From assembly GCA_018715935.1 (NCBI GenBank), contig DVKR01000012.1:1-64000 (forward strand): 64,000 bases of DNA. The letters run 5' to 3'. The first letter of the stretch is position 1. Each line of letters opens with the position of its first letter. The position numbers and the translations under genes were made by a program. Origin of the DNA: Candidatus Aphodovivens excrementavium. GTDB lineage: Bacteria; Actinomycetota; Coriobacteriia; Coriobacteriales; Eggerthellaceae. Shown here in pieces: positions 1-64,000 of the stretch. The notes beneath the pieces are model-generated. The model worked only from the letters and a program-made list of their open reading frames with translations, made no database searches and was not told where the DNA came from.

Positions 1-10
1 TGCAGGTCAA

Positions 11-44
11 ACGAAAAAGGCCGCCAACCTGAGCTGACGGCCTT
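11..44 (-). terminator. rho-independent terminator of tRNA-Ala
   Basis: Read on the minus strand, AAGGCCG pairs with CGGCCTT around a short loop and is followed by a T-rich stretch (TTTTTCGTTT). It lies just past the tRNA-Ala 3' end, so it most likely ends that transcript. Confidence 0.8.
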
Positions 45-52
45 GACATTGA

Positions 53-128
53 TGGTGGAGCATAGGGGGATCGAACCCCTGACCTCATGGCTGCCAGCCA
101 TGCGCTCTCCCAGCTGAGCTAATGCCCC
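53..128 (-). tRNA. tRNA-Ala (anticodon GGC)
   Basis: The minus strand folds as a 76-nt cloverleaf. The acceptor stem GGGGCAT pairs with ATGCTCC with one G-U, there is a D arm, the anticodon stem CATGG/CCATG encloses loop CTGGCAG (anticodon GGC, reading GCC), and a T arm carries TTCGATC. The discriminator is A and the CCA end is encoded. A sigma70-type promoter lies upstream and a terminator hairpin downstream, so it appears to be a single-gene transcription unit. Confidence 0.97.
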
Positions 129-159
129 GTATTGGGTTGCTGCGTAAACAGCGAGGAAT

Positions 160-188
160 ATAATACGCAAAGTCGCGCCCTCACGCAA
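160..188 (-). promoter_or_regulatory. sigmaA-type promoter of tRNA-Ala
   Basis: On the minus strand the -35 box TTGCGT (183-188) and the -10 box TATTAT (160-165) are separated by exactly 17 bases. Initiation would fall about 25 bases before the tRNA 5' end. The match and spacing are good and there is no other gene it could serve. Confidence 0.8.
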
Positions 189-310
189 GACCCATTTTTC
201 AGTTTTTCTATCTCTGCAAAGTCCGGCAATTCAGGAGACAATCGCTCAACGCCCGCTTCCTCTCTATTGCCGCCTAGCACGCCGATGCTACCCCCCCTGC
301 AGGCGCTATG

Positions 311-336
311 AAAAAGGCGGCCGATGAGACCGCCTT
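311..336 (-). terminator. terminator after the 100-residue hypothetical gene
   Basis: The minus strand reads AAGGCGG, a short loop, then CCGCCTT followed by TTT. This is a compact rho-independent terminator 27 bases beyond the stop codon of the small hypothetical gene. Confidence 0.75.
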
Positions 337-363
337 ACGTATCTGTTATTTAATTATCCGCCG

Positions 364-666
364 CTATTCGGCCTTCTTCTCCGATGCATAGAACGTTGCT
401 TCGCCGAACAGGTCTTTAATAGACTTCCCGTCCAAAAACGGCAGCTCCAAAAACTCGCTGATCGTTGGGACCAGCTCGCTGCAGTCGACATAATGGCCCT
501 TGTCGTTGAACTTGGCGGTATCTTGCACGCGCCAGTAACGATCGTTCACGTCGGTGAGGTAGAACGTCTCGCCGCCGACCTCCATGTATACCGCGTGATT
601 GGCATGCAGGTAGGTCGTCAGATCGTCGAAGGTCACATCCAGAGCCTCCGGTGCTTTGATTCCCAT
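364..666 (-). CDS. small hypothetical protein (100 aa)
   Basis: I do not recognise a named family. The 100-residue product is soluble, acidic and rich in aromatic residues (VYMEVGGETFYLTDV, DRYWRVQDT). It has no signal peptide, membrane segment or cysteine pair; one Cys lies near residue 62. An AAGGGAAAGGGG ribosome site stands at normal distance before the ATG, and a clean terminator follows the stop, so it is very probably a real monocistronic gene. The residue pattern suggests a small alpha/beta domain, but no function can be assigned. It sits between a homocysteine methyltransferase gene and tRNA-Ala, and neither neighbour informs its role. Confidence 0.75.
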   Translation of the reverse strand: MGIKAPEALDVTFDDLTTYLHANHAVYMEVGGETFYLTDVNDRYWRVQDTAKFNDKGHYVDCSELVPTISEFLELPFLDGKSIKDLFGEATFYASEKKAE

Positions 667-809
667 AGCGAACCCCTTTCCCTTGGGAATATTGTTATTC
701 CTATCTTACAATAACCACACCCGCTAGTTGCCCCACAACCTGTAGTTGGCTTTTATTTTATGGCAACAATTCCATGACACAGCCCTGCCGTCTTTCCCTA
801 TCGACGCAA

Positions 810-2327
810 TCAGGGGCCCACGACCATGTCTTCTCCTGCGATCCCCGCTTTATAGGCAAGCTGAACAGCCATTTTGGCCTGCTCTCCCGTTCCGGGGATT
901 GCCACTGCGCAACCGTAGCGCTTCGCCACCGAAATCACTTGCCCGAACGCCTCTACATCATCCGAGCACACACCTACCAAGGGCTTTCCCGCAATGCTGC
1001 GAACCGCACGCTCCAACACGTCCGCCTCGTTTGCGCGAATGAGCAACGGCATCGGCGAGGTTTCCTCAAGCTCTGCCAGCACCTCCTCGAACAGCGCGCC
1101 TTCTTCGTCGGGGGAAAGCCCCGCTGCCGCAAAGGAGAGCTCCACAACGTCCGCGTCGTCAAAAGCGTCCATCGCCTCGTCTGCCACCGAGTCGACATCG
1201 CCTTCGCGGACCTCTTCGATAGCTTCGCTGTCGGCAGGATCGATGGCAGGAGAAACCTCCAGCTCTTCGCCCGACTCCGCATCCACACGCGCAACCGTCT
1301 GCGAACTGCATATTCGCAACGCCGGTTCATACGCACGCGTCACTGGCTTGCTGCGATCTCCAACAAGCGCAGCAAGCTTCTCGATGAAGGCGGGGTTCGT
1401 GCCGCAGCACCCTCCTACAATAGTCACTCCCCCGTCAAGCATCTGATCCATCGCCTGCGCGAACTCCTCCGGCGTTATGTCATACACCGTTCTGCCCTGC
1501 TCAAGCCGCGGCATACCAGCATTGGGACGAACCGCAACCGGACAGCGCGACGAGCGGGCAAGCTCTCGCACAATGGGCGCGATCTCCTGCGGTCCCAACG
1601 AGCAGTTCACGCATACCGCCTGCACCCCTAAAGACGAGAGCGTTGCCGCAACAACTTCGGGGGTTGACCCGAACAAAGTCCTGGCGTTTTTACTGTAGGT
1701 CATGGATGCGAAGATCGGCAGCTTGCAGGCCGCCCTCGCTGCAAGCACGGCGGCTTTTGCCTCACGCAAATCGGTCATCGTCTCTATCGTTATAACGTCG
1801 GCACCCGCTTCGGAAAGCGCGGCTGCCTGCCGATAGAACAGGCCAAAGGCCCGCTCGAACGACACGTCGCCGAACGGGTCAAGCAGTTTGCCCAAAGGCC
1901 CGATGCTTCCCGCGACGTAGCGCGCTCCCGATTGCTTTGCGCAGGCAACTGACGCAGAACACACCTCTTCTACCGAAGCTTGGCCCTTCAGTTTGATTTC
2001 ATTTGCGCCAAACGAATTGGTGGTAACCATCTGCGCACCGGCATCCACATACTCCCTGTGCACGAGCGTAACGACATCGGGGTCGGTAATGCTGGCAAGA
2101 TCGGGTATCTGCCCTCCCTGCGCAAGGCCGTGAGCTTGAAGCTGGGTGCCTATCGCTCCGTCCTGCACAAGATACGCCTTTCCTCGCAGCACCTGCTCGA
2201 GATGGGAATCGGCAATTGTTAAGCCCTCCAAAGGATCCGGCAGAGTTGACGAGCCCGGGTCGTGCAACGCATTCCACGCCGAATAGCTCGACGGATCCAG
2301 TTGTGTGCAGGCAGATACCATAGGCAT
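810..2327 (-). CDS. homocysteine S-methyltransferase with degenerate pterin-binding tail
   Basis: Residues about 45-330 are a complete homocysteine-binding barrel (Pfam S-methyl_trans type). The start of the barrel reads QDGAIGTQLQ. The zinc ligands are the Cys in VNCSLG and the pair in GGCCGT. This domain transfers a methyl group to homocysteine, as in MetH modules or MmuM/BhmT. A very acidic linker (about 345-420) follows. The last 85 or so residues (PLLIRANEADVLERAV, YGCAVAIPG, EDMVVGP) resemble the first half of the MetH folate/pterin-binding barrel and then stop. There is no B12 domain, so folate- and cobalamin-dependent synthesis by this chain alone is unlikely. AAGGGAGA precedes the ATG by seven bases. 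It is the last gene of an ispD-ispF-cysS-trhP minus-strand series. Confidence 0.88.
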   Translation of the reverse strand: MPMVSACTQLDPSSYSAWNALHDPGSSTLPDPLEGLTIADSHLEQVLRGKAYLVQDGAIGTQLQAHGLAQGGQIPDLASITDPDVVTLVHREYVDAGAQMVTTNSFGANEIKLKGQASVEEVCSASVACAKQSGARYVAGSIGPLGKLLDPFGDVSFERAFGLFYRQAAALSEAGADVITIETMTDLREAKAAVLAARAACKLPIFASMTYSKNARTLFGSTPEVVAATLSSLGVQAVCVNCSLGPQEIAPIVRELARSSRCPVAVRPNAGMPRLEQGRTVYDITPEEFAQAMDQMLDGGVTIVGGCCGTNPAFIEKLAALVGDRSKPVTRAYEPALRICSSQTVARVDAESGEELEVSPAIDPADSEAIEEVREGDVDSVADEAMDAFDDADVVELSFAAAGLSPDEEGALFEEVLAELEETSPMPLLIRANEADVLERAVRSIAGKPLVGVCSDDVEAFGQVISVAKRYGCAVAIPGTGEQAKMAVQLAYKAGIAGEDMVVGP

Positions 2328-2406
2328 AAGATGGTCTCCCTTCAGGACGTACCTTGACTCACGATCCCATTATACGCATCGAAAAACACAGATGCCGAAG
2401 ATGCAA

Positions 2407-2460
2407 CTCGGCGAATCGTGCGCCCAACGGCTCGGCGTATCGTCCGCCTAACGGCTCGCC
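2407..2460. repeat. 24-bp tandem duplication
   Basis: Two adjacent 24-bp units (2407-2430 and 2431-2454) match at 21 of 24 positions, and a third partial unit of six bases follows. They lie in the 146-bp gap between the U32-family gene and the homocysteine methyltransferase gene. I see no coding sense; it may be a slippage product or a leader element. Confidence 0.7.
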
Positions 2461-2473
2461 CCAACGCTTCAGC

Positions 2474-3736
2474 CTATTCCTGCGGCAGGCGAACGCGAAG
2501 AAAGTCGCCTTCGTGCAAGGCAGTCTCGGAACAAAAGCGATAAGACGCCATGGATCGATTCGCGACCTCTACTTTTTCAGGAGCAGGCACATGGCCGTCT
2601 TTGTCTGGGTCGGGCAGCCACCAAAGGTCGTTGACCTCGATGCGTCCTATCGGCCTTTTCGGCGAAAGCACCTCAAGTGCCTCTCCTTCGCAGAACCGGT
2701 TATGGCAATGCGCCCGCACAGCCCATCGGCCATCGTCTAGGGGTTCGCTCGCGTCCACCGTGGCGACATGCAGGCATTCTTTGACGTAGCCGTCGCGTTC
2801 CGGCGTTTGGTTGGGTTGACCATAATAAAATCCGGTGCCGTACGGTCGATGAGAGATCGCCCGCAAATCGTCGTAAACCGACTCCGGACTCGCCCCGTCA
2901 AGAACCGATCGATACGCATGCACCACCGTTGCCACGTAAAAGGCCTTCTTGTTGCGCCCCTCAAGCTTGACAGAGCTCACGCCCGCCGCCGCCAAATCGT
3001 CAAGGTGGTTGATCATGCACAAGTCTTGCGCGTTGAAAACATAGGTGCCGCGCGTGTCTTCCTCAACAGGGAAATACTGTCCTGGACGCTGCTCTTCCAC
3101 CAAGGCGTAGCTCCAACGGCACGATTGAGAGCAGTGTCCTTTGTTGCCCGAACGACCCGTCATAGCCGCAGACAACAAGCAGCGCCCCGAAACCGCCACG
3201 CACATTGCCCCATGCGCAAATGCCTCGATTTCAAGAGACGAGGGGGTGTTCGCCCGCATGGTGGCTATGTCGTCCAAGCTCATTTCGCGAGCACAGACCA
3301 CGCGCGAGGCTCCCATGTCGTGCCAGCGGCGCGCAGCGGCGGCGTTGGCGACGCTTGCCTGCGTGCTCACGTGCAGAGCCACTTTGGGAGCGTATTGCTG
3401 AGCTAAGGTGAAGGCGCCCAAATCGCTCACGATGAATGCATCCACTTTTGCTTCAGCAAGCGCTTCAAGGTAGCTCGGCAACGCCTCGATATCGTGGGCG
3501 TCCATAAGCGTGTTAAGCGTCACGTGAACAGCCGCCCCCTGTCCATGAGCAAGCTGCACGGCGGCAGGGACGTCGGAAAGCGAGAAGTTCTCGGCTCGTT
3601 GGCGCATGCCGAACCGGTCGCATGCCAGATACACCGCGTCGGCGCCAAAGCGCAAGGCGGCTTCAAGCTGAGACTGTCCGCCAGCGGGGGCAAGCAGCTC
3701 CAAGGCAGATACAGACTGCGGCGTCGTGTTGTTCAT
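2474..3736 (-). CDS. trhP: U32-family tRNA uridine hydroxylation protein (TrhP/YegQ-like)
   Basis: The 420-residue protein begins with ELLAPAGGQSQLEAALRFGADAVY-type residues, the signature of U32 family barrels (ELLAPAG, GADAVYLA). It also has EIEAFAHGAMC, SGRCLLS and GNKGHCSQSCRW, the conserved cysteine set of this family, and ends in a small beta barrel. E. coli YegQ and B. subtilis YrrN/YrrO (TrhP) use prephenate to hydroxylate U34 of tRNA; the older label is peptidase U32/collagenase. Length and cysteines fit the TrhP branch better than RlhA or UbiUV, but this is by eye. It lies 32 bases after cysS, so it is likely co-transcribed with it. Confidence 0.82.
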   Translation of the reverse strand: MNNTTPQSVSALELLAPAGGQSQLEAALRFGADAVYLACDRFGMRQRAENFSLSDVPAAVQLAHGQGAAVHVTLNTLMDAHDIEALPSYLEALAEAKVDAFIVSDLGAFTLAQQYAPKVALHVSTQASVANAAAARRWHDMGASRVVCAREMSLDDIATMRANTPSSLEIEAFAHGAMCVAVSGRCLLSAAMTGRSGNKGHCSQSCRWSYALVEEQRPGQYFPVEEDTRGTYVFNAQDLCMINHLDDLAAAGVSSVKLEGRNKKAFYVATVVHAYRSVLDGASPESVYDDLRAISHRPYGTGFYYGQPNQTPERDGYVKECLHVATVDASEPLDDGRWAVRAHCHNRFCEGEALEVLSPKRPIGRIEVNDLWWLPDPDKDGHVPAPEKVEVANRSMASYRFCSETALHEGDFLRVRLPQE

Positions 3737-3768
3737 TACAGTAAACAGGATCGAAAAGCCGTTACGCG

Positions 3769-5277
3769 CTAGGCGCCAAACGTCACGCGCGCGCCCTGCG
3801 GAGTGTCTTCGATGACGAAGCCCAAGCCAGCAAGGCCGTCGCGAACGGCGTCGGCCAAAGCCCAGTCCTTCGCCTTGCGTGCCTCCGCGCGCGCCTCAAG
3901 CAGTGCATCCACCGCAGCGCCTTTGTCGGAGCCCGAATAGCCGGCGTGCTGCTCGGCAAGCGTCAGAACAGCGTCCGGCCAGCCGGCGCAGGAGCAGCCG
4001 TCCTCAAGCGAACACGACGCATCGATGCCCAGCACGCTCATAAGCTCCTCAACGGAATCGCGCGCATGCTTGACGGCGGGAACATCCGACGACGAGATGG
4101 TGCTGTCCCCCAGACGCGAATTGAGCGAAGCAACGAGCTTGCAAATCTCGCCTACCGCACGGCACGTGTTGAAATCGTCGTCCATAGACGCAACGAATTC
4201 GTCTCGGCACGCATCAACTTCGGCGACCAGCTCCTGAGCGTCAAACGTCGAATCGCCCTCCGCCGCCGTCTCGATAAGCCAATCGAGGTTTTTCACCGTG
4301 TTGCGAATGCGGCACAGCGCCGATTCAGCTTCGGCAATGCGTTCGTTGGAAAAATCCAGAGGACTGCGGTAGTGAGTTTGAAGCATCAGGAAGCGCAAAA
4401 CCGCTGCGTCGGTGGTTTGCAGCACATCGCGCAACAGCTTGAAATTGCCCAGCGACTTGCTCATTTTCTCAGAATTGATACGCAGCATGCCGGTATGCAT
4501 CCAATGCTCGGCAAAGGTGCATCCGCACGCCGCCTCGCTCTGCGCGCGCTCGTTCTCGTGATGAGGGAACACGAGGTCGCCGCCGCCGCCGTGAATATCG
4601 AAAGGCAGTCCAAGATACTTGCGCGACATCGCAGAGCATTCGATATGCCAGCCCGGACGACCCATGCCCCACGGCGACTCCCACGCAGGCTCTCCGGGCT
4701 TAGCCGCCTTCCACAAAGCGAAGTCCAGCGGATCGCGCTTGCGGTCTTCCAAACCCTGCCCGTCGGCGCGAAGCTCTCGATGGCCGCCTTCCATCTCATC
4801 GACGTTTCGGCCGGAAAGCTCGCCGTAGCCACTGTACGATCTTACGGAGAAGTACACATCGCCTTCCGATTCATAGGCATGACCGCCCTCGATAAGCTGC
4901 TCTACCAGCTTTATCATCTCGGGGATTTCCTCGGTTGCCTTCGGGCGGATGTCGGGATCAAGCACGTTGGCGGCATGCATGTCGTCGATGAATGCCTGAG
5001 TGTACTCAGCGGCCACCTCGGCGGCGCTGCGCCCCTCCTCGTTGGCCTTGTTGATGATCTTGTCGTCTACGTCGGTGACGTTTTGCACAAACGTCACGTC
5101 GAACCCGCGCCACATCAAATAACGCCTGATCACGTCAAAGCTGATGAAAGTACGCGCATTGCCGACATGAATGTAGTTGTATACCGTCGGCCCGCAGACA
5201 TACATGCTTACCTTGCCCTCTTTTAAGGGGGTGAAATCTACCTTTGTATGCAGTTTTGTATCGTAAAGCTTGATCAC
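3769..5277 (-). CDS. cysS: cysteinyl-tRNA synthetase
   Basis: This class I synthetase charges tRNA-Cys. Residues near the N-terminus give MYVCGPTVYNYIHVGNART, containing a zinc-ligand Cys and the HIGH-like HVGN motif. GWHIECSAM and the HGGG segment for zinc follow, and EKMSKSLGN is the KMSKS loop near residue 270. The helical DALR/anticodon region fills the C-terminus. At 502 residues it is slightly longer than E. coli CysS (461), with an insertion near residue 415-440 (CSLEDGCSCAG). The start is GTG, preceded by GAGG. It follows ispF by 75 bases, the usual ispDF-cysS order of Gram-positives. Confidence 0.97.
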   Translation of the reverse strand: MIKLYDTKLHTKVDFTPLKEGKVSMYVCGPTVYNYIHVGNARTFISFDVIRRYLMWRGFDVTFVQNVTDVDDKIINKANEEGRSAAEVAAEYTQAFIDDMHAANVLDPDIRPKATEEIPEMIKLVEQLIEGGHAYESEGDVYFSVRSYSGYGELSGRNVDEMEGGHRELRADGQGLEDRKRDPLDFALWKAAKPGEPAWESPWGMGRPGWHIECSAMSRKYLGLPFDIHGGGGDLVFPHHENERAQSEAACGCTFAEHWMHTGMLRINSEKMSKSLGNFKLLRDVLQTTDAAVLRFLMLQTHYRSPLDFSNERIAEAESALCRIRNTVKNLDWLIETAAEGDSTFDAQELVAEVDACRDEFVASMDDDFNTCRAVGEICKLVASLNSRLGDSTISSSDVPAVKHARDSVEELMSVLGIDASCSLEDGCSCAGWPDAVLTLAEQHAGYSGSDKGAAVDALLEARAEARKAKDWALADAVRDGLAGLGFVIEDTPQGARVTFGA

Positions 5278-5352
5278 AGCAATCCTCGTTTCCTTGTTTG
5301 TGCAATGTCAGATCTTACCCGATTACCCGCGAAATAGCCCGGGCGTGTCAAA

Positions 5353-5844
5353 TCAACATCGGCACAACAAAGCAACGGCAGATGCCGAAATGCCCTCTTC
5401 CCTACCCTCGAAGCCGAGCTTCTCGGTTGTGGTTGCCTTTACGCCCACGTTTTCCACCGAAACGCCCATGGCACGCGCGAGGTTCTCGCGCATGGCGTCT
5501 CGATACGGCGAAATCTTGGGACGCTGAGCGGCAATGACCGAATCGACGTCAATAATCTCAAACCCATCGGAACGCACTTTGCTTGCCACCGCCTCCAAAA
5601 GTTTGAGGGAATTCGCCCCTTCGTAGGCAGGGTCGGTGTCGGGAAACAGCTTGCCGATATCTCCCCCGCGAATGGCTCCCAGCAACGCATCGGAAATAGC
5701 ATGTGCAAGCACATCGGCGTCCGAATGGCCCAACAAGCCCTTTTCGTGGGGAATCTCCACGCCGCCGAGGATCAGCTTGCGATCCGGCACAAGCGCGTGG
5801 ACGTCGTGGCCAAGCCCAATGCGCAGCCCAGAAAACGAACTCAC
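5353..5844 (-). CDS. ispF: 2-C-methyl-D-erythritol 2,4-cyclodiphosphate synthase
   Basis: The enzyme forms the cyclic diphosphate of the MEP isoprenoid pathway. GLGHDVHA carries the zinc-binding Asp and His, HSDADVLAHAISDALLGA is the family signature, and the C-terminal KATTTEKLGF loop is present. The 163-residue length is normal. The frame stays open far upstream, but the first sensible start is GTG at 5844: GTGA overlaps the ispD stop by four bases and AAGGAAGGA precedes it, so translation is probably coupled to ispD. Confidence 0.96.
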   Translation of the reverse strand: MSSFSGLRIGLGHDVHALVPDRKLILGGVEIPHEKGLLGHSDADVLAHAISDALLGAIRGGDIGKLFPDTDPAYEGANSLKLLEAVASKVRSDGFEIIDVDSVIAAQRPKISPYRDAMRENLARAMGVSVENVGVKATTTEKLGFEGREEGISASAVALLCRC

Positions 5845-6686
5845 AGATCGCGTCCTTCCTTTTCGCGTAAATGCGCGCCCACTGCGGCAACCATCATCAG
5901 ATAATCTTCGGGAACCGTCAGCTTGATGTTGTCGCGCTTTCCCTCCACCACCAAAACGCGGCCGCCCAAACGCTCGATGAGAGACGAATCGTCCGTCCCC
6001 ACAAAACCGTCGGAGAGCGCCGAGGCGTGCGCGCGCCGATAGATGCCCGTGCGGAACACCTGAGGAGTTTGCGCGTTCCAAAACACGCTGCGATCCGGCG
6101 TACCTACGATAACGCCGTTTTCTACCACTTTGAGCGTGTCGATCGCCGGATGCGCAACCACCGCACCGTCGGCGTCGAAGTTTCCCTTGAGAGTGTTGAT
6201 GGTATGCGCGATGAGGTCGGAGGAGATGAGCGGGCGGGCGCCGTCATGCGTGACCACGTACTCGTAGTCGTCGGGCACGTACTCAAGCCCGGAAAACGCA
6301 GACTCCTGGCGCGTCGCGCCCGACGGCGTCATCACCACCGGCGTAACGAACGGAAACGGGTCGATAGCGGTTTTAAGATACTCTTCGTGACGCTCTTCGG
6401 GGCACACGATAACGATAAGCCCGATGTCGGCTACGGCGTCAAACGCTTCAGCAGACCACGTGAGAATAGGCTTGTGCGCGATCTCAACGAGCTGCTTGCC
6501 GCCCTCTTTTCCAAAACGCTCCCCTGTTCCGCCCGCAAGGATGATCGCGGCAGTTTTGGGGTTTTTGCCCACCTTCCCCTGGAGGCTGTGCTCCTGGGCA
6601 AGGGCGTCCATGTCAAAGTCGTCGGGGCCGAGCGCAAACCCGCGCAACACGGAAGGTGAGTATATCGGATCGATGGTTTGCGTCAT
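5841..6686 (-). CDS. ispD: 2-C-methyl-D-erythritol 4-phosphate cytidylyltransferase, N-terminally extended
   Basis: IspD transfers CMP to MEP. The nucleotide-binding AAIILAGGTGERFG, HDGARPL and GTDDSSL motifs identify it. About 45 residues precede the catalytic domain, which is unusual (family proteins start almost directly at the glycine loop); the extension is acidic and lacks a recognisable domain. The frame also stays open to a TTG at 6728, but the TATAAT box at 6731-6736 would put the transcript start near that TTG, while the ATG at 6686 has a GGGGGCGGG ribosome site. I therefore choose 6686 (281 aa). It is first in the ispD-ispF-cysS series. Confidence 0.95.
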   Translation of the reverse strand: MTQTIDPIYSPSVLRGFALGPDDFDMDALAQEHSLQGKVGKNPKTAAIILAGGTGERFGKEGGKQLVEIAHKPILTWSAEAFDAVADIGLIVIVCPEERHEEYLKTAIDPFPFVTPVVMTPSGATRQESAFSGLEYVPDDYEYVVTHDGARPLISSDLIAHTINTLKGNFDADGAVVAHPAIDTLKVVENGVIVGTPDRSVFWNAQTPQVFRTGIYRRAHASALSDGFVGTDDSSLIERLGGRVLVVEGKRDNIKLTVPEDYLMMVAAVGAHLREKEGRDL

Positions 6687-6730
6687 TTGAATGCCCGCCC
6701 CCTGACGTAAGCTGGTACTTTGCTCCAATC

Positions 6731-6759
6731 ATTATACCCACAGGTTGCAGGATATGAAA
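6731..6759 (-). promoter_or_regulatory. promoter of ispD operon
   Basis: A perfect -10 box TATAAT (6731-6736) lies 17 bases from a weak -35 box TTTCAT (6754-6759) on the minus strand. The -35 overlaps the T-tract of the clpC terminator, so termination and re-initiation are directly abutted. Confidence 0.7.
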
Positions 6760-6811
6760 AAGGAACAGCCACTATTTCGCGTCGCGTGCAGCGAAACAGC
6801 GGCCGTTCCCT
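6757..6811 (-). terminator. terminator of clpC
   Basis: The minus strand has a long hairpin, GGAACGGCC...GGCTGTTCC, with an inner GTTTCGC/GCGAAAT stem, followed by TTTTT. It stands about 45 bases beyond the clpC stop. Confidence 0.75.
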
Positions 6812-6856
6812 TGTTACGCCCGAAGGCTGCCTTCTCACAAACGCAGCCCGTGCGCT

Positions 6857-9427
6857 TTAGTCGGAAGCTCCGTCGGTAAGCGAACCGGCAGGAGAAGGCG
6901 TCATGCCGGCATGGCTCAAGTCGTAGTTAGTGAGCAGCAGCTCTGCCTCGCGGGCAATGCTGTCGCGCTTGCGTGGGGCAGGAATAGCTCCAGAACCCAG
7001 CGAAAACACCAGCTCGCCGTCTTTCTCGTCCACATCGATGACCGAACCGCTCGTCCACTTGCCCTCCAAGATCTGCTCGGAAAGCGGATCTTCCAGCAAG
7101 CGCTGGATAGCGCGGCGCAGGGGGCGCGCGCCGTAGGCAGTGTCGGTGCCCTCCTTCGCCAGCAAAGAGCAAGCGGCATCGGTGAGATTGATAGACATGT
7201 TCTGGGCAATCAGGCGCTCGCGCAAATCTGCCACCATCAGCTTGACGATCTCGTTGATCTCGTCGGCAGAAAGCGACTTGAACACGATGATCTCGTCGAC
7301 GCGGTTCAAGAACTCTGGGCGGAAGAGCTTTTTGACCTCGGACATTACGCGGCTTTTGATCTCTTTGTCGGAAAGCCCGGCATGCTCGTCGGTAGAAAAG
7401 CCCACCGTCGCCGGCTGAGCGATCTCACGCGCACCGACGTTCGACGTCATGATGATGACCGTGTTGCGGAAATCCACCGTGCGACCCTGCGCGTCGGTAA
7501 GGCGCCCCTCTTCCAAGATTTGCAGCAAAATGTTGAACACGTCCGGATGCGCCTTTTCGATTTCGTCGAACAGCACAACCGAATACGGACGCTGGCGCAC
7601 CGCCTTGGTGAGCTGACCGCCCTCATCGAACCCCACATAGCCCGGAGGCGAACCAACCAAACGGCTCACGCTGTGCTTTTCCATATACTCGGACATGTCG
7701 AAGGAGATGAGCGCCTCTTCCGAATTGAACAAGAACTCGGCAAGAGCCTTCGACAGCTCGGTTTTTCCAACGCCCGACGGCCCAAGGAAAATGAACGAGC
7801 CGGCAGGACGGCGCGGGTCTTTCAGGCCGCTTCGAGAACGGCGAATGGCTTTCGAAAGCGCGGTAACCGCTTCGTTTTGCCCGATGACGCGCTCGTGCAG
7901 CACCGATTCCATACGCAAAAGCTTCTCAGTTTCCGCCTCGGTAAGATTGGAGACGGGCACGCCGGTGGTCATGCTCACCACATCGGCGATCTGCTCGATG
8001 TCTATCTGCTGCACCGTCTTTTGAGCCTTGTCCTCCCAGTTCTTCTGAGCTTCGTCTCGTTGATCCTTCAGCTTCGTCTCCTCGTCGCGCAGCTGAGCGG
8101 CGCGCTCGAAATCCTGCGCGGCAATGGCAGCGTCCTTTTCCGAGCGCGTATGACGCAGCTGATCGTCAAGATCGCGCAGCTCTTTGGGCAAAGTCATGTT
8201 GCGAATGCGCATGCGCGCGCCGGCTTCGTCAATAACGTCAATTGCCTTGTCGGGCAAGTATCGATCTTGAATGTAGCGGTTGGACAGCGACACCGCAGCA
8301 TGCAGCGCCTCTTCGGTGTAGTGCACCTGATGATGCGCCTCGTATTTGTCGCGCAAACCCTCGAGAATGCGGATGGTCTGCTCTTCGGAGGGCTCGTTCA
8401 CCATAATGGTCTGGAATCGGCGCTCAAGCGCAGAGTCCTTCTCGAGGTGCTTGCGATATTCGTCGATGGTGGTAGCGCCAATGACCTGTATCTCGCCACG
8501 CGAGAGCGGCGGCTTCAGGATTGCGGCGGCGTCGATGGAGCCTTCCGCCGAACCGGCGCCGATAAGCGTATGCATCTCGTCGATGAACAAGATCACGTCT
8601 TTCGAGTCGATGACTTCCTTGATAACCTTTTTCAGGCGATCCTCGAACTCGCCGCGATACTTGCTGCCTGCCACCAGCGCCGAAACATCGAGCGTGATCA
8701 GACGCTTTCCGCGCAGGATATCGGGAACCTGGTTAGACACGATAAGCTCCGCCAACCCCTCGGCAACGGCGGTCTTGCCCACGCCCGGCTCGCCGATAAG
8801 CAATGGGTTGTTCTTCTGGCGACGGCTGAGCACCTGCATAACGCGCTCGATTTCGCCCGCGCGACCAATAACCGGATCCAGCTTGCCATCGCGCGCCTTC
8901 TGGGTAAGGTCGGTGCCGAACTCCTTCAGCATGCTATCGGCTTGCGGGCCGCCCTGCCCAAATGCGTTGCGGCCGGCGTAGACCGGGCTTTGACCCACCA
9001 AATCGTTGAGGGAAGCGCGAATATCGTCGCCCTTCACGCCCAAGCGGCCAAGTACGGAAAGCGCCGTGCCCTCTCCCTCGCGCACGATGCCGAGCAGAAG
9101 ATGTTCGGTGGAGATATAGCTTTGACCCATCTGCATGGCTTCACGCAGAGAGTTTTCCAGCACGCGCTTCATTCGCGGCGTGAAGGACAGATGACCCGAC
9201 ACGTCGGCCGTCTCATCGATTGCCACCGTCTGGCGGATTCCCGCCACAACATCGTCATAGGACACGTTCAGGCGTTCAAGCGCCTGAGCTGCCAGGCCGT
9301 CCTTCTCTTTGATAAGCCCGAGCAGGATATGCTCGGTTCCCACATAGGGCTGATGAAGCGCACGAGCCTCGTCTTGAGCCAAAACGAGCACTTTGCGCGC
9401 TTTGTCAGTAAACTTCTCGAATGACAT
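6857..9427 (-). CDS. clpC: ClpC-type AAA+ unfoldase of the Clp protease
   Basis: ClpC unfolds substrates for ClpP. The 856-residue product has two Clp_N repeats (about 1-145). AAA-1 carries Walker A GEPGVGKT and Walker [11 protein letters not shown]. The UVR-type middle region (about 425-465, [14 protein letters not shown]) separates ClpC from ClpB. AAA-2 has GPSGVGKT and [14 protein letters not shown], and a D2 small domain completes the chain. Length is typical. The gene stands alone: no mcsA/mcsB or ctsR is adjacent. A CIRCE element and a TTGACA box lie upstream, so HrcA control is expected. Confidence 0.97.
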
Positions 9428-9482
9428 GTAAGCCTCGTTTCTTCGGAGCTTGTTGGAGAGGCGTCAGATGACACCGCGTAAC

Positions 9483-9523
9483 TTACACCGAACACTTTAG
9501 CACTCATGTCAACCGAGTGCCAA
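9483..9523 (-). promoter_or_regulatory. CIRCE operator over the clpC promoter
   Basis: TTAGCACTC (9497-9505), nine bases, then GAGTGCCAA (9515-9523) matches the HrcA-binding CIRCE consensus with a single mismatch in the second arm. A perfect -35 box TTGACA on the minus strand (9507-9512) lies in the CIRCE spacer and first bases of the second arm's side. A weak -10-like GTGTAA follows 18 bases later (9483-9488). Bound HrcA would block RNA polymerase. The start of clpC is about 60 bases downstream. Confidence 0.88.
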
Positions 9524-9565
9524 TTCGTCACCAAAAGGTGAGAAATCGACACTCGCCCATTCACA

Positions 9566-11566
9566 TTAGTACAGTTTTGCGCCGGCGGGAATGCGATCGT
9601 CGAGCATGAGAACGTTCAGGCGCTCCTCGTCTCCTTCTTTGTGGATGGCGCTGATGATCATGCCGCACGAATCGATGCCCATCATCTTGCGCGGAGGCAG
9701 GTTGACGATGGCCACCAACGTACGTCCCACCAGGTCCTCCGGCTCGTAATACGCACGAATTCCCGACAGAATGACGCGATCGACGCCCGATCCGTCATCG
9801 AGCGTGAACTGCAGCAGCTTCTTGCTCTTGGGAACGGCGATGCACTCCTTCACCTTCACTGCGCGGAAATCCGACTTGCTGAAGGTTTCGAAGTCGACTT
9901 GATCTTCGAAGATCGACTCGACCGCGACGTTTTCCAGGTCGATCGTGGGCATCTTGTTGGGCGCGTAGGGATCGGGCGACACCGTGGCGTCAGCATGAGC
10001 GGCCGGGTGCTGCTGTTCCCGCACTGCGGGGCCTCTGGAGCCCTTTTCGGGTTTCATGTGCGGGAACAGCAGCACATCGCGAATGCTGGCAGAATCGGTC
10101 AGCAGCATAACCACGCGGTCGATACCGATGCCGATGCCGCCTGCCGGAGGCATACCGTATTCCAACGCGCGCACGTAGTCCTCATCGTACTCCATGGCCT
10201 CTTCGTCGCCTTCAGCCTTCTCCTCCATTTGGCGCGCGAAACGCTCGGCCTGGTCGACCGGGTCGTTGAGCTCGCTGAACGCGTTGGCGTACTCGTGCCC
10301 GGCGATAACAAGCTCAAAGCGGTGCGTAAGACGCGGCTCGTCTTCGTAGCGCTTGGCAAGCGGGCTCACCTCGATGGGATAATCGCACACAAACGTAGGG
10401 TTGACGATAGTCTCCTCACCTAGCTCGTCGTAGATCTCGGCAATAAGCTTGCCCGTGGTCCAGTCTGGCTTGACCTCGATACCGCGTGCCTTGCACTCTG
10501 CCGCCAGTTCTTCGGCAGGCGTGTCGAGCGTCACCTCGCGCCCGAGCACTTCCGACACGATGTCGGTCATAGGACGGCTCGGCCACGTTCCGGAAAGGTC
10601 GATAATTTTACCCTGGTATTCGATTTGCTCGGAATCGTTCACCGCCGCATTGGCGGCCTTGATAACGCCTTCCGCCAGCGCCTTCATGCCCTCAAGGTCA
10701 GAGTAGGCGCGGTATGCCTCCATGGTGGTGAACTCAGGGTTGTGGGTAAGGTCCATGCCCTCGTTACGGAAGATGCGTCCGATTTCAAACACGCGCTCAA
10801 ACCCGCCTACCAGCAAGCGCTTGAGATGCAGCTCGGTGGCAATGCGCAGGTAGCATTCCTGATTAAGCGCATTGAAATGCGTGATGAACGGCTTTGCCGT
10901 GGCGCCGCCCTGAATGGTCTGCAGGATAGGCGTCTCCACTTCCATATACCCGTCGGATTCCATATAGCGGCGAAACGCCGACAAAATGGCGGAGCGTTTG
11001 CGGAAGGTCTCGCGCACGTCCTCGTTAACAATCAGATCAACGTAGCGCTGACGATACCGCGTTTCCTTGTCTGAAAGACCGTGGAACTTTTCCGGCAGCG
11101 GGCGAACGCTTTTGGCCAACAGCTTCAGCGCCTTGGGGGCAACCGAGAGCTGACCGCGCTTAGTGCGCACAACGTTACCCTCGACGTTTACAATGTCGCC
11201 TACGTCGAGCTTTTTAAGAAGCTCCCAGTCTGCCTCGTTCATGTCGTTAATACGGCAGAACAGCTGGATGTCGGCAGTCGTGTCGCGCAAAACAACGAAC
11301 GAGATCTTGCCCTGGCCGCGCTTGGCAACAATGCGCCCACCGATCTTGACGACGTCTTGAGTCTCGCCCTCGTTGGGCAGATCTGCATACTTCGCCTCGA
11401 TGTCAGCGGCGTAGTCGGTTACCTCGGAATGCTCGGGGTACGGGTTGGTTCCCGCCGCCAGGTACTCTTCACGCGTCGCCAGGCGCCGCGCCCGCTCGTC
11501 GTTGAGCGTCTCGGGAGCAGCCTCGGCGGCGGGGGTATCGTTTTGCTCGTTTTTATTCTCGGTCAT
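9566..11566 (-). CDS. lysS: lysyl-tRNA synthetase fused to a C-terminal tRNA-binding domain
   Basis: Residues about 75-190 are the anticodon-binding OB fold. About 190-515 are the class II core, with motif 2 (HNPEFTTMEAY) and motif 3 (GGIGIGIDRVVM), ending at RDVLLFPHMKPE where ordinary bacterial LysS stops. An irregular linker (about 517-540) leads to a second OB fold (about 540-666) of the EMAPII/Trbp111 type, as found at the end of bacterial MetG (FRAVKVKECIAVPKSKKLL, NLPPRKMMGIDSCGMI). The extra domain should raise tRNA affinity. An 18-bp perfect inverted repeat sits in the linker DNA. AAAGGC precedes the ATG. The gene follows greA after a hairpin-rich 281-bp gap. Confidence 0.96.
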   Translation of the reverse strand: MTENKNEQNDTPAAEAAPETLNDERARRLATREEYLAAGTNPYPEHSEVTDYAADIEAKYADLPNEGETQDVVKIGGRIVAKRGQGKISFVVLRDTTADIQLFCRINDMNEADWELLKKLDVGDIVNVEGNVVRTKRGQLSVAPKALKLLAKSVRPLPEKFHGLSDKETRYRQRYVDLIVNEDVRETFRKRSAILSAFRRYMESDGYMEVETPILQTIQGGATAKPFITHFNALNQECYLRIATELHLKRLLVGGFERVFEIGRIFRNEGMDLTHNPEFTTMEAYRAYSDLEGMKALAEGVIKAANAAVNDSEQIEYQGKIIDLSGTWPSRPMTDIVSEVLGREVTLDTPAEELAAECKARGIEVKPDWTTGKLIAEIYDELGEETIVNPTFVCDYPIEVSPLAKRYEDEPRLTHRFELVIAGHEYANAFSELNDPVDQAERFARQMEEKAEGDEEAMEYDEDYVRALEYGMPPAGGIGIGIDRVVMLLTDSASIRDVLLFPHMKPEKGSRGPAVREQQHPAAHADATVSPDPYAPNKMPTIDLENVAVESIFEDQVDFETFSKSDFRAVKVKECIAVPKSKKLLQFTLDDGSGVDRVILSGIRAYYEPEDLVGRTLVAIVNLPPRKMMGIDSCGMIISAIHKEGDEERLNVLMLDDRIPAGAKLY
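10007..10075. repeat. 18-bp perfect inverted repeat inside lysS linker
   Basis: GTGCTGCTGTTCCCGCAC (10007-10024) is the exact reverse complement of 10058-10075, leaving a 33-base loop. One arm encodes the conserved end of the LysS catalytic core (VLLFPH), the other the start of the linker (REQQHP). It therefore looks like an inverted copy of the end of the catalytic domain. Confidence 0.9.
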
Positions 11567-11661
11567 GAGAAGCCTTTCAACCTATCGCGTAAGGGCAAGA
11601 TCGGACGTTCCTGTCGTTCGTGAAGTCAGCGTGGGACGTTGTGGCGAGTACGGATGGCGCG

Positions 11662-11844
11662 TTCGACAAGCCCTCTGGCTTGTCGAATCCCCAACTATGC
11701 GCCCGAGCGGGCGCGTCCTGCGCAGCTTGCCTGCGCAGAACCGAAGCGGCCTTCGGGCCGTGAGGAAGCCTTAGAGCGCCAGCCGTGCCGCCAGAACGCC
11801 CCGCAGCGTCGGCCGGTTCCGCCGGTCGGCAGACCGGCGGAACC
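11662..11844. repeat. cluster of five hairpins between greA and lysS
   Basis: Five separate perfect inverted repeats lie in one gap: 11662-11672/11677-11687 (11 bp, loop CTCT), 11699-11704/11709-11714 (6 bp), 11718-11725/11731-11738 (CTGCGCAG, 8 bp), 11747-11751/11756-11760 (5 bp, TTCG loop) and 11815-11827/11832-11844 (13 bp, loop GGCA). The last starts four bases past the greA stop but has no T-tract. The remainder of the 281-bp gap shows no gene. Confidence 0.85.
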
Positions 11845-11847
11845 CCC

Positions 11848-12318
11848 CTAGTGCTCGATCTTCAGGATGGACATCTTGATAACGCGGCCGGTGGGTCCTG
11901 TCGTCTCGATGCTGTCACCCTTCTTGTGACCCAAAAGCGCCGCGCCAACCGGAGACTCGTTGGAAATCTTGCCCTCGGCGGTGTTCGCCTCGGCTCCGCC
12001 GACGATGGTGAACACGCGCTCGCGGCCGCCCATGTCGACGGTGACCGTAGAGCCGATGTTGACCTTGCTCGAGCGCTTCGGCGCGTTAACAACGGTCGCC
12101 TCGGACAGGATACGCGTGATCTCGGCGATGCGCGCCTCCATCATGCCCTGCTCGTTTTTAGCGTCGTCGTACTCTGAGTTCTCGGAAATGTCGCCAAACT
12201 CGCGGGCAACCTTGATGCGCTCGCCGATCTCGGCGCGCTTCTCGGTTTCCAGATAATGAAGCTCTTGCTCCAGCTTATCTTTGCCCTCTTGAGTCAAAAT
12301 GAAGTTGTCGTTAGCCAT
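11848..12318 (-). CDS. greA: transcription elongation factor GreA
   Basis: GreA rescues backtracked RNA polymerase by stimulating transcript cleavage. The N-terminal coiled coil contains the tip motif GDISENSEYDDAKNEQ with its acidic residues, and the C-terminal FKBP-like domain has the GSTVTVDMGG and HKKGDSIE segments. The 156-residue length is standard. A GTG three codons upstream lies inside the GGGTGAG ribosome site, so the ATG at 12318 is the start. The gene lies between the tatA terminator and a gap full of hairpins before lysS. Confidence 0.97.
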   Translation of the reverse strand: MANDNFILTQEGKDKLEQELHYLETEKRAEIGERIKVAREFGDISENSEYDDAKNEQGMMEARIAEITRILSEATVVNAPKRSSKVNIGSTVTVDMGGRERVFTIVGGAEANTAEGKISNESPVGAALLGHKKGDSIETTGPTGRVIKMSILKIEH

Positions 12319-12346
12319 AATTCTCACCCGTTCGTTAAACGCAACG

Positions 12347-12365
12347 GACGCGCCACAGGCGCGTC
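12347..12365. repeat. hairpin in greA leader
   Basis: GACGCGCC, three bases, GGCGCGTC forms a perfect 8-bp stem 29 bases before the greA start. It lies downstream of the tatA terminator, so it would be part of a greA leader or read-through RNA. Confidence 0.6.
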
Positions 12366-12404
12366 TGTTCTACCCTGTTATGTATGCGGTTCGTTTGGAT
12401 ACGC

Positions 12405-12437
12405 AAAAGTGCGGTGCGCGTCTCGCACGCACCGCAC
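12405..12437 (-). terminator. terminator of tatA
   Basis: The minus strand has GTGCGGTGCG pairing exactly with CGCACCGCAC around a nine-base loop, followed by TTTT. It is 11 bases past the tatA stop. Confidence 0.85.
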
Positions 12438-12447
12438 GCCTGATAAG

Positions 12448-12717
12448 CTATTCGGCCTTCTTGCGAACCGTCGCCTTGCGCGTGGTCTTCTTGGGAGCCG
12501 GTTGCTCTTCTACCTCTTCCTCGACAACCTCTTCCGCTACCTCTTCGACGACCTCTTCCTCGGCGTCTTTTTTGTTGTCGCCAATGCCTTCGCGCAGGTT
12601 CTTTACTGTCTTGCCCAACGCGCTGCCAAGCTTCGGAAGGTTCTTCGGGCCGAAGATCAGCAGGATGACGGCCAAAATGATAAGAAGCTCGGGCACGCCC
12701 ATACCTAGGATTTTCAT
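12448..12717 (-). CDS. tatA: Sec-independent translocase subunit TatA
   Basis: This 89-residue TatA-type protein has one short N-terminal membrane helix (VPELLIILAVILLIFGP), the hinge FGPKNLPKLG, an amphipathic helix, and a long acidic Glu/Val-rich tail ending in Lys/Arg-rich sequence. With TatC it exports folded twin-arginine proteins. The ATG at 12717 has a GGAGGA site. No tatC is nearby; stand-alone tatA genes are common in Actinobacteria. A terminator follows directly, so it is monocistronic. Confidence 0.93.
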   Translation of the reverse strand: MKILGMGVPELLIILAVILLIFGPKNLPKLGSALGKTVKNLREGIGDNKKDAEEEVVEEVAEEVVEEEVEEQPAPKKTTRKATVRKKAE

Positions 12718-12925
12718 GCGGTTCCTCCAACTAAACCTAAGACGGAAGCTTTTCACCCTCCGCCCTTTTCTCTCCGCCGAAACGCCACCTTGGAAAAGCG
12801 GCAAAATTCAGCCCCGCTAGAATAGCACAAGCCGTGCGAAATGTTGCCCGTGTACAAAATGAACATGCGCATAACCGCGAGAATCGGCAAAGAGGGTTCG
12901 CACCGCTAGCTAGCCTCAGCGCAAA

Positions 12926-12958
12926 ACAAAAAACGCGAGCCGAAACCGTCTCGCGTTT
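12926..12958 (-). terminator. terminator of tRNA-Pro copy 1
   Basis: AAACGCGAG pairs with CTCGCGTTT and is followed on the minus strand by a run TTTTTGTTTT. It lies eight bases past the tRNA 3' end. Confidence 0.8.
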
Positions 12959-12966
12959 AAAATACA

Positions 12967-13043
12967 TGGTCGGGTTGACAGGATTTGAACCTGCGACCTC
13001 TGCGTCCCGAACGCAGCGCTCTACCAAGCTGAGCCACAACCCG
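12967..13043 (-). tRNA. tRNA-Pro (anticodon CGG), copy 1
   Basis: A 77-nt cloverleaf on the minus strand has acceptor stem CGGGTTG/CAACCCG, anticodon stem CTGCG/CGCAG and loop TTCGGGA (anticodon CGG, reading CCG). CCA is encoded. It differs from the copy at 20381-20457 only by one compensated base pair in the acceptor stem. A promoter and a leader hairpin lie upstream and a terminator downstream. Confidence 0.97.
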
Positions 13044-13055
13044 ACTCGCGTCAGA

Positions 13056-13108
13056 TGCCGAAAAAAGCGGCAGAAGGCATCCTATCACAGCCCCGGAGTC
13101 GCGAGCAA
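13056..13108 (-). promoter_or_regulatory. promoter and leader hairpin of tRNA-Pro copy 1
   Basis: On the minus strand TTGCTC (13103-13108) and TAGGAT (13079-13084) are separated by 18 bases, giving a start near 13072. The leader can fold TGCCG/CGGCA (13056-13060/13068-13072) around an A/T-rich loop. A similar hairpin precedes tRNA-Pro copy 2. Confidence 0.65.
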
Positions 13109-13687
13109 TAGAACTCGGGCTTGTGTTCAAAGAAAACCCAAAAGGCTGAAAGGCTATCTCCGCCCTCATAACGCAGTCGAAGTGCGCACCCTACGCCCGC
13201 TGAGACAATTTGTCCCAGTAAAGGCGAGCTCCAATATTTAGGTATGAGTGCATCGCATATTACGCCTCCGCTATCAAATCGAGTTGAGTCCACGCTCTGT
13301 GCAAGCTAAACCTTACCATGTCGTCGACTGCTCACCGCAACGCATTCCGATGAGCCTGAAGCCCGATGCGGGACCTCCTCTTTCAATCTTCATCGATGCT
13401 CACTATGTTTCGCCAACATCTTGCCATTAACGCATCACGATCTTGATTCCCCCGCGACCTCGCATGGCAGGCCGCCTTCCCTTCAGCGGCAAGACTTGCC
13501 GAGAACCATCACGCGCGCAAGTGCCGCGAAAACTTTTCACGGTGAGACGAATCTACGGCATCACCTTGAAAACTCAAGCCCTTACGGGTTTCGCATTCCC
13601 CCCTTGCACCCCTCGATGAACCTCGTCAGCTCCCCGCCCAGAAGGCGAAGGCATGGGGCCTAGTCAAAGACAAGGAGATCGCAAACC
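13109..13687. other. 579-bp stretch without a recognisable gene
   Basis: Open frames here lack ribosome sites, and their products are Pro/Arg/Ser-rich without domain character. A small GACAA-T-TTGTC palindrome lies near 13205. AAGGAG near the end belongs to the next gene. It looks like eroded island DNA at the tRNA-Pro boundary. I see no repeat or integrase remnant. Confidence 0.6.
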
Positions 13688-14355
13688 ATGGGAAATCGAG
13701 CTGCCATTACAGCCAAGGAGCGCAAGGTCGTCGTCTATCTGCACTGGAACGGAGGGCGCGACACCGTAGCGCCGCTACTCAAGTACTGCGAGCTGCAGGG
13801 ATACAGGCCGCCGAGCTCCGACGAGTACGGCTTCGCCCGTATCCGCCAGGTGATGGGCAACTTCTTCGGAGGATCCCTCTCCCTGGGCGTCGGCGCATAC
13901 ACCACCGACCGGCAGATGGACCCGGTGACAAAGGCACCTACATCATCGAGGGATGGAACATCGCGGATCACCTGCGGACGGAGTACGACTCAGACTGGAA
14001 CCCCGTCGGGATGCGCTCCTTCGGGTCCTCCGAGGAGGAGAATTGGCACGGATTCGACAACATGCTCCGCGCCTTCGACGCGTCCATGCCCGAGGAGCTT
14101 CGCCTCGGCCAGTTCCTGGACTCGGTGGAGGTTCCCGCAGGCAAGCTGCAAGTCGGCGACGAGGCGTGGATGTTCGACAGCATATACGGCAAGTGGGAGG
14201 CATGCCCTGTCGCGGGCTTCGGAGACGGCATCGTGAACGGCCTTGACCGCACGGGCAAGGCGTACGTCGGGCGCTACGGCGCAAACGGCGACTACTCGCA
14301 GAACCCGAACAACTACCCGCAAGGCGAGGTGTGCCGCATCAGGCCCCGCAACTAA
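13688..14355 (+). pseudogene. frameshifted mobile-element-type hypothetical gene
   Basis: The first 79 residues (ITAKERKVVVYLHWNGG, RIRQVMGNFFGGSLSLGV) are in one frame; from 13927 the sense continues in another frame (DKGTYIIEGWNIADHL to CRIRPRN, ending at 14355). Adding one C to the C-run at 13921-13923 would join them as a protein of about 222 residues reading QMDPGDKGTY. To my recollection, similar proteins of unknown function occur on conjugative elements of gut Actinobacteria. AAGGAG lies at good distance before the ATG. A sequencing slip in the C-run would restore the gene. GC looks higher than in the neighbouring core genes. Confidence 0.75.
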
Positions 14356-14415
14356 GCTCGCCCCTAGCGCCGTCGGCATTCGTCGCTGACGGCGCTTTCT
14401 CGAATTGTAATCGCC

Positions 14416-14769
14416 ATGAAAGGATCTCCCCTGCCCCGGTCAAAGAGCACTTTCACCCCGCAAGACACTAACCTGCGCCGAGTCACGGAGGCCTTCTCGC
14501 GCCTGGAGGCGGCGGGGAGGGACGATCGCGACATCTGGTCCGCCTTCGTCACGATGGCTGCTGCGCCCATGGCCATAGCGGCAGGATGTGCGTCAAGCTC
14601 GCTCGTCGAGGATTCCAGAAGGCAGTTCGCTAGATACGAGGGGTTCGTAGGCGAATTCGACGAGATGCTCTCAGCCGTGGTCGATGCGCTTGAGGAGAAC
14701 CCCGACCGCGATGTCATGGGCTACGCGTACAACGCCCTCGGCCTCCCGATGAGCTCCCGCTCGCAGTGA
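14416..14769 (+). pseudogene. N-terminal stub, probably of a conjugative-element DNA methylase
   Basis: The 117 residues include DIWSAFVTMAAAPMAIA and VDALEENPDRDVMGYAYNALGL. This resembles the helical region that precedes the NPPF-type methylase core in large N-6 adenine methylases of conjugative elements; that identification is from memory and is tentative. The frame ends at a TGA (14767-14769) that is the first three bases of the inserted IS element, so the coding sequence is truncated by the insertion. No methylase core is found on the other side of the IS. The start ATG has AAAGGA only inside the codons that follow, so the exact start is uncertain. Confidence 0.6.
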
Positions 14770-16067
14770 CCTGTGTCAAAATTTCGGACACGAAAGCTCG
14801 AAGAATCAGGCTGCCATCGGGAGCCCTTCGGGCTCTGGTGCCGTGCGCTCGAAGAACGCCGCCATGGCCTCGGCGGGCACCTTGCAGCCTATCGAGGAAT
14901 GCGTGCGCCGCCTGCTGCAGTACGCCTCGATGAACTCGATCACGGCGTGCCTTGCCGAAGCCCTGGTGGGGAACGACCTTCTGTAGCACATCTCGTTCTT
15001 CGGCGTGGCAAAGAACGACTCCGCCGCGGCGTTGTCGTGGCAGTTGCCGGTGCGGCTGCAGGACAGGCGCACGTCGTTGGCGCGGGCCCACTCGGCAAGG
15101 AGCCGGCTTGTGTACTAGGCGCCCCTGTCGCTGTGGAACATAGCGTTGCCCGCCACGTATCCGCGCGCCTTGGCGGACGCCAGCGCCGCCACGGCGATGT
15201 CCGCCGTCATGCGCTCGAAGGCGACCAGCCCGCCATGCGGGTGTTCAGGCCGATCGCGGTGGCGAGGTGCAGCCACCCCTCGCCGGTCCGCAAATTCGTG
15301 ATGTCGCCCACGGGCTTGTAGGTGGGCACGGGGCTCGTGGAGTCGCGGCGCACCAGGTCGAGCCTGAGCCTTGCCTTAGAGCCGGGGATCGCGGCGCGCT
15401 TCTTGGCGTTGGGCGTGCAGCCGCGTATCCCCAGCTCGCGCACCAACCTACGCACCCTGCACAGGCTCGGCCGCGAGAACTCAGCGGGCAGGAAGCACTC
15501 CATGAACCTGACGCCGAATCTGCGGTCGGACTCCAGCCACACGCGGTGCACGGCCTCGCGCTCGGCGGACCAGCCGTCCCGCAGACAGCCGCTGGACAGC
15601 CACGAGTAGAGGCCTGGCATGCCCGCGCCCAGGATCCGCGCCATCAGCTTGATCGGGAATCCGGCCCTCTCCGCCAGCATCAGCCGGTAGCGCGCGTCCA
15701 CCCTGCTCTTTGGCGAAGAAGGCCGCGGCTTTTTTCGGGAAGGCGTTCTCCATCCCGAGCTCGCGGATGCGCTTCCTGGCCTCGCGCGGCTCGCGGCCCT
15801 CTGCCCCCCGGGTCGGGCTCGCCGGCCAACTCGCGGCGGCGCTTCTGCACCCAGCTGTTGACGGTCTTTGAGTTGAGCCCGAGCTCGGAGCAGCACTCGG
15901 CGACGAGCCTTCCCGTCGAGATGATGTAGTCGGCGATCTCGCGCTTGAACTCGTCGGTGTACTTGGCGGCACGGGTTGGCCACGGCGCCGTCCTTTCTGT
16001 CGTCGTCGGCTGCATTCTAGGGCATCGAAATCTCTAGCATGCGTGTCCGAAAAGACGATACAGGTCA
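14767..16067 (-). mobile_element. IS3-family insertion sequence, degenerate (1301 bp)
   Basis: Terminal inverted repeats of 26 bp (14767-14792 and 16042-16067) both begin TGACCTGT and end TTTCGGACACG, with mismatches in the middle. The transposase reads on the minus strand and is broken. I see no direct target duplication (CGCAG on the left, GTCGT on the right), which fits a deletion next to the element after insertion. The left flank is a methylase-like stub and the right flank a truncated LysR gene, each ending at the IS boundary. Confidence 0.88.
14806..16015 (-). pseudogene. IS3-family transposase (OrfA and OrfB), inactivated
   Basis: OrfA begins at ATG 16015 with a helix-turn-helix domain (YTDEFKREIADYI, LGLNSKTVNSWVQ). 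A G-run near 15810 shifts the frame; the next frame carries KRIRELGMENAFPKKAAAFFAKEQ, the usual OrfA end. OrfB follows (RYRLMLAERAGFPIKLMARILG) with the first catalytic Asp in VGDITNL, the second in FHSDRG and the Glu in DNAAAESFF. OrfB has a frameshift after NTRMAGWSPS near 15195-15205 and a TAG stop (near 15115) where QYTS-type IS3 enzymes have Gln. The DDE residues remain, but the protein cannot be made whole. Confidence 0.85.
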
Positions 16068-16460
16068 GTCGTAGCATTTCTTGCAATCGCACTCACGGAT
16101 GTGCAGCCTATCGGAATACGAATGAATGAAATCGGCCGCAGACGAAGGGATGCCCGCGAACAGATTAGCGCCCACTGCCAGGGTCAACTCGTCGCCCGGC
16201 GAAGCACCCTGCACGAACATCACGTCGAAGTTCTCGACCTGCTCGACGATTCCGCGCGCAGCAGCAGTGGCTTTCATGCCTTCTGGTGTAAGGAGCATCT
16301 CATTGCCTTTGCGATCGAACAGAACGACCCCGAGCTTGTTTTCCAGGACCTTGATAGAATGTGCGATGTTTTGCAGGCTGGTGAAGCACTTCTTCGCGGC
16401 TTTCGCGAAGCTGGAGCTTTCCGAGGCCGCCGCCAGATGCTTTAGGTGCTGTATTTCCAC
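16065..16460 (-). pseudogene. LysR-family regulator truncated by the IS
   Basis: The remaining 131 residues hold a winged helix-turn-helix (LKHLAAASESSSFAKAAKKCF, SLQNIAHSIKVLENKLGVVLFDR) and the beginning of the effector domain. The TGA stop (16065-16067) is the last three bases of the IS end. The GTG at 16460 has AGGAGA nine bases upstream. Cys25 and a CxxC (Cys126/Cys129) match the positions Cys25 and Cys130/Cys133 of the intact LysR protein 350 bp away, so the two are paralogues. About 165 residues of sensor domain are missing. Confidence 0.85.
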
Positions 16461-16812
16461 GACAGAGGTTCTCCTATACCTACGCCCGCCCAATTGGCCG
16501 CCTAGACGGTTCGACAGGAACGCGAAACCCTCCCGCAACTTCATTGTAGGGCACTCCTGCGGCGCAAACGTATGAATAGATTGCGGGAAGGCAAAAACGA
16601 TTTGCCACAAAATGGATTATTATTATCCGACATCGCACGAATCCTCACCCGCATCCACCGGATACACTGGAAAGCTAACGCATGCATGGCCTACAAGGCT
16701 TCCGCATCTTCCGCCCTAAAGCAGTTAGAAGACCAGCATGCGCGGCGCATGAAAGGCATGGAATGCGGTAGTCTAGTAGCTGAAGTCCGTATGGAAGAGG
16801 AGGATGCATTGC
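16461..16812. other. 352-bp divergent LysR-LysR intergenic region
   Basis: No gene is visible. The stretch separates the truncated LysR gene (leftward) from the intact one (rightward) and should hold both promoters. A TTGCCA ... TTATTAT region near 16600-16625 is A/T-rich and could be a rightward promoter, but spacing is not convincing. CCAATTGG near 16491 is a short palindrome. Confidence 0.5.
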
Positions 16813-17700
16813 ATGGAGACTCAGCAATTGGAGTTCGTCCTGGCTGCGATGAAGGCTGACAGCTTCGCGCAGGCCGCACGCAAGTGCTACACAACCCGAC
16901 AGAACGTTTCCCATGCGGTAAAGGCCACGGAGCGTGAGTTCGGGATAGTGCTTTTCAGGCGCGAGGACAAAAAGCTGGTGCTAACGGAGGACGGGAAGGT
17001 ATTCTCAGCCAAGGCGCAGCGAGTGCTCGACATCGTCAAGGAAATGCATCAGATCGCCACCCACAGCGGCCCGCAGGTGTCCGAGCCGCTGAACGTTGCC
17101 ATTTCGACCACCATGTTCAGCGCGCTTCCCTCGGGCATCGTGGAGATGCTGCTTAACTGGCCGGGCGGCGTGCGGTTCGACGAAATGGACTACGAGGATT
17201 GCATCGGCTGCGTGAGAGACGGATTGGTCGATGGCGCCCTGGTGATAAGCATGAACCGCGACTATCCCGGATGCGATTCGTTTCATATCGCAACGATGCC
17301 AGTGTATGCGTGGATAGGGAGGGAATCCCCGCTTGCGCGGCAACAGGCGATAGCGTTGGAGGAGCTGGAGGGCAGGCGGCTGCTGCTCGTGTCCAAAGGG
17401 GATTCCCAGTACCGGCAGATGTTCCTCATACTCCGCAACAGGGGGATACACGACGTGGGCTACAGCGTGATCACGGGCATCGATCTCGCCCACGAGCTCG
17501 TGAAGCACACAGATAGCATCGGCGTCGTGTCGGAAGCGTTTGCAATGAGCGCCCCCGACGACACCGTCGTTATTCCGTTCGACGGCTCGTTCCCGGCATG
17601 GCAGGTCCAATTGCTGTACCAAGCGTCCGCGGAGACGTCGCGGCGAGTCCTGGCGCTTGCCCATTTCACCAAGAAACGGCTGAGCGAAGCGACGCGGTGA
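16813..17700 (+). CDS. LysR-family transcriptional regulator with CxxC
   Basis: The 295-residue protein has an N-terminal winged helix (METQQLEFVLAAMKADSF, TTRQNVSHAVKATEREFG, VLFRR) and a periplasmic-binding-protein-like effector domain (about 90-290). Cys130 and Cys133 (YEDCIGC) lie in the first effector lobe and Cys25 in the HTH, so a thiol or metal response is possible but unproven. AGGAGG is too close to the ATG at 16804 and correctly placed for the ATG at 16813. It converges on a nitrilase gene and probably controls the nitrilase-MFS pair; the only support is adjacency. Confidence 0.92.
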   Translation: METQQLEFVLAAMKADSFAQAARKCYTTRQNVSHAVKATEREFGIVLFRREDKKLVLTEDGKVFSAKAQRVLDIVKEMHQIATHSGPQVSEPLNVAISTTMFSALPSGIVEMLLNWPGGVRFDEMDYEDCIGCVRDGLVDGALVISMNRDYPGCDSFHIATMPVYAWIGRESPLARQQAIALEELEGRRLLLVSKGDSQYRQMFLILRNRGIHDVGYSVITGIDLAHELVKHTDSIGVVSEAFAMSAPDDTVVIPFDGSFPAWQVQLLYQASAETSRRVLALAHFTKKRLSEATR

Positions 17701-17779
17701 CAGGCGCAAAGGCCAGCCGCCTCCCATGCGGTCGCAGGGCAGGCGGCTGGCGATTCGGTCGACGGCTTTTGCTGATGGC

Positions 17780-18685
17780 CTAGTCTGCCCGATGCGGGGC
17801 CACGTTGTAGTAGGGAGAAAACGGGCTGGGGGCGACAAGGTCGCCGTACAGGTTGGGCCTGCGGTCTCTCAGAAGGTCCACGGTGCCCATGGACGCCGTA
17901 CGAGCGGCGGCAACCTCCTGCTGCACGTCCAGCTCAGCGACTACCATCTCCTCGTCATACCCGGCGCATGCGATAACGCTTCCAGCCGTTGCACCCAAGA
18001 TCATGCTATGGCCCTCAAGATACTGGCCGCAAAGCGTGGCGGAAACGACAGGAACCATGTTCTCAGCCGCGCGTGCCTTCTGGAACGTCATGTACTCGAT
18101 ATGACCACTTGCGTCGTCGGTGCCGGTGATGTTCGGCCACCCGGTTATCGAGATCAATAGTTCGGCTCCCTTGCTTGCCAGGATCCTTGCCACCTCCGGG
18201 AAGCACATGTCGTAGCAGATGTAGAGCCCGATCTTTCCCAGCCTGGTGTCGAACACCGGGAACTCCGTTCCCGGGAAGTGGTAGAAGTTCTCGGTCAGAA
18301 CGAGGTGGGTCTTGCGGTACTTGCCAACGTAGCCCTCTGGGCCCACAAGCACGGAGGCGTTGTGGCAGACGCAATCACGCTCGGGGTCGCGCTCCGCCAT
18401 GCCCCAGCAGATGTACATGTCATACTTGCGCGCCAGGTCGGCGAACATCTGGGTCGACTCGCCCTCGGGCACGAGTTCCGAATTGTCGCGTATCGTCTGC
18501 TTGTCCTCCGCGCTGGCCACCGCGAACCCCTTTTCCCCGATGCCCGTAAGGCTCTCCTCGGGAAAAACGATCAGGTCGCAGCCCTGCTCGGCCGCCTGCG
18601 TTATGAATCCAACCATCTTCTCCCGGTTGGCGGGCTTGTCGCCGGATGTCTCGAAGTTGACCACTGCGATCTTTGCCTTGCTCAT
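17780..18685 (-). CDS. nitrilase-superfamily carbon-nitrogen hydrolase
   Basis: The 301-residue enzyme has the Glu-Lys-Cys triad of the superfamily: Glu43 (FPEES), Lys125 (YRKTHL) and Cys157 (YICYDMCFPE). The spacing resembles amidases and N-carbamoyl hydrolases rather than true nitrilases; the substrate cannot be read from sequence. There is no signal peptide, so it acts in the cytosol. AAAGGGG precedes the ATG at 18685, although the frame stays open far upstream. It lies 41 bases after an MFS transporter gene on the same strand, so the transporter probably imports the substrate or exports the product. Confidence 0.9.
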   Translation of the reverse strand: MSKAKIAVVNFETSGDKPANREKMVGFITQAAEQGCDLIVFPEESLTGIGEKGFAVASAEDKQTIRDNSELVPEGESTQMFADLARKYDMYICWGMAERDPERDCVCHNASVLVGPEGYVGKYRKTHLVLTENFYHFPGTEFPVFDTRLGKIGLYICYDMCFPEVARILASKGAELLISITGWPNITGTDDASGHIEYMTFQKARAAENMVPVVSATLCGQYLEGHSMILGATAGSVIACAGYDEEMVVAELDVQQEVAAARTASMGTVDLLRDRRPNLYGDLVAPSPFSPYYNVAPHRAD

Positions 18686-18726
18686 TTTATTCCCCTTTCG
18701 TTTTCGTGCAAATGCTGCCTTTGGAG

Positions 18727-19926
18727 TCATTCCTGCGTCGTCTTTTCGGGCTTCTTGGAGATGGCCATGTATGCGAGGATGAACGCAAGCCCGATGGCCA
18801 TAACCGCCGCCAGCACGTAGCCGCCGGTCTCCCAGGATCCGGTTCCGGCTATGGCGTAGAGCACGATCGGGCACCCGATGAAGATGCCAACGCTGTAGAA
18901 AAGCGTCATGAGCGCGATGCCGTAGCTGATCTGCATAGGGTTGTCCACGTCGCGCGGAACCAGGTAGTTGCAGGCGGTGTACATCAGACCCGGGAAGGCT
19001 GCGATGACCAGGGTGTGGACCACGAAAAGGGACGGCGTCAGCCTGGTCATGAACGCGCACGCCACGATCACGCAGACGGCCGACGCAGCCAAGAGGATCG
19101 GCGTCCCCTTGAGTCCGAGACGGTCCACTATGAAGCCGCCCAATATGCAGAACGGGATGCTGAAAAGATTGTTGAGGCTGCTGTAGAAAGTCGCTCCCGC
19201 TGCGTCTACGTCATAGACGGTCATGAAAAGCGAGGGGTAGTTGTTCAGGAAGAAGTACAGAACGAAGCCCAAGGTGAGAGCCAGGAAACATATCATCATC
19301 ACGCGCTTGTTCTTCAGAATGGGCGCAAGCGAAGGCTTGGAGGCCTCTCCTCCTCCGGCATCCGACATGGGGGCCTCCCCAACTACAAAGAGGAAGACGG
19401 CGGTCATTGCCGCGGAGACGATCGCCGTCACCCACCAGGCGCTTGCCAGGCCATACGCTGCGGTAAGAGGGATCATGCAGTTCAGGGCCACGATGGATCC
19501 TATCGATATGAACGTCATGAATATTCCCACGAATAGGCCGGTGTTCTTGTTGGGAAACCATATGTTCACGAACACGACGCCCGCGATTGCGACGAAGGCG
19601 AAAGCGCAGCCCTCCAATATCCTGCTCACTAGCAGGACAGCGTAGCTGTCTATGCCGACGGCTCCGATCACGTTGCCGCAGACCATTATCACCATGACGA
19701 TGGCCCAGACCTTCTTGGGCCCGTATTTCGCGATCAGTCCTCCGGCTGGTATGGCAAGGACGATGCCAGCGACGGTAAAGACGGACATGAGCCAAGAAAC
19801 CTGCTCGTAGGCGATCCCCAAATGCTCCGTTATGGGACCGAGGATCGGAACGATCTTGAATTGGCTAAGCGCCAACGTGGCAGCACAGAAGTACATGACG
19901 AAGAACATCAGATAACGGTTCTTCAT
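18727..19926 (-). CDS. MFS transporter (12 membrane segments)
   Basis: The 399-residue protein has twelve predicted helices in two halves with a central hydrophilic loop (about residues 190-215, MSDAGGGEASKPS). The MFS loop motif between helices 2 and 3 reads GGLIAKYGPKK. It resembles CynX/OFA-type carriers of small organic anions or cyanate-like compounds, but the substrate is unknown. AAAGGAG precedes the ATG at 19926; the frame continues ten codons upstream without a ribosome site. It forms a two-gene unit with the nitrilase gene, and its 454-bp upstream region contains patterned palindromes. Confidence 0.9.
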   Translation of the reverse strand: MKNRYLMFFVMYFCAATLALSQFKIVPILGPITEHLGIAYEQVSWLMSVFTVAGIVLAIPAGGLIAKYGPKKVWAIVMVIMVCGNVIGAVGIDSYAVLLVSRILEGCAFAFVAIAGVVFVNIWFPNKNTGLFVGIFMTFISIGSIVALNCMIPLTAAYGLASAWWVTAIVSAAMTAVFLFVVGEAPMSDAGGGEASKPSLAPILKNKRVMMICFLALTLGFVLYFFLNNYPSLFMTVYDVDAAGATFYSSLNNLFSIPFCILGGFIVDRLGLKGTPILLAASAVCVIVACAFMTRLTPSLFVVHTLVIAAFPGLMYTACNYLVPRDVDNPMQISYGIALMTLFYSVGIFIGCPIVLYAIAGTGSWETGGYVLAAVMAIGLAFILAYMAISKKPEKTTQE

Positions 19927-20380
19927 TCTCGGTGCTCCTTTCTCAAAATGATTCAATCAGCGAGGGTCGGGCTCCGCGCGGTTCCGGAACGCGGCAACGG
20001 TTTACGTTCAGCTCCTTTCGATTCGCTTCACGTGAAGACTAATGCTCTACGCGACGTCCGCCCTTGTACTGGCATCAAGTATATGGAGGATGGGTTCGGG
20101 CGAAGTCCTTGATGATTTGCGCACAGCGCAAACACTTTCTGCCATCAAGTAGGCTGTCGCGGCGTCCATACGGCCGAGCATCGCGGAAGCCCCCGCATAC
20201 GCATGAATATGAAATCGGTGCACCTGTTTGTTTTGGAAGCGGTCGGAATAGTCCTAGGCCATCGAGCTGATCACCCAAATGACCACCCAGATTGCCTTAT
20301 GGCGCCAATAGATAGCGAAGTTCAGATACAGAGTTTTCCCAGCTCAGAAGCAACATTGTGAAACAAGAGAAGTGAGAAAA
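19927..20380. other. 454-bp upstream region of the MFS-nitrilase unit
   Basis: No gene is visible. It contains GTTCCGGAAC near 19980, the three CATCAAG boxes and a TTTGCGC palindrome listed separately, and ends at tRNA-Pro copy 2. No terminator hairpin with T-run was found for that tRNA. Confidence 0.6.
20073..20149. promoter_or_regulatory. three evenly spaced CATCAAG boxes with central palindrome
   Basis: CATCAAG occurs at 20073-20079 and 20143-20149, and its reverse complement CTTGATG at 20108-20114. The centres are exactly 35 bp apart. The outer two are part of a longer repeat, CTGSCATCAAGTA. TTTGCGC-ACA-GCGCAAA (20116-20132) is a perfect palindrome between the second and third box. The array lies 147-224 bp upstream of the MFS start and may bind the nearby LysR protein. 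Confidence 0.55.
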
Positions 20381-20457
20381 TGGTCGGGATGACAGGATTT
20401 GAACCTGCGACCTCTGCGTCCCGAACGCAGCGCTCTACCAAGCTGAGCCACATCCCG
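20381..20457 (-). tRNA. tRNA-Pro (anticodon CGG), copy 2
   Basis: It is identical to copy 1 (12967-13043) except for one compensated pair in the acceptor stem (CGGGATG/CATCCCG). The anticodon loop TTCGGGA gives CGG; CCA is encoded. Immediately upstream on the minus strand, TGCCGCT/AGCGGCA (20459-20478) forms a 7-bp hairpin with an A/T loop, as before copy 1. A possible -10 TAATAT lies near 20486. Confidence 0.97.
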
Positions 20458-20567
20458 ATGCCGCTAAAAACAGCGGCAGATATATTAGCACAAGGTCTAC
20501 CACTGCGCGACATATTTTTTATTGTTACCGCTATCTTCACCCTGCCGTCTTAGGCAGAACGGAAAAC

Positions 20568-22124
20568 CTAGAGGTATTCGCCCAGCTTGCCCCAGCTCTC
20601 TTGGAAAATATCCGGGTTCATTTCCACAAGGTCGTCGGAGACCTCGGGCGTAAAGCCCATGTGCGCCAAGACGTCCTTTTCCACATCGATGCCGGGCGCA
20701 ATCTCGGTGAGCACCATCTTGCCGTCAATAAGCCTAAACACCGCGCGCTCGGTGACGTAAAGGACGGTTTGGTCGGCGCGCGCGTACTGTCCGGCAAAGG
20801 TGATCTGCTCAACCTCGTCAACGAACTTTTGCGCCGTGCCCTCTTCGTCAATGACGAGCTTTCCGTTTTCGACGTGCTCCTTCGCCTTGGCCATGAACGT
20901 GCCAGCGAACACGATCTTTTTCGCGCTTCCGGTGATGTCGATGAACCCGCCCGGGCCGGTGGGACGGTTGCCGAACTTCGATACGTTGAGATTGCCGTGC
21001 TTGTCTGCCTGGGCAAGCCCAAGCACCGTAACGTCTACGCCGCCGCCGTCGATGAAATCGAACATGTCGTTGTGCACCATGATGCATTCGGCATTGTAGT
21101 TGCTGCCGAAATTGGGGAGCGCCGCCGGCACGCCGCCGACGCCGCCCGCCTCCGCCACGATGGTGATCTCGTCGGTGTAGCCCTCCTCCGACACGATAGC
21201 AGAGGTATCGGCGGGGATGCCCACTCCCACGTTTGCCACGTCGCCTTTCTTAAGCTCCATAGCAGCACGGCGGCAGATGATCTTTCGCGGCGAGAGATCG
21301 AGCACCGGAAGCTCGTCCATTGGTTTTTTGATCTGACCGGAAAACGCCGGCTCGTAATAGACGCCCTCCGTCTGCCAGCAGGCGTCTTGGCTGGTTGCCT
21401 GGACGACGTAATCCACCAAAATGCCGGGAATGCGCACGTCTTTGGGGTTGAGCGTGCCTTTTTTCGCAAGGTATTCAACCTGCACGATAACGATGCCGCC
21501 GGAGTTGTGCGCCGCCGTGGCAACCGCCAAACCCTCGTTCATGACGCTTTCGTTCGCAAAGGAGATGTTGCCGTTTTCGTCGGCGATTGTGCCGCGCAGC
21601 AACGCCACATCAAGCGGGAAGCTTTTGTAGAACAAATACTCCTCGCCGTTGAATTCGATGAGCTCGACCAAATCCTCGGTGGTGACCTCGTTCATCTTGC
21701 CGCCTTCAACGCGCGGATCCACGAACGTTCCCAAACCAACCTTGGTGATAAGACCCGGGCGGCCTGCGGCGATCTCGCGCCACAGATTGACGATGACGCC
21801 CTGCGGAAGGCAATGGCAATGGATCTTGTTTTCCAAAACCAGCTTGCACAAGGCAAACGCAGAACCGATGTGAGCGCCCGACCAATGGGTGACCAGCCCC
21901 GGACCCGCTTCTCCCAGATGCGTGACGCCGCGCGTTTTCCAGTCGCCCATGGCGCAACCTTGTTTGAGATTGAGATTGCACGGATGACCCGTTTCCGCAA
22001 AGCTGTCGCGTATTGCAATGGAAATCTCTTCGGGCCAACCCGACAGCCCCATACCTGCCAGGCCAACCGTAGCGCCGTCGGGAATGAGCTTTGCCGCCTC
22101 TTGGGCAGTGACGAACTGCGCCAT
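20568..22124 (-). CDS. family I acyl-CoA:carboxylate CoA-transferase (fused alpha-beta)
   Basis: Both halves of a class I CoA-transferase are fused in 518 residues, as in propionate or acetate CoA-transferases. The first half has PDGATVGLAGMGLSG and the second has KKGDVANVGVGIP and AEAGGVGGVPAALPNFG, the latter including the likely catalytic Glu. It would exchange CoA between short acyl-CoAs and acetate in fermentation. GGAGGG precedes the ATG at 22124, although the frame stays open 42 codons further. Substrate preference is not readable. It may be transcribed with the thioesterase and flippase genes upstream, 156 bp away. Confidence 0.92.
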   Translation of the reverse strand: MAQFVTAQEAAKLIPDGATVGLAGMGLSGWPEEISIAIRDSFAETGHPCNLNLKQGCAMGDWKTRGVTHLGEAGPGLVTHWSGAHIGSAFALCKLVLENKIHCHCLPQGVIVNLWREIAAGRPGLITKVGLGTFVDPRVEGGKMNEVTTEDLVELIEFNGEEYLFYKSFPLDVALLRGTIADENGNISFANESVMNEGLAVATAAHNSGGIVIVQVEYLAKKGTLNPKDVRIPGILVDYVVQATSQDACWQTEGVYYEPAFSGQIKKPMDELPVLDLSPRKIICRRAAMELKKGDVANVGVGIPADTSAIVSEEGYTDEITIVAEAGGVGGVPAALPNFGSNYNAECIMVHNDMFDFIDGGGVDVTVLGLAQADKHGNLNVSKFGNRPTGPGGFIDITGSAKKIVFAGTFMAKAKEHVENGKLVIDEEGTAQKFVDEVEQITFAGQYARADQTVLYVTERAVFRLIDGKMVLTEIAPGIDVEKDVLAHMGFTPEVSDDLVEMNPDIFQESWGKLGEYL

Positions 22125-22280
22125 AGATAGTCCCTCCTCAATTGAAGCTTCCCTCCAACGGCAACAGTCCGCCTTGGTCGCTTTGCATAAGGAGACCTTA
22201 CGGCCACTTCTCATTGATGACGCAAAGCCCTCGGATCGCACATCGCGCAAGTACCGGATCCTCGTACGGTTGCCGCTGCG

Positions 22281-22763
22281 CTACAGTCTAGCATCCTTCA
22301 CGTGCACCGTCGGGTTCATTTTGCTGGGGCCTCCATAAGAGACAGATGGGACGTCCTGCTTCTTTTCGGCAAGGCGGGAAAGCGGCACGATCATCGTAAG
22401 CATGGTGCCTTCGGAAAGCACCTCATGACTGTCGTTGTATGCGACCACGCGCCAAAACTGCTTGCGCCCTCCGTGGCGAGACGGCTCTTCACGCTCGATG
22501 TCGGCAAAACCATGGACGCTGCCGCTAACTTCGCTTTTCCGATGCGTCACGTTGAGGTTGATGCCGAATGGACGCTCGGTTTGCGGGTCGGTGCGCGCCG
22601 CAGCGCCGTAGCTTGCCGCCGACTCCAGCAACGCCAGCGTTGCGCCCCCATGCAGAAAGCCCCATTCCTGCAACACGTTTTGGCCGATAGGCATGGTCAG
22701 CTCGACATGATCGGGCGTGATCTCTTCAACGGAAATGCCCAGTACGTCAAGAAGCGTTTTCAT
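22281..22763 (-). CDS. PaaI-like hotdog-fold thioesterase
   Basis: The 160-residue protein shows the hotdog thioesterase core: QEWGFLHGGATLALLESAASYGA includes HGG and the helix with the catalytic Glu. It should hydrolyse acyl-CoA thioesters. The C-terminus beyond residue 135 is an extra tail. The ATG overlaps the stop of the upstream membrane-protein gene by four bases (ATGA), so translation is likely coupled. Confidence 0.85.
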   Translation of the reverse strand: MKTLLDVLGISVEEITPDHVELTMPIGQNVLQEWGFLHGGATLALLESAASYGAAARTDPQTERPFGINLNVTHRKSEVSGSVHGFADIEREEPSRHGGRKQFWRVVAYNDSHEVLSEGTMLTMIVPLSRLAEKKQDVPSVSYGGPSKMNPTVHVKDARL

Positions 22764-24013
22764 CGCCGGTCCTTTTCACGGCGCCGCTGCTCTTCGGTGC
22801 GCGCCTGATACGTACGTAGCGCCTCGGCCTCACTCGCCGCGCCCTCCATCTGAACATCGGCAGCAACCGGCTGCGGCTCGAACGTCTCTTTGCGCAGAGT
22901 AGTTGATACGCCCGGTCGAACGTTGCGTCGCACGAGAGGCGCATGCCCAGGCGACAACAGCTCCGCCTCGGGGTTGGGCTGCTCCATTTCGGGGGTCTTC
23001 TTTTCGCGTTCGCCGCGGAAGGTTTTCGTGACATTGATGAGAATGGCGCCGATAATGAACGGCATCCAGAACACGATGCCGCGATACACCAGGCCAATGG
23101 CCATGCCCGCCGCACTCGACTCGCCGAAAGCGGTAAAGGCCACCACCACCATAGCCTCAACCACGCCTACGCCCTGGGGCGTAATGGAAATCATGGCGAA
23201 GAGCGTGGCAACCACATAGCCGCACACCAGCGGCTCGATGGCGGTCACCCCGAACGCAACGCCCACCAGACAGAAGCAGGAAAGCTCGCAAATCGACGCG
23301 ATGATGGAGCAGCCATACGCCTCAAGCGCAGGGCGCGGGTTGTGCCCGATAAGGCCCGCTGCGTCGGAGAACGAGCCAACGGTTCGCGCCGCCCATGGCT
23401 TGAGGGGATTTTTGCGAAAGCGGATCAGAATGCGGTTGATAAGACGCTCGATAGGCCCAAGCACGCGCAGCACTGCCGCTGGCCGCTTGCGACCAAGCAC
23501 CATGATGCAGACCATCACGCTCACCAAAATGACCACCAGAAGGCCGAGCAGAAACCATAGCGGCGAAAGCCCTACGGTCAGCGCAAGCAGAATGAACCCG
23601 GCGATCATGATGGTGGCAAACGCGCCATCGATGGTGATCTGCATCAGCAGCGCCGCAGAGGTGGCCTTTCCCGCCTCGATGCCGCGTTTGCGCGCATCGT
23701 TGACCACCAGCGTCGTGCCCGCCAGGTTCAACGATGGCGCAATCGTATTCATGAAAAAGGTGCCGAACACCAAAGGCAGCGTAGAGCGCGGTTTCATGCG
23801 CTCGTCTACCGCCTTGAAGCAGTGAGAGTAGGCAAAGCTTTGGGAAACGTACTTCCCCAGCTGTGTGCAGACGGCGGCAACCAACGGCAAAGCCGAACCA
23901 CGCTTCATCGTCTCGACCAACTCCACCAGCTGATCGCCCCGCATAACCACCACCAGCAACACGATGATGACCACCAGGCCAACCAGAAGAAGTCGGATAT
24001 TGTTGCCCTTCAT
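22760..24013 (-). CDS. lysylphosphatidylglycerol-synthase-type membrane protein (flippase-like)
   Basis: The 417-residue protein has about eight membrane helices matching the LPG_synthase_TM/UPF0104 family (TFFMNTIAPSLNLAGT, SITPQGVGVVEAM). It lacks the cytosolic aminoacyl-transferase domain of MprF. Members are proposed lipid or glycolipid translocases. The last 90 residues are hydrophilic and disordered. GAGGG precedes the ATG. It lies 36 bases after purH and overlaps the thioesterase gene by four bases, so it is inside the purH transcript. Confidence 0.85.
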   Translation of the reverse strand: MKGNNIRLLLVGLVVIIVLLVVVMRGDQLVELVETMKRGSALPLVAAVCTQLGKYVSQSFAYSHCFKAVDERMKPRSTLPLVFGTFFMNTIAPSLNLAGTTLVVNDARKRGIEAGKATSAALLMQITIDGAFATIMIAGFILLALTVGLSPLWFLLGLLVVILVSVMVCIMVLGRKRPAAVLRVLGPIERLINRILIRFRKNPLKPWAARTVGSFSDAAGLIGHNPRPALEAYGCSIIASICELSCFCLVGVAFGVTAIEPLVCGYVVATLFAMISITPQGVGVVEAMVVVAFTAFGESSAAGMAIGLVYRGIVFWMPFIIGAILINVTKTFRGEREKKTPEMEQPNPEAELLSPGHAPLVRRNVRPGVSTTLRKETFEPQPVAADVQMEGAASEAEALRTYQARTEEQRRREKDRR

Positions 24014-24049
24014 CAGCTACCCTCGACTCCCGCTGCCACGATTCTCGTC

Positions 24050-25645
24050 TTAGTGACGGAAATGGCGGTGGCCGGTAAACACCATGGCGATGCCGTGCTC
24101 GTCGCAGGCTTGGATGCTCTCGTCGTCGCGGATGGAGCCGCCGGGCTGGATGATGGCAGTCACGCCGTAGCTCGCCAGCATGTCGATGTTGTCGCGGAAC
24201 GGGAAGAACGCGTCCGACGCGGCAACCAGGCCCTCGGGCGCAACGCCCATGCGCTCGCACGCCTCGTGGGCGCGCTTGCAGGCAAGCTCGGCCGAGTCGA
24301 CGCGGTTGGGCTGCCCGGGGCCCATGCCGATGCCCGCGTGGTCTTTGGACACGAGGATCGCGTTGGACTTGACGCCCTTGCACACGCGCCACGCGAACAG
24401 CAGCTCATGCATCTCCTCGTCGGTGGGCTTGCGCTTGGTGGGCACCGTGAAATCTGCGGGCTTCTCGTTCACGCGGTCGGTGCACTGGGCCAGCATGCCG
24501 CCGTCAACGCTGCGGAACTCGATAGCCGCAGGCGCGTCGACGCCGCCGGTGCGCAGCACGCGCACGTTCTTCTTCTGCTGCAGCAGCTCGAGCGCTCCCT
24601 GCTCGTAACCGGGGGCGATGACCACCTCGATGAACTGCTTGTTTGCGTTGATGTGCTCTACCATCTCCTGGGTGACCTCGACATTTGCCGCGATGATGCC
24701 GCCAAAAGCGCTCTTGGGGTCGCAGGCGAACGCCTTGTCGTAGGCCTCGGTAACCGTCGCCGCGACCGCCGACCCGCAAGGGTTTTGGTGCTTGAGGATC
24801 ACGACCGCCGGCTCGTCAAACTCGCGCACGAGCGACCAGCAGGCATCGGTGTCCAGGATGTTGTTGTAGGAAAGCTCCTTGCCGTTGAGCTGCTCGGCGT
24901 TGACCAGGCTGTGCGGGCTGGCAAAGTCGTCCATGCGGTAGAACGCGGCAGTCTGGTGCGGGTTCTCGCCGTAGCGCAGACCCTGCTGTTTGACCAAGCG
25001 CAAGTCGCACGCCTCGGGCGGCTCGGCGGGCCACTCCGTGCCCTCGCCCAGCTGCGCCTCGAGCCAGCGCGCGATGGCGCCGTCGTAGGCGTTGGTGGTG
25101 CGAAACACCTCGAGCGCGAGCTTGCGGCGGGTCTCAAGCGTGGTTGCCCCGCCGTTGGCGCGCATCTCGTCGAGGATGGCGTCGTAGCTGGCAGGATCGG
25201 TGACCACGGCAACCGACGCATGATTTTTTGCAGCAGAGCGCAGCATCGACGGGCCGCCGATGTCGATGTTTTCGATACAGGTGTCGAAGTCGGCGCCGCT
25301 CGCGACCGTCTTCTCGAAGGCGTAGAGGTTGACAACCACCATGTCGATCATCTGGATGCCGTGCTCGGCGGCCTCCTCCATGTGCTTGGGGTTGTCGCGC
25401 TTTGCCAGCAGCCCGCCGTGCACCATCGGATGCAGGGTCTTGACGCGGCCGTCCATCATTTCAGGAAACTTGGTCACCTCGTCGATGGGCGTGACGGGGA
25501 CACCGCCCTCCGAGATCGCCCGAGCGGTGCCGCCCGTAGAAATGATTTCCGCACCGAATTCGTCGTGCAAGGCGCGTGCAAATTCCACAACGCCCGTTTT
25601 GTCGGTTACCGACATCAAAACGCGCTTAACCTTGGGGTTTTCCAT
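24050..25645 (-). CDS. purH: bifunctional AICAR transformylase/IMP cyclohydrolase
   Basis: PurH does the last two steps to IMP. The N-terminal MGS-like cyclohydrolase domain (about 1-200) has STGGTA and [13 protein letters not shown]. The AICAR transformylase domain follows with YGENPHQ, the catalytic KHQNPCG and QPGGSIRD. The 531-residue length is normal. A GGAGG site stands ten bases before the ATG. Downstream are the flippase and thioesterase genes. Confidence 0.98.
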
Positions 25646-25902
25646 GCTGGTCCATCCTCCTTGCCAGAAAGTCCATTACGATCAAGGGTAGCAGCCTTGC
25701 GGTTGTTTTCATACATTGCGCCCGGTAAACGCGCAAAAACATCAGTGCAGCGCTTCGGAAAACCGCTGCGCGAAAGCGCTTTCGGAAAACGCCTCCACAC
25801 CCCCCTAAGCGTTTCGAGAAGGCGCGTCGGAGCGGCACCCGCGTAACGACGTTTCCGGAACAACACAAGCGCAACGCACGCGTCCGCGCATTCAGGGAGC
25901 GG

Positions 25903-26895
25903 CTATTCGCGGCCCAAACTCGCTTCGTGCTTAGCCTGCGCATCGGCGCTGTAGCGCTGCCGATAACGCACGTCAACCAGCTCGGCAACAATGGAGATGG
26001 CAAGCTCGGCCGGAGTTTTCGCGCCGAATTTCAACCCGATAGGTCGCTTGATGCGCTCCCAGTCTTGCTCGGACGCGCCCTTGGCAAGAACTAGATCGTG
26101 CACGGTTTCGTTTTTGCCCTTGCAGCCCATCATCCCCACGTAATGCGCATTATGGCTGGTAGCCCACACGCATCCCTCGGGGTCGAACATATGCCCGCGC
26201 GTAAGCACGCACACGTAGTCTTGCGGCGCGCAGGCGTAATCCCGCAGGCCGTCGAAGTTGCCGCCATCGAGCACGATGCGGCGCGCATCGGGGAAACGCT
26301 GCTCGCTTATGTACGCCGGGTCGTAATCCACAACGGTTACCTCAAACCCAACATGAGCCGCCAACGCCGCCACCTCGCTCGCCGCATCGGAGGCGCCAAG
26401 CAGCCACACTTTCACCGCGTCGAATAGCGGCACCGACAGCCAGGTGAGGCCCTCGAACTGCTCGTTGTGCATGCTCGGCCCGCGGGTGACGTCTTTCATT
26501 TGGAACTTGTCTCGGTCGGAATACGCGCGGGAAGCAACGATCTCTTTGGCGTCGTTGCAGAAGAACACCAACGGCTCTCCGTCGGCAGAGCCGATCTCGC
26601 CGTACTTTTTCGTCACCTCGTTGTCGGTATTGCGCTGCGCCTCGCCCGCATCGTAGACGATCTTGAAGCCAAGCCAGGCAAGATCGCCTTCCTCTATTGC
26701 CTTGAGGGCGCGCTCGAATGTAGGTATATCGTCTGCGGTAAGGCTCTGCGCAACAGCCTGCAAATAGTCTGGCCGCACGTGCTGGTTACCCGCCAAAGCC
26801 TCTTCGGAAAAGCAGGCAAAGTCTGCCGGATGAAGCACAGGGGTGCGCCCGTCGCGCAAATCGGCAACGATGCCTTCCAGTATCGCCTTGTCCAT
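25903..26895 (-). CDS. XdhC/CoxI-family protein
   Basis: The 330-residue protein carries a short N-terminal CoxI-like part (GEPLVFFCNDAK) and a C-terminal Rossmann domain (VWLLGASDAASEVAALA, VTVVDYDP, YVGMMGCKGK, RPIGLKFGAKTPAELAISIVAEL). This is the XdhC arrangement. XdhC proteins sulfurate and insert molybdenum cofactor into xanthine dehydrogenase-type enzymes. No xdhAB is present here; the only molybdoenzyme nearby is the DMSO-reductase-type gene at 27755. AAGGAG precedes the ATG at 26895. It follows purN by 19 bases, so it is co-transcribed with it. Confidence 0.85.
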   Translation of the reverse strand: MDKAILEGIVADLRDGRTPVLHPADFACFSEEALAGNQHVRPDYLQAVAQSLTADDIPTFERALKAIEEGDLAWLGFKIVYDAGEAQRNTDNEVTKKYGEIGSADGEPLVFFCNDAKEIVASRAYSDRDKFQMKDVTRGPSMHNEQFEGLTWLSVPLFDAVKVWLLGASDAASEVAALAAHVGFEVTVVDYDPAYISEQRFPDARRIVLDGGNFDGLRDYACAPQDYVCVLTRGHMFDPEGCVWATSHNAHYVGMMGCKGKNETVHDLVLAKGASEQDWERIKRPIGLKFGAKTPAELAISIVAELVDVRYRQRYSADAQAKHEASLGRE

Positions 26896-26914
26896 CGCTT
26901 GCTCCTTACCATCC

Positions 26915-27532
26915 TTACAACGAAATAGATACCTTACGATCCGACCCAACCGTAACGCGACCTTCAGCAATCCAGCGAAGCACGCGCGGATACAGCTCGT
27001 GCTCTACCGCATGGATGCGCCCTTCGAGCTGCTCAACCGTCATATTCTCCTCGACGCGCACTGGCTCCTGCGCCACAATGGGGCCTTTGTCGTAATCCTC
27101 GTTGGCGAAATGCACGGTAACGCCCGTCACCTTCACGCCCGCATCGAAGGCGTCTTGTATAGCGTGAGCGCCCTTGAACGACGGCAAAAGCGCCGGATGG
27201 AGGTTAAGAACCCGGTCGGGAAACGCCTTGAGCATCACCGGCGTTACCTTGCGCATATAGCCCGCCATTACCACGTACTCAGCCCCCGCTTCGCGCAGCT
27301 CGTTTACGATAAGCTCGTCGGCGGCAAGCGGGTCGGCGTAGCGTTCGCGGTTCATCACCAAAACGGGGATGTTCGCGGCCTTTGCGCGCTCGATTCCATA
27401 GGCGTCAGGCCGGGACGACACCACCTTCACGATGCTGACAGGCAGGCCCTCCTGCGCAATGCCGTCGATTATCGCCTGCAGGTTTGTGCCGCTGCCCGAG
27501 AGCAACACGCCAATCTTTACCGGCTGGGTCAT
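26915..27532 (-). CDS. purN: phosphoribosylglycinamide formyltransferase
   Basis: PurN formylates GAR with 10-formyl-THF. The 205 residues show GVLLSGSGTNLQAII at the N-terminus, the catalytic LNLHPALLPSFKGAHA segment (Asn and His) and GVTVHFANEDYDKGPIVAQ with the catalytic Asp. AGGAGG lies five bases before the ATG at 27532. It starts a purN-xdhC unit divergent from the molybdoenzyme gene. Confidence 0.97.
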   Translation of the reverse strand: MTQPVKIGVLLSGSGTNLQAIIDGIAQEGLPVSIVKVVSSRPDAYGIERAKAANIPVLVMNRERYADPLAADELIVNELREAGAEYVVMAGYMRKVTPVMLKAFPDRVLNLHPALLPSFKGAHAIQDAFDAGVKVTGVTVHFANEDYDKGPIVAQEPVRVEENMTVEQLEGRIHAVEHELYPRVLRWIAEGRVTVGSDRKVSISL

Positions 27533-27659
27533 AACGCCTCCTCGCTTGAGCTTTGCGCAGCCCGCCTCTTCCCAGGAGCATACGCTTTTTCCAGTATACC
27601 GAACATACACGCCTCGTCTTGTTCGATTACGCCAAAACGCTTGGGCAGCACATCGACAT

Positions 27660-27686
27660 TTGACCGAAGCAGGTCTAGCATACAAT
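27660..27686 (+). promoter_or_regulatory. candidate promoter of the molybdoenzyme gene
   Basis: TTGACC (27660-27665) and TACAAT (27681-27686) are spaced by 15 bases (16 if TTTGAC is taken). Initiation would leave a leader of about 60 bases. The short spacer makes this a moderate candidate. Confidence 0.5.
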
Positions 27687-27754
27687 CAACAAGAAGGAAT
27701 TCCTGTTCTTTCCGTGCGCAGGTCGACGGAGGGCACACAACGAAAGAAGGCGTC

Positions 27755-29845
27755 ATGCAGACCCTGCGAAAAGATTGTATTTGCGGACTATGCCAAGGCG
27801 GCTGCGATGTCGTCGTAGAAATCGAAAACGACCGCATATCCAAGGTGCGCGCCAACAAAAACTCTCCTCGCGGGCGCGTCTGCCCCCGCGCGGCGCACAC
27901 CCCCGAGGCACTCTACGGCAGGCAGCGCATCTTGCACCCCATGGTGCGCGAGGGGAAACGCGGCGAAGGGAAACTGCGGATCGCAAGCTGGGACGAAGCG
28001 CTCGAGGTGGCAGCCCGGCTCATTTCTTCGGTAGTCTCTTCCTTTGGGCCTCGCGCTTTCGCCACCTATTTCGGACGCGGCGTTCTCGGCACGCCGGTTG
28101 CGCGGCTGGCAAAGGGTAAAGAAGCGTTCGCGAAGCGACTCGGGTCTCCTAACGACACCTCGTGCTCGTCTATCTGTAACCTGTCTGCTAACACCATCGT
28201 TCCGCAGTCCACCTTCGGCCTGGCAACCCGCCAGATGCTGTTCGACATCGAGCACGCCGACCTGATTGTGTGCTGGGGCAAAAACCCCTCAAGCGACGAA
28301 GGGCCGCGCGTTTTGCTGAAGCGCATCAAGGCGGCAAAAGAGCGCGGGGCGAAGCTGATCGTGGTGGATCCGCGTCAAACGGGAATCGGGCAGCTGGCAG
28401 ATTGGTGGGTGCCCGTGCGTCCCGGATCCGACGGTGCGCTTGCGTTAGCGCTGCTCAAAGTCATCATCGACAAGAAAGCCTACGACGAAAGCTTCGTATC
28501 CGACTTCACGCGCGGGTTCGACGAGCTTGTGGCCTACCTCGATACGCTTTCCCTGGAAACCTTGTCGCACCAGTGCGGCATTGGAGTTCAAGACATCGCC
28601 AAGCTTGCAGACGCGCTTGCCTCTACCACCAAAGCCCCTCTGGTGTTCTACACCGGCATCGAATACCAGGCATCCGCCCTGCAAAACGCGCGTGCGATAT
28701 GGACCTTGTGGGCCATTACCGGCAAGCTCGATGCAGAAGGCGGCGTGTTCTTCCGCATGAAAGGCGTTAAGCCCTTCCCCGCCAACCATCTTGCCGAGGA
28801 TGCCGAAGAGCCTATCGGGGCAAAGGAGTTCCCTTTGTTCTATCGCTACATTGGACAGGCAGACTTCGTCCGCTTTCCCCGCGCCGCACTCGAAGACGAC
28901 CCCTACCCCGTACGCGGCCTGCTCATAACGGGAGGCTCGCCTGCCACCACCTTCCCCGACAGCTCCGCTTGGAAACGGGCATACGCCAAGCTGGAATGCC
29001 TGATTGCCATCGACCGCTTCTTCACCGAAGAGTGCCGTTGGGCCGATGTGGTACTGCCTGCAACAAGCCTTTTCGAAACGCCGCGGCTGGCATTCGGGGA
29101 GCACGGCGCCTTCGTTCGGGAGCCGGTTGTAAAGCCGGCAGGAGAAGCCCACAACGACGTGCTCATTATGTCCGGTATCGCCAAGCGCCTGGGGGTAGAC
29201 GAAGGACTGCCGCACACCGACGAGGAGCTGCGACAGTGGATGGTCGCAGGCGCGGTTGCGCCCTACACCGACATGTGGACGCGCGCCGTGCCCGAAAACG
29301 CAGAGTTCCGAAAATACGAAAGCGGCGCTTTGCGCGCTGACGGAAAGCCAGGCTTCGCCACCCCGTCGGGCAAGTTCGAGATCGCGTCGCTGGTTTTGGA
29401 GGAGCACGGGATCGAGCCGCTGCCCAAATACGTTGACATCCACGACTTCACCGGGCAAAGCGAACGCGAATGGCCGTTTTTGCTCTCAACGGGCGCACGC
29501 GACGATGCGCGCATGGGCGCTTTCGGCGCCAACATCGACAGCATTGCGCACCTGGACGACCCGCATGCGGAATTGTGCGCTGAAGACGCCGCCCGCCTGG
29601 GCGTCTCGGACGGCGACAGGGTGCGTGTGAGCACTATCTACGGCAGCCTCGTCGCGCCGGTTCGCATAGCGGGCATAGCGCAAGGAGCAGTTCATCTGCC
29701 CCACGGCGGCGGAAGCTCCTACATGCCGCCCGCCTGGAGAGACAGCAACTGCAACGACCTCGCAAGCCTCGACGCCGTCGACCCCGACACCGGATTCGTC
29801 CTCATCAAAACACTGCCCTGTAGGGTGGAGAAGGTCGCTGGCTAA
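27755..29845 (+). CDS. cytosolic molybdopterin oxidoreductase (DMSO-reductase family)
   Basis: The 696-residue protein begins with a [4Fe-4S] motif (Cys10, Cys13, Cys17, Cys43) followed by the Mo-bisPGD core; GSPNDTSCSSICN places Cys141 as the probable molybdenum ligand. Later landmarks are VCWGKNPSSDEGP, VVDPRQT, ADVVLPATSLFE, and a C-terminal dinucleotide-binding domain (LLSTGARDDARMG). It has no twin-arginine signal and no adjacent iron-sulfur or membrane subunit, so it acts in the cytosol with a separate electron partner. GAAAGAAGG precedes the ATG. Substrate unknown. Being inserted among pur genes opposite purN-xdhC is the only context. Confidence 0.92.
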   Translation: MQTLRKDCICGLCQGGCDVVVEIENDRISKVRANKNSPRGRVCPRAAHTPEALYGRQRILHPMVREGKRGEGKLRIASWDEALEVAARLISSVVSSFGPRAFATYFGRGVLGTPVARLAKGKEAFAKRLGSPNDTSCSSICNLSANTIVPQSTFGLATRQMLFDIEHADLIVCWGKNPSSDEGPRVLLKRIKAAKERGAKLIVVDPRQTGIGQLADWWVPVRPGSDGALALALLKVIIDKKAYDESFVSDFTRGFDELVAYLDTLSLETLSHQCGIGVQDIAKLADALASTTKAPLVFYTGIEYQASALQNARAIWTLWAITGKLDAEGGVFFRMKGVKPFPANHLAEDAEEPIGAKEFPLFYRYIGQADFVRFPRAALEDDPYPVRGLLITGGSPATTFPDSSAWKRAYAKLECLIAIDRFFTEECRWADVVLPATSLFETPRLAFGEHGAFVREPVVKPAGEAHNDVLIMSGIAKRLGVDEGLPHTDEELRQWMVAGAVAPYTDMWTRAVPENAEFRKYESGALRADGKPGFATPSGKFEIASLVLEEHGIEPLPKYVDIHDFTGQSEREWPFLLSTGARDDARMGAFGANIDSIAHLDDPHAELCAEDAARLGVSDGDRVRVSTIYGSLVAPVRIAGIAQGAVHLPHGGGSSYMPPAWRDSNCNDLASLDAVDPDTGFVLIKTLPCRVEKVAG

Positions 29846-29848
29846 CGA

Positions 29849-29885
29849 AGAAGGCCGCCTCGCGAATCGCGCGAGGCGGCCTTCT
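29849..29885. terminator. bidirectional terminator between molybdoenzyme gene and purM
   Basis: A perfect 16-bp stem (29849-29864/29870-29885, arms AGAAGGCCGCCTCGCG and its complement) with a five-base loop lies between two convergent genes. It lacks long T-runs but is strong and correctly placed for both. Confidence 0.75.
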
Positions 29886-29908
29886 AGGAGACTCTGAATG
29901 TCAGAAGA

Positions 29909-30958
29909 TTACGCGTAGCGCACGACGCCCGTTCCGGGGACGACCTTGCCGACGACGACGGGATCCTCGCCCGCCGCGCGCAGGTTGTCCATCACGGCGT
30001 CTACCTGAGCGGGGTCGACCAGAAGGATCATGCCCAAGCCCATGTTGAACGTCTTGCGCGCCTCCTCGTCGGTAAGCCCGGCGGCCTTGCAGCCCAGCTC
30101 GACGACCGCAGGGACGTCCCACGAATCCGGCTCGACCACGGCGTCAAGGGAGCCGGGCAACGCGCGGTTCAGGTTCTCGGTGATGCCGCCGCCGGTGATG
30201 TGGGCAAGCGCGTGCACCGCGCCGGGCAGCGCCTGCAGCACGCCCAAAACCGGCTTCACGTAGATGCGCGTGGGCGCCAGAAGCGCCTCGCCGAGAGAAC
30301 GGCCGTCAAGCCCGGCGCAAGGAGCCAGAAGCTCGTCTTTCGTCTTGCCCTCCACCAGCACGCGTCGCACCAGCGAATACCCATTGGAATGGAACCCGCT
30401 CGACGCAAGCCCCACCAGCACGTCGCCGTCAAGCACGTTGTCGGGACCTATCATCTTGGGTCGGTCGACCACCCCCACGGTGAAGCCGGAAAGATCGTAG
30501 TCGTCAGGATCCATAACACCGGGATGCTCGGCCATCTCGCCGCCGATGAGCGCGCAGCCCGCCTGCCTGCATCCTTCGGCAATGCCGCCCACTACCGAGG
30601 CAACATGCTCGCGACGCAGCTTGCCAATGGCAATGTAGTCCAAGAAGAACAGCGGTTCTGCCCCGCACGCCAAGATGTCGTTTACGCACATCGCAACCAA
30701 GTCGATGCCCACGGTGTCGTGCTTTCCCAGAAGCTGAGCCAGCTTGAGCTTGGTGCCCACGCCGTCGGTGCCAGAAATCATGACAGGATCGTCCATCTGC
30801 TTGAACGCCGCCGCGCTAAACAAGCCTCCGAACCCGCCGATATCGCCAATAACCTCGCTTCGATAGGTGGAATGCACCGCATCTTTGATTGCGTCAACCG
30901 CTGCAGCGCCTTCTTCAATGTCAACGCCAGCCTGGGCGTAAGTCATCCGATCGTCCAT
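29909..30958 (-). CDS. purM: phosphoribosylformylglycinamidine cyclo-ligase
   Basis: PurM closes the imidazole ring to AIR. The 349 residues have the AIRS signatures SGTDGVGTKLKLAQ, NDILACGAEPLFFLDYIA, ALIGGEMAEHPG and HITGGGITENLNR. AAGGAAAGGG precedes the ATG. It lies 96 bases downstream of purF in the same direction, so sortase-purF-purM are probably one transcript. Confidence 0.98.
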   Translation of the reverse strand: MDDRMTYAQAGVDIEEGAAAVDAIKDAVHSTYRSEVIGDIGGFGGLFSAAAFKQMDDPVMISGTDGVGTKLKLAQLLGKHDTVGIDLVAMCVNDILACGAEPLFFLDYIAIGKLRREHVASVVGGIAEGCRQAGCALIGGEMAEHPGVMDPDDYDLSGFTVGVVDRPKMIGPDNVLDGDVLVGLASSGFHSNGYSLVRRVLVEGKTKDELLAPCAGLDGRSLGEALLAPTRIYVKPVLGVLQALPGAVHALAHITGGGITENLNRALPGSLDAVVEPDSWDVPAVVELGCKAAGLTDEEARKTFNMGLGMILLVDPAQVDAVMDNLRAAGEDPVVVGKVVPGTGVVRYA

Positions 30959-31054
30959 AGGGTTTCCCTTTCCTTAGGGCTAAAGCAACTTGCGACTATT
31001 ATACGTTTCCTGACGGCGTTGCCATCCTAGCTTTTCCCGCGTAGTTCGTCTTCG

Positions 31055-32536
31055 CTATCCAAGCTTTTCCAACTCCGCCTGCCATTTGGGCGACACCTCA
31101 TCTGCGGCAAGGAAGCTGCGCTTGCGCATTGCCTGCGGTATGTCCACGACGTAGTCCCCCGAGAAACAGGCATCGCAATACCCTTCGTGATCTGCAGAGA
31201 CGGCCTCATAGAGCCCTTTCAAAGAGATGTAGGCCAAAGAGTCGGCCCCAATCCATTCGCACTGCTGCTCAAGAGTCAGGTTCGCCGAGATTAGCTGGTC
31301 TTGCGTGTCGGTGTCGATGCCGTAGAAGCAAGGCCATTTTACCTCGGGAGACTCGATGCGCAAATGCACCTCTGCCGCACCCGCCTCGCGCAGCATCTGC
31401 ACAAGTTTTTTGGAGGTGTTGCCGCGCACGATGCTGTCGTCAACAACCACGAGGCGCTTCCCGCGAATCACCGAGGGCAAGGGGTTGAGCTTCAGCCGAA
31501 TGCCCAGTTGGCGCATTGCCTGTGTCGGCTGGATAAACGTGCGGCCAACGTAGCGGTTCTTCACGATGCCGTCGGAATAGGGAATCCCGCTTGCCTCGGC
31601 GTAGCCCAAAGCGCCGGGCACGCCCGAGTCGGGAACGCCAAGCACCAAATCGGCCTGCACGGGAGCCTCGCGCGCCAAAATGCGGCCCATTGCGCGACGG
31701 GCCTGATAGACGCTGCGCCCATCCATCACCGAGTCGGGACGCGCGAAATACACGTACTCGAAGATACAGGCAGCTCGACGCCGAGCGGGCACCGCCTGCT
31801 CGCTCGCCATTCCCTCCGCGTTGAAGCGCACCACTTCGCCAGGCTCTACATCGCGCACATACGTGGCGCCCACGATGTCGAGGCCGCAGGTCTCCGAAGA
31901 CACCACCCACCCGCGATCTTCGGGAAGACGCCCTATCACCAAAGGACGAATGCCGTTCGGGTCGCGGAAGGCGTAGAGGGAATCGGGGCTCGCAAGCACC
32001 ATGGCGTAAGCGCCTTCAAGCTGCTCCATCACTCCGCGTATTCCGTCGCGAAGATGGTGCGTTGCCCGCGTGATGCTTCCGATGAGCTTGGCGGCCGCCT
32101 CGGAATCGGTGCCTGCGCGCAAGTGCTCTCCGGCATCTATCAGGCGAGCGCGTATGGCGTTCGTGTTCACCAGAGTGCCGTTGTGCGCCAAGGCGATAAG
32201 CACGTCGTCTATTGCCGAAATATGAGGCTGCGCCGCCTCCCACGAGCCACCGCCGCTGGTGGCATAGCGCGCATGGCCTACCGCAACAAAGCCCTCCAGC
32301 ACAGCCAAGCTTGCCTCGTCGAACACCTGCGTGACCAAGCCAAGGTCCTTAGCCACCATGATGGTCTCGCCATCGCCTACGGCAATGCCCGCGCTTTCCT
32401 GTCCGCGATGCTGCAGGGCCTGCAGCCCGAAGCATGTCATGCGGGCAACGTCTTCGCCCGGAGCAAAAACTCCAAACACCGCGCACTCTTCTTCCAGCCT
32501 ATCGGGGCGCTCGCCGGGAAAAACCGAAGTGCTCAT
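31055..32536 (-). CDS. purF: amidophosphoribosyltransferase (Fe-S type)
   Basis: PurF commits PRPP to purine synthesis. A 17-residue propeptide precedes Cys18 (EEECAVFGVFAP), the nucleophile exposed by self-cleavage in Bacillus-type PurF. The Ntn glutaminase half is followed by the PRTase half with VVDDSIVRGNT. Cys residues in VKWPCFYGID and EGYCDACFSGD fit the [4Fe-4S] ligands of the B. subtilis enzyme. The ATG overlaps the sortase stop by four bases. Confidence 0.97.
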   Translation of the reverse strand: MSTSVFPGERPDRLEEECAVFGVFAPGEDVARMTCFGLQALQHRGQESAGIAVGDGETIMVAKDLGLVTQVFDEASLAVLEGFVAVGHARYATSGGGSWEAAQPHISAIDDVLIALAHNGTLVNTNAIRARLIDAGEHLRAGTDSEAAAKLIGSITRATHHLRDGIRGVMEQLEGAYAMVLASPDSLYAFRDPNGIRPLVIGRLPEDRGWVVSSETCGLDIVGATYVRDVEPGEVVRFNAEGMASEQAVPARRRAACIFEYVYFARPDSVMDGRSVYQARRAMGRILAREAPVQADLVLGVPDSGVPGALGYAEASGIPYSDGIVKNRYVGRTFIQPTQAMRQLGIRLKLNPLPSVIRGKRLVVVDDSIVRGNTSKKLVQMLREAGAAEVHLRIESPEVKWPCFYGIDTDTQDQLISANLTLEQQCEWIGADSLAYISLKGLYEAVSADHEGYCDACFSGDYVVDIPQAMRKRSFLAADEVSPKWQAELEKLG

Positions 32537-33810
32537 GCCGCAGCCAACTCCTCAGAAGCATCGGATACCGCCGCAGCCGCATCTTCCTCGTCGGATTGCT
32601 CAGACGATGCGCTTGACGCCTGTCCGGCCGCATGCTCGCCCGCAACCGTCGTTTCCTCCACATACGAATACAGCACGTATCTGCCATCGCTCGGAAGACT
32701 GTCGCACGTGACCAGCGCAAACGTATGGTCTATCTCGGAGGCAGTAGGAATATCCCCCTCAGGAGTCACCACCGTTCTATCCATTTTGTCTTGCACGTAC
32801 TCGGTTTGCCCCTCGGTGCTTTCAAACGCAGTGACGGCAAGCGGATCGTCTGCGGAGCAATGCACCAGAGAGAACGTTCGCAGCTTGTAATTTCCCTCCG
32901 GTGTCAGGAGATAAATCGTACGATGGGAGTTAAACTGCGCAGCGTCCACGAATTGCGCAACGCACGCAAACATCGATCCGTTGCGCAGGTGATGCCCGTA
33001 AATGATGTTGTTTGCATCGGAGAAATCGGCGTTGTTCGCCGCCTGCAGGAAAATGGTGCCGAACGTCGCGCCCCAGCCGCGTTCCCCGTTGAAGTTGTAG
33101 TCGAGGTAATACTCATCGTTGTCGGTCTGCACGATGGGATAGTTCACTACCGTGCCGGGTATATAGATCCAACCAGCAACCTCGGAGTTGATGGCGCGCA
33201 AGGCGTCCCAATCGACCGTAAGGCTAGCAAGGTCGCTTCCTTCGATATCGTCGGGAGCCTCAAAGGCCTGATCGGCGATTTTGTCGTAGGCATTTTGCCC
33301 CTGCCAGTACGAGAAGAAAAGCGCCCCAAGCACTGCCAAAGAAACAACGAACACGGCAAGCGCAATCCAGAACACCACGCGCCACGGACCGCGCGATGTA
33401 CGCGAGGAGCCCGTTTCGCCTCCTTTTCCTTTCCCGCCATTGCCTCCGCCTGGCGAGACGGGCACATATCCCGATCCGTCGTTGGTGCGACGATAGGCAT
33501 AGGCGGCGTTGCCTGTCTGGGGATGCCGTGCATACCCATTCTGCGTTTTCGGTTGCCGCGCGCCCATCTCGCGCGTGCGCTGAACGCGCGAGGCGCTTGA
33601 AGGCGACTCGCCATACGTCCTGCGCGCATGAGACCCTCGCGCATGCGTCCCACGGGAGCGGGCTTCTTGTCCGTACGCGCCGCGAACGGGAAGCTGCCGT
33701 CCCTGGGCGCCGCCCGCGAGAGGCTCTTTCCTATGGGCGCCGCGCGCGCCCGGATTGCCTTCGCTTCTGTCAGTAAAGGAGCCGGAATCGTGGTTTCTCT
33801 TCTGCTGCAC
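32533..33810 (-). CDS. class B sortase with long basic N-terminal extension
   Basis: The 425-residue protein has a sortase B core (about 195-385) with His in NIIYGHHL, Cys in FALVTCD and Arg in DGRYVLY. One membrane helix lies at about 148-172 (VVFWIALAVFVVSLAVLGALFF). The first 145 residues are Arg/Gly/Ser-rich, hydrophilic and presumably cytosolic and disordered; ordinary SrtB proteins have only a short N-terminus. The C-terminal tail is Ala/Ser/Glu-rich. The start is GTG with AAAGGGTG five bases upstream. No LPXTG/NPQTN substrate gene or pilin is next to it. The stop overlaps the purF start (ATGA). Confidence 0.9.
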   Translation of the reverse strand: MQQKRNHDSGSFTDRSEGNPGARGAHRKEPLAGGAQGRQLPVRGAYGQEARSRGTHARGSHARRTYGESPSSASRVQRTREMGARQPKTQNGYARHPQTGNAAYAYRRTNDGSGYVPVSPGGGNGGKGKGGETGSSRTSRGPWRVVFWIALAVFVVSLAVLGALFFSYWQGQNAYDKIADQAFEAPDDIEGSDLASLTVDWDALRAINSEVAGWIYIPGTVVNYPIVQTDNDEYYLDYNFNGERGWGATFGTIFLQAANNADFSDANNIIYGHHLRNGSMFACVAQFVDAAQFNSHRTIYLLTPEGNYKLRTFSLVHCSADDPLAVTAFESTEGQTEYVQDKMDRTVVTPEGDIPTASEIDHTFALVTCDSLPSDGRYVLYSYVEETTVAGEHAAGQASSASSEQSDEEDAAAAVSDASEELAAA

Positions 33811-33962
33811 GTCACACCCTTTCGAATCGCAGCTGGCATAAAATGCCGTTTAGCCCGCAGCGCAACGGCGACTGCAAGCCAGAGCGCCACAGCATCAGCG
33901 AGCATGCGGTAGCTCATGCCTCATCCTACGCAAAACGCCCCTGCAAAGGAGGCGCAGAAAAG

Positions 33963-33992
33963 AAAAAACCGCCCGGCTTACACGGGCGGCTT
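33963..33992 (-). terminator. terminator of the small membrane peptide / pap unit
   Basis: The minus strand folds CCGCCCG/CGGGCGG around a short loop followed by TTTTTTC. It is 18 bases past the peptide stop. Confidence 0.85.
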
Positions 33993-34009
33993 TCCCTAAG
34001 CTGCGGCAC

Positions 34010-34126
34010 TTATTTCTTTTTCATTTCATCAATGAAGCCCTTAACGATAAAGGCGACAATGATGATAACCACAATTGCCGCGATGACGGGAATCGTCCAC
34101 TCGGGCAAAAAGCTGAATCCTTCCAT
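34010..34126 (-). CDS. 38-residue single-span membrane peptide
   Basis: This short frame encodes MEGFSFLPEW, then the helix TIPVIAAIVVIIIVAFIV and a tail KGFIDEMKKK. AAAGGA lies eight bases before the ATG and a good terminator follows the stop, so it is very probably translated. It begins 51 bases after the pap stop on the same strand. The topology would be N-out with a basic cytosolic end. I do not recognise a family; position suggests a link to polyphosphate metabolism or just read-through expression. Confidence 0.75.
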   Translation of the reverse strand: MEGFSFLPEWTIPVIAAIVVIIIVAFIVKGFIDEMKKK

Positions 34127-34177
34127 AAGAACATCCTTTGTACAAGTGCGCGGGCGGGCGCACGGTTCATTCACCCA

Positions 34178-36061
34178 TTACGCGGTCATGATAGCGCTAT
34201 CCTCAGGCGAGCGCAAGCGAGCCTCAAGGGCATCCGCCATGGTGGAAACCACCTCTATACGCGCGCTTTTCTTGTCGTCACCAGGCACAACAATCCACGG
34301 GGCAAACGGCGTGGAAGTCAAGCGAAGCATGTCTTGGGCCGCCGAACGGTTCTGCTGGCGCTTGGCGCGGTTGCGCCAGTCCTCGGAAGTGATCTTCCAG
34401 CGTTTCGCGGGCGTGTCTTCCCTCTCGCGGAAACGCCTCAGCTGCTCTTCGGGGCTCACGTCGATCCAGAACTTCAGCAAAATGGCGCCCCAGCGCGAAA
34501 GCTCCCGCTCGAAATCGTTGATCTCGTCGTAGGCGCGACCCCATTCAGCCGGCGTGGCAAAACCTTCCACGCGCTCGACGAGCACGCGGCCGTACCAGCT
34601 TCTGTCGTAAATGCCCACATGCCCTGCCTTGGGAAGGCGCGTCCAATACCGCCACAGATGAGGGTGCAGCAGTTCCGGGCGCGTAGGTGCGGGGCTGGGG
34701 AAAATCGTATAGGCACGCGCATCAAGCGCCTGCGCCACGCGCTTGATGGCGCCTCCCTTGCCTGCGGCGTCCCACCCTTCGAACAATGCGATGAGCGGAA
34801 TGCGCTTGCGATACATCTCTAACTCGAGGCGGTACAGGCGCTTTTGCTCTTTCTTCAGGCGTTTTTTGTACTCGCCCTCGTCCATGGGAACCACCGGCTC
34901 GTATTTTTTGGGAAGGGTCGGCGGGTCTTCCACAAGAATGTAGCGCGAGGCGGTGGGCGCCTGGGAATGTTGCAGCTTCGCGATTGCCTCGGCGCGAGCC
35001 ACAAGCTCGGCGTCTTCCGCCGGATCGGGCGTGTGCGGGAATCCGTCGGGGGCAAATCCCGCGCTTGCGCCGGCGGCGCCGCTCTCGGAAGCGTCGGCAG
35101 ACGATCCCGAAACCTCCGCCAAGGCTTTGTCGGAGTTTGCCGCAGCCGCCTCGGCGGCAGCCTTTGCCTCAGGATCTTGCGGGGCGTTAAGTGCGCCCTC
35201 AAGCGCCCGACACAGCGTTTCGGCTATCTTGAGATTCGCCGAACGCTTATCTTCGCCGTTGATGAGCGTCCAGGGAGCAAAGCTGAAATCGCTGCGCGTC
35301 AGAAGACGGTCGTAAAGCCGGTACGCATGGGGATAGTCGGCAGCGCTTGCAAGCTTGCCTTCGCTCACCCGCCAACGCGTTGCCGGGTCGTCGTAGAGTC
35401 GCTCGAGGCGGCGGCGCTGCATCTTTTCGCGCACATGCACGAAAAACTTCACCAGAACGTAGCCGTCGTTCACCAGCTGGCGCTCGAACTCCGCCGCCGA
35501 TTCCACCGCGCGGTCGATGGAGCGCGCACGTCGCTCTTCGCGCGCGAAAATCGCCGCCTCTACCGTGCGGTTCTTCTTGCCCTTGCCTTTGCGCTTCTCG
35601 TGGTCGAAATCGTCGTCGCGCTTCTTGTCGCGCTCGTCGTCTTCCAGCAGGGCGTCATCGCCCACCTCGGTAAGCAGCATGCGCTCTACGCTTGAGGAGT
35701 ACCAGCCGCGATCGTAAAACGTGATGGTGCCACGCTCTCCGAGCGACTTCCAGAACTGCTGCATGGGAGGAAAGTAGTCTTGAACGCCCCACGGCAGGCC
35801 GGCGAAGGTGCGTGCCGAGGCCATATCGAGGTCGGAGGTAACGTGAACCGACGTCGCGCGCGCATCCAGCCGGTACATCAAGTCGGAAATGCGGCTGCCT
35901 TTGCCAGCGCCGTTCCACCCTTCGAACAACACGACAAGCCCCACATGCTCTGCGCGAGCACGCTGCTGCAGCTCCGTAAGACGCTGCATGAGTTCATCGC
36001 GTTTCGCCTTATACGTTTCTTTGTCGGGTGCCTCTTGCATGAAATCGACGGTCTCAAGCAT
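34178..36061 (-). CDS. pap: double-domain PPK2: polyphosphate:AMP phosphotransferase
   Basis: Two PPK2 domains are present in 627 residues. The N-terminal one has FEGWNGAGKGS and FYDRGWYSS. The C-terminal one has FEGWDAAGKGG, IYDRSWYGRVLVERVEG and KFWIDVSPEEQLRRF. A linker of about 75 residues, rich in Ala/Glu, joins them. This is the class II Pap layout, in which polyphosphate phosphorylates AMP to ADP and the second domain holds activity. AAAGGGGAG precedes the ATG at 36061; the frame stays open 14 codons upstream without a ribosome site. It is divergent from ppx-ppk1. Confidence 0.93.
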   Translation of the reverse strand: MLETVDFMQEAPDKETYKAKRDELMQRLTELQQRARAEHVGLVVLFEGWNGAGKGSRISDLMYRLDARATSVHVTSDLDMASARTFAGLPWGVQDYFPPMQQFWKSLGERGTITFYDRGWYSSSVERMLLTEVGDDALLEDDERDKKRDDDFDHEKRKGKGKKNRTVEAAIFAREERRARSIDRAVESAAEFERQLVNDGYVLVKFFVHVREKMQRRRLERLYDDPATRWRVSEGKLASAADYPHAYRLYDRLLTRSDFSFAPWTLINGEDKRSANLKIAETLCRALEGALNAPQDPEAKAAAEAAAANSDKALAEVSGSSADASESGAAGASAGFAPDGFPHTPDPAEDAELVARAEAIAKLQHSQAPTASRYILVEDPPTLPKKYEPVVPMDEGEYKKRLKKEQKRLYRLELEMYRKRIPLIALFEGWDAAGKGGAIKRVAQALDARAYTIFPSPAPTRPELLHPHLWRYWTRLPKAGHVGIYDRSWYGRVLVERVEGFATPAEWGRAYDEINDFERELSRWGAILLKFWIDVSPEEQLRRFREREDTPAKRWKITSEDWRNRAKRQQNRSAAQDMLRLTSTPFAPWIVVPGDDKKSARIEVVSTMADALEARLRSPEDSAIMTA

Positions 36062-36363
36062 CCGTCTCCCCTTTCGCGAGCCATCCCCTTTGCTGCGGAA
36101 CATCGCCCCTTACGGACACTCCCTTTGTTTCGCGCAGAAGATGAGTGAGATGGTTTGAAACAACAACTTATTCTACCATCTAGCGCTCGGTTGACGAAAC
36201 GTTCACCGAGAACCAGCCGAGCCGCAAGGCGCGCCGGAAGCGCCGTTTGCTCGGCTGTTTGTAAAATCAAAGTCAAGCGAGCTGCCATTTTCCGCATCAT
36301 TTACCCGGTTGCCTTACAATCGCTTACGATTGAACGCGAAAACGAAGAAGGACTCTGAAACCT
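36062..36363. other. 302-bp divergent pap-ppx regulatory region
   Basis: No gene is visible. On the minus strand TAGAAT (36170-36175) is a likely -10 for pap. On the plus strand TACAAT (36315-36320) is a likely -10 for ppx; it overlaps the palindrome CAATCG-CTTA-CGATTG (36317-36332). Convincing -35 boxes are not seen for either, which fits activator-dependent promoters. Confidence 0.55.
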
Positions 36364-37290
36364 ATGCCCAATTACGCTGTCATCGACCTGGGATCCAATT
36401 CCGTCCGTATGGTTGTATATGAGGTCCGCGACGACAAGAAGCGCACCTACACCTGCAAAGACTTCCGCAGCCTCATCAACGACAAAGTAATGGCAGGTCT
36501 TGCCGCCTACGTGGAAGACGGCGTGTTCGTCAAGGCGGGCGTTAAGCGGGCGGCAAGTGTTCTAAAAGGCCACATCAAGCGGTCGGGTTACTTTCAATGC
36601 AAGCGCATCGACATCTTCGCCACCGCCGTGTTGCGCAACGCCTCTAACTGCAACGAGGCGGTAAGCGCTATTGAAAAGGAGATCGGGCTCCCGCTCTCCC
36701 TGCTCTCGGCGCGTGACGAGGCGCACCTCGGCTTTGTGGGAGCAACGTGCGACCGCAGCATCGAGCGAGGCACCCTTATCGATATTGGCGGCGGCTCCAC
36801 CGAGCTCACCCGCATCGAAAACGGAAAAGAGCGCGACAACGTAAGCCTCGGGCAGGGCTCTTTGTCGTCATACGCGCAGTTCGTAAAAGACATCCTGCCC
36901 ACGCCTATAGAGGCGCAAGAGATCCGCGAGGCGTTCTGGAAGCACATCGACGCTCTGCCCGATCGCGAGGCATTTCGCGCAAAAACGTTTTACGGCATCG
37001 GCGGCACCGTGCGTGCTGCAGCCAAGATGTACGCGCAGACCCACGGGGAGGGCGTCCGCCCCAAAACGCTTACCCCTCAGCAGGTAAGCGACATCCTGCA
37101 GTTCCGCCGCACCGACGCCTCCGCCTACGCCCATAGCGCCCTCAAGGCATCTGCGGAACGCATCCATACCCTCACCCCGGGTTGCATCATCCTCGAATCG
37201 CTTCTGAAAGGCCTAGGCGCAACCAAGCTTGAAATCTGCAAGTACGGCGTGCGCGAAGGCTACCTTATCGAGCGCATGCTCGCAAAATAA
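36364..37290 (+). CDS. ppx: Ppx/GppA family exopolyphosphatase
   Basis: The 308-residue protein has the ASKHA ATPase fold of Ppx/GppA: AVIDLGSNSVRMVVYEV (phosphate 1), SARDEAHLGFVGA, LIDIGGGSTELTRI (phosphate 2) and FYGIGGTVRA. It hydrolyses polyphosphate or pppGpp; the short single-module form, lacking the C-terminal HD domain of E. coli Ppx, is common in Actinobacteria and clostridia. AAGGA lies 11 bases before the ATG. It precedes ppk1 by 119 bases. Confidence 0.93.
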   Translation: MPNYAVIDLGSNSVRMVVYEVRDDKKRTYTCKDFRSLINDKVMAGLAAYVEDGVFVKAGVKRAASVLKGHIKRSGYFQCKRIDIFATAVLRNASNCNEAVSAIEKEIGLPLSLLSARDEAHLGFVGATCDRSIERGTLIDIGGGSTELTRIENGKERDNVSLGQGSLSSYAQFVKDILPTPIEAQEIREAFWKHIDALPDREAFRAKTFYGIGGTVRAAAKMYAQTHGEGVRPKTLTPQQVSDILQFRRTDASAYAHSALKASAERIHTLTPGCIILESLLKGLGATKLEICKYGVREGYLIERMLAK

Positions 37291-37409
37291 GTTTTCTGTT
37301 TCCCGAGTTCACCACGTAAAACAGCGCAACGCTGCAAAGCGTCTAACGAATACGTGGTATGCTTATCTAAGTGCGCTTTTCGCGAAGTACCCTATCGAAA
37401 GGAAGCCAT

Positions 37410-39902
37410 ATGGGCGAGCAGCCAACCACCCTTCAAAGCCAACCGACAACCGGTCTGCGCAAGGAGGGATACCCGCCCTACCTGCAAAATCGCGAACTCT
37501 CATGGCTCACTTTCAACGAGCGGGTACTCGATCAGGGCTCAGACGAGACCGTCCCCATGCTCGAACGCTGGAACTTCGTGTCTATCTTCTGGAGCAACCT
37601 GCAAGAGTTCTTTATGGTTCGCGTCGGCAGCCTGACCGACCTTTCCTTGGCGAAAAAGGAGATCGTCGACTCCAAGTCGGGCATGACGCCTGCCGAGCAG
37701 ATTGCCGCCATCCATAAGCGCTGCCACGAGCTCTACCCCATTCAAGAGCGCGTGTTTGAGACGATTCGCACCGACCTCATGAAAAAGGGCGTGAGCCACC
37801 TTCGCCCCGAAGACCTCAACGACGAGCAGAAAAGCTTCCTCAAAGACTATTTCGAAGCGAACGTCATGCCGTTTCTGTCTCCCCAGATCATCAACTCGCG
37901 CCACCCCTTCCCCCATCTGGAAAACGGCGCGCTCTACGTTGTCGTGCGCCTGGACGAAGAGGCGAAGGCGGAAAAACCCAGCAAAAAGGGAAAGGGCAAA
38001 AGCGACAAGGACGCGAAGGGCGCCAAGAACATGGGCGCCGAAGGCGTATTGATGGGTCTTATTCCCATGCCTCGCCAGGCGCAGCGCGTCATCAAGCTGC
38101 CCGGGCAAGACTTTGCGTTCATCCTTCTTGAGCACGTCATCGAAATGTTTGCTGCAGAAGTGTTCAGCATGTACACGCTCAAGCACACCAACGTTATCTG
38201 TGTTACCCGAAACGCGGACCTTGATGCCACTGAGCGTGCCGATGAAGCCGACGACGACTACCGCGAGCACATGAAGCGCATCCTTAAGCGTCGCGGCCGC
38301 CTTGCCCCGGTTCGCCTGGAGTGCGAGCGTCCCTTGTCCGACACGCTCAACAAGCTGCTGCTAAAGCGCCTGAACCTCAAGGCGCATCAAACCTACGTGA
38401 CCACCGTGCCGCTTGACTTGAGCTACACCTGGGGCTTGAGCTCTATGGTGTCCAAAGAAACGCGCGCGGCGCTCACGCCGGTTCCCTTCACGCCCCAATG
38501 GCCCGCATCGCTTGACCGGAACCGCTCGATCATCGAGCAGGTAACCGAAAACGAAGTGCTACTCTCCTACCCCTACGAGAGCATGGACGCCTTCGTGCAG
38601 CTTCTGCGCGAAGCGGCAAACGACCCGCAGGTTATCTCCATCAAGATCACGCTGTACCGTCTGGCAAGCCAGTCCCACCTTGCCGAGGCGCTCATCCACG
38701 CGGCAGAAAACGGAAAGCAGGTAACGGCGCTGTTCGAGCTACGGGCGCGCTTCGACGAGAGCAACAACATTGAATGGTCTCAGCGCTTCGAAGAGGCTGG
38801 CTGCAATGTGATCTACGGCTTCCGCGATTTCAAGGTGCATAGCAAGATCTGCTGCATCACACGCCAAACCGAAAACGGCCTGCAATACATTACGCAGCTG
38901 GGCACCGGCAACTACAACGAGAAGACCGCCAAGCTCTACACCGACCTTTCGTTTATCACCACTGACGAGACGTTTGGACGCGACGCAACCGACTTTTTCC
39001 GCAACATGGGGCTTGAAAACGCTTCCGACGACTACGACATCTTGTGGGTGGCGCCGCTGCAGATCAAACCCTATATCATTGCCGGCATCGACACCCAAAT
39101 CAAGCTGGCAAAAGCCGGCGAGCCGTGCGGTTTGATGTTCAAAACCAACTCGATCACCGACCGAGCCATCATCGACAAGCTGGCAGAGGCGTCGCAGGCG
39201 GGCGTTCCCATCACGCTGTTGGTGCGCGGCATCAGCTGCATCGTGCCCGGTGTCGAGGGCTTTACCGAAAACGTCCGCGTGGTATCGATTGTCGGCCGCC
39301 TGCTCGAGCACAGCCGAATCTACGGTTTCGGGCCACGCGAGACCATGCGCGTGTACCTCTCGAGCGCCGATCTTATGACGCGCAACATGGACAACCGCGT
39401 TGAGATAGCCTGGCCGGTGCTTAACGACGCCCTTCGCCTAAAGGTGATCGAGTATTTCGACACGTGCCTCGCCGACACGGCGAAGCTGCGCGAGCTGCGT
39501 CCCGACGGCACCTACACTCCGCTGCGCGCATTCGCGAAAGAGGGAGAAAAGCCCTTCGACTCCCAAGAGCATTTGATCAGGCAAGCACAGGTGGCTCACT
39601 CCGCTGCCGTGCGCGAGGAAGTCACGCGCGGCGCCAACAGGCGCGCGGTAGAGCAGGTCAACGCGAAAGACGCCCAGGCGGCCGTAGCCGCAAAGATCGC
39701 AGAAGCGCAGGCTGCGCAGGCGAAGGCCGCAGGCAATGTTGCCGCCCAAGCAAAATCTGCGCAGGCCAAGCCATCTGCACAACCGTCCCAGACGCTTACC
39801 ATCACGCCAAGCTCAGTAAGCTCCACGCCCCAGACCAAGCACAAGGGGGGTTTGGTGTCGGGCATCCTGGCCGCTTTCCGCAAAGGAAAGAACCGCAAAT
39901 AG
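37410..39902 (+). CDS. ppk1: polyphosphate kinase PPK1
   Basis: PPK1 makes polyphosphate from ATP. The N-terminal ENRELSWLTFNERVL-type segment (NRELSWLTFN), the nucleotide-binding domain, and two PLD-like C-terminal domains are present; the autophosphorylated His lies in FRDFKVHSKICC, and TQLGTGNYNEKTAKLYTDLS is the family signature. At 830 residues it is longer than E. coli Ppk (688): a Lys-rich insertion near 190-210 (KPSKKGKGKSDKDAKG) and an Ala/Gln/Lys-rich tail of about 90 residues account for this. GAAAGGAAG precedes the ATG at 37410. Confidence 0.96.
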   Translation: MGEQPTTLQSQPTTGLRKEGYPPYLQNRELSWLTFNERVLDQGSDETVPMLERWNFVSIFWSNLQEFFMVRVGSLTDLSLAKKEIVDSKSGMTPAEQIAAIHKRCHELYPIQERVFETIRTDLMKKGVSHLRPEDLNDEQKSFLKDYFEANVMPFLSPQIINSRHPFPHLENGALYVVVRLDEEAKAEKPSKKGKGKSDKDAKGAKNMGAEGVLMGLIPMPRQAQRVIKLPGQDFAFILLEHVIEMFAAEVFSMYTLKHTNVICVTRNADLDATERADEADDDYREHMKRILKRRGRLAPVRLECERPLSDTLNKLLLKRLNLKAHQTYVTTVPLDLSYTWGLSSMVSKETRAALTPVPFTPQWPASLDRNRSIIEQVTENEVLLSYPYESMDAFVQLLREAANDPQVISIKITLYRLASQSHLAEALIHAAENGKQVTALFELRARFDESNNIEWSQRFEEAGCNVIYGFRDFKVHSKICCITRQTENGLQYITQLGTGNYNEKTAKLYTDLSFITTDETFGRDATDFFRNMGLENASDDYDILWVAPLQIKPYIIAGIDTQIKLAKAGEPCGLMFKTNSITDRAIIDKLAEASQAGVPITLLVRGISCIVPGVEGFTENVRVVSIVGRLLEHSRIYGFGPRETMRVYLSSADLMTRNMDNRVEIAWPVLNDALRLKVIEYFDTCLADTAKLRELRPDGTYTPLRAFAKEGEKPFDSQEHLIRQAQVAHSAAVREEVTRGANRRAVEQVNAKDAQAAVAAKIAEAQAAQAKAAGNVAAQAKSAQAKPSAQPSQTLTITPSSVSSTPQTKHKGGLVSGILAAFRKGKNRK

Positions 39903-39926
39903 ACGCACGCGTCAAGACCGCATGAA

Positions 39927-39966
39927 AAGAGGCGCCGGGCTTTCGTTTAAGCTCGGCGCCTCTTTG
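39927..39966. terminator. bidirectional terminator between ppk1 and the LRR gene
   Basis: AAAAGAGGCGCCG...CGGCGCCTCTTT forms a strong stem with A and T runs on the outer sides, 25 bases past ppk1. It can serve ppk1 (plus) and the convergent LRR-protein gene (minus). Confidence 0.85.
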
Positions 39967-40029
39967 CTCTTGCTCTTTCAAAGCCCAATGCGCTCAAGAC
40001 AGGTTTCGAGCGCATGCCGGACGAACCCG

Positions 40030-40980
40030 CTAGTCGGTCAGGTACTCCTCCAGCAAATCGTCGTCGGAAGGATCCTCAAGCGCAGCCATGCGGGCGCGAC
40101 ACGCGCGCATCCGCGTGCGCAAGCTGTCGATGCGTTCGTCAGTCTCTTTTTTCGCTGCACGCCCCCGTGCGGCATCTCGCTGCGTCTCCGCATCGCGTCG
40201 CTCCTCGCGCAGGTAGGTGAGTTCCTCTTCGAGATCTTCTTTCTCTTTCGCGTGGCGCTCCTTGAAGGCCTTCAGCAGTTCGGCGCGACACGACTCTTTC
40301 ACGTAGCCGCATTTTCCAATCACTTCCTGCGGAAACGCATCGGGAAACGTCCACAGCAGATATTCGGGAATCTCGTCGAAATCCAATGAATCGCATCCCG
40401 CAAACACGTCGCTGCCCATTTCTTTCACGGTTTCGGGAATGGCTATACGCCTGAGCGCCTTGCACGAGATAAAGGCCTCGCGGCCGATTGACGTCACTGA
40501 ATCCGGCAGGACTATCTCTTCAAGCTGCTCGCACGACGCAAACGCACGGTTGCCCACATGCTCAAGCCGCTCGAAGGGCTCAATATGGGCGAGCGCCTTG
40601 CAAAGGGCAAACGCGCGGTTTCCAATCGACGTAACCTGTGCGTTGCCCCGCACAGAAGACAGCTGCCGGCATCCCACGAAAGCGCCATCGGGAAGCTCCT
40701 TTAGCGATTCAGGCAGCTCGATTGACTTCAAAGACCGGCAATGCTCGAAGGCGTTTGGAGCCATTACCGAAACATTGGGAGAGAACTCCACTTCGGAAAG
40801 CTTTGCGCACCCGGCAACCGCGCGCTCGCCAATATAGGTAACCGAATCGGGCATGCGAAGAAAGTGAATGCTTTCCTGGTTGCGCAGCGCTTGGCGACCA
40901 ATGCCCGTGCACCCCTGCGGCAGGACGACCTCATGACACCCCTCTTCGGGCGTATAGCCAACCACTTCCGTCTGAAACAT
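40030..40980 (-). CDS. cytosolic BspA-type leucine-rich repeat protein
   Basis: Residues about 15-215 form roughly eight LRR_5 repeats (PDSVTYIGERAVAGC, PESLKELPDGAFVGC, PDSVTSIGREAFISC). The last 90 residues are strongly charged and predicted coiled coil (KEKEDLEEELTYLREERRDAETQRD). There is no signal peptide, lipobox, membrane helix or sorting motif. BspA repeats are usually on secreted adhesins, so a cytosolic form is unusual. GGAAGG precedes the ATG at 40980; the frame stays open 21 codons upstream. Function unknown; protein-protein contact is the likely role. Confidence 0.82.
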   Translation of the reverse strand: MFQTEVVGYTPEEGCHEVVLPQGCTGIGRQALRNQESIHFLRMPDSVTYIGERAVAGCAKLSEVEFSPNVSVMAPNAFEHCRSLKSIELPESLKELPDGAFVGCRQLSSVRGNAQVTSIGNRAFALCKALAHIEPFERLEHVGNRAFASCEQLEEIVLPDSVTSIGREAFISCKALRRIAIPETVKEMGSDVFAGCDSLDFDEIPEYLLWTFPDAFPQEVIGKCGYVKESCRAELLKAFKERHAKEKEDLEEELTYLREERRDAETQRDAARGRAAKKETDERIDSLRTRMRACRARMAALEDPSDDDLLEEYLTD

Positions 40981-41145
40981 CCTCCATCCTTCCGCAAAGT
41001 GCTTTGGCGCGGCGCCTGTTCGCATCGCGCGCTCAATAGACAACTCCTGCCTATGATACCCGCATATACCTGCGACGATATATCAAATTATCTTAAAGTC
41101 CAATCTGCGTTCCGGGAAATCGCACTTAACATCGAAGGCCGTACG

Positions 41146-42516
41146 CTACCCTTCGCGCTCAACCACCTCAGCAATCGCGCGGGCGTGGTTTTCGGCATCG
41201 GCAGCTTCAAGCGCCTCCACCATCACGCGCACAACCGGCTCGGTGCCAGACGGACGCAGCAGCACACGGCCGTTCTCGCCAAGCGCCGCTTCGGCAGCGG
41301 CAACCGCCTCTTTAACGGCGGGCTTCTCGCTCACGGTGTGCTTGTCGGCAACCTTCACGTTGATAAGCGTCTGCGGGAAGCGCGTCATCACCTTGACGGC
41401 ATCGGAAACCGACTTACCCGTGCGTTTTACCGCAGCCAGGAACTGAACCGCCGTCATCAGGCCATCGCCTGTCGAGTTGTGCTCAAGCATGATCATATGA
41501 CCAGACTGCTCGCCACCGATGGCGTACCCATGGGCACGCATCTCTTCAAGAACGTAGCGGTCTCCCACTTTCGTCTGCACCACGTCGATGCCGGCATCGC
41601 GCATCGCATGCACGAAACCGAGGTTGCACATAACCGTGCTCACCGCCGTGTTTCCCGCAAGCACGCCACGCTCTTTCATGTCGAGAGCGCACACCGCCTC
41701 AACGATATCGCCGTCTATCTCGTCGCCCTCGGGAGTCATGAGCATCACTCGATCGGCGTCGCCGTCATGAGCGATGCCCACATCGGCACCCGTTTCCTCC
41801 ATGAGCTCTCGAAGCGGCTTAAGATGGGTTGACCCGCATTCGACGTTGATGTCATTGCCGTCGTAATCGTCGTTGATAACTATCACCTCGGCCCCAAGGC
41901 GGCGCAGGGCTGCCGGGCTGGTGAGCGAAGAGGCGCCATGCCCCGTATCGAGCGCGATAGTCAGGCCTTCAAACGTGATGCCCTGATCGCGGATAGAGTC
42001 AACCGCATGCTGAATGTAGATCTCGCATGCCTCTTCAACCCCAACCGCCACACCGAGCTCCGGGCCGCTTGGCATAGCTGCGTCTTCGTCGCCCGACTCC
42101 TTCGCACGCGCGACCTGGCCCTCAAGGCCGCCCTGGACAATGAACGTCTCGATGTCGTCTTCAACCGCATCGGGCAACTTGAAGCCTTGAGCATCGAACA
42201 GCTTGATGCCATTGAACTCCGGCGGGTTGTGCGACGCGGAAATGACCGCACCGCCCGCCGCGTTTAGCTCGCGCACCAAAAGCGCGACGGCAGGCGTGGG
42301 AATGACGCCGGCAAGCAACGCCGTTCCGCCTGCGCTCGTGATTCCGGCAACCATGGCAGATTCGAGCATGTCCCCCGAAAGGCGCGTGTCTTTGCCCACC
42401 ACGATCGACTTGCCCAAAAACGTGGCTGCCGCCTGGCCCAACCGGTAGGCAAGCTCGCAGGTAAGCTCGGTGTTTGCCACACCGCGAACGCCGTCGGTTC
42501 CAAAGAGTCGTGCCAT
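41146..42516 (-). CDS. glmM: phosphoglucosamine mutase
   Basis: GlmM interconverts GlcN-6-P and GlcN-1-P for UDP-GlcNAc and the cell wall. The 456 residues show RLFGTDGVRGVAN, the phosphoserine loop ISASHNPPEFNGIK, the metal loop HDGDADRVM, GGEQSGHMI and the phosphate-binding RPSGTEPVVRVM. All are intact. It starts one base after the hisE stop, so the two are translated together. Confidence 0.97.
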   Translation of the reverse strand: MARLFGTDGVRGVANTELTCELAYRLGQAAATFLGKSIVVGKDTRLSGDMLESAMVAGITSAGGTALLAGVIPTPAVALLVRELNAAGGAVISASHNPPEFNGIKLFDAQGFKLPDAVEDDIETFIVQGGLEGQVARAKESGDEDAAMPSGPELGVAVGVEEACEIYIQHAVDSIRDQGITFEGLTIALDTGHGASSLTSPAALRRLGAEVIVINDDYDGNDINVECGSTHLKPLRELMEETGADVGIAHDGDADRVMLMTPEGDEIDGDIVEAVCALDMKERGVLAGNTAVSTVMCNLGFVHAMRDAGIDVVQTKVGDRYVLEEMRAHGYAIGGEQSGHMIMLEHNSTGDGLMTAVQFLAAVKRTGKSVSDAVKVMTRFPQTLINVKVADKHTVSEKPAVKEAVAAAEAALGENGRVLLRPSGTEPVVRVMVEALEAADAENHARAIAEVVEREG

Positions 42517-42517
42517 G

Positions 42518-42946
42518 TTATTTCCCCCTTTTAATGTGCTCGGGCTTCAACCGCACAGCACCGCATGGACGCTCCTCGCTCGTCATGCGGCTGTTAAGCT
42601 CTGCGGCGAACTCGTCGATAGAGATGCCAAAACGCTCAAGCACCACCAGCAAATGGTACACCACATCGGCAGCCTCGTAGCGCAGATGGTCGATCGCCGC
42701 ATCGGCAGCTTCGTCGTTTTGCGAAACGGCAGATTGAACGTCTTTCGCCGCCAGCGCGACCTCGACCGCTTCTTCTGCCACCTTCTTTAGCGGCGCGTCA
42801 AGAGACCCGGTCAACAGACGATGCGTGTAGCTTTCCTCCCCCGCGTCGCGCCGCGCCGCGATAGTTGAGCAAAGCGCCTCGAGCGTCGCCCCTATCTGCG
42901 AAGACGGCGGCGTCTCCCCTTCAGGAACGAATATCTTGTCAGACAT
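42518..42946 (-). CDS. hisE: phosphoribosyl-ATP pyrophosphatase, solitary
   Basis: The 142-residue protein carries the all-alpha NTP-PPase fold of HisE: LKKVAEEAVEVALAAK and DHLRYEAADVVYHLLVVL, with the EExxE and ExxD metal ligands, ending in an extra basic tail. It converts PR-ATP to PR-AMP in histidine synthesis. AAAGGG precedes the ATG at 42946. No other his gene is in the window; MazG-like housecleaning is an alternative, but the spacing of motifs fits HisE. Confidence 0.88.
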   Translation of the reverse strand: MSDKIFVPEGETPPSSQIGATLEALCSTIAARRDAGEESYTHRLLTGSLDAPLKKVAEEAVEVALAAKDVQSAVSQNDEAADAAIDHLRYEAADVVYHLLVVLERFGISIDEFAAELNSRMTSEERPCGAVRLKPEHIKRGK

Positions 42947-43036
42947 GGAATTACCCTTTCTGAAAGGCGTCAAAGCCGCGTGCCGGCGTGCCATGCGGTG
43001 CGTCCCTTTGGCACGCTAAGCAGCGTTTTGGAACCT

Positions 43037-43072
43037 GAAAGAAAGAAGGGGCGCCAAAGGGGGCGCCCCTTC
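43037..43072 (-). terminator. terminator of rpoBC
   Basis: GAAGGGGCGCC pairs exactly with GGCGCCCCTTC, followed on the minus strand by CTTTCTTTC. It lies 13 bases past the rpoC stop. Confidence 0.85.
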
Positions 43073-43084
43073 CAAAGTTAGACG

Positions 43085-51037
<7,953 letters not shown>

Positions 51038-51092
51038 GAGGTCTTTCCTCCTTCAAGAGAATCCGTGAATCTGCGAAAAAATGCAATCAAAT

Positions 51093-51121
51093 AAAATACA
51101 ACGCGCATGCACGCTCGTCAA
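51093..51121 (-). promoter_or_regulatory. promoter of rpoBC
   Basis: On the minus strand TTGACG (51116-51121) and TATTTT (51093-51098) are separated by exactly 17 bases. The predicted start is near 51086, giving a leader of about 49 bases rich in T before the AGGAGG site. No L10 leader or rplJL gene precedes it here. Confidence 0.85.
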
Positions 51122-51180
51122 GAATTTTTTTTACGAGATATGGAAAATTGCTGTTGATCTGGGGGAATTCAGGAAGCGAG

Positions 51181-51717
51181 CTACTTGCCGTCCCTGAGCT
51201 TAAGGAGCTTCGCGAGCGTTTCCGGAGAAACGCGTTCGGCGACGGTGTTTTTTCGCGAAACCTTGGGCGTGTCGTCTAAACGGGCATCGTCGTAGTAGGC
51301 GCCAAGCTCGCGACAAAAGCCCTCGGCGCTCATGCGATCGACGCCAAACCCAAACACGGTGTCTTGAATGGTCGCATCGCTTGAAACCACGAGCGTTTCC
51401 ACCTGGCGCTCGCGCGCATCGTGAGCGAGCTTCTCTATCACCTTGTCTGCGGTTTGACCCGCCGGCGAAAACACGATGCGAATCCCCCCGATGGTTTGCG
51501 CCTCGCCGGCTGAGAACTGATTTCCCCCGCCGTCGAACACCACGATGGCGCGCCACTCGCGACCCGCGTAGTTGATAACGTCGTTGACGAGCGCGTCGCG
51601 CGCGGCGTTGAACCAGTCGTCGGTGTAGTCGGGATCGTCGATGCGCCGATAGCGGCTCCCCGATCTCAGTACGTTGTAGCCATCAATGATGAGCAGTTTT
51701 TTTCGTTGTCGGGGCAT
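51181..51717 (-). CDS. yacP: NYN-domain ribonuclease of the YacP/Rae1 family
   Basis: The 178-residue protein has the PIN-like NYN fold: LIIDGYNVLR with the first catalytic Asp, VVFDGGGNQ, SPAGQTADKVIEKLAHD and VVSSDATIQDTVFGFG. B. subtilis Rae1 (YacP) cleaves mRNA in the ribosomal A site, and its gene also sits next to rlmB. The stop is followed by rpoB. It starts one base after the rlmB stop, so the two are coupled. Confidence 0.9.
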   Translation of the reverse strand: MPRQRKKLLIIDGYNVLRSGSRYRRIDDPDYTDDWFNAARDALVNDVINYAGREWRAIVVFDGGGNQFSAGEAQTIGGIRIVFSPAGQTADKVIEKLAHDARERQVETLVVSSDATIQDTVFGFGVDRMSAEGFCRELGAYYDDARLDDTPKVSRKNTVAERVSPETLAKLLKLRDGK

Positions 51718-51718
51718 C

Positions 51719-52468
51719 TTACGCCTGATTCTGGCGAAGCCATTCGTACATGCACGCGGTAGAAGCTTGCGCCACGTTCAACGATGCAACCTCGCCCTCT
51801 AAAGGCAGCTTCACCAGAAAGTCGCAGTGCTCCATCACCACGCGCGACAAACCGTCGTGCTCGTTGCCCATCACCAAGGCGATTTTGCCCTTCAGGTTCG
51901 CTTTCCAAATCGAATCGTCCGTATGCTCGGTGGCTCCCGCAATCCAAAAGCCCGCATCTTTCAGGCGCGACATCGCCTGAACCAAGTTCGCAACCTGGGC
52001 AACCGGCATATGGGAGATAGCGCCCGCCGAGCTTTTGTAGGTAGCCGCGTCCACGCGCGCGCTGCGCTTGTTGGGTATAACGATGCCGCTTGCCCCCACC
52101 GCTTCGGCGCTACGTGTGATGGCGCCGAGGTTGCCCGCGTCGGTGAGGTGATCAAGCAAGATCACCAAAGCGCGTCCGTCGTGCTCTTCAGCATAGGCGT
52201 TCGCCAGATCAATCAAGTCGTAGATCCCCCGATACTCGAAAGGCTTCGCTTCGGCAATCACCCCTTGATGGCTTCCGCGCTCGGAGATGTCGTCGAGCAT
52301 TTTGCGTGCCACCAGCTGCACTTCCACGCCGAAGCGCTTCGCCTTGCGCTGGACGTCGTTTACCAAGGGGTCGCGCTTGATGTTGTCGGCCATCAAGATG
52401 CGGCGCATCGGCACGCCTGTGCGCAGCGCTTCGATAACGGGTCGTTTCCCCTCAATGTAGTCTGGCAT
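51719..52468 (-). CDS. rlmB: 23S rRNA 2'-O-methyltransferase, TrmH/RlmB family
   Basis: The 249-residue protein has the L30-like substrate-binding N-terminus (GKRPVIEALRTG) and the SPOUT knot (LLDHLTDAGNLGAITRSAEA, ALVMGNEHDGLSR, LPLEGEVASLNVAQAS). This is the RlmB signature for methylation near G2251 of 23S rRNA. Together with yacP it forms the usual rlmB-yacP pair of Gram-positives. The start ATG is preceded by AAAGGA. Confidence 0.95.
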   Translation of the reverse strand: MPDYIEGKRPVIEALRTGVPMRRILMADNIKRDPLVNDVQRKAKRFGVEVQLVARKMLDDISERGSHQGVIAEAKPFEYRGIYDLIDLANAYAEEHDGRALVILLDHLTDAGNLGAITRSAEAVGASGIVIPNKRSARVDAATYKSSAGAISHMPVAQVANLVQAMSRLKDAGFWIAGATEHTDDSIWKANLKGKIALVMGNEHDGLSRVVMEHCDFLVKLPLEGEVASLNVAQASTACMYEWLRQNQA

Positions 52469-52571
52469 GAGCTATCCTTTTCTCAATCGGAGCTGACTGG
52501 CAAACTCCGCAACGGCAATTCAAGCGAACAACTGATAGTACACCATAGTTTAGTGGATGCACACAGGCGGC

Positions 52572-53309
52572 CTACTTCTGCTTGTCGTCTTCATGAGAAG
52601 AGCGGGAAAACCCTCCGCGCAGCTTTGCCATGCCCTCTTTCACCTTGGGAGTCAAATCTGCCTCCTGTTTGGTTTTCAAATCAAGCATTACGCTTGCGTA
52701 GCGCAGCGCGATCACGGTGCCCACGCACAGCACCCCCGCCACCGGCAACGGGCATCCCGCCAATGCAAGCACCACGTACATCGCCGATCCGCCAAGGCCT
52801 GCAACGGCATAGAAATTCGACTGCTTGAAGATGGAGGGAATCTCGCCCACGCAAATATCACGAACGGCACCGCCGCCGACAGCAGTTACCCCACCCAGGA
52901 TGATGGACACTACCACGCCCGAGCCCGCAGCGAACGCCTTGCTCGCGCCGGCAAGGGCGAAAAGTGCAACCGAGAGCGTGTCGGCAAGAAACACCGCTCT
53001 GTCAAGATGTTTGAACAACCCCCTGAAATAGAAAACGAAAATGCAGATGAGAATGCAAATTACAATAAGATCGGGATGCTCGGTGAAATACACCCCGTGA
53101 TTCTGCAGAATCACGTCGCGGATGAGCCCGCCGCCATACGCAGTGATAAGCCCCAGCACAACGGTGCCGATAATATCGAGCTTTCGCTCGCACGCAAACA
53201 ACGCGCCGGTAATTGCGCCCACAACAATGGAGAAGTAGTCTATCCCCCATGGCACCGTGAGCACCTGACCTTGGGAAAGCATCGTATCCAATAGCGCCGC
53301 GACATCCAT
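52572..53309 (-). CDS. TRIC-type (UPF0126/YicG) membrane channel
   Basis: The 245-residue protein has seven helices in two repeated three-helix halves plus one, each half with the TRIC glycine/aspartate motif (TAYGGGLIRDVILQN, TAVGGGAVRDICVGEIPSI). Bacterial members are homotrimeric cation channels or glycine transporters. A charged tail follows the last helix. It is divergent from nth across a 298-bp gap and has no evident partner. Confidence 0.9.
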   Translation of the reverse strand: MDVAALLDTMLSQGQVLTVPWGIDYFSIVVGAITGALFACERKLDIIGTVVLGLITAYGGGLIRDVILQNHGVYFTEHPDLIVICILICIFVFYFRGLFKHLDRAVFLADTLSVALFALAGASKAFAAGSGVVVSIILGGVTAVGGGAVRDICVGEIPSIFKQSNFYAVAGLGGSAMYVVLALAGCPLPVAGVLCVGTVIALRYASVMLDLKTKQEADLTPKVKEGMAKLRGGFSRSSHEDDKQK

Positions 53310-53607
53310 CGTTGAGCTTGCTTGCCTTTCGTTTCCTCACCTGCGCCAGCATGCTCTGGCTTAAGGAGCCTCTCTCAAACCGCTCCGCTTCGGGCGGGTT
53401 CGAACCAACCGCCCCAACCCGCTTCCGCCCACGCTTGAACCCACTTCCGTCCAAGCATCTACTGAAGCAGCCCGGGCGTCACCGCGAAAGTCCGCCCTGT
53501 TGCACTGCCGTCAAAGTATACCAGCGCCGTGATAGAATCTTTCGAGGGAACGCCCTCCTCTGAGAGCTTTCCCCGCTAAGCAAGATTGTCGCAGAAAAGG
53601 ATTCGCT

Positions 53608-54270
53608 ATGCCGCGAGAGAGCCTTACCCGTATGCGCGAGCGCGCCGCGCAGATCGAACAACGCATGATCGGACATTACGGCGAAGGGGAATGCTCGCTG
53701 GACTACGAGACGCCGTTCACGCTCACGGTTGCCGTCATCTTGTCGGCCCAATGCACCGATGCCGCCGTAAACAAGGTGACGCCCGCCCTTTTCGAGAAGT
53801 ACGGCACACCGGAGAAGATGGCGGCGGCGCGCCTTGCCGACGTCGAAGAGATCATCCACCCGCTAGGCTTCTACCGCAACAAAGCCAAAAACATCATCGC
53901 ATGCGCGCAGACGATTCTGACGGAGTTCGGTGGAGACGTTCCCAACGACATCGAAGCGTTGCAGAAATTGCCGGGCGTGGGGCGCAAGACGGCAAACGTC
54001 GTGATGTGCGAGGCCTTCCGCAACCCACAGGGCATTGCCGTTGACACCCACGTCTTTCGCATTGCCCACCGGTTGCGCTTCGCTACGCGCAACGATGACA
54101 CGCCGGCAAAGGTAGAGGCAAAGCTGCTCAAGATCTATCCTCAACGCGACTGGCTGTTCATCAACCACCAGTGGGTGCACTTCGGCCGCGAGTTCTGCCG
54201 CGCGCGCAACCCCTTGTGCGCAGGCTGCATCGTTGCCGATTTGTGCCCAAGCTGCGGCAAAGAGGCGTAA
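53608..54270 (+). CDS. nth: endonuclease III (DNA glycosylase/AP lyase)
   Basis: Nth removes oxidised pyrimidines. The helix-hairpin-helix LPGVGRKTANVV carries the catalytic Lys, IAVDTHVFRIAHR the catalytic Asp, and the C-terminal cysteines (C-x6-C-x2-C-x5-C in FCRARNPLCAGCIVADLC) bind [4Fe-4S]. The 220-residue length is standard. The 298-bp gap upstream shows no gene. Confidence 0.97.
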   Translation: MPRESLTRMRERAAQIEQRMIGHYGEGECSLDYETPFTLTVAVILSAQCTDAAVNKVTPALFEKYGTPEKMAAARLADVEEIIHPLGFYRNKAKNIIACAQTILTEFGGDVPNDIEALQKLPGVGRKTANVVMCEAFRNPQGIAVDTHVFRIAHRLRFATRNDDTPAKVEAKLLKIYPQRDWLFINHQWVHFGREFCRARNPLCAGCIVADLCPSCGKEA

Positions 54271-54408
54271 TCGCTGCTTAGCCTCTTTCGCCTACAATGC
54301 GCGCTCTCCCTCCTGCGGTGCACGCAGCCTCTAGCGCAAAGGCTCCTTCTCGCGCCACTTCCCGCCGAGCCGTGGCGCTTTCAAAGCTTCTTGCGCAGAT
54401 CAGGGGCG

Positions 54409-54459
54409 TTGTCTCATTAGAAATGTTGCGCAACAAATTCCGAAAAACCGATGAGACAA
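54409..54459. promoter_or_regulatory. nested palindromes upstream of the lipoprotein gene
   Basis: TTGTCTCAT (54409-54417) is repeated inverted as ATGAGACAA (54451-54459), and between them TGTTGCGCAACA (54424-54435) is a perfect 12-bp palindrome. The set lies 33 bases before the lipoprotein ATG, in the region where an operator would be expected. The RNA could also fold as a hairpin in the leader. Confidence 0.6.
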
Positions 54460-54491
54460 TCAACCAAGAGGTTTCGAAGGAAGGAGTTGAA

Positions 54492-55391
54492 ATGAACACC
54501 TTGTTGTTAAGGATGGGAGTTGTTGCGGCAAGCGCGGCCTTGGCATGCTGCACGCTCGGATGCTCAGTTCAAGCCGCAGACAACAATTCCGAAGAAAGCG
54601 CGTCAAGCGAGCAGACTAAAGCGGTTCAATACTTCGAACAATGCACGGAGCTTCCCACGCCCGACAGCGTAATCGATGCGACCGAAAGCTCCACCATCAG
54701 TTCCAGCACCGATGGAATTGAAACTTCGACCAAATACTCATACAAATTGAACGAGGACGACAGCGAAGCAGCGGCTTCACAGGCGCAATCTTACGCCGAC
54801 TCTCTTTCTGATTACGGCTTCCAAGCGATAAAAGACTCCGAAACGGAATGGACCGTCGTCAAAGATTCGACCAAAATGGGAACGATCTCTTACGACCCCT
54901 CCGATATGACATTGAAAGTTGAAGTATATGCCGAGGGCAGCAGAACAACGTTGGAAAGCATCAGCCTTGGCCAAACCGTAGAAGCCGACAACTACACGTT
55001 TACTCTTACAAATGTCGAATGGGGGAAGGAGCTGTATCCTCCCGACACTTCCGGCGGTTACAACTATTATCAGGAACAACCAAACAAGACATACTGCGTC
55101 GTTAAAGGAACTTTCAAGAACACCGGAAGCAACGCGTTCGACCTTGGTAGCACTTCGCTCGAATTCAAGAACATGAACGGAAAGTATAATTTTTCCGGCT
55201 CCCCCGAATATGCTTTTTACAATGCAGTTGGATATAGCAGCTTGGGCAATTTCTACAGTATTGAGCCTTTGACCGAGGTTCCGGTATACCTCTACGCCAG
55301 CGTTCCTGATGAGGTTGCAGAAAATTTCACGGGTGGCACCATGACGTGGACATTTAGAGACGGAAGCACCTACTCTCTGACATTCGAGTAA
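54492..55391 (+). CDS. secreted lipoprotein, DUF4352-like
   Basis: The 299-residue protein has a signal peptide with hydrophobic core (LRMGVVAASAALA). A cluster ACCTLGC follows, offering two candidate lipidation cysteines; neither is a textbook lipobox. A Ser/Glu-rich spacer leads to two modules. The first, about residues 40-150, is a beta sandwich-like part (VQYFEQCTELPTPDSV). The second, about 155-299, resembles DUF4352/telokin-like immunoglobulin folds (LGQTVEADNYTFTLTNVEW, VVKGTFKNTG). AAGGAG precedes the ATG. Role unknown; probably surface binding. Confidence 0.8.
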   Translation: MNTLLLRMGVVAASAALACCTLGCSVQAADNNSEESASSEQTKAVQYFEQCTELPTPDSVIDATESSTISSSTDGIETSTKYSYKLNEDDSEAAASQAQSYADSLSDYGFQAIKDSETEWTVVKDSTKMGTISYDPSDMTLKVEVYAEGSRTTLESISLGQTVEADNYTFTLTNVEWGKELYPPDTSGGYNYYQEQPNKTYCVVKGTFKNTGSNAFDLGSTSLEFKNMNGKYNFSGSPEYAFYNAVGYSSLGNFYSIEPLTEVPVYLYASVPDEVAENFTGGTMTWTFRDGSTYSLTFE

Positions 55392-55420
55392 TGCCACGTT
55401 TAATCGAATAGCCCTCTATC

Positions 55421-55443
55421 GGAGCGCCCTACGAGGGCGCTCC
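55421..55443 (+). terminator. terminator hairpin of the lipoprotein gene
   Basis: GGAGCGCCCT-ACG-AGGGCGCTCC is a perfect 10-bp stem with a three-base loop, 30 bases past the stop. The T-tract after it is short and mixed (TCCTGTATTCT). Confidence 0.65.
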
Positions 55444-55642
55444 TCCTGTATTCTAGAGAGAAGTCTTTCTACGCCCCTCAACAGCATGTCCACCGTAAGG
55501 CGCGAGAAAAGTTGCCAATGTGGTTCGTTGGCGCGAATGCGTCGACTCTTCCAACTCGCCTTTCTTGAGTTGGTGATCGAGGGAGACTGACGCAACGTTT
55601 TCGATGGCGCTCTTACCCTTCTCCTTGTGGCATATGAATAAT
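55444..55642. other. lipoprotein-tetR intergenic DNA
   Basis: Together with the adjacent terminator and operators, this is a 331-bp stretch with no gene. Nothing recognisable was found between the hairpin and the first operator. Confidence 0.5.
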
Positions 55643-55701
55643 AAATGTACGTATGTACATTTACCTTAACTTCCGCTACTCTTTTACTGTACAAACGTAC
55701 A
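55643..55701. promoter_or_regulatory. two GTAC-N4-GTAC operators before tetR
   Basis: AAATGTAC-GTAT-GTACATTT (55643-55662) is a perfect 8+8 inverted repeat. TGTAC-AAAC-GTACA (55688-55701) repeats its core. The centres are 42 bp apart, four helical turns. A possible promoter (TTTACC...TTTACT, 17-base spacer) lies between them. They are best explained as sites for the TetR protein encoded 22 bases further on. Confidence 0.8.
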
Positions 55702-55722
55702 TTAGTTACTGCGGAGGGAACC

Positions 55723-56301
55723 ATGACCGAGAAACCCAAGCGAGCCAAGCGCGATCCAGAAGGCAGAAGGCGCGCCATAGTGGAGGCTGCCGCAGAGCTC
55801 ATAGGGCGCGAGGGAACGCGAAAGCTCACCCACAGACGGGTGGCTCAGCACGCCGGCGTGCCGCTCGGTTCCACAACGCAGTATTTTTCGAACATCGACG
55901 AGCTACGTCGCGCTGGCCTTGAGGAGCTTGGTCGTCTCATTGAACAAGATTACGACGAGATGTTTCGCGATATAGCCAAGCTTGGAGGAACCCCCGCCGC
56001 CTTCGCCCAGGTGATAAACGATTACCTTTCCGACCAAGCGCAGGTAGAGGTTGACACCGCCTTTTACGCCGCCGCCGTCAACGACCCGCAGATGCGGCAG
56101 CTCGCGCGCGCCTCGTTCGAGCTGTCGGTACGCCGTTCGCTGCCCTACGTCGATGAGACACGGGCAACTGCGCTGACAGTGCTGCTCGACGGGGCGATGC
56201 TTGACACCTGTCTGCGAGGCGAGCCCATCGATCCGGCAGTCGTCACACTGGCGGTCGAGAGCATCTTTGCCGCAAAGCTCGACCCAGGAGATGCCCGCTA
56301 G
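55723..56301 (+). CDS. TetR-family repressor
   Basis: The 192-residue protein has an N-terminal TetR HTH (RRRAIVEAAAELIGREG, LTHRRVAQHAGVPLGSTTQYF). A helical ligand domain follows, with a C-terminal region typical of TetR_C proteins. GCGGAGGG lies before the ATG at 55723. It probably represses itself and the efflux gene downstream through the paired operators upstream. Confidence 0.93.
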   Translation: MTEKPKRAKRDPEGRRRAIVEAAAELIGREGTRKLTHRRVAQHAGVPLGSTTQYFSNIDELRRAGLEELGRLIEQDYDEMFRDIAKLGGTPAAFAQVINDYLSDQAQVEVDTAFYAAAVNDPQMRQLARASFELSVRRSLPYVDETRATALTVLLDGAMLDTCLRGEPIDPAVVTLAVESIFAAKLDPGDAR

Positions 56302-56525
56302 CGACCCCGAGACACTCCTCCGCAGCGCGCTTTTTCACCTACCCCCCGCAGCGCACGCATGTGCCATTGAGCAGACGTCCACCGAAACGCGCAACCGAAC
56401 CACCCGAAGACGCACGAAGCAGGCGGAATCCAAACGGACGCTGCAGCGGCGCACGCGCCCAGAAAACCGCGCGTCCTGACGACGCGCCCCTCCCACCTCC
56501 AAAACGCAAAGGACAAGTGACAACA

Positions 56526-58067
56526 ATGGATGACTTGATACGCATGAACCCGCCAACGATTTCGAAGAGGCGGCGCTGGGCCGCGCTTGCCGTGGTGCTG
56601 TTCGGGCAGTTCGTCGTGTCCATCGACATGACGGTGCTCAATATCGCCCTGCCCGACCTCACCGCAGAGCTACAACCGACATCCGACCAGCAGCTTTGGA
56701 TCATCGACGTGTACTCGCTCGTGCTTGCCGGCCTGCTGGTGACGGCAAGCTCGCTTTCCGATCGCTGGGGTCGCAAGCGCATGATGCTGGCGGGCTTCGC
56801 CGTGTTCGGCGTCGGATCGGGCCTGATCATGTTCGCAACCGCCACCGAAGCTGTCATCGCGCTGCGCGCGCTGTTGGGCGTGGGCGCTGCGATGATCATG
56901 CCTACCACCATCTCGATGGTGCGCAGCATCTTTCTTGACGCAAAGGAGCGCGCGTTCGCGCTGGCAGGATGGTCGGCCGTCGGCGGCTTGGGCATGGCCA
57001 CAGGGCCGCTGATCGGCGGCTTTTTGCTGGAGCATTTCAGCTGGCATGCCGCGTTTCTGGTAAACGTTCCACTGATGGTACTGGCGCTGGTCGCCGGGCT
57101 TTTGATCCTGCCCGAAATCCGCGTGAAGAGCCCGGGCGGATGGGACGTTCTCGCTGCAATCATCTCCCTTGTGGGCATGACGCTTTTAATGTGGGGCATC
57201 AAACACGTTGCTGCAATCATGGCTTTCGACACGGCCGGAGTCGCGTCGCTGCTCGCCGGCCTGGCTCTGATGGCGGCGTTTTTGGTGCGCTGCGCCCGTT
57301 CCGACAACCCCCTGCTCGACGTGTCGCTGTTCCGCAGCAAGCCGTTTACCGCAGGAATCGTGGCGGCGCTGGGATCGATGTTTGCATTGGCTTCGCTTTC
57401 GTTTCTGCTGTCGCAGTGGCTGCAGCTGGTCGACGGATGCAGCCCGCTTGAGGCCGGCATGCGGCTGGTCCCCATGGCGGTTACCAGCATCATCGGCGGA
57501 GTTGCCGCACCGGCGCTGGCGATGCGGTTCAACGCGCGCGACGTTACCGCCGCGGGGCTTGCCATCGGGGCGCTCGCAATGATCATGCTCGTGGCGTTCC
57601 ACGGCAACCTCACCTACCTGCCCGTGATGGTGTCGAGCAGCCTGGTCGGCTTGGGTACCGGCGCGCTTGCCGTGGGATCGTCGGTGATCATGTGCGAAAC
57701 GCCGGTAGAAAAGGCGTCCAGCGCCGCCAGCCTGGAAGAGGTCTCCTACGATTTGGGCAACGTGCTGGGCGTCGCCATCCTGGGCAGCGTGGCGTCCATC
57801 GTGTACCGCCTGGGGCTCGACCCTGCCGCGCTGGCAAACTCGGGTCTGGATTCACAAGTCATTACCGAAGCCATGCAGTCGTTCAGCGCCGCATCTCAGA
57901 TAGCCCAGCAGACGGGTGCCGAAGAGCTGCTGCGCGAAGGCGCGGCAGCGTTTTCCAGCTCGATCATCATCACCTGCTTCGCCGGCGGAGTGGTTCTTTT
58001 GGCGGTAGCCCTCATCGTATGGAAGCTCATCCCGCGCAGCTTGGACATCGCGGAGGGCGAGCACTAG
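56526..58067 (+). CDS. DHA2-family multidrug efflux MFS transporter
   Basis: The 513-residue protein has fourteen predicted helices. The family motifs are SIDMTVLNIALPDL in helix 1, SDRWGRKRM in loop 2-3 and GWSAVGGLGMATGPLIGG in helix 5, the antiporter motif C. This is the EmrB/QacA layout. AAAGGA lies before the ATG at 56526; the frame is open further up but has no ribosome site. It is the likely target of the TetR repressor encoded 224 bases upstream. Substrate unknown; cationic biocides or drugs are typical. Confidence 0.93.
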   Translation: MDDLIRMNPPTISKRRRWAALAVVLFGQFVVSIDMTVLNIALPDLTAELQPTSDQQLWIIDVYSLVLAGLLVTASSLSDRWGRKRMMLAGFAVFGVGSGLIMFATATEAVIALRALLGVGAAMIMPTTISMVRSIFLDAKERAFALAGWSAVGGLGMATGPLIGGFLLEHFSWHAAFLVNVPLMVLALVAGLLILPEIRVKSPGGWDVLAAIISLVGMTLLMWGIKHVAAIMAFDTAGVASLLAGLALMAAFLVRCARSDNPLLDVSLFRSKPFTAGIVAALGSMFALASLSFLLSQWLQLVDGCSPLEAGMRLVPMAVTSIIGGVAAPALAMRFNARDVTAAGLAIGALAMIMLVAFHGNLTYLPVMVSSSLVGLGTGALAVGSSVIMCETPVEKASSAASLEEVSYDLGNVLGVAILGSVASIVYRLGLDPAALANSGLDSQVITEAMQSFSAASQIAQQTGAEELLREGAAAFSSSIIITCFAGGVVLLAVALIVWKLIPRSLDIAEGEH

Positions 58068-58174
58068 AAAACCTGGCGGACAGCCCCCGAGCGACACGGA
58101 TGCTGCTCCCGCCTCATGTTAAAAGCACTGCGGCTCCGCGTTCGCTGGGGCTGGCGCCAGGAGCAGGATGCGCA

Positions 58175-58203
58175 TTGCTCAGACTTCCTCCTCACGATAC
58201 AAT
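58175..58203 (+). promoter_or_regulatory. promoter of rubrerythrin gene
   Basis: TTGCTC (58175-58180) and TACAAT (58198-58203) are spaced by 17 bases. The leader would be about 68 bases and end in the GAGGAGGA ribosome site. Confidence 0.7.
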
Positions 58204-58278
58204 GGCATTGCGCGCGTCCAAGGAGACCGCGCTCCATCGCACCCCGGAACAGGGTGCCTGAAGAGGAGGAACAGTCCC

Positions 58279-58818
58279 ATGGAGCTCAAGGGAAGCCAGA
58301 CCGAGAAGAACCTCGAGTACGCGTTCGCCGGCGAGTCGCAGGCGCACACCAAGTACCAGTACTACGCCAGCCAGGCGAAAAAAGACGGATACGTGCAGAT
58401 CCAGAACATCTTCCTGGAGACGGCCAAGAACGAGAAGGAGCACGCCAAGCTCTGGTTCAAGCTGTTGCACGGCGGCGCCGTACCCTCCACCATGGAAAAC
58501 CTCGCAGACGCCGCTGCCGGCGAGAACGAGGAATGGACCGAGATGTACGCCGAGTTCGCCAAAGTGGCGCGAGAAGAGGGCTTTGCCGACATCGCCGAGC
58601 TGTTCGACGGCGTAGCGGGGGTTGAGAAAGAGCACGAGGAGCGCTACCGCAAGCTTATGGCTCGCATTGAGGCAGGAGAGGTGTTCCAGCGTGACGACGT
58701 CTGCGTGTGGAAGTGCGGCAACTGCGGCCACATCCACATCGGCAAGGAAGCGCCCGAGATCTGCCCCGTATGCGCGCACGGCCGCGAATACTTCGAACTC
58801 AAGGCAGAAAACTACTAG
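58279..58818 (+). CDS. rbr: rubrerythrin
   Basis: The 179-residue protein has the ferritin-like four-helix domain with diiron ligands ([38 protein letters not shown]). A C-terminal rubredoxin-type iron site follows (CGNCGH, CPVC). It reduces peroxide in anaerobes with NAD(P)H-linked donors. GAGGAGGA precedes the ATG at 58279. It stands alone with its own promoter and terminator. Confidence 0.96.
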
Positions 58819-58847
58819 GACGCATGCCGCATAGGCGGCTGCGCAGC

Positions 58848-58894
58848 AGAAGGGAGGCGCCCCTCACCAATCAAGGGCGCCTCCCTTCTTTTTT
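58848..58894. terminator. bidirectional terminator after rubrerythrin
   Basis: AGAAGGGAGGCGCCC pairs with GGGCGCCTCCCTTCT around a 12-base loop and is followed by TTTTTT on the plus strand. The A residues upstream make it weakly active for the convergent permease gene. Confidence 0.85.
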
Positions 58895-58956
58895 CGCTCG
58901 AGAAGACGCGCCAAAGGCGCGCAGTTTGATGCGCCTCTTTTGCACGCCCCGCAGCC

Positions 58957-60483
58957 CTAGCGCGCTTTCCCGTGCGTGAGCCGATAGGCGATCAGGAGCA
59001 CGGCCAGCCACACTGGGCCGACGATCACCGCCACCAGATAGCTGGGGCTAAAGCACATTACCACAACCACGCACGCCAAAAAAACGAGCACGATATAAGG
59101 CATCACCCGCGCAAACGGCAGCTTGAAATGAATTGCATCCGTAGCCTCTTCGCCCGAAAGGCCCGCTAACTCGCCCGGGCCTTCGCCCGCCGCGACCTTC
59201 CGACGGAACTTCAGCTGCGTGACCATGATCATGGACCAGTTGATGATTGCCGAGATGGTGGCAATGCTCATCAGGTAGTTGAACGCGAATTCGGGCCACA
59301 AAAACACCACCACAACGGCAACCACCGTCACAGCCGCCGAGGTGAGCACGCCGGCAACGGGCACGCCGCGCTTGTTGGTTTTCGCAAGATAGGACGGGGC
59401 GTTTCCCTGCTGCGCAAGAGAATAGAGCATACGGGAGTTGGAGTACAAACCCGAGTTGTAGACGCTCATAACGGCCGTCAGGCACACGAAGTTCAGAATG
59501 CCCGCCGCGGCATGGACGCCCACCGAGTCGAAGATCTGCACGAAGGGGCTGGTTGCGCCGTCAAGGGTGTTCCACGGCACCACAGCCATGATCACGCCCA
59601 AAGCGCCGATGTAGAACACCAAAATGCGCCAGATGATGCCGTTGGTGGCCTTGGGGATAGTGCGGCGCGGGTTTTCCGTTTCCCCCGCAGTAACGCCGAT
59701 AAGCTCGGTTCCGCCAAAGCTGAACATGACTACGCACAGCGCCATCAAAAGACCCGTCCATTGGCCGCCGGCGGTCTGCGTCATGACGCCATTCGGGAAA
59801 AAGCCCCCCGATTCACCTGCCGGCGTCAAAAACCAATTGGCAAACGACGCCGCAATACCCGATTCGGTGGGCAATGCGAAGGCAATGACGGCAAGGCCGC
59901 CCAGGATCATGGCGATGACGGCAGCAATCTTGATGATGGCGAACCAAAACTCCACTTCCCCAAAACGCTTCACGCCCAGCAAGTTGATACACGTGATGAG
60001 CACGAGGAAAAACGCTGCGGAGACCCACTGAGGAATCTCCGGGAACCAGTAGTTCACAAACGAGCCTACCACCGAAAGCTCAACCATCGAAACCAAGATG
60101 TAGTTGAACCAGTAGTTCCAGCCCGACACGAACCCGGCGCGCTTGGACCAGTAGCGCGTGGCGTAGTAGCTGAACGCGCCGGCACGCGGGTCTTCAACCG
60201 ACATCTCAGACAAAGCGCGCACAATCATGAACATGACAAAGCCGCCAATAGCGTAAGCAAGCAAGATGGACGGCCCGGCAAGTGAGATCGAGTCGCTCGA
60301 TCCGTAGAACAAGCCCGTGCCGATAGCCCCTCCCAGCGCAATGAGCTGAATGTGGCGGTTCTTGAGAGAGCGGCGCAAATCGCCATCGCTTGGAGCGCTG
60401 CCCTCTCCATTCGCCTCGACGGCGCCGACCATGCCGCCACGCAACTGGCGCGCAGCATCGCCCTTCGGATCGTTTCCTGTCAT
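58957..60483 (-). CDS. APC-family amino acid permease
   Basis: The 508-residue protein has twelve predicted helices. LGGAIGTGLFYGSSDSI in helix 1, the conserved EMSVEDPRAGAFSYYATRYW region (loop 2-3) and FGGTELIGVTAGETENPRR after helix 6 are signatures of the AAT/GABA permease group (LysP, CycA, GabP, RocE). Substrate cannot be fixed; basic or aliphatic amino acids are likely. AGGTGG precedes the ATG at 60483, and the upstream open frame has no ribosome site. The N-terminal 55 residues are hydrophilic. Confidence 0.93.
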   Translation of the reverse strand: MTGNDPKGDAARQLRGGMVGAVEANGEGSAPSDGDLRRSLKNRHIQLIALGGAIGTGLFYGSSDSISLAGPSILLAYAIGGFVMFMIVRALSEMSVEDPRAGAFSYYATRYWSKRAGFVSGWNYWFNYILVSMVELSVVGSFVNYWFPEIPQWVSAAFFLVLITCINLLGVKRFGEVEFWFAIIKIAAVIAMILGGLAVIAFALPTESGIAASFANWFLTPAGESGGFFPNGVMTQTAGGQWTGLLMALCVVMFSFGGTELIGVTAGETENPRRTIPKATNGIIWRILVFYIGALGVIMAVVPWNTLDGATSPFVQIFDSVGVHAAAGILNFVCLTAVMSVYNSGLYSNSRMLYSLAQQGNAPSYLAKTNKRGVPVAGVLTSAAVTVVAVVVVFLWPEFAFNYLMSIATISAIINWSMIMVTQLKFRRKVAAGEGPGELAGLSGEEATDAIHFKLPFARVMPYIVLVFLACVVVVMCFSPSYLVAVIVGPVWLAVLLIAYRLTHGKAR

Positions 60484-60753
60484 GTGAGCCCACCTATCCT
60501 CAAGCCTCACCGCGCCTTGTCCGCGATGCGGCGAAAATGCAACGGCGCTATTGTACGGCAACTACCCGTCCGATAGGCTCCCGACGAAAAACTAACCGGC
60601 AGGAAGCGCAAGGCCGCGAACCGCCGACAGGCCGCCTTCGCAAGCGCGCTTGATCTCTTTCCATTTGCCGCCTAGCGACAGCCGGGAGATGATATGATGG
60701 CCTGCGGTGCACCGCGCCACAAACCGTTTATTCGATCTGCTCGAGGGGTCATT

Positions 60754-61215
60754 ATGTTCAAGAACAACGAAGGCGAATACGGCAGATACATCGTTCAAGA
60801 CCTCCAGGCGCCGCAAACGGGGACGCCCGAGTTCCAAGAGATGTACAAACGCTTCTCGCACCGAATCCTATGGATGGATAGCAACGTATGCCCCGGCGCG
60901 TTTCAGATGAATACGGCATGGTACTACGCCGTCCCCGAAAAGGATCCCGTCTTTGAGGAGCACAGCCACGAAGCCGACGAGCTCATCGGCTTTTTTGGAA
61001 GCGATCCCGATGACCCTTACAACCTCAACGGCGAAATCGTGGTAACCATCAACGGAGAGGAGCATCTGCTCACAAAAAGCAGCCTGATCTTCTGCCCCTC
61101 GGGAATGCCCCATATGCGCATGAGCATCCGCCGCGTCGACAAGCCCATTTTCCACTTTTCCGTGGTAACTTCGGGAAGCTACGACAACGGTGCCTACGAT
61201 ACGGGCGACGAATAG
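60754..61215 (+). CDS. cupin-like small protein
   Basis: The 153-residue protein shows a double-stranded beta-helix pattern with metal-ligand-like residues (EEHSHEADELIGFFG for two His and one Glu, and SGMPHMRM for the second His). The final segment reads PIFHFSVVTSG. The C-terminus is acidic. Related small cupins are frequent in Coriobacteriia genomes, but the substrate is unknown; enzymatic or sensing roles are both possible. GAGGGG precedes the ATG at 60754. The nuclease gene starts 14 bases after its stop. Confidence 0.75.
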   Translation: MFKNNEGEYGRYIVQDLQAPQTGTPEFQEMYKRFSHRILWMDSNVCPGAFQMNTAWYYAVPEKDPVFEEHSHEADELIGFFGSDPDDPYNLNGEIVVTINGEEHLLTKSSLIFCPSGMPHMRMSIRRVDKPIFHFSVVTSGSYDNGAYDTGDE

Positions 61216-61229
61216 AGACTCGCTACTCC

Positions 61230-62246
61230 ATGCGCCCGCCTGAACCCAAGACCGAAAATGCCCTTTGCGGCACGAACGCGCGCGAGCCCCACCGCCCCGC
61301 GCTGCGGCTCGCGGCGCTTGTTGCCGCATTTGGCTGTGCGCTTCTGCTCTGCCTTTCCGGCTGTGCGGCGTCGGGCGCCGCCCGGGAAGCCGACCTTTCC
61401 CGCTCCGTCTCTCTAAGCGAGATCGATCCCCTTGCCGCGCAAACGTTCCAAGAGGAAGCGGACGGGTTCGAGGTGCTCGCAGAAGACTCACCGTCCGTTA
61501 TAGACGAAAACGGAGGCGAGCCCTCGTTCACCGACGAAGACACTGCCTACGCCAAACAGCATTTGGGGTACGAGAGCTACAGCGCGCTTGATCGGTTCGG
61601 CCGCTGCGGAACGGCAACGGCATGCCTAGGGCCTGAAACCATGCCCGCCCCCAACGAAGAGCGAGAAAGCATTTCCGAAATCAAGCCGTCTGGCTGGGAC
61701 CAGGCGTTTTACGACAGCGTCCAGAACGGCGCGCTGTGGAACAGGTGCCATCTGATTGCATGGTCGCTGTCAAGCGAAAACGCCAACGAACGCAACCTGG
61801 TAACCGGAACGCGCAACATGAACTCCGCACTAATGCTTCCCTATGAGGAAGAGGTTGCACGCTACATCGACCGCACAGGCAACCATGTGCTCTACCGCGC
61901 AACGCCGCTGTTCGAAGATGCCGAGCTGGTTTGCAGAGGTATTCTGCTCGAGGCGGAATCGCTTGAAGACGAAGGGCGGGGCGTGTCGTTTGCCGTGTTT
62001 TGCGCAAACGTCCAACCGGGCATTGCCATCGATTACGACAACGGTCAAAGCCGCGAAGCCCATTCGGAGCAAACCGCGCCAGCGGAAGCGCAAGACTACG
62101 TGCTTAACACCTCGTCGATGCGCTTCCATCTGCCAACCTGCGATTCGGTGGCAGACATGTCGCCGAAAAACCGAGCATACGTTACCGAGAGTCGCGATAC
62201 GCTCATTGAGGAAGGATATGAGCCCTGCGGCAACTGCCAGCCATAA
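61230..62246 (+). CDS. lipoprotein DNA/RNA non-specific endonuclease with C-terminal Cys-rich tail
   Basis: The 338-residue protein has a basic N-terminus, a membrane stretch and the lipobox LSGC. The middle is a beta-beta-alpha-Me nuclease: LWNRCHLIAWSLS supplies the general-base His (NRCH replaces the DRGH motif of Serratia nuclease) and NLVTGTRNMN the metal-binding Asn. EndA-type DNA-entry nucleases are close relatives. The final 50 residues (FHLPTCDSVADMSP, EEGYEPCGNCQP) form a small Cys/His module of the type found at the end of Ada-like or thermonuclease-fused domains. It acts at the outer face of the membrane. Confidence 0.88.
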   Translation: MRPPEPKTENALCGTNAREPHRPALRLAALVAAFGCALLLCLSGCAASGAAREADLSRSVSLSEIDPLAAQTFQEEADGFEVLAEDSPSVIDENGGEPSFTDEDTAYAKQHLGYESYSALDRFGRCGTATACLGPETMPAPNEERESISEIKPSGWDQAFYDSVQNGALWNRCHLIAWSLSSENANERNLVTGTRNMNSALMLPYEEEVARYIDRTGNHVLYRATPLFEDAELVCRGILLEAESLEDEGRGVSFAVFCANVQPGIAIDYDNGQSREAHSEQTAPAEAQDYVLNTSSMRFHLPTCDSVADMSPKNRAYVTESRDTLIEEGYEPCGNCQP

Positions 62247-62279
62247 TACCGCCAACCGCAAGCAACAAGGAGGAAACCG

Positions 62280-62939
62280 ATGTTTGACCACGATCCGTTC
62301 AGCAACGTGCGCGTGCTCACGCATAGCGCAATCCGCATGGAGTCGGAATACGGCGCCGTGCTCTATTTCGACCCCTACGATCTCGCGGAAGAGTTCCACG
62401 ACGCCGATGTGATTGCCATCACTCACACCCATTACGACCACTTCTCCCCCGAAGACATCAAAAAGGTCGCCAAGGAAGACACCCTCATCGTCGCTCCCGA
62501 GACGTGCGCGAAAGAGGTTGCACAGATCGGACTGCCGCTCATCACCCTTGCCGCCGGAGAAGCGACCGCCGTCAAGGGCAACGTCATCCACGCCGTGCCC
62601 GCCTATAACGTCGAGCCTGAGCGCCTCGGCTTTCACCCGCAGGAAAACGGGTGGCTGGGCTATCAGGTGGTAATGGACGACCTCACCTACTACATCGCCG
62701 GCGACACCGACCAAAATCCCGACAACGAAACGCTGCGCTGCGACGTCGCGCTCGTTCCCATCGGCGGAACCTACACGATGGATCCCAAACAAGCGGCGGA
62801 ATTCGTCAACAAGATCCGCCCGCGCATCGTCATTCCCACCCACTACGGCACCGCCGTGGGAACCAAGGAGGACGTTGAGGCGTTCGAGCCGCTGGTTGAC
62901 GAAAAGATCGAGGTCATGCGTAAGATGGAGTGGCACTAA
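62280..62939 (+). CDS. MBL-fold metal-dependent hydrolase (UlaG-like)
   Basis: The 219-residue protein has HTHYDH as the metal-binding loop, plus AGDTDQNPD and PTHYGT. It resembles the UlaG/YtkL branch of metallo-beta-lactamase-fold hydrolases. The substrate is unknown. AGGAGG lies before the ATG, and the stop overlaps the dtd start by one base (TAATG), so translation is coupled. Confidence 0.9.
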
Positions 62940-63385
62940 TGCGCGCCGTTGTCCAATGCGTTTCTAACGCATCGGTACTCGTTGACGGATCGACCGTCGG
63001 CAGCATAGGAAAAGGCTTTCTCGTTCTTCTTGGCGTAGGGCACGACGATACCGAAGAGCAGGCGGAAAAGCTCTGGCGCAAAATATCCCGCCTGCGCGTT
63101 TTCGAGGACGAACAAGGGAAAATCAACCTGTCGCTTTCCGACGTCGGAGGCGAAGTTCTTGTGGTATCGCAGTTCACCCTCTATGCCAGCTGCAAGAAGG
63201 GAAACCGCCCCTCTTTCACCGAGGCGGCGGCTCCAACGCACGCCAACGAGCTCTACGAATACTTCTGCCAGCTGGCGAAAGACGAGGGGAAAACCGTCCA
63301 ACAAGGCGTGTTCGGCGCGATGATGGACGTACATCTGGTCAATCACGGCCCGTTTACCCTGTGGCTTGACACCGAAACGCTTTAG
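62939..63385 (+). CDS. dtd: D-aminoacyl-tRNA deacylase
   Basis: The 148-residue protein has MRAVVQ at the start, [18 protein letters not shown] and the cross-subunit [11 protein letters not shown] with Gly-cisPro. Dtd clears D-amino acids and glycine mischarged on tRNA-Ala. Length and motifs are standard. Confidence 0.96.
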
Positions 63386-63675
63386 GGAGAAGGGGCACTC
63401 GACCGCAAACGGCTCGGCTCCCCCGCGCGTCAGACATGCTCAAACTAATAGTTAGATTGTCTAATTAACAACTAAAATTAATTGCAGACAACTAAAAGTT
63501 GTCTAATTTCGAGAATAATACCTGGTAAGATGGAAGAGACGAAGCGGGGTTTCCCTGTAACGACAATCGATAAGGTTTACGCAGCGACCCAGACAAAAGC
63601 GCACGTAAGACCCCGCTTCCTATGCCAGCATAGCACGGTTTCCCAGCCGAAGGTAACAACGCGGCCTTCCCTTTG
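63386..63675. other. convergent A/T-rich gap with inverted repeats
   Basis: No gene is visible. AGACAACT-AAA-AGTTGTCT (63486-63504) is an 8-bp hairpin. TTGTCTAATT occurs twice (near 63457 and 63500). GAAGCGGGGT (63541-63550) pairs exactly with ACCCCGCTTC (63610-63619), enclosing 59 bases with a possible inner TTACG/CGTAA stem. It could be an unannotated structured RNA; no clear promoter was found. Confidence 0.5.
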
Positions 63676-64000
63676 CTATTCGCCCACAAAACGATACCCA
63701 ACTCCCACTTCAGTTGCGATGAATCGAGGCTGCGCAGGCTTGTCGCCAAGCTTGCGCCGAAGCGACGCCACCAAAACGCGCAAGGTCTTATAGTCGTCGG
63801 AAGTCGCATAGCTCCACACGGCATGCTGGATAAAACGGTGCGTGAGCGCCTTGCCCTGGTTCTGCACCATCACCACCAAAATGCCGTACTCGTAGGGAGT
63901 GAGATGTATGGGCTTCCCGTCGAGCCGCACCGTACGCGTTTCGCAATCTATCTCCAAACCGTCAACGCAGTATGCCGCCATCTCCGCCTCGTCGCGTTGC
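63676..64000 (-). CDS. C-terminal part of an OmpR/KdpE-type response regulator (partial)
   Basis: The gene runs in from beyond the window edge; 108 residues are visible. They form a winged-helix DNA-binding domain (CVDGLEIDCETRTVRLDGKPI, LTPYEYGILVVMVQNQGKALTH, LRVLVASLRRKLGDK, GVGYRFVGE). The receiver domain is outside the window. The spelling VGVGYR is typical of KdpE/OmpR members. An ATG at 63981 is internal, not the start, since the frame is open to the edge. Confidence 0.9.
   Translation of the reverse strand, partial: QRDEAEMAAYCVDGLEIDCETRTVRLDGKPIHLTPYEYGILVVMVQNQGKALTHRFIQHAVWSYATSDDYKTLRVLVASLRRKLGDKPAQPRFIATEVGVGYRFVGE

Follow-up and report, generated by a model that had tools for sequence, protein, structure and literature searches.

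A purine-operon XdhC-like protein of the Eggerthellaceae as a candidate cofactor factor for DMSO-reductase-type enzymes, and its probably unrelated molybdoenzyme neighbor

In gut Eggerthellaceae, drugs, dietary polyphenols and neurotransmitters are transformed by DMSO-reductase-type enzymes, of which these bacteria encode dozens. Members of the XdhC/CoxI family, including XdhC of Rhodobacter capsulatus, are chaperones that insert Moco into xanthine dehydrogenase (XDH), and a sulfur-carrying step has been proposed for canonical XdhC. The R. capsulatus protein binds Mo-MPT and is an interaction partner of MobA (PMC2997495). The window analyzed here, a 64,000-nucleotide stretch of an Eggerthellaceae genome, contains an intact xdhC-like gene, purN and an intact molybdoenzyme gene, which lie between purH and purM and match their earlier description from the sequence alone:

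24050-25645, minus strand: purH, over the cut-off of PRK00881 / TIGR00355
25903-26895, minus strand: xdhC-like gene, 330 aa, starting 19 bp past purN
26915-27532, minus strand: purN, phosphoribosylglycinamide formyltransferase, directly upstream of the xdhC-like gene (TIGR00639, 219 bits, cut-off 150)
27755-29845, plus strand: cytosolic, solitary DMSO-reductase-superfamily oxidoreductase, 696 aa (PF00384 and PF01568)
29850-29884, no strand: perfect 15-bp inverted repeat with a 5-bp loop, terminator-like as read from the sequence
29909-30958, minus strand: purM, over the TIGR00878 cut-off
31055-32536, minus strand: purF (Pfam GATase_6 and Pribosyltran); the order purF-purM-purN-xdhC is kept in relatives

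The molybdoenzyme gene points away from purN and toward purM, and the inverted repeat separates the two convergent ends. Its product matched PF00384 (E=3.7e-37, 128.6 bits) and PF01568 (E=2.9e-11, 43.8 bits), both over the cut-off; judged by these Molybdopterin and Molydop_binding domain matches, it is a member of the DMSO-reductase superfamily. PF04879 scored 21.5 bits, just below its cut-off of 22.7, and all NCBIfam cut-offs were missed. The 4Fe-4S cysteines C10, C13, C17 and C43 were invariant in four relatives, and C141 is the predicted metal ligand based on alignment to acetylene hydratase (2e7z). No twin-arginine signal was found at the N-terminus, which leads straight into the C-x2-C-x3-C motif, and no partner subunit adjoins the gene. 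An AlphaFold model built from four sequences had a pLDDT of 39.8 and was left unused. The sequence-only reading was thus correct in treating both genes as real, with respect to their coordinates and domains as well as the cytosolic, unpartnered and purN-divergent nature of the molybdoenzyme. Its description of this enzyme as the only neighboring molybdoenzyme holds for the neighborhood but not genome-wide, as the source genome has more than 15 DMSO-reductase-type genes.

The same reading had proposed that the two genes form a functional pair, that is, that the XdhC-like protein serves specifically to mature the enzyme beside it. The genes are indeed adjacent in the window, as they are in two sister genomes. 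However, the xdhC-like gene is present in nearly all Eggerthellaceae genomes, whereas the molybdoenzyme was identified in just 4 of 138 genomes of the family, belonging to one genus plus a 49% relative elsewhere (G255) that lies in another context and not beside xdhC. Among 80 fetched xdhC loci, the molybdoenzyme was present solely in two (L017 and L018), and most of the purN-xdhC loci did not have it. We rejected the pair hypothesis on this distribution of the two genes, and a dedicated partnership now appears extremely improbable. The molybdoenzyme beside the xdhC-like gene is probably a recent, unrelated insertion.

The linkage of the xdhC-like gene to the purine genes was far more regular. 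The purN gene adjoined it on the same strand in 78 of the 80 loci, with a median gap of 104 bp and an overlap in 10 loci; the two loci without a purN neighbor end at contig ends. In loci from other families, at 41-49% identity, purN, purM or purF also adjoin xdhC (L164, L165, L176, L177, L179 and L180). The best explanation is that the xdhC-like gene has long belonged to an Eggerthellaceae purF-purM-purN-xdhC-(purH) operon. We found no link of XdhC with purN in this sense in the literature consulted.

The XdhC-like protein has a Rossmann domain (Pfam XdhC_C, PF13478) at residues 163-306 (E=1.9e-33), and this domain, shared with canonical XdhC, was retained in a scan of 16 relatives. By contrast, the N-terminal half (residues ~1-150) has no recognized domain, and PF02625, the XdhC/CoxI domain, was absent from all 16 relatives at E<=1. 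In hhalign comparisons, the Rossmann part alone aligned. Neither the GGG..E and M-x-CGG motifs nor the conserved cysteine of canonical XdhC was found in the clade of the window protein; the GGG/CGG motifs are present in canonical XdhC proteins of the same order. A tree from which L207 was excluded placed the XdhC-like proteins in a separate clade with support of 100/98. Residue counts across this clade (n=31, with one row, that of L207, invalid) revealed no invariant cysteine (C258 in 21/31, C28 in 25/31), and a sulfur-carrying step would therefore have no obvious residue in the clade. Strongly conserved new residues were R128, D129, D135, H143, R233 and H235.

These features, together with the operon linkage in at least two families, are consistent with a role in purine metabolism, in which an XdhC-derived, nucleotide-binding Rossmann protein would regulate or assist PurF, PurM or PurN with no tie to molybdenum. 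The loss of the canonical motifs, the new conserved residues and a median conservation on a par with the Pur enzymes (71% versus 73% for PurN) all favor such a role. Against it, the clade is missing from the molybdoenzyme-poor genomes G055, G099 and G119, and several relatives are found outside a purine-gene context, one of them, at locus L178 of a distant genome, adjoining a same-strand DMSO-reductase-type gene. (At most of the distant unlinked loci the neighbors are non-molybdenum genes, which counts against a molybdenum-related function.) In addition, G119 has purF-purM-purN-purH without the xdhC-like gene, although its Pur proteins are only ~39-49% identical and the operon may have been replaced. 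On balance, we regard a purely purine-related function as rather unlikely. The sequence-only reading had also suggested action on purines or selenium/sulfur cofactors; no evidence pointed to purines, pterins or selenium.

To what the XdhC-like protein might be tied was indicated by the content of the genomes that carry it. The source genome (98.95% complete) has one XdhC_C protein, AFOR genes (tungsten aldehyde:ferredoxin-type oxidoreductases) and no FdhD, and no xanthine-dehydrogenase-type subunit (MoCoBD_1, PF02738) was detected in the whole genome. Of the two observations that the sequence-only reading had set against itself, a complete xdh operon elsewhere was thus not found in the genome, and the lack of co-occurrence of the pair was borne out. 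The wider sample comprised 199 genomes of the order, 68 carriers of the XdhC-like clade and 131 non-carriers, whose counts are related by descent rather than independent. All 68 carriers had a DMSO-reductase-type gene, and at least five DMSO-reductase matches were present in 66 of them versus 19 of the 131 non-carriers. Within the family the corresponding figures were 44/45 and 1/4 (Fisher p=0.0009), and the trend also held outside the family. DMSO-reductase-rich genomes without the clade (at least five matches) comprised 18 from other families and one from within the family (G183), and the clade is therefore not strictly required. Two genomes, G143 and G105, have the clade with a single DMSO-reductase match each, that of G143 being weak.

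Strong MoCoBD_1 matches were identified in merely 12 of the 68 carriers. An ordinary XdhC, serving a xanthine-oxidase-family enzyme that escaped the assembly or the Pfam model, would account for the XdhC_C domain, but the 56 carriers without a strong match include many near-complete or single-contig genomes, the latter contradicting this account. Moreover, in G103, where XDH is present, a second XdhC gene, of the canonical type, sits next to it. We consider an ordinary XdhC hardly credible.

The top NCBIfam match of the XdhC-like protein was NF045664, an XdhC family aldehyde oxidoreductase maturation factor (E=1e-43, residues 55-310), which raised the question of AFOR maturation, as AFOR genes occur in the source genome and in 50 of the 68 carriers. 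The score of 149.9 bits is, however, far under the curated cut-off of 350 (three distant clade members scored 161-166 bits), and the "aldehyde oxidoreductase" of the family name is not necessarily AFOR. AFOR genes were lacking in 18 of the 68 carriers, six of them inside the family, and AFOR was rejected as a constant client in the strict sense; overall, we judge AFOR maturation improbable. A simple substitution for FdhD was likewise rejected, since 36 of the 68 carriers have both proteins. With AFOR missing from 18 carriers and FdhD from 32, neither explains the co-occurrence.

Our explanation, to which we give about an even chance, has two parts: the XdhC-like protein is a cofactor factor for bis-MGD enzymes, and the molybdoenzyme beside it is unrelated and lineage-specific. 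The Rossmann domain would most likely bind molybdopterin or molybdopterin guanine dinucleotide, and the protein may hand over or protect the cofactor for many bis-MGD (DMSO-reductase-type) enzymes, rather than for XDH. The known biochemistry of R. capsulatus XdhC supports this explanation. GTP is both the molybdopterin precursor and a MobA substrate, so the position in the purine operon would couple the protein to GTP supply. That linkage would fit a purine role equally well, and we counted it against our explanation. The molybdoenzyme would be a stand-alone enzyme whose gene was apparently inserted into the purM-purN interval in one genus, and may be a client like any other such enzyme, not a dedicated one. 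The suggestion of a repurposed XdhC made by the earlier reading is plausible, because there is no XDH partner, the clade is distinct and lacks the canonical motifs, and it tracks DMSO-reductase-type enzymes.

The XdhC-like protein is conserved and Coriobacteriia-specific, and it tracks the DMSO-reductase-type enzymes with no other obvious client; it is thus a concrete candidate for the maturation factor that is missing, or alternatively a new protein of purine metabolism. It should not be annotated as a xanthine dehydrogenase accessory protein. Eggerthella catechol dehydroxylase constructs, accessory genes included, are active in Gordonibacter and not in E. coli (PMC11887054), and the proposed mechanism is for this reason directly testable. 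Tentatively, and with less conviction, we speculate that a Coriobacteriia-wide, XdhC-derived clade switched clients to become a general bis-MGD-enzyme maturation factor, GTP-coupled via the purine operon, and that these dehydroxylases stay inactive in E. coli partly because it is lacking there.

Compared with known systems, the XdhC-like protein shares the XdhC_C Rossmann domain with the XdhC/CoxI family, and its AlphaFold model (pLDDT 80.7) matched the XdhC-family structures 2we8 and 3on5, the nearest solved ones. Unlike that family, it has no detectable XdhC/CoxI N-terminal domain, no GGG/CGG motifs and no XDH partner, and sits in a purine operon. NF045664 is its best family, yet no constant aldehyde oxidoreductase partner occurs among the carriers. 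Permuted XdhC-type proteins from other families of the order (alignment A4) share the Rossmann domain with its TRGH motif (hhalign probability 99.7); they have a GGG/CGG region after this domain, whereas the window clade has none. For the molybdoenzyme, the nearest solved relatives are acetylene hydratase (2e7z) and formate dehydrogenase FdhF, with which the 4Fe-4S and cysteine ligand positions align; with the formate dehydrogenase alpha model TIGR01591 it scored 236 bits, short of the 666 cut-off. In acetylene hydratase the catalytic Asp stands between cluster cysteines two and three, where the molybdoenzyme has Gln14, and the Sec/Cys ligand of formate dehydrogenase alpha is followed by His, whereas C141 of the molybdoenzyme is followed by Asn142.

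Within the window's Eggerthellaceae (Coriobacteriales) genome (2.08 Mb, 54 contigs, 98.95% complete), the sequence-only reading of an XdhC-like gene and a divergent, solitary cytosolic molybdoenzyme amid purine genes was confirmed, with a minus-strand order of purF, purM, purN, XdhC-like gene and purH:

24050-25645, minus strand, purH
25903-26895, minus strand, XdhC-like gene
26915-27532, minus strand, purN
27755-29845, plus strand, DMSO-reductase-superfamily gene (696 aa), between purM and purN
29850-29884, perfect 15-bp inverted repeat, separating the molybdoenzyme gene from purM
29909-30958, minus strand, purM
31055-32536, minus strand, purF

The XdhC-like gene and the molybdoenzyme gene do not form a pair. 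Our scan of species genomes identified 80 XdhC-like loci, and in 78 of these the gene immediately upstream was a co-oriented purN, at a median gap of 104 bp and with overlap in 10 loci; the remaining two end at contig ends. Most also had purM and purF further upstream, and many had purH downstream. The molybdoenzyme was found in only 2 of the 80 (82% identity). Among 138 family genomes it was present in the window's genus (3 genomes), and a second genus contributed one relative at 49% identity, which does not adjoin xdhC; on these counts the proposed functional pairing fails. Sister genomes have further genes between purM and purN, namely a PIN-domain gene accompanied by a small one and, in a single genome, one for a lipoprotein, so this interval looks prone to lineage-specific insertion. 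The PIN-domain gene and companion resemble a toxin-antitoxin pair (loci L203:10278-11091, L017:2625-3438 and L202:13866-14685).

The molybdoenzyme (N-terminus MQTLRKDCICGLCQGGC) is a stand-alone enzyme: it lacks a twin-arginine signal, and no gene for a partner subunit adjoins its own. It missed every NCBIfam cut-off, and its nearest solved relatives were acetylene hydratase, formate dehydrogenases and thiosulfate reductase. Its metal ligand, judged from sequence, is probably C141. Acetylene hydratase has a catalytic Asp and formate dehydrogenases a His after the metal ligand, whereas the molybdoenzyme has Gln14 and Asn142 at these respective positions. Its suggested action on purines gained no support, as no connection to purines or pterins was found in this analysis.

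The XdhC-like gene is not accounted for by any xanthine dehydrogenase in the window's genome. That genome encodes a single XdhC_C protein alongside more than 15 DMSO-reductase-type genes, and the check for xdhAB elsewhere, suggested earlier, identified no MoCoBD_1 subunit. A formate-dehydrogenase-like gene (contig C33:38451-39728) has an in-frame TGA, a probable selenocysteine. FdhD, though usual in Eggerthellaceae, was not found.

The C-terminal half of the XdhC-like protein is the XdhC Rossmann domain. Its AlphaFold model (pLDDT 80.7) best matched the XdhC-family structures 2we8 and 3on5, with a loose two-domain overlay (TM about 0.4, rmsd about 12). Searching 16 relatives for PF02625 with a threshold as lax as E=1 gave no match in any of them. 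When profiles were compared with those of canonical XdhC proteins from Coriobacteriales, alignment was limited to the Rossmann part, and the GGG and CGG motifs carried by these canonical proteins are missing from the XdhC-like clade. In the Rossmann-domain tree this clade stood apart from canonical XdhC (support 100/98). The clade's own signature combines the stretch R128-D129-x2-Q-M-x-D135-x-T-R-G-P-x-M-H143 with a T-R-G-H located in the Rossmann half, and varies little from family to family; the clade alignment has no invariant cysteine. In other Coriobacteriales families, XdhC proteins show circular permutation, the Rossmann domain preceding the GGG/CGG region (alignment A4: L097, L099, L104, L111, L113, L116, L119, L123). 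In two genomes of one genus the XdhC-like match contains an in-frame TAG (L209, G280:C94:3194-3961; L210, G282:C106:19877-20677), reflecting a pseudogene, sequencing error or recoding.

Across the wider class, the clade hardly occurs outside Coriobacteriales. Of 199 Coriobacteriales genomes 68 carried it: 45 of the 49 Eggerthellaceae and 23 from smaller families. All 68 carriers had at least one DMSO-reductase-type gene, and only 12 had a strong xanthine-dehydrogenase-type match. Five or more DMSO-reductase matches occurred in 66/68 carriers versus 19/131 non-carriers and, within the family, in 44/45 versus 1/4 (Fisher p=0.0009), all uncorrected for shared ancestry. Genome G055 lacks the clade, molybdopterin biosynthesis (MoaA) and DMSO-reductase genes. 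Neither AFOR nor FdhD, tested as partners, tracks the clade strictly. The best counter-example to a DMSO-reductase-type client is genome G143, which has the XdhC-like gene, MoaA and one weak DMSO-reductase match, with AFOR, XDH and FdhD all absent.

The purine-operon linkage is old, because it is kept at 41–49% identity in other families, where the gene adjoins purN, purM or purF (L164, L165, L176, L177, L179, L180). The main rival explanation is that the XdhC-like protein acts in purine metabolism. Other distant loci have the gene away from purine genes, among them one where it adjoins a DMSO-reductase-type gene (L178) and two where it adjoins a gene for a 4Fe-4S protein (L170, L172). The latter, following the XdhC-like gene in two genera of another family (L170:7139-8374, L172:755-1900), has 4Fe-4S domains at both ends and reached no NCBIfam cut-off. 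The complete genome G119 has purF-purM-purN-purH without the XdhC-like gene; this operon may be a replacement, as its Pur proteins are only about 39–49% identical for their main parts.

In R. capsulatus, XdhC binds and protects Mo-MPT and interacts with MobA (PMC2997495). Most likely, the XdhC-derived clade would have retained cofactor handling, presumably with cofactor binding, its clients would have switched to bis-MGD enzymes, and its purine-operon position would couple it to GTP. Of this scheme, the analysis shows the operon, the XDH absence, the separate clade, the missing domain and the co-occurrence; the cofactor binding, the clients and the GTP coupling are inferred. Eggerthella catechol dehydroxylase clusters are active in Gordonibacter and inactive in E. 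coli even with accessory genes (PMC11887054), and one candidate for part of what E. coli lacks is an XdhC-like factor specific to Coriobacteriia.
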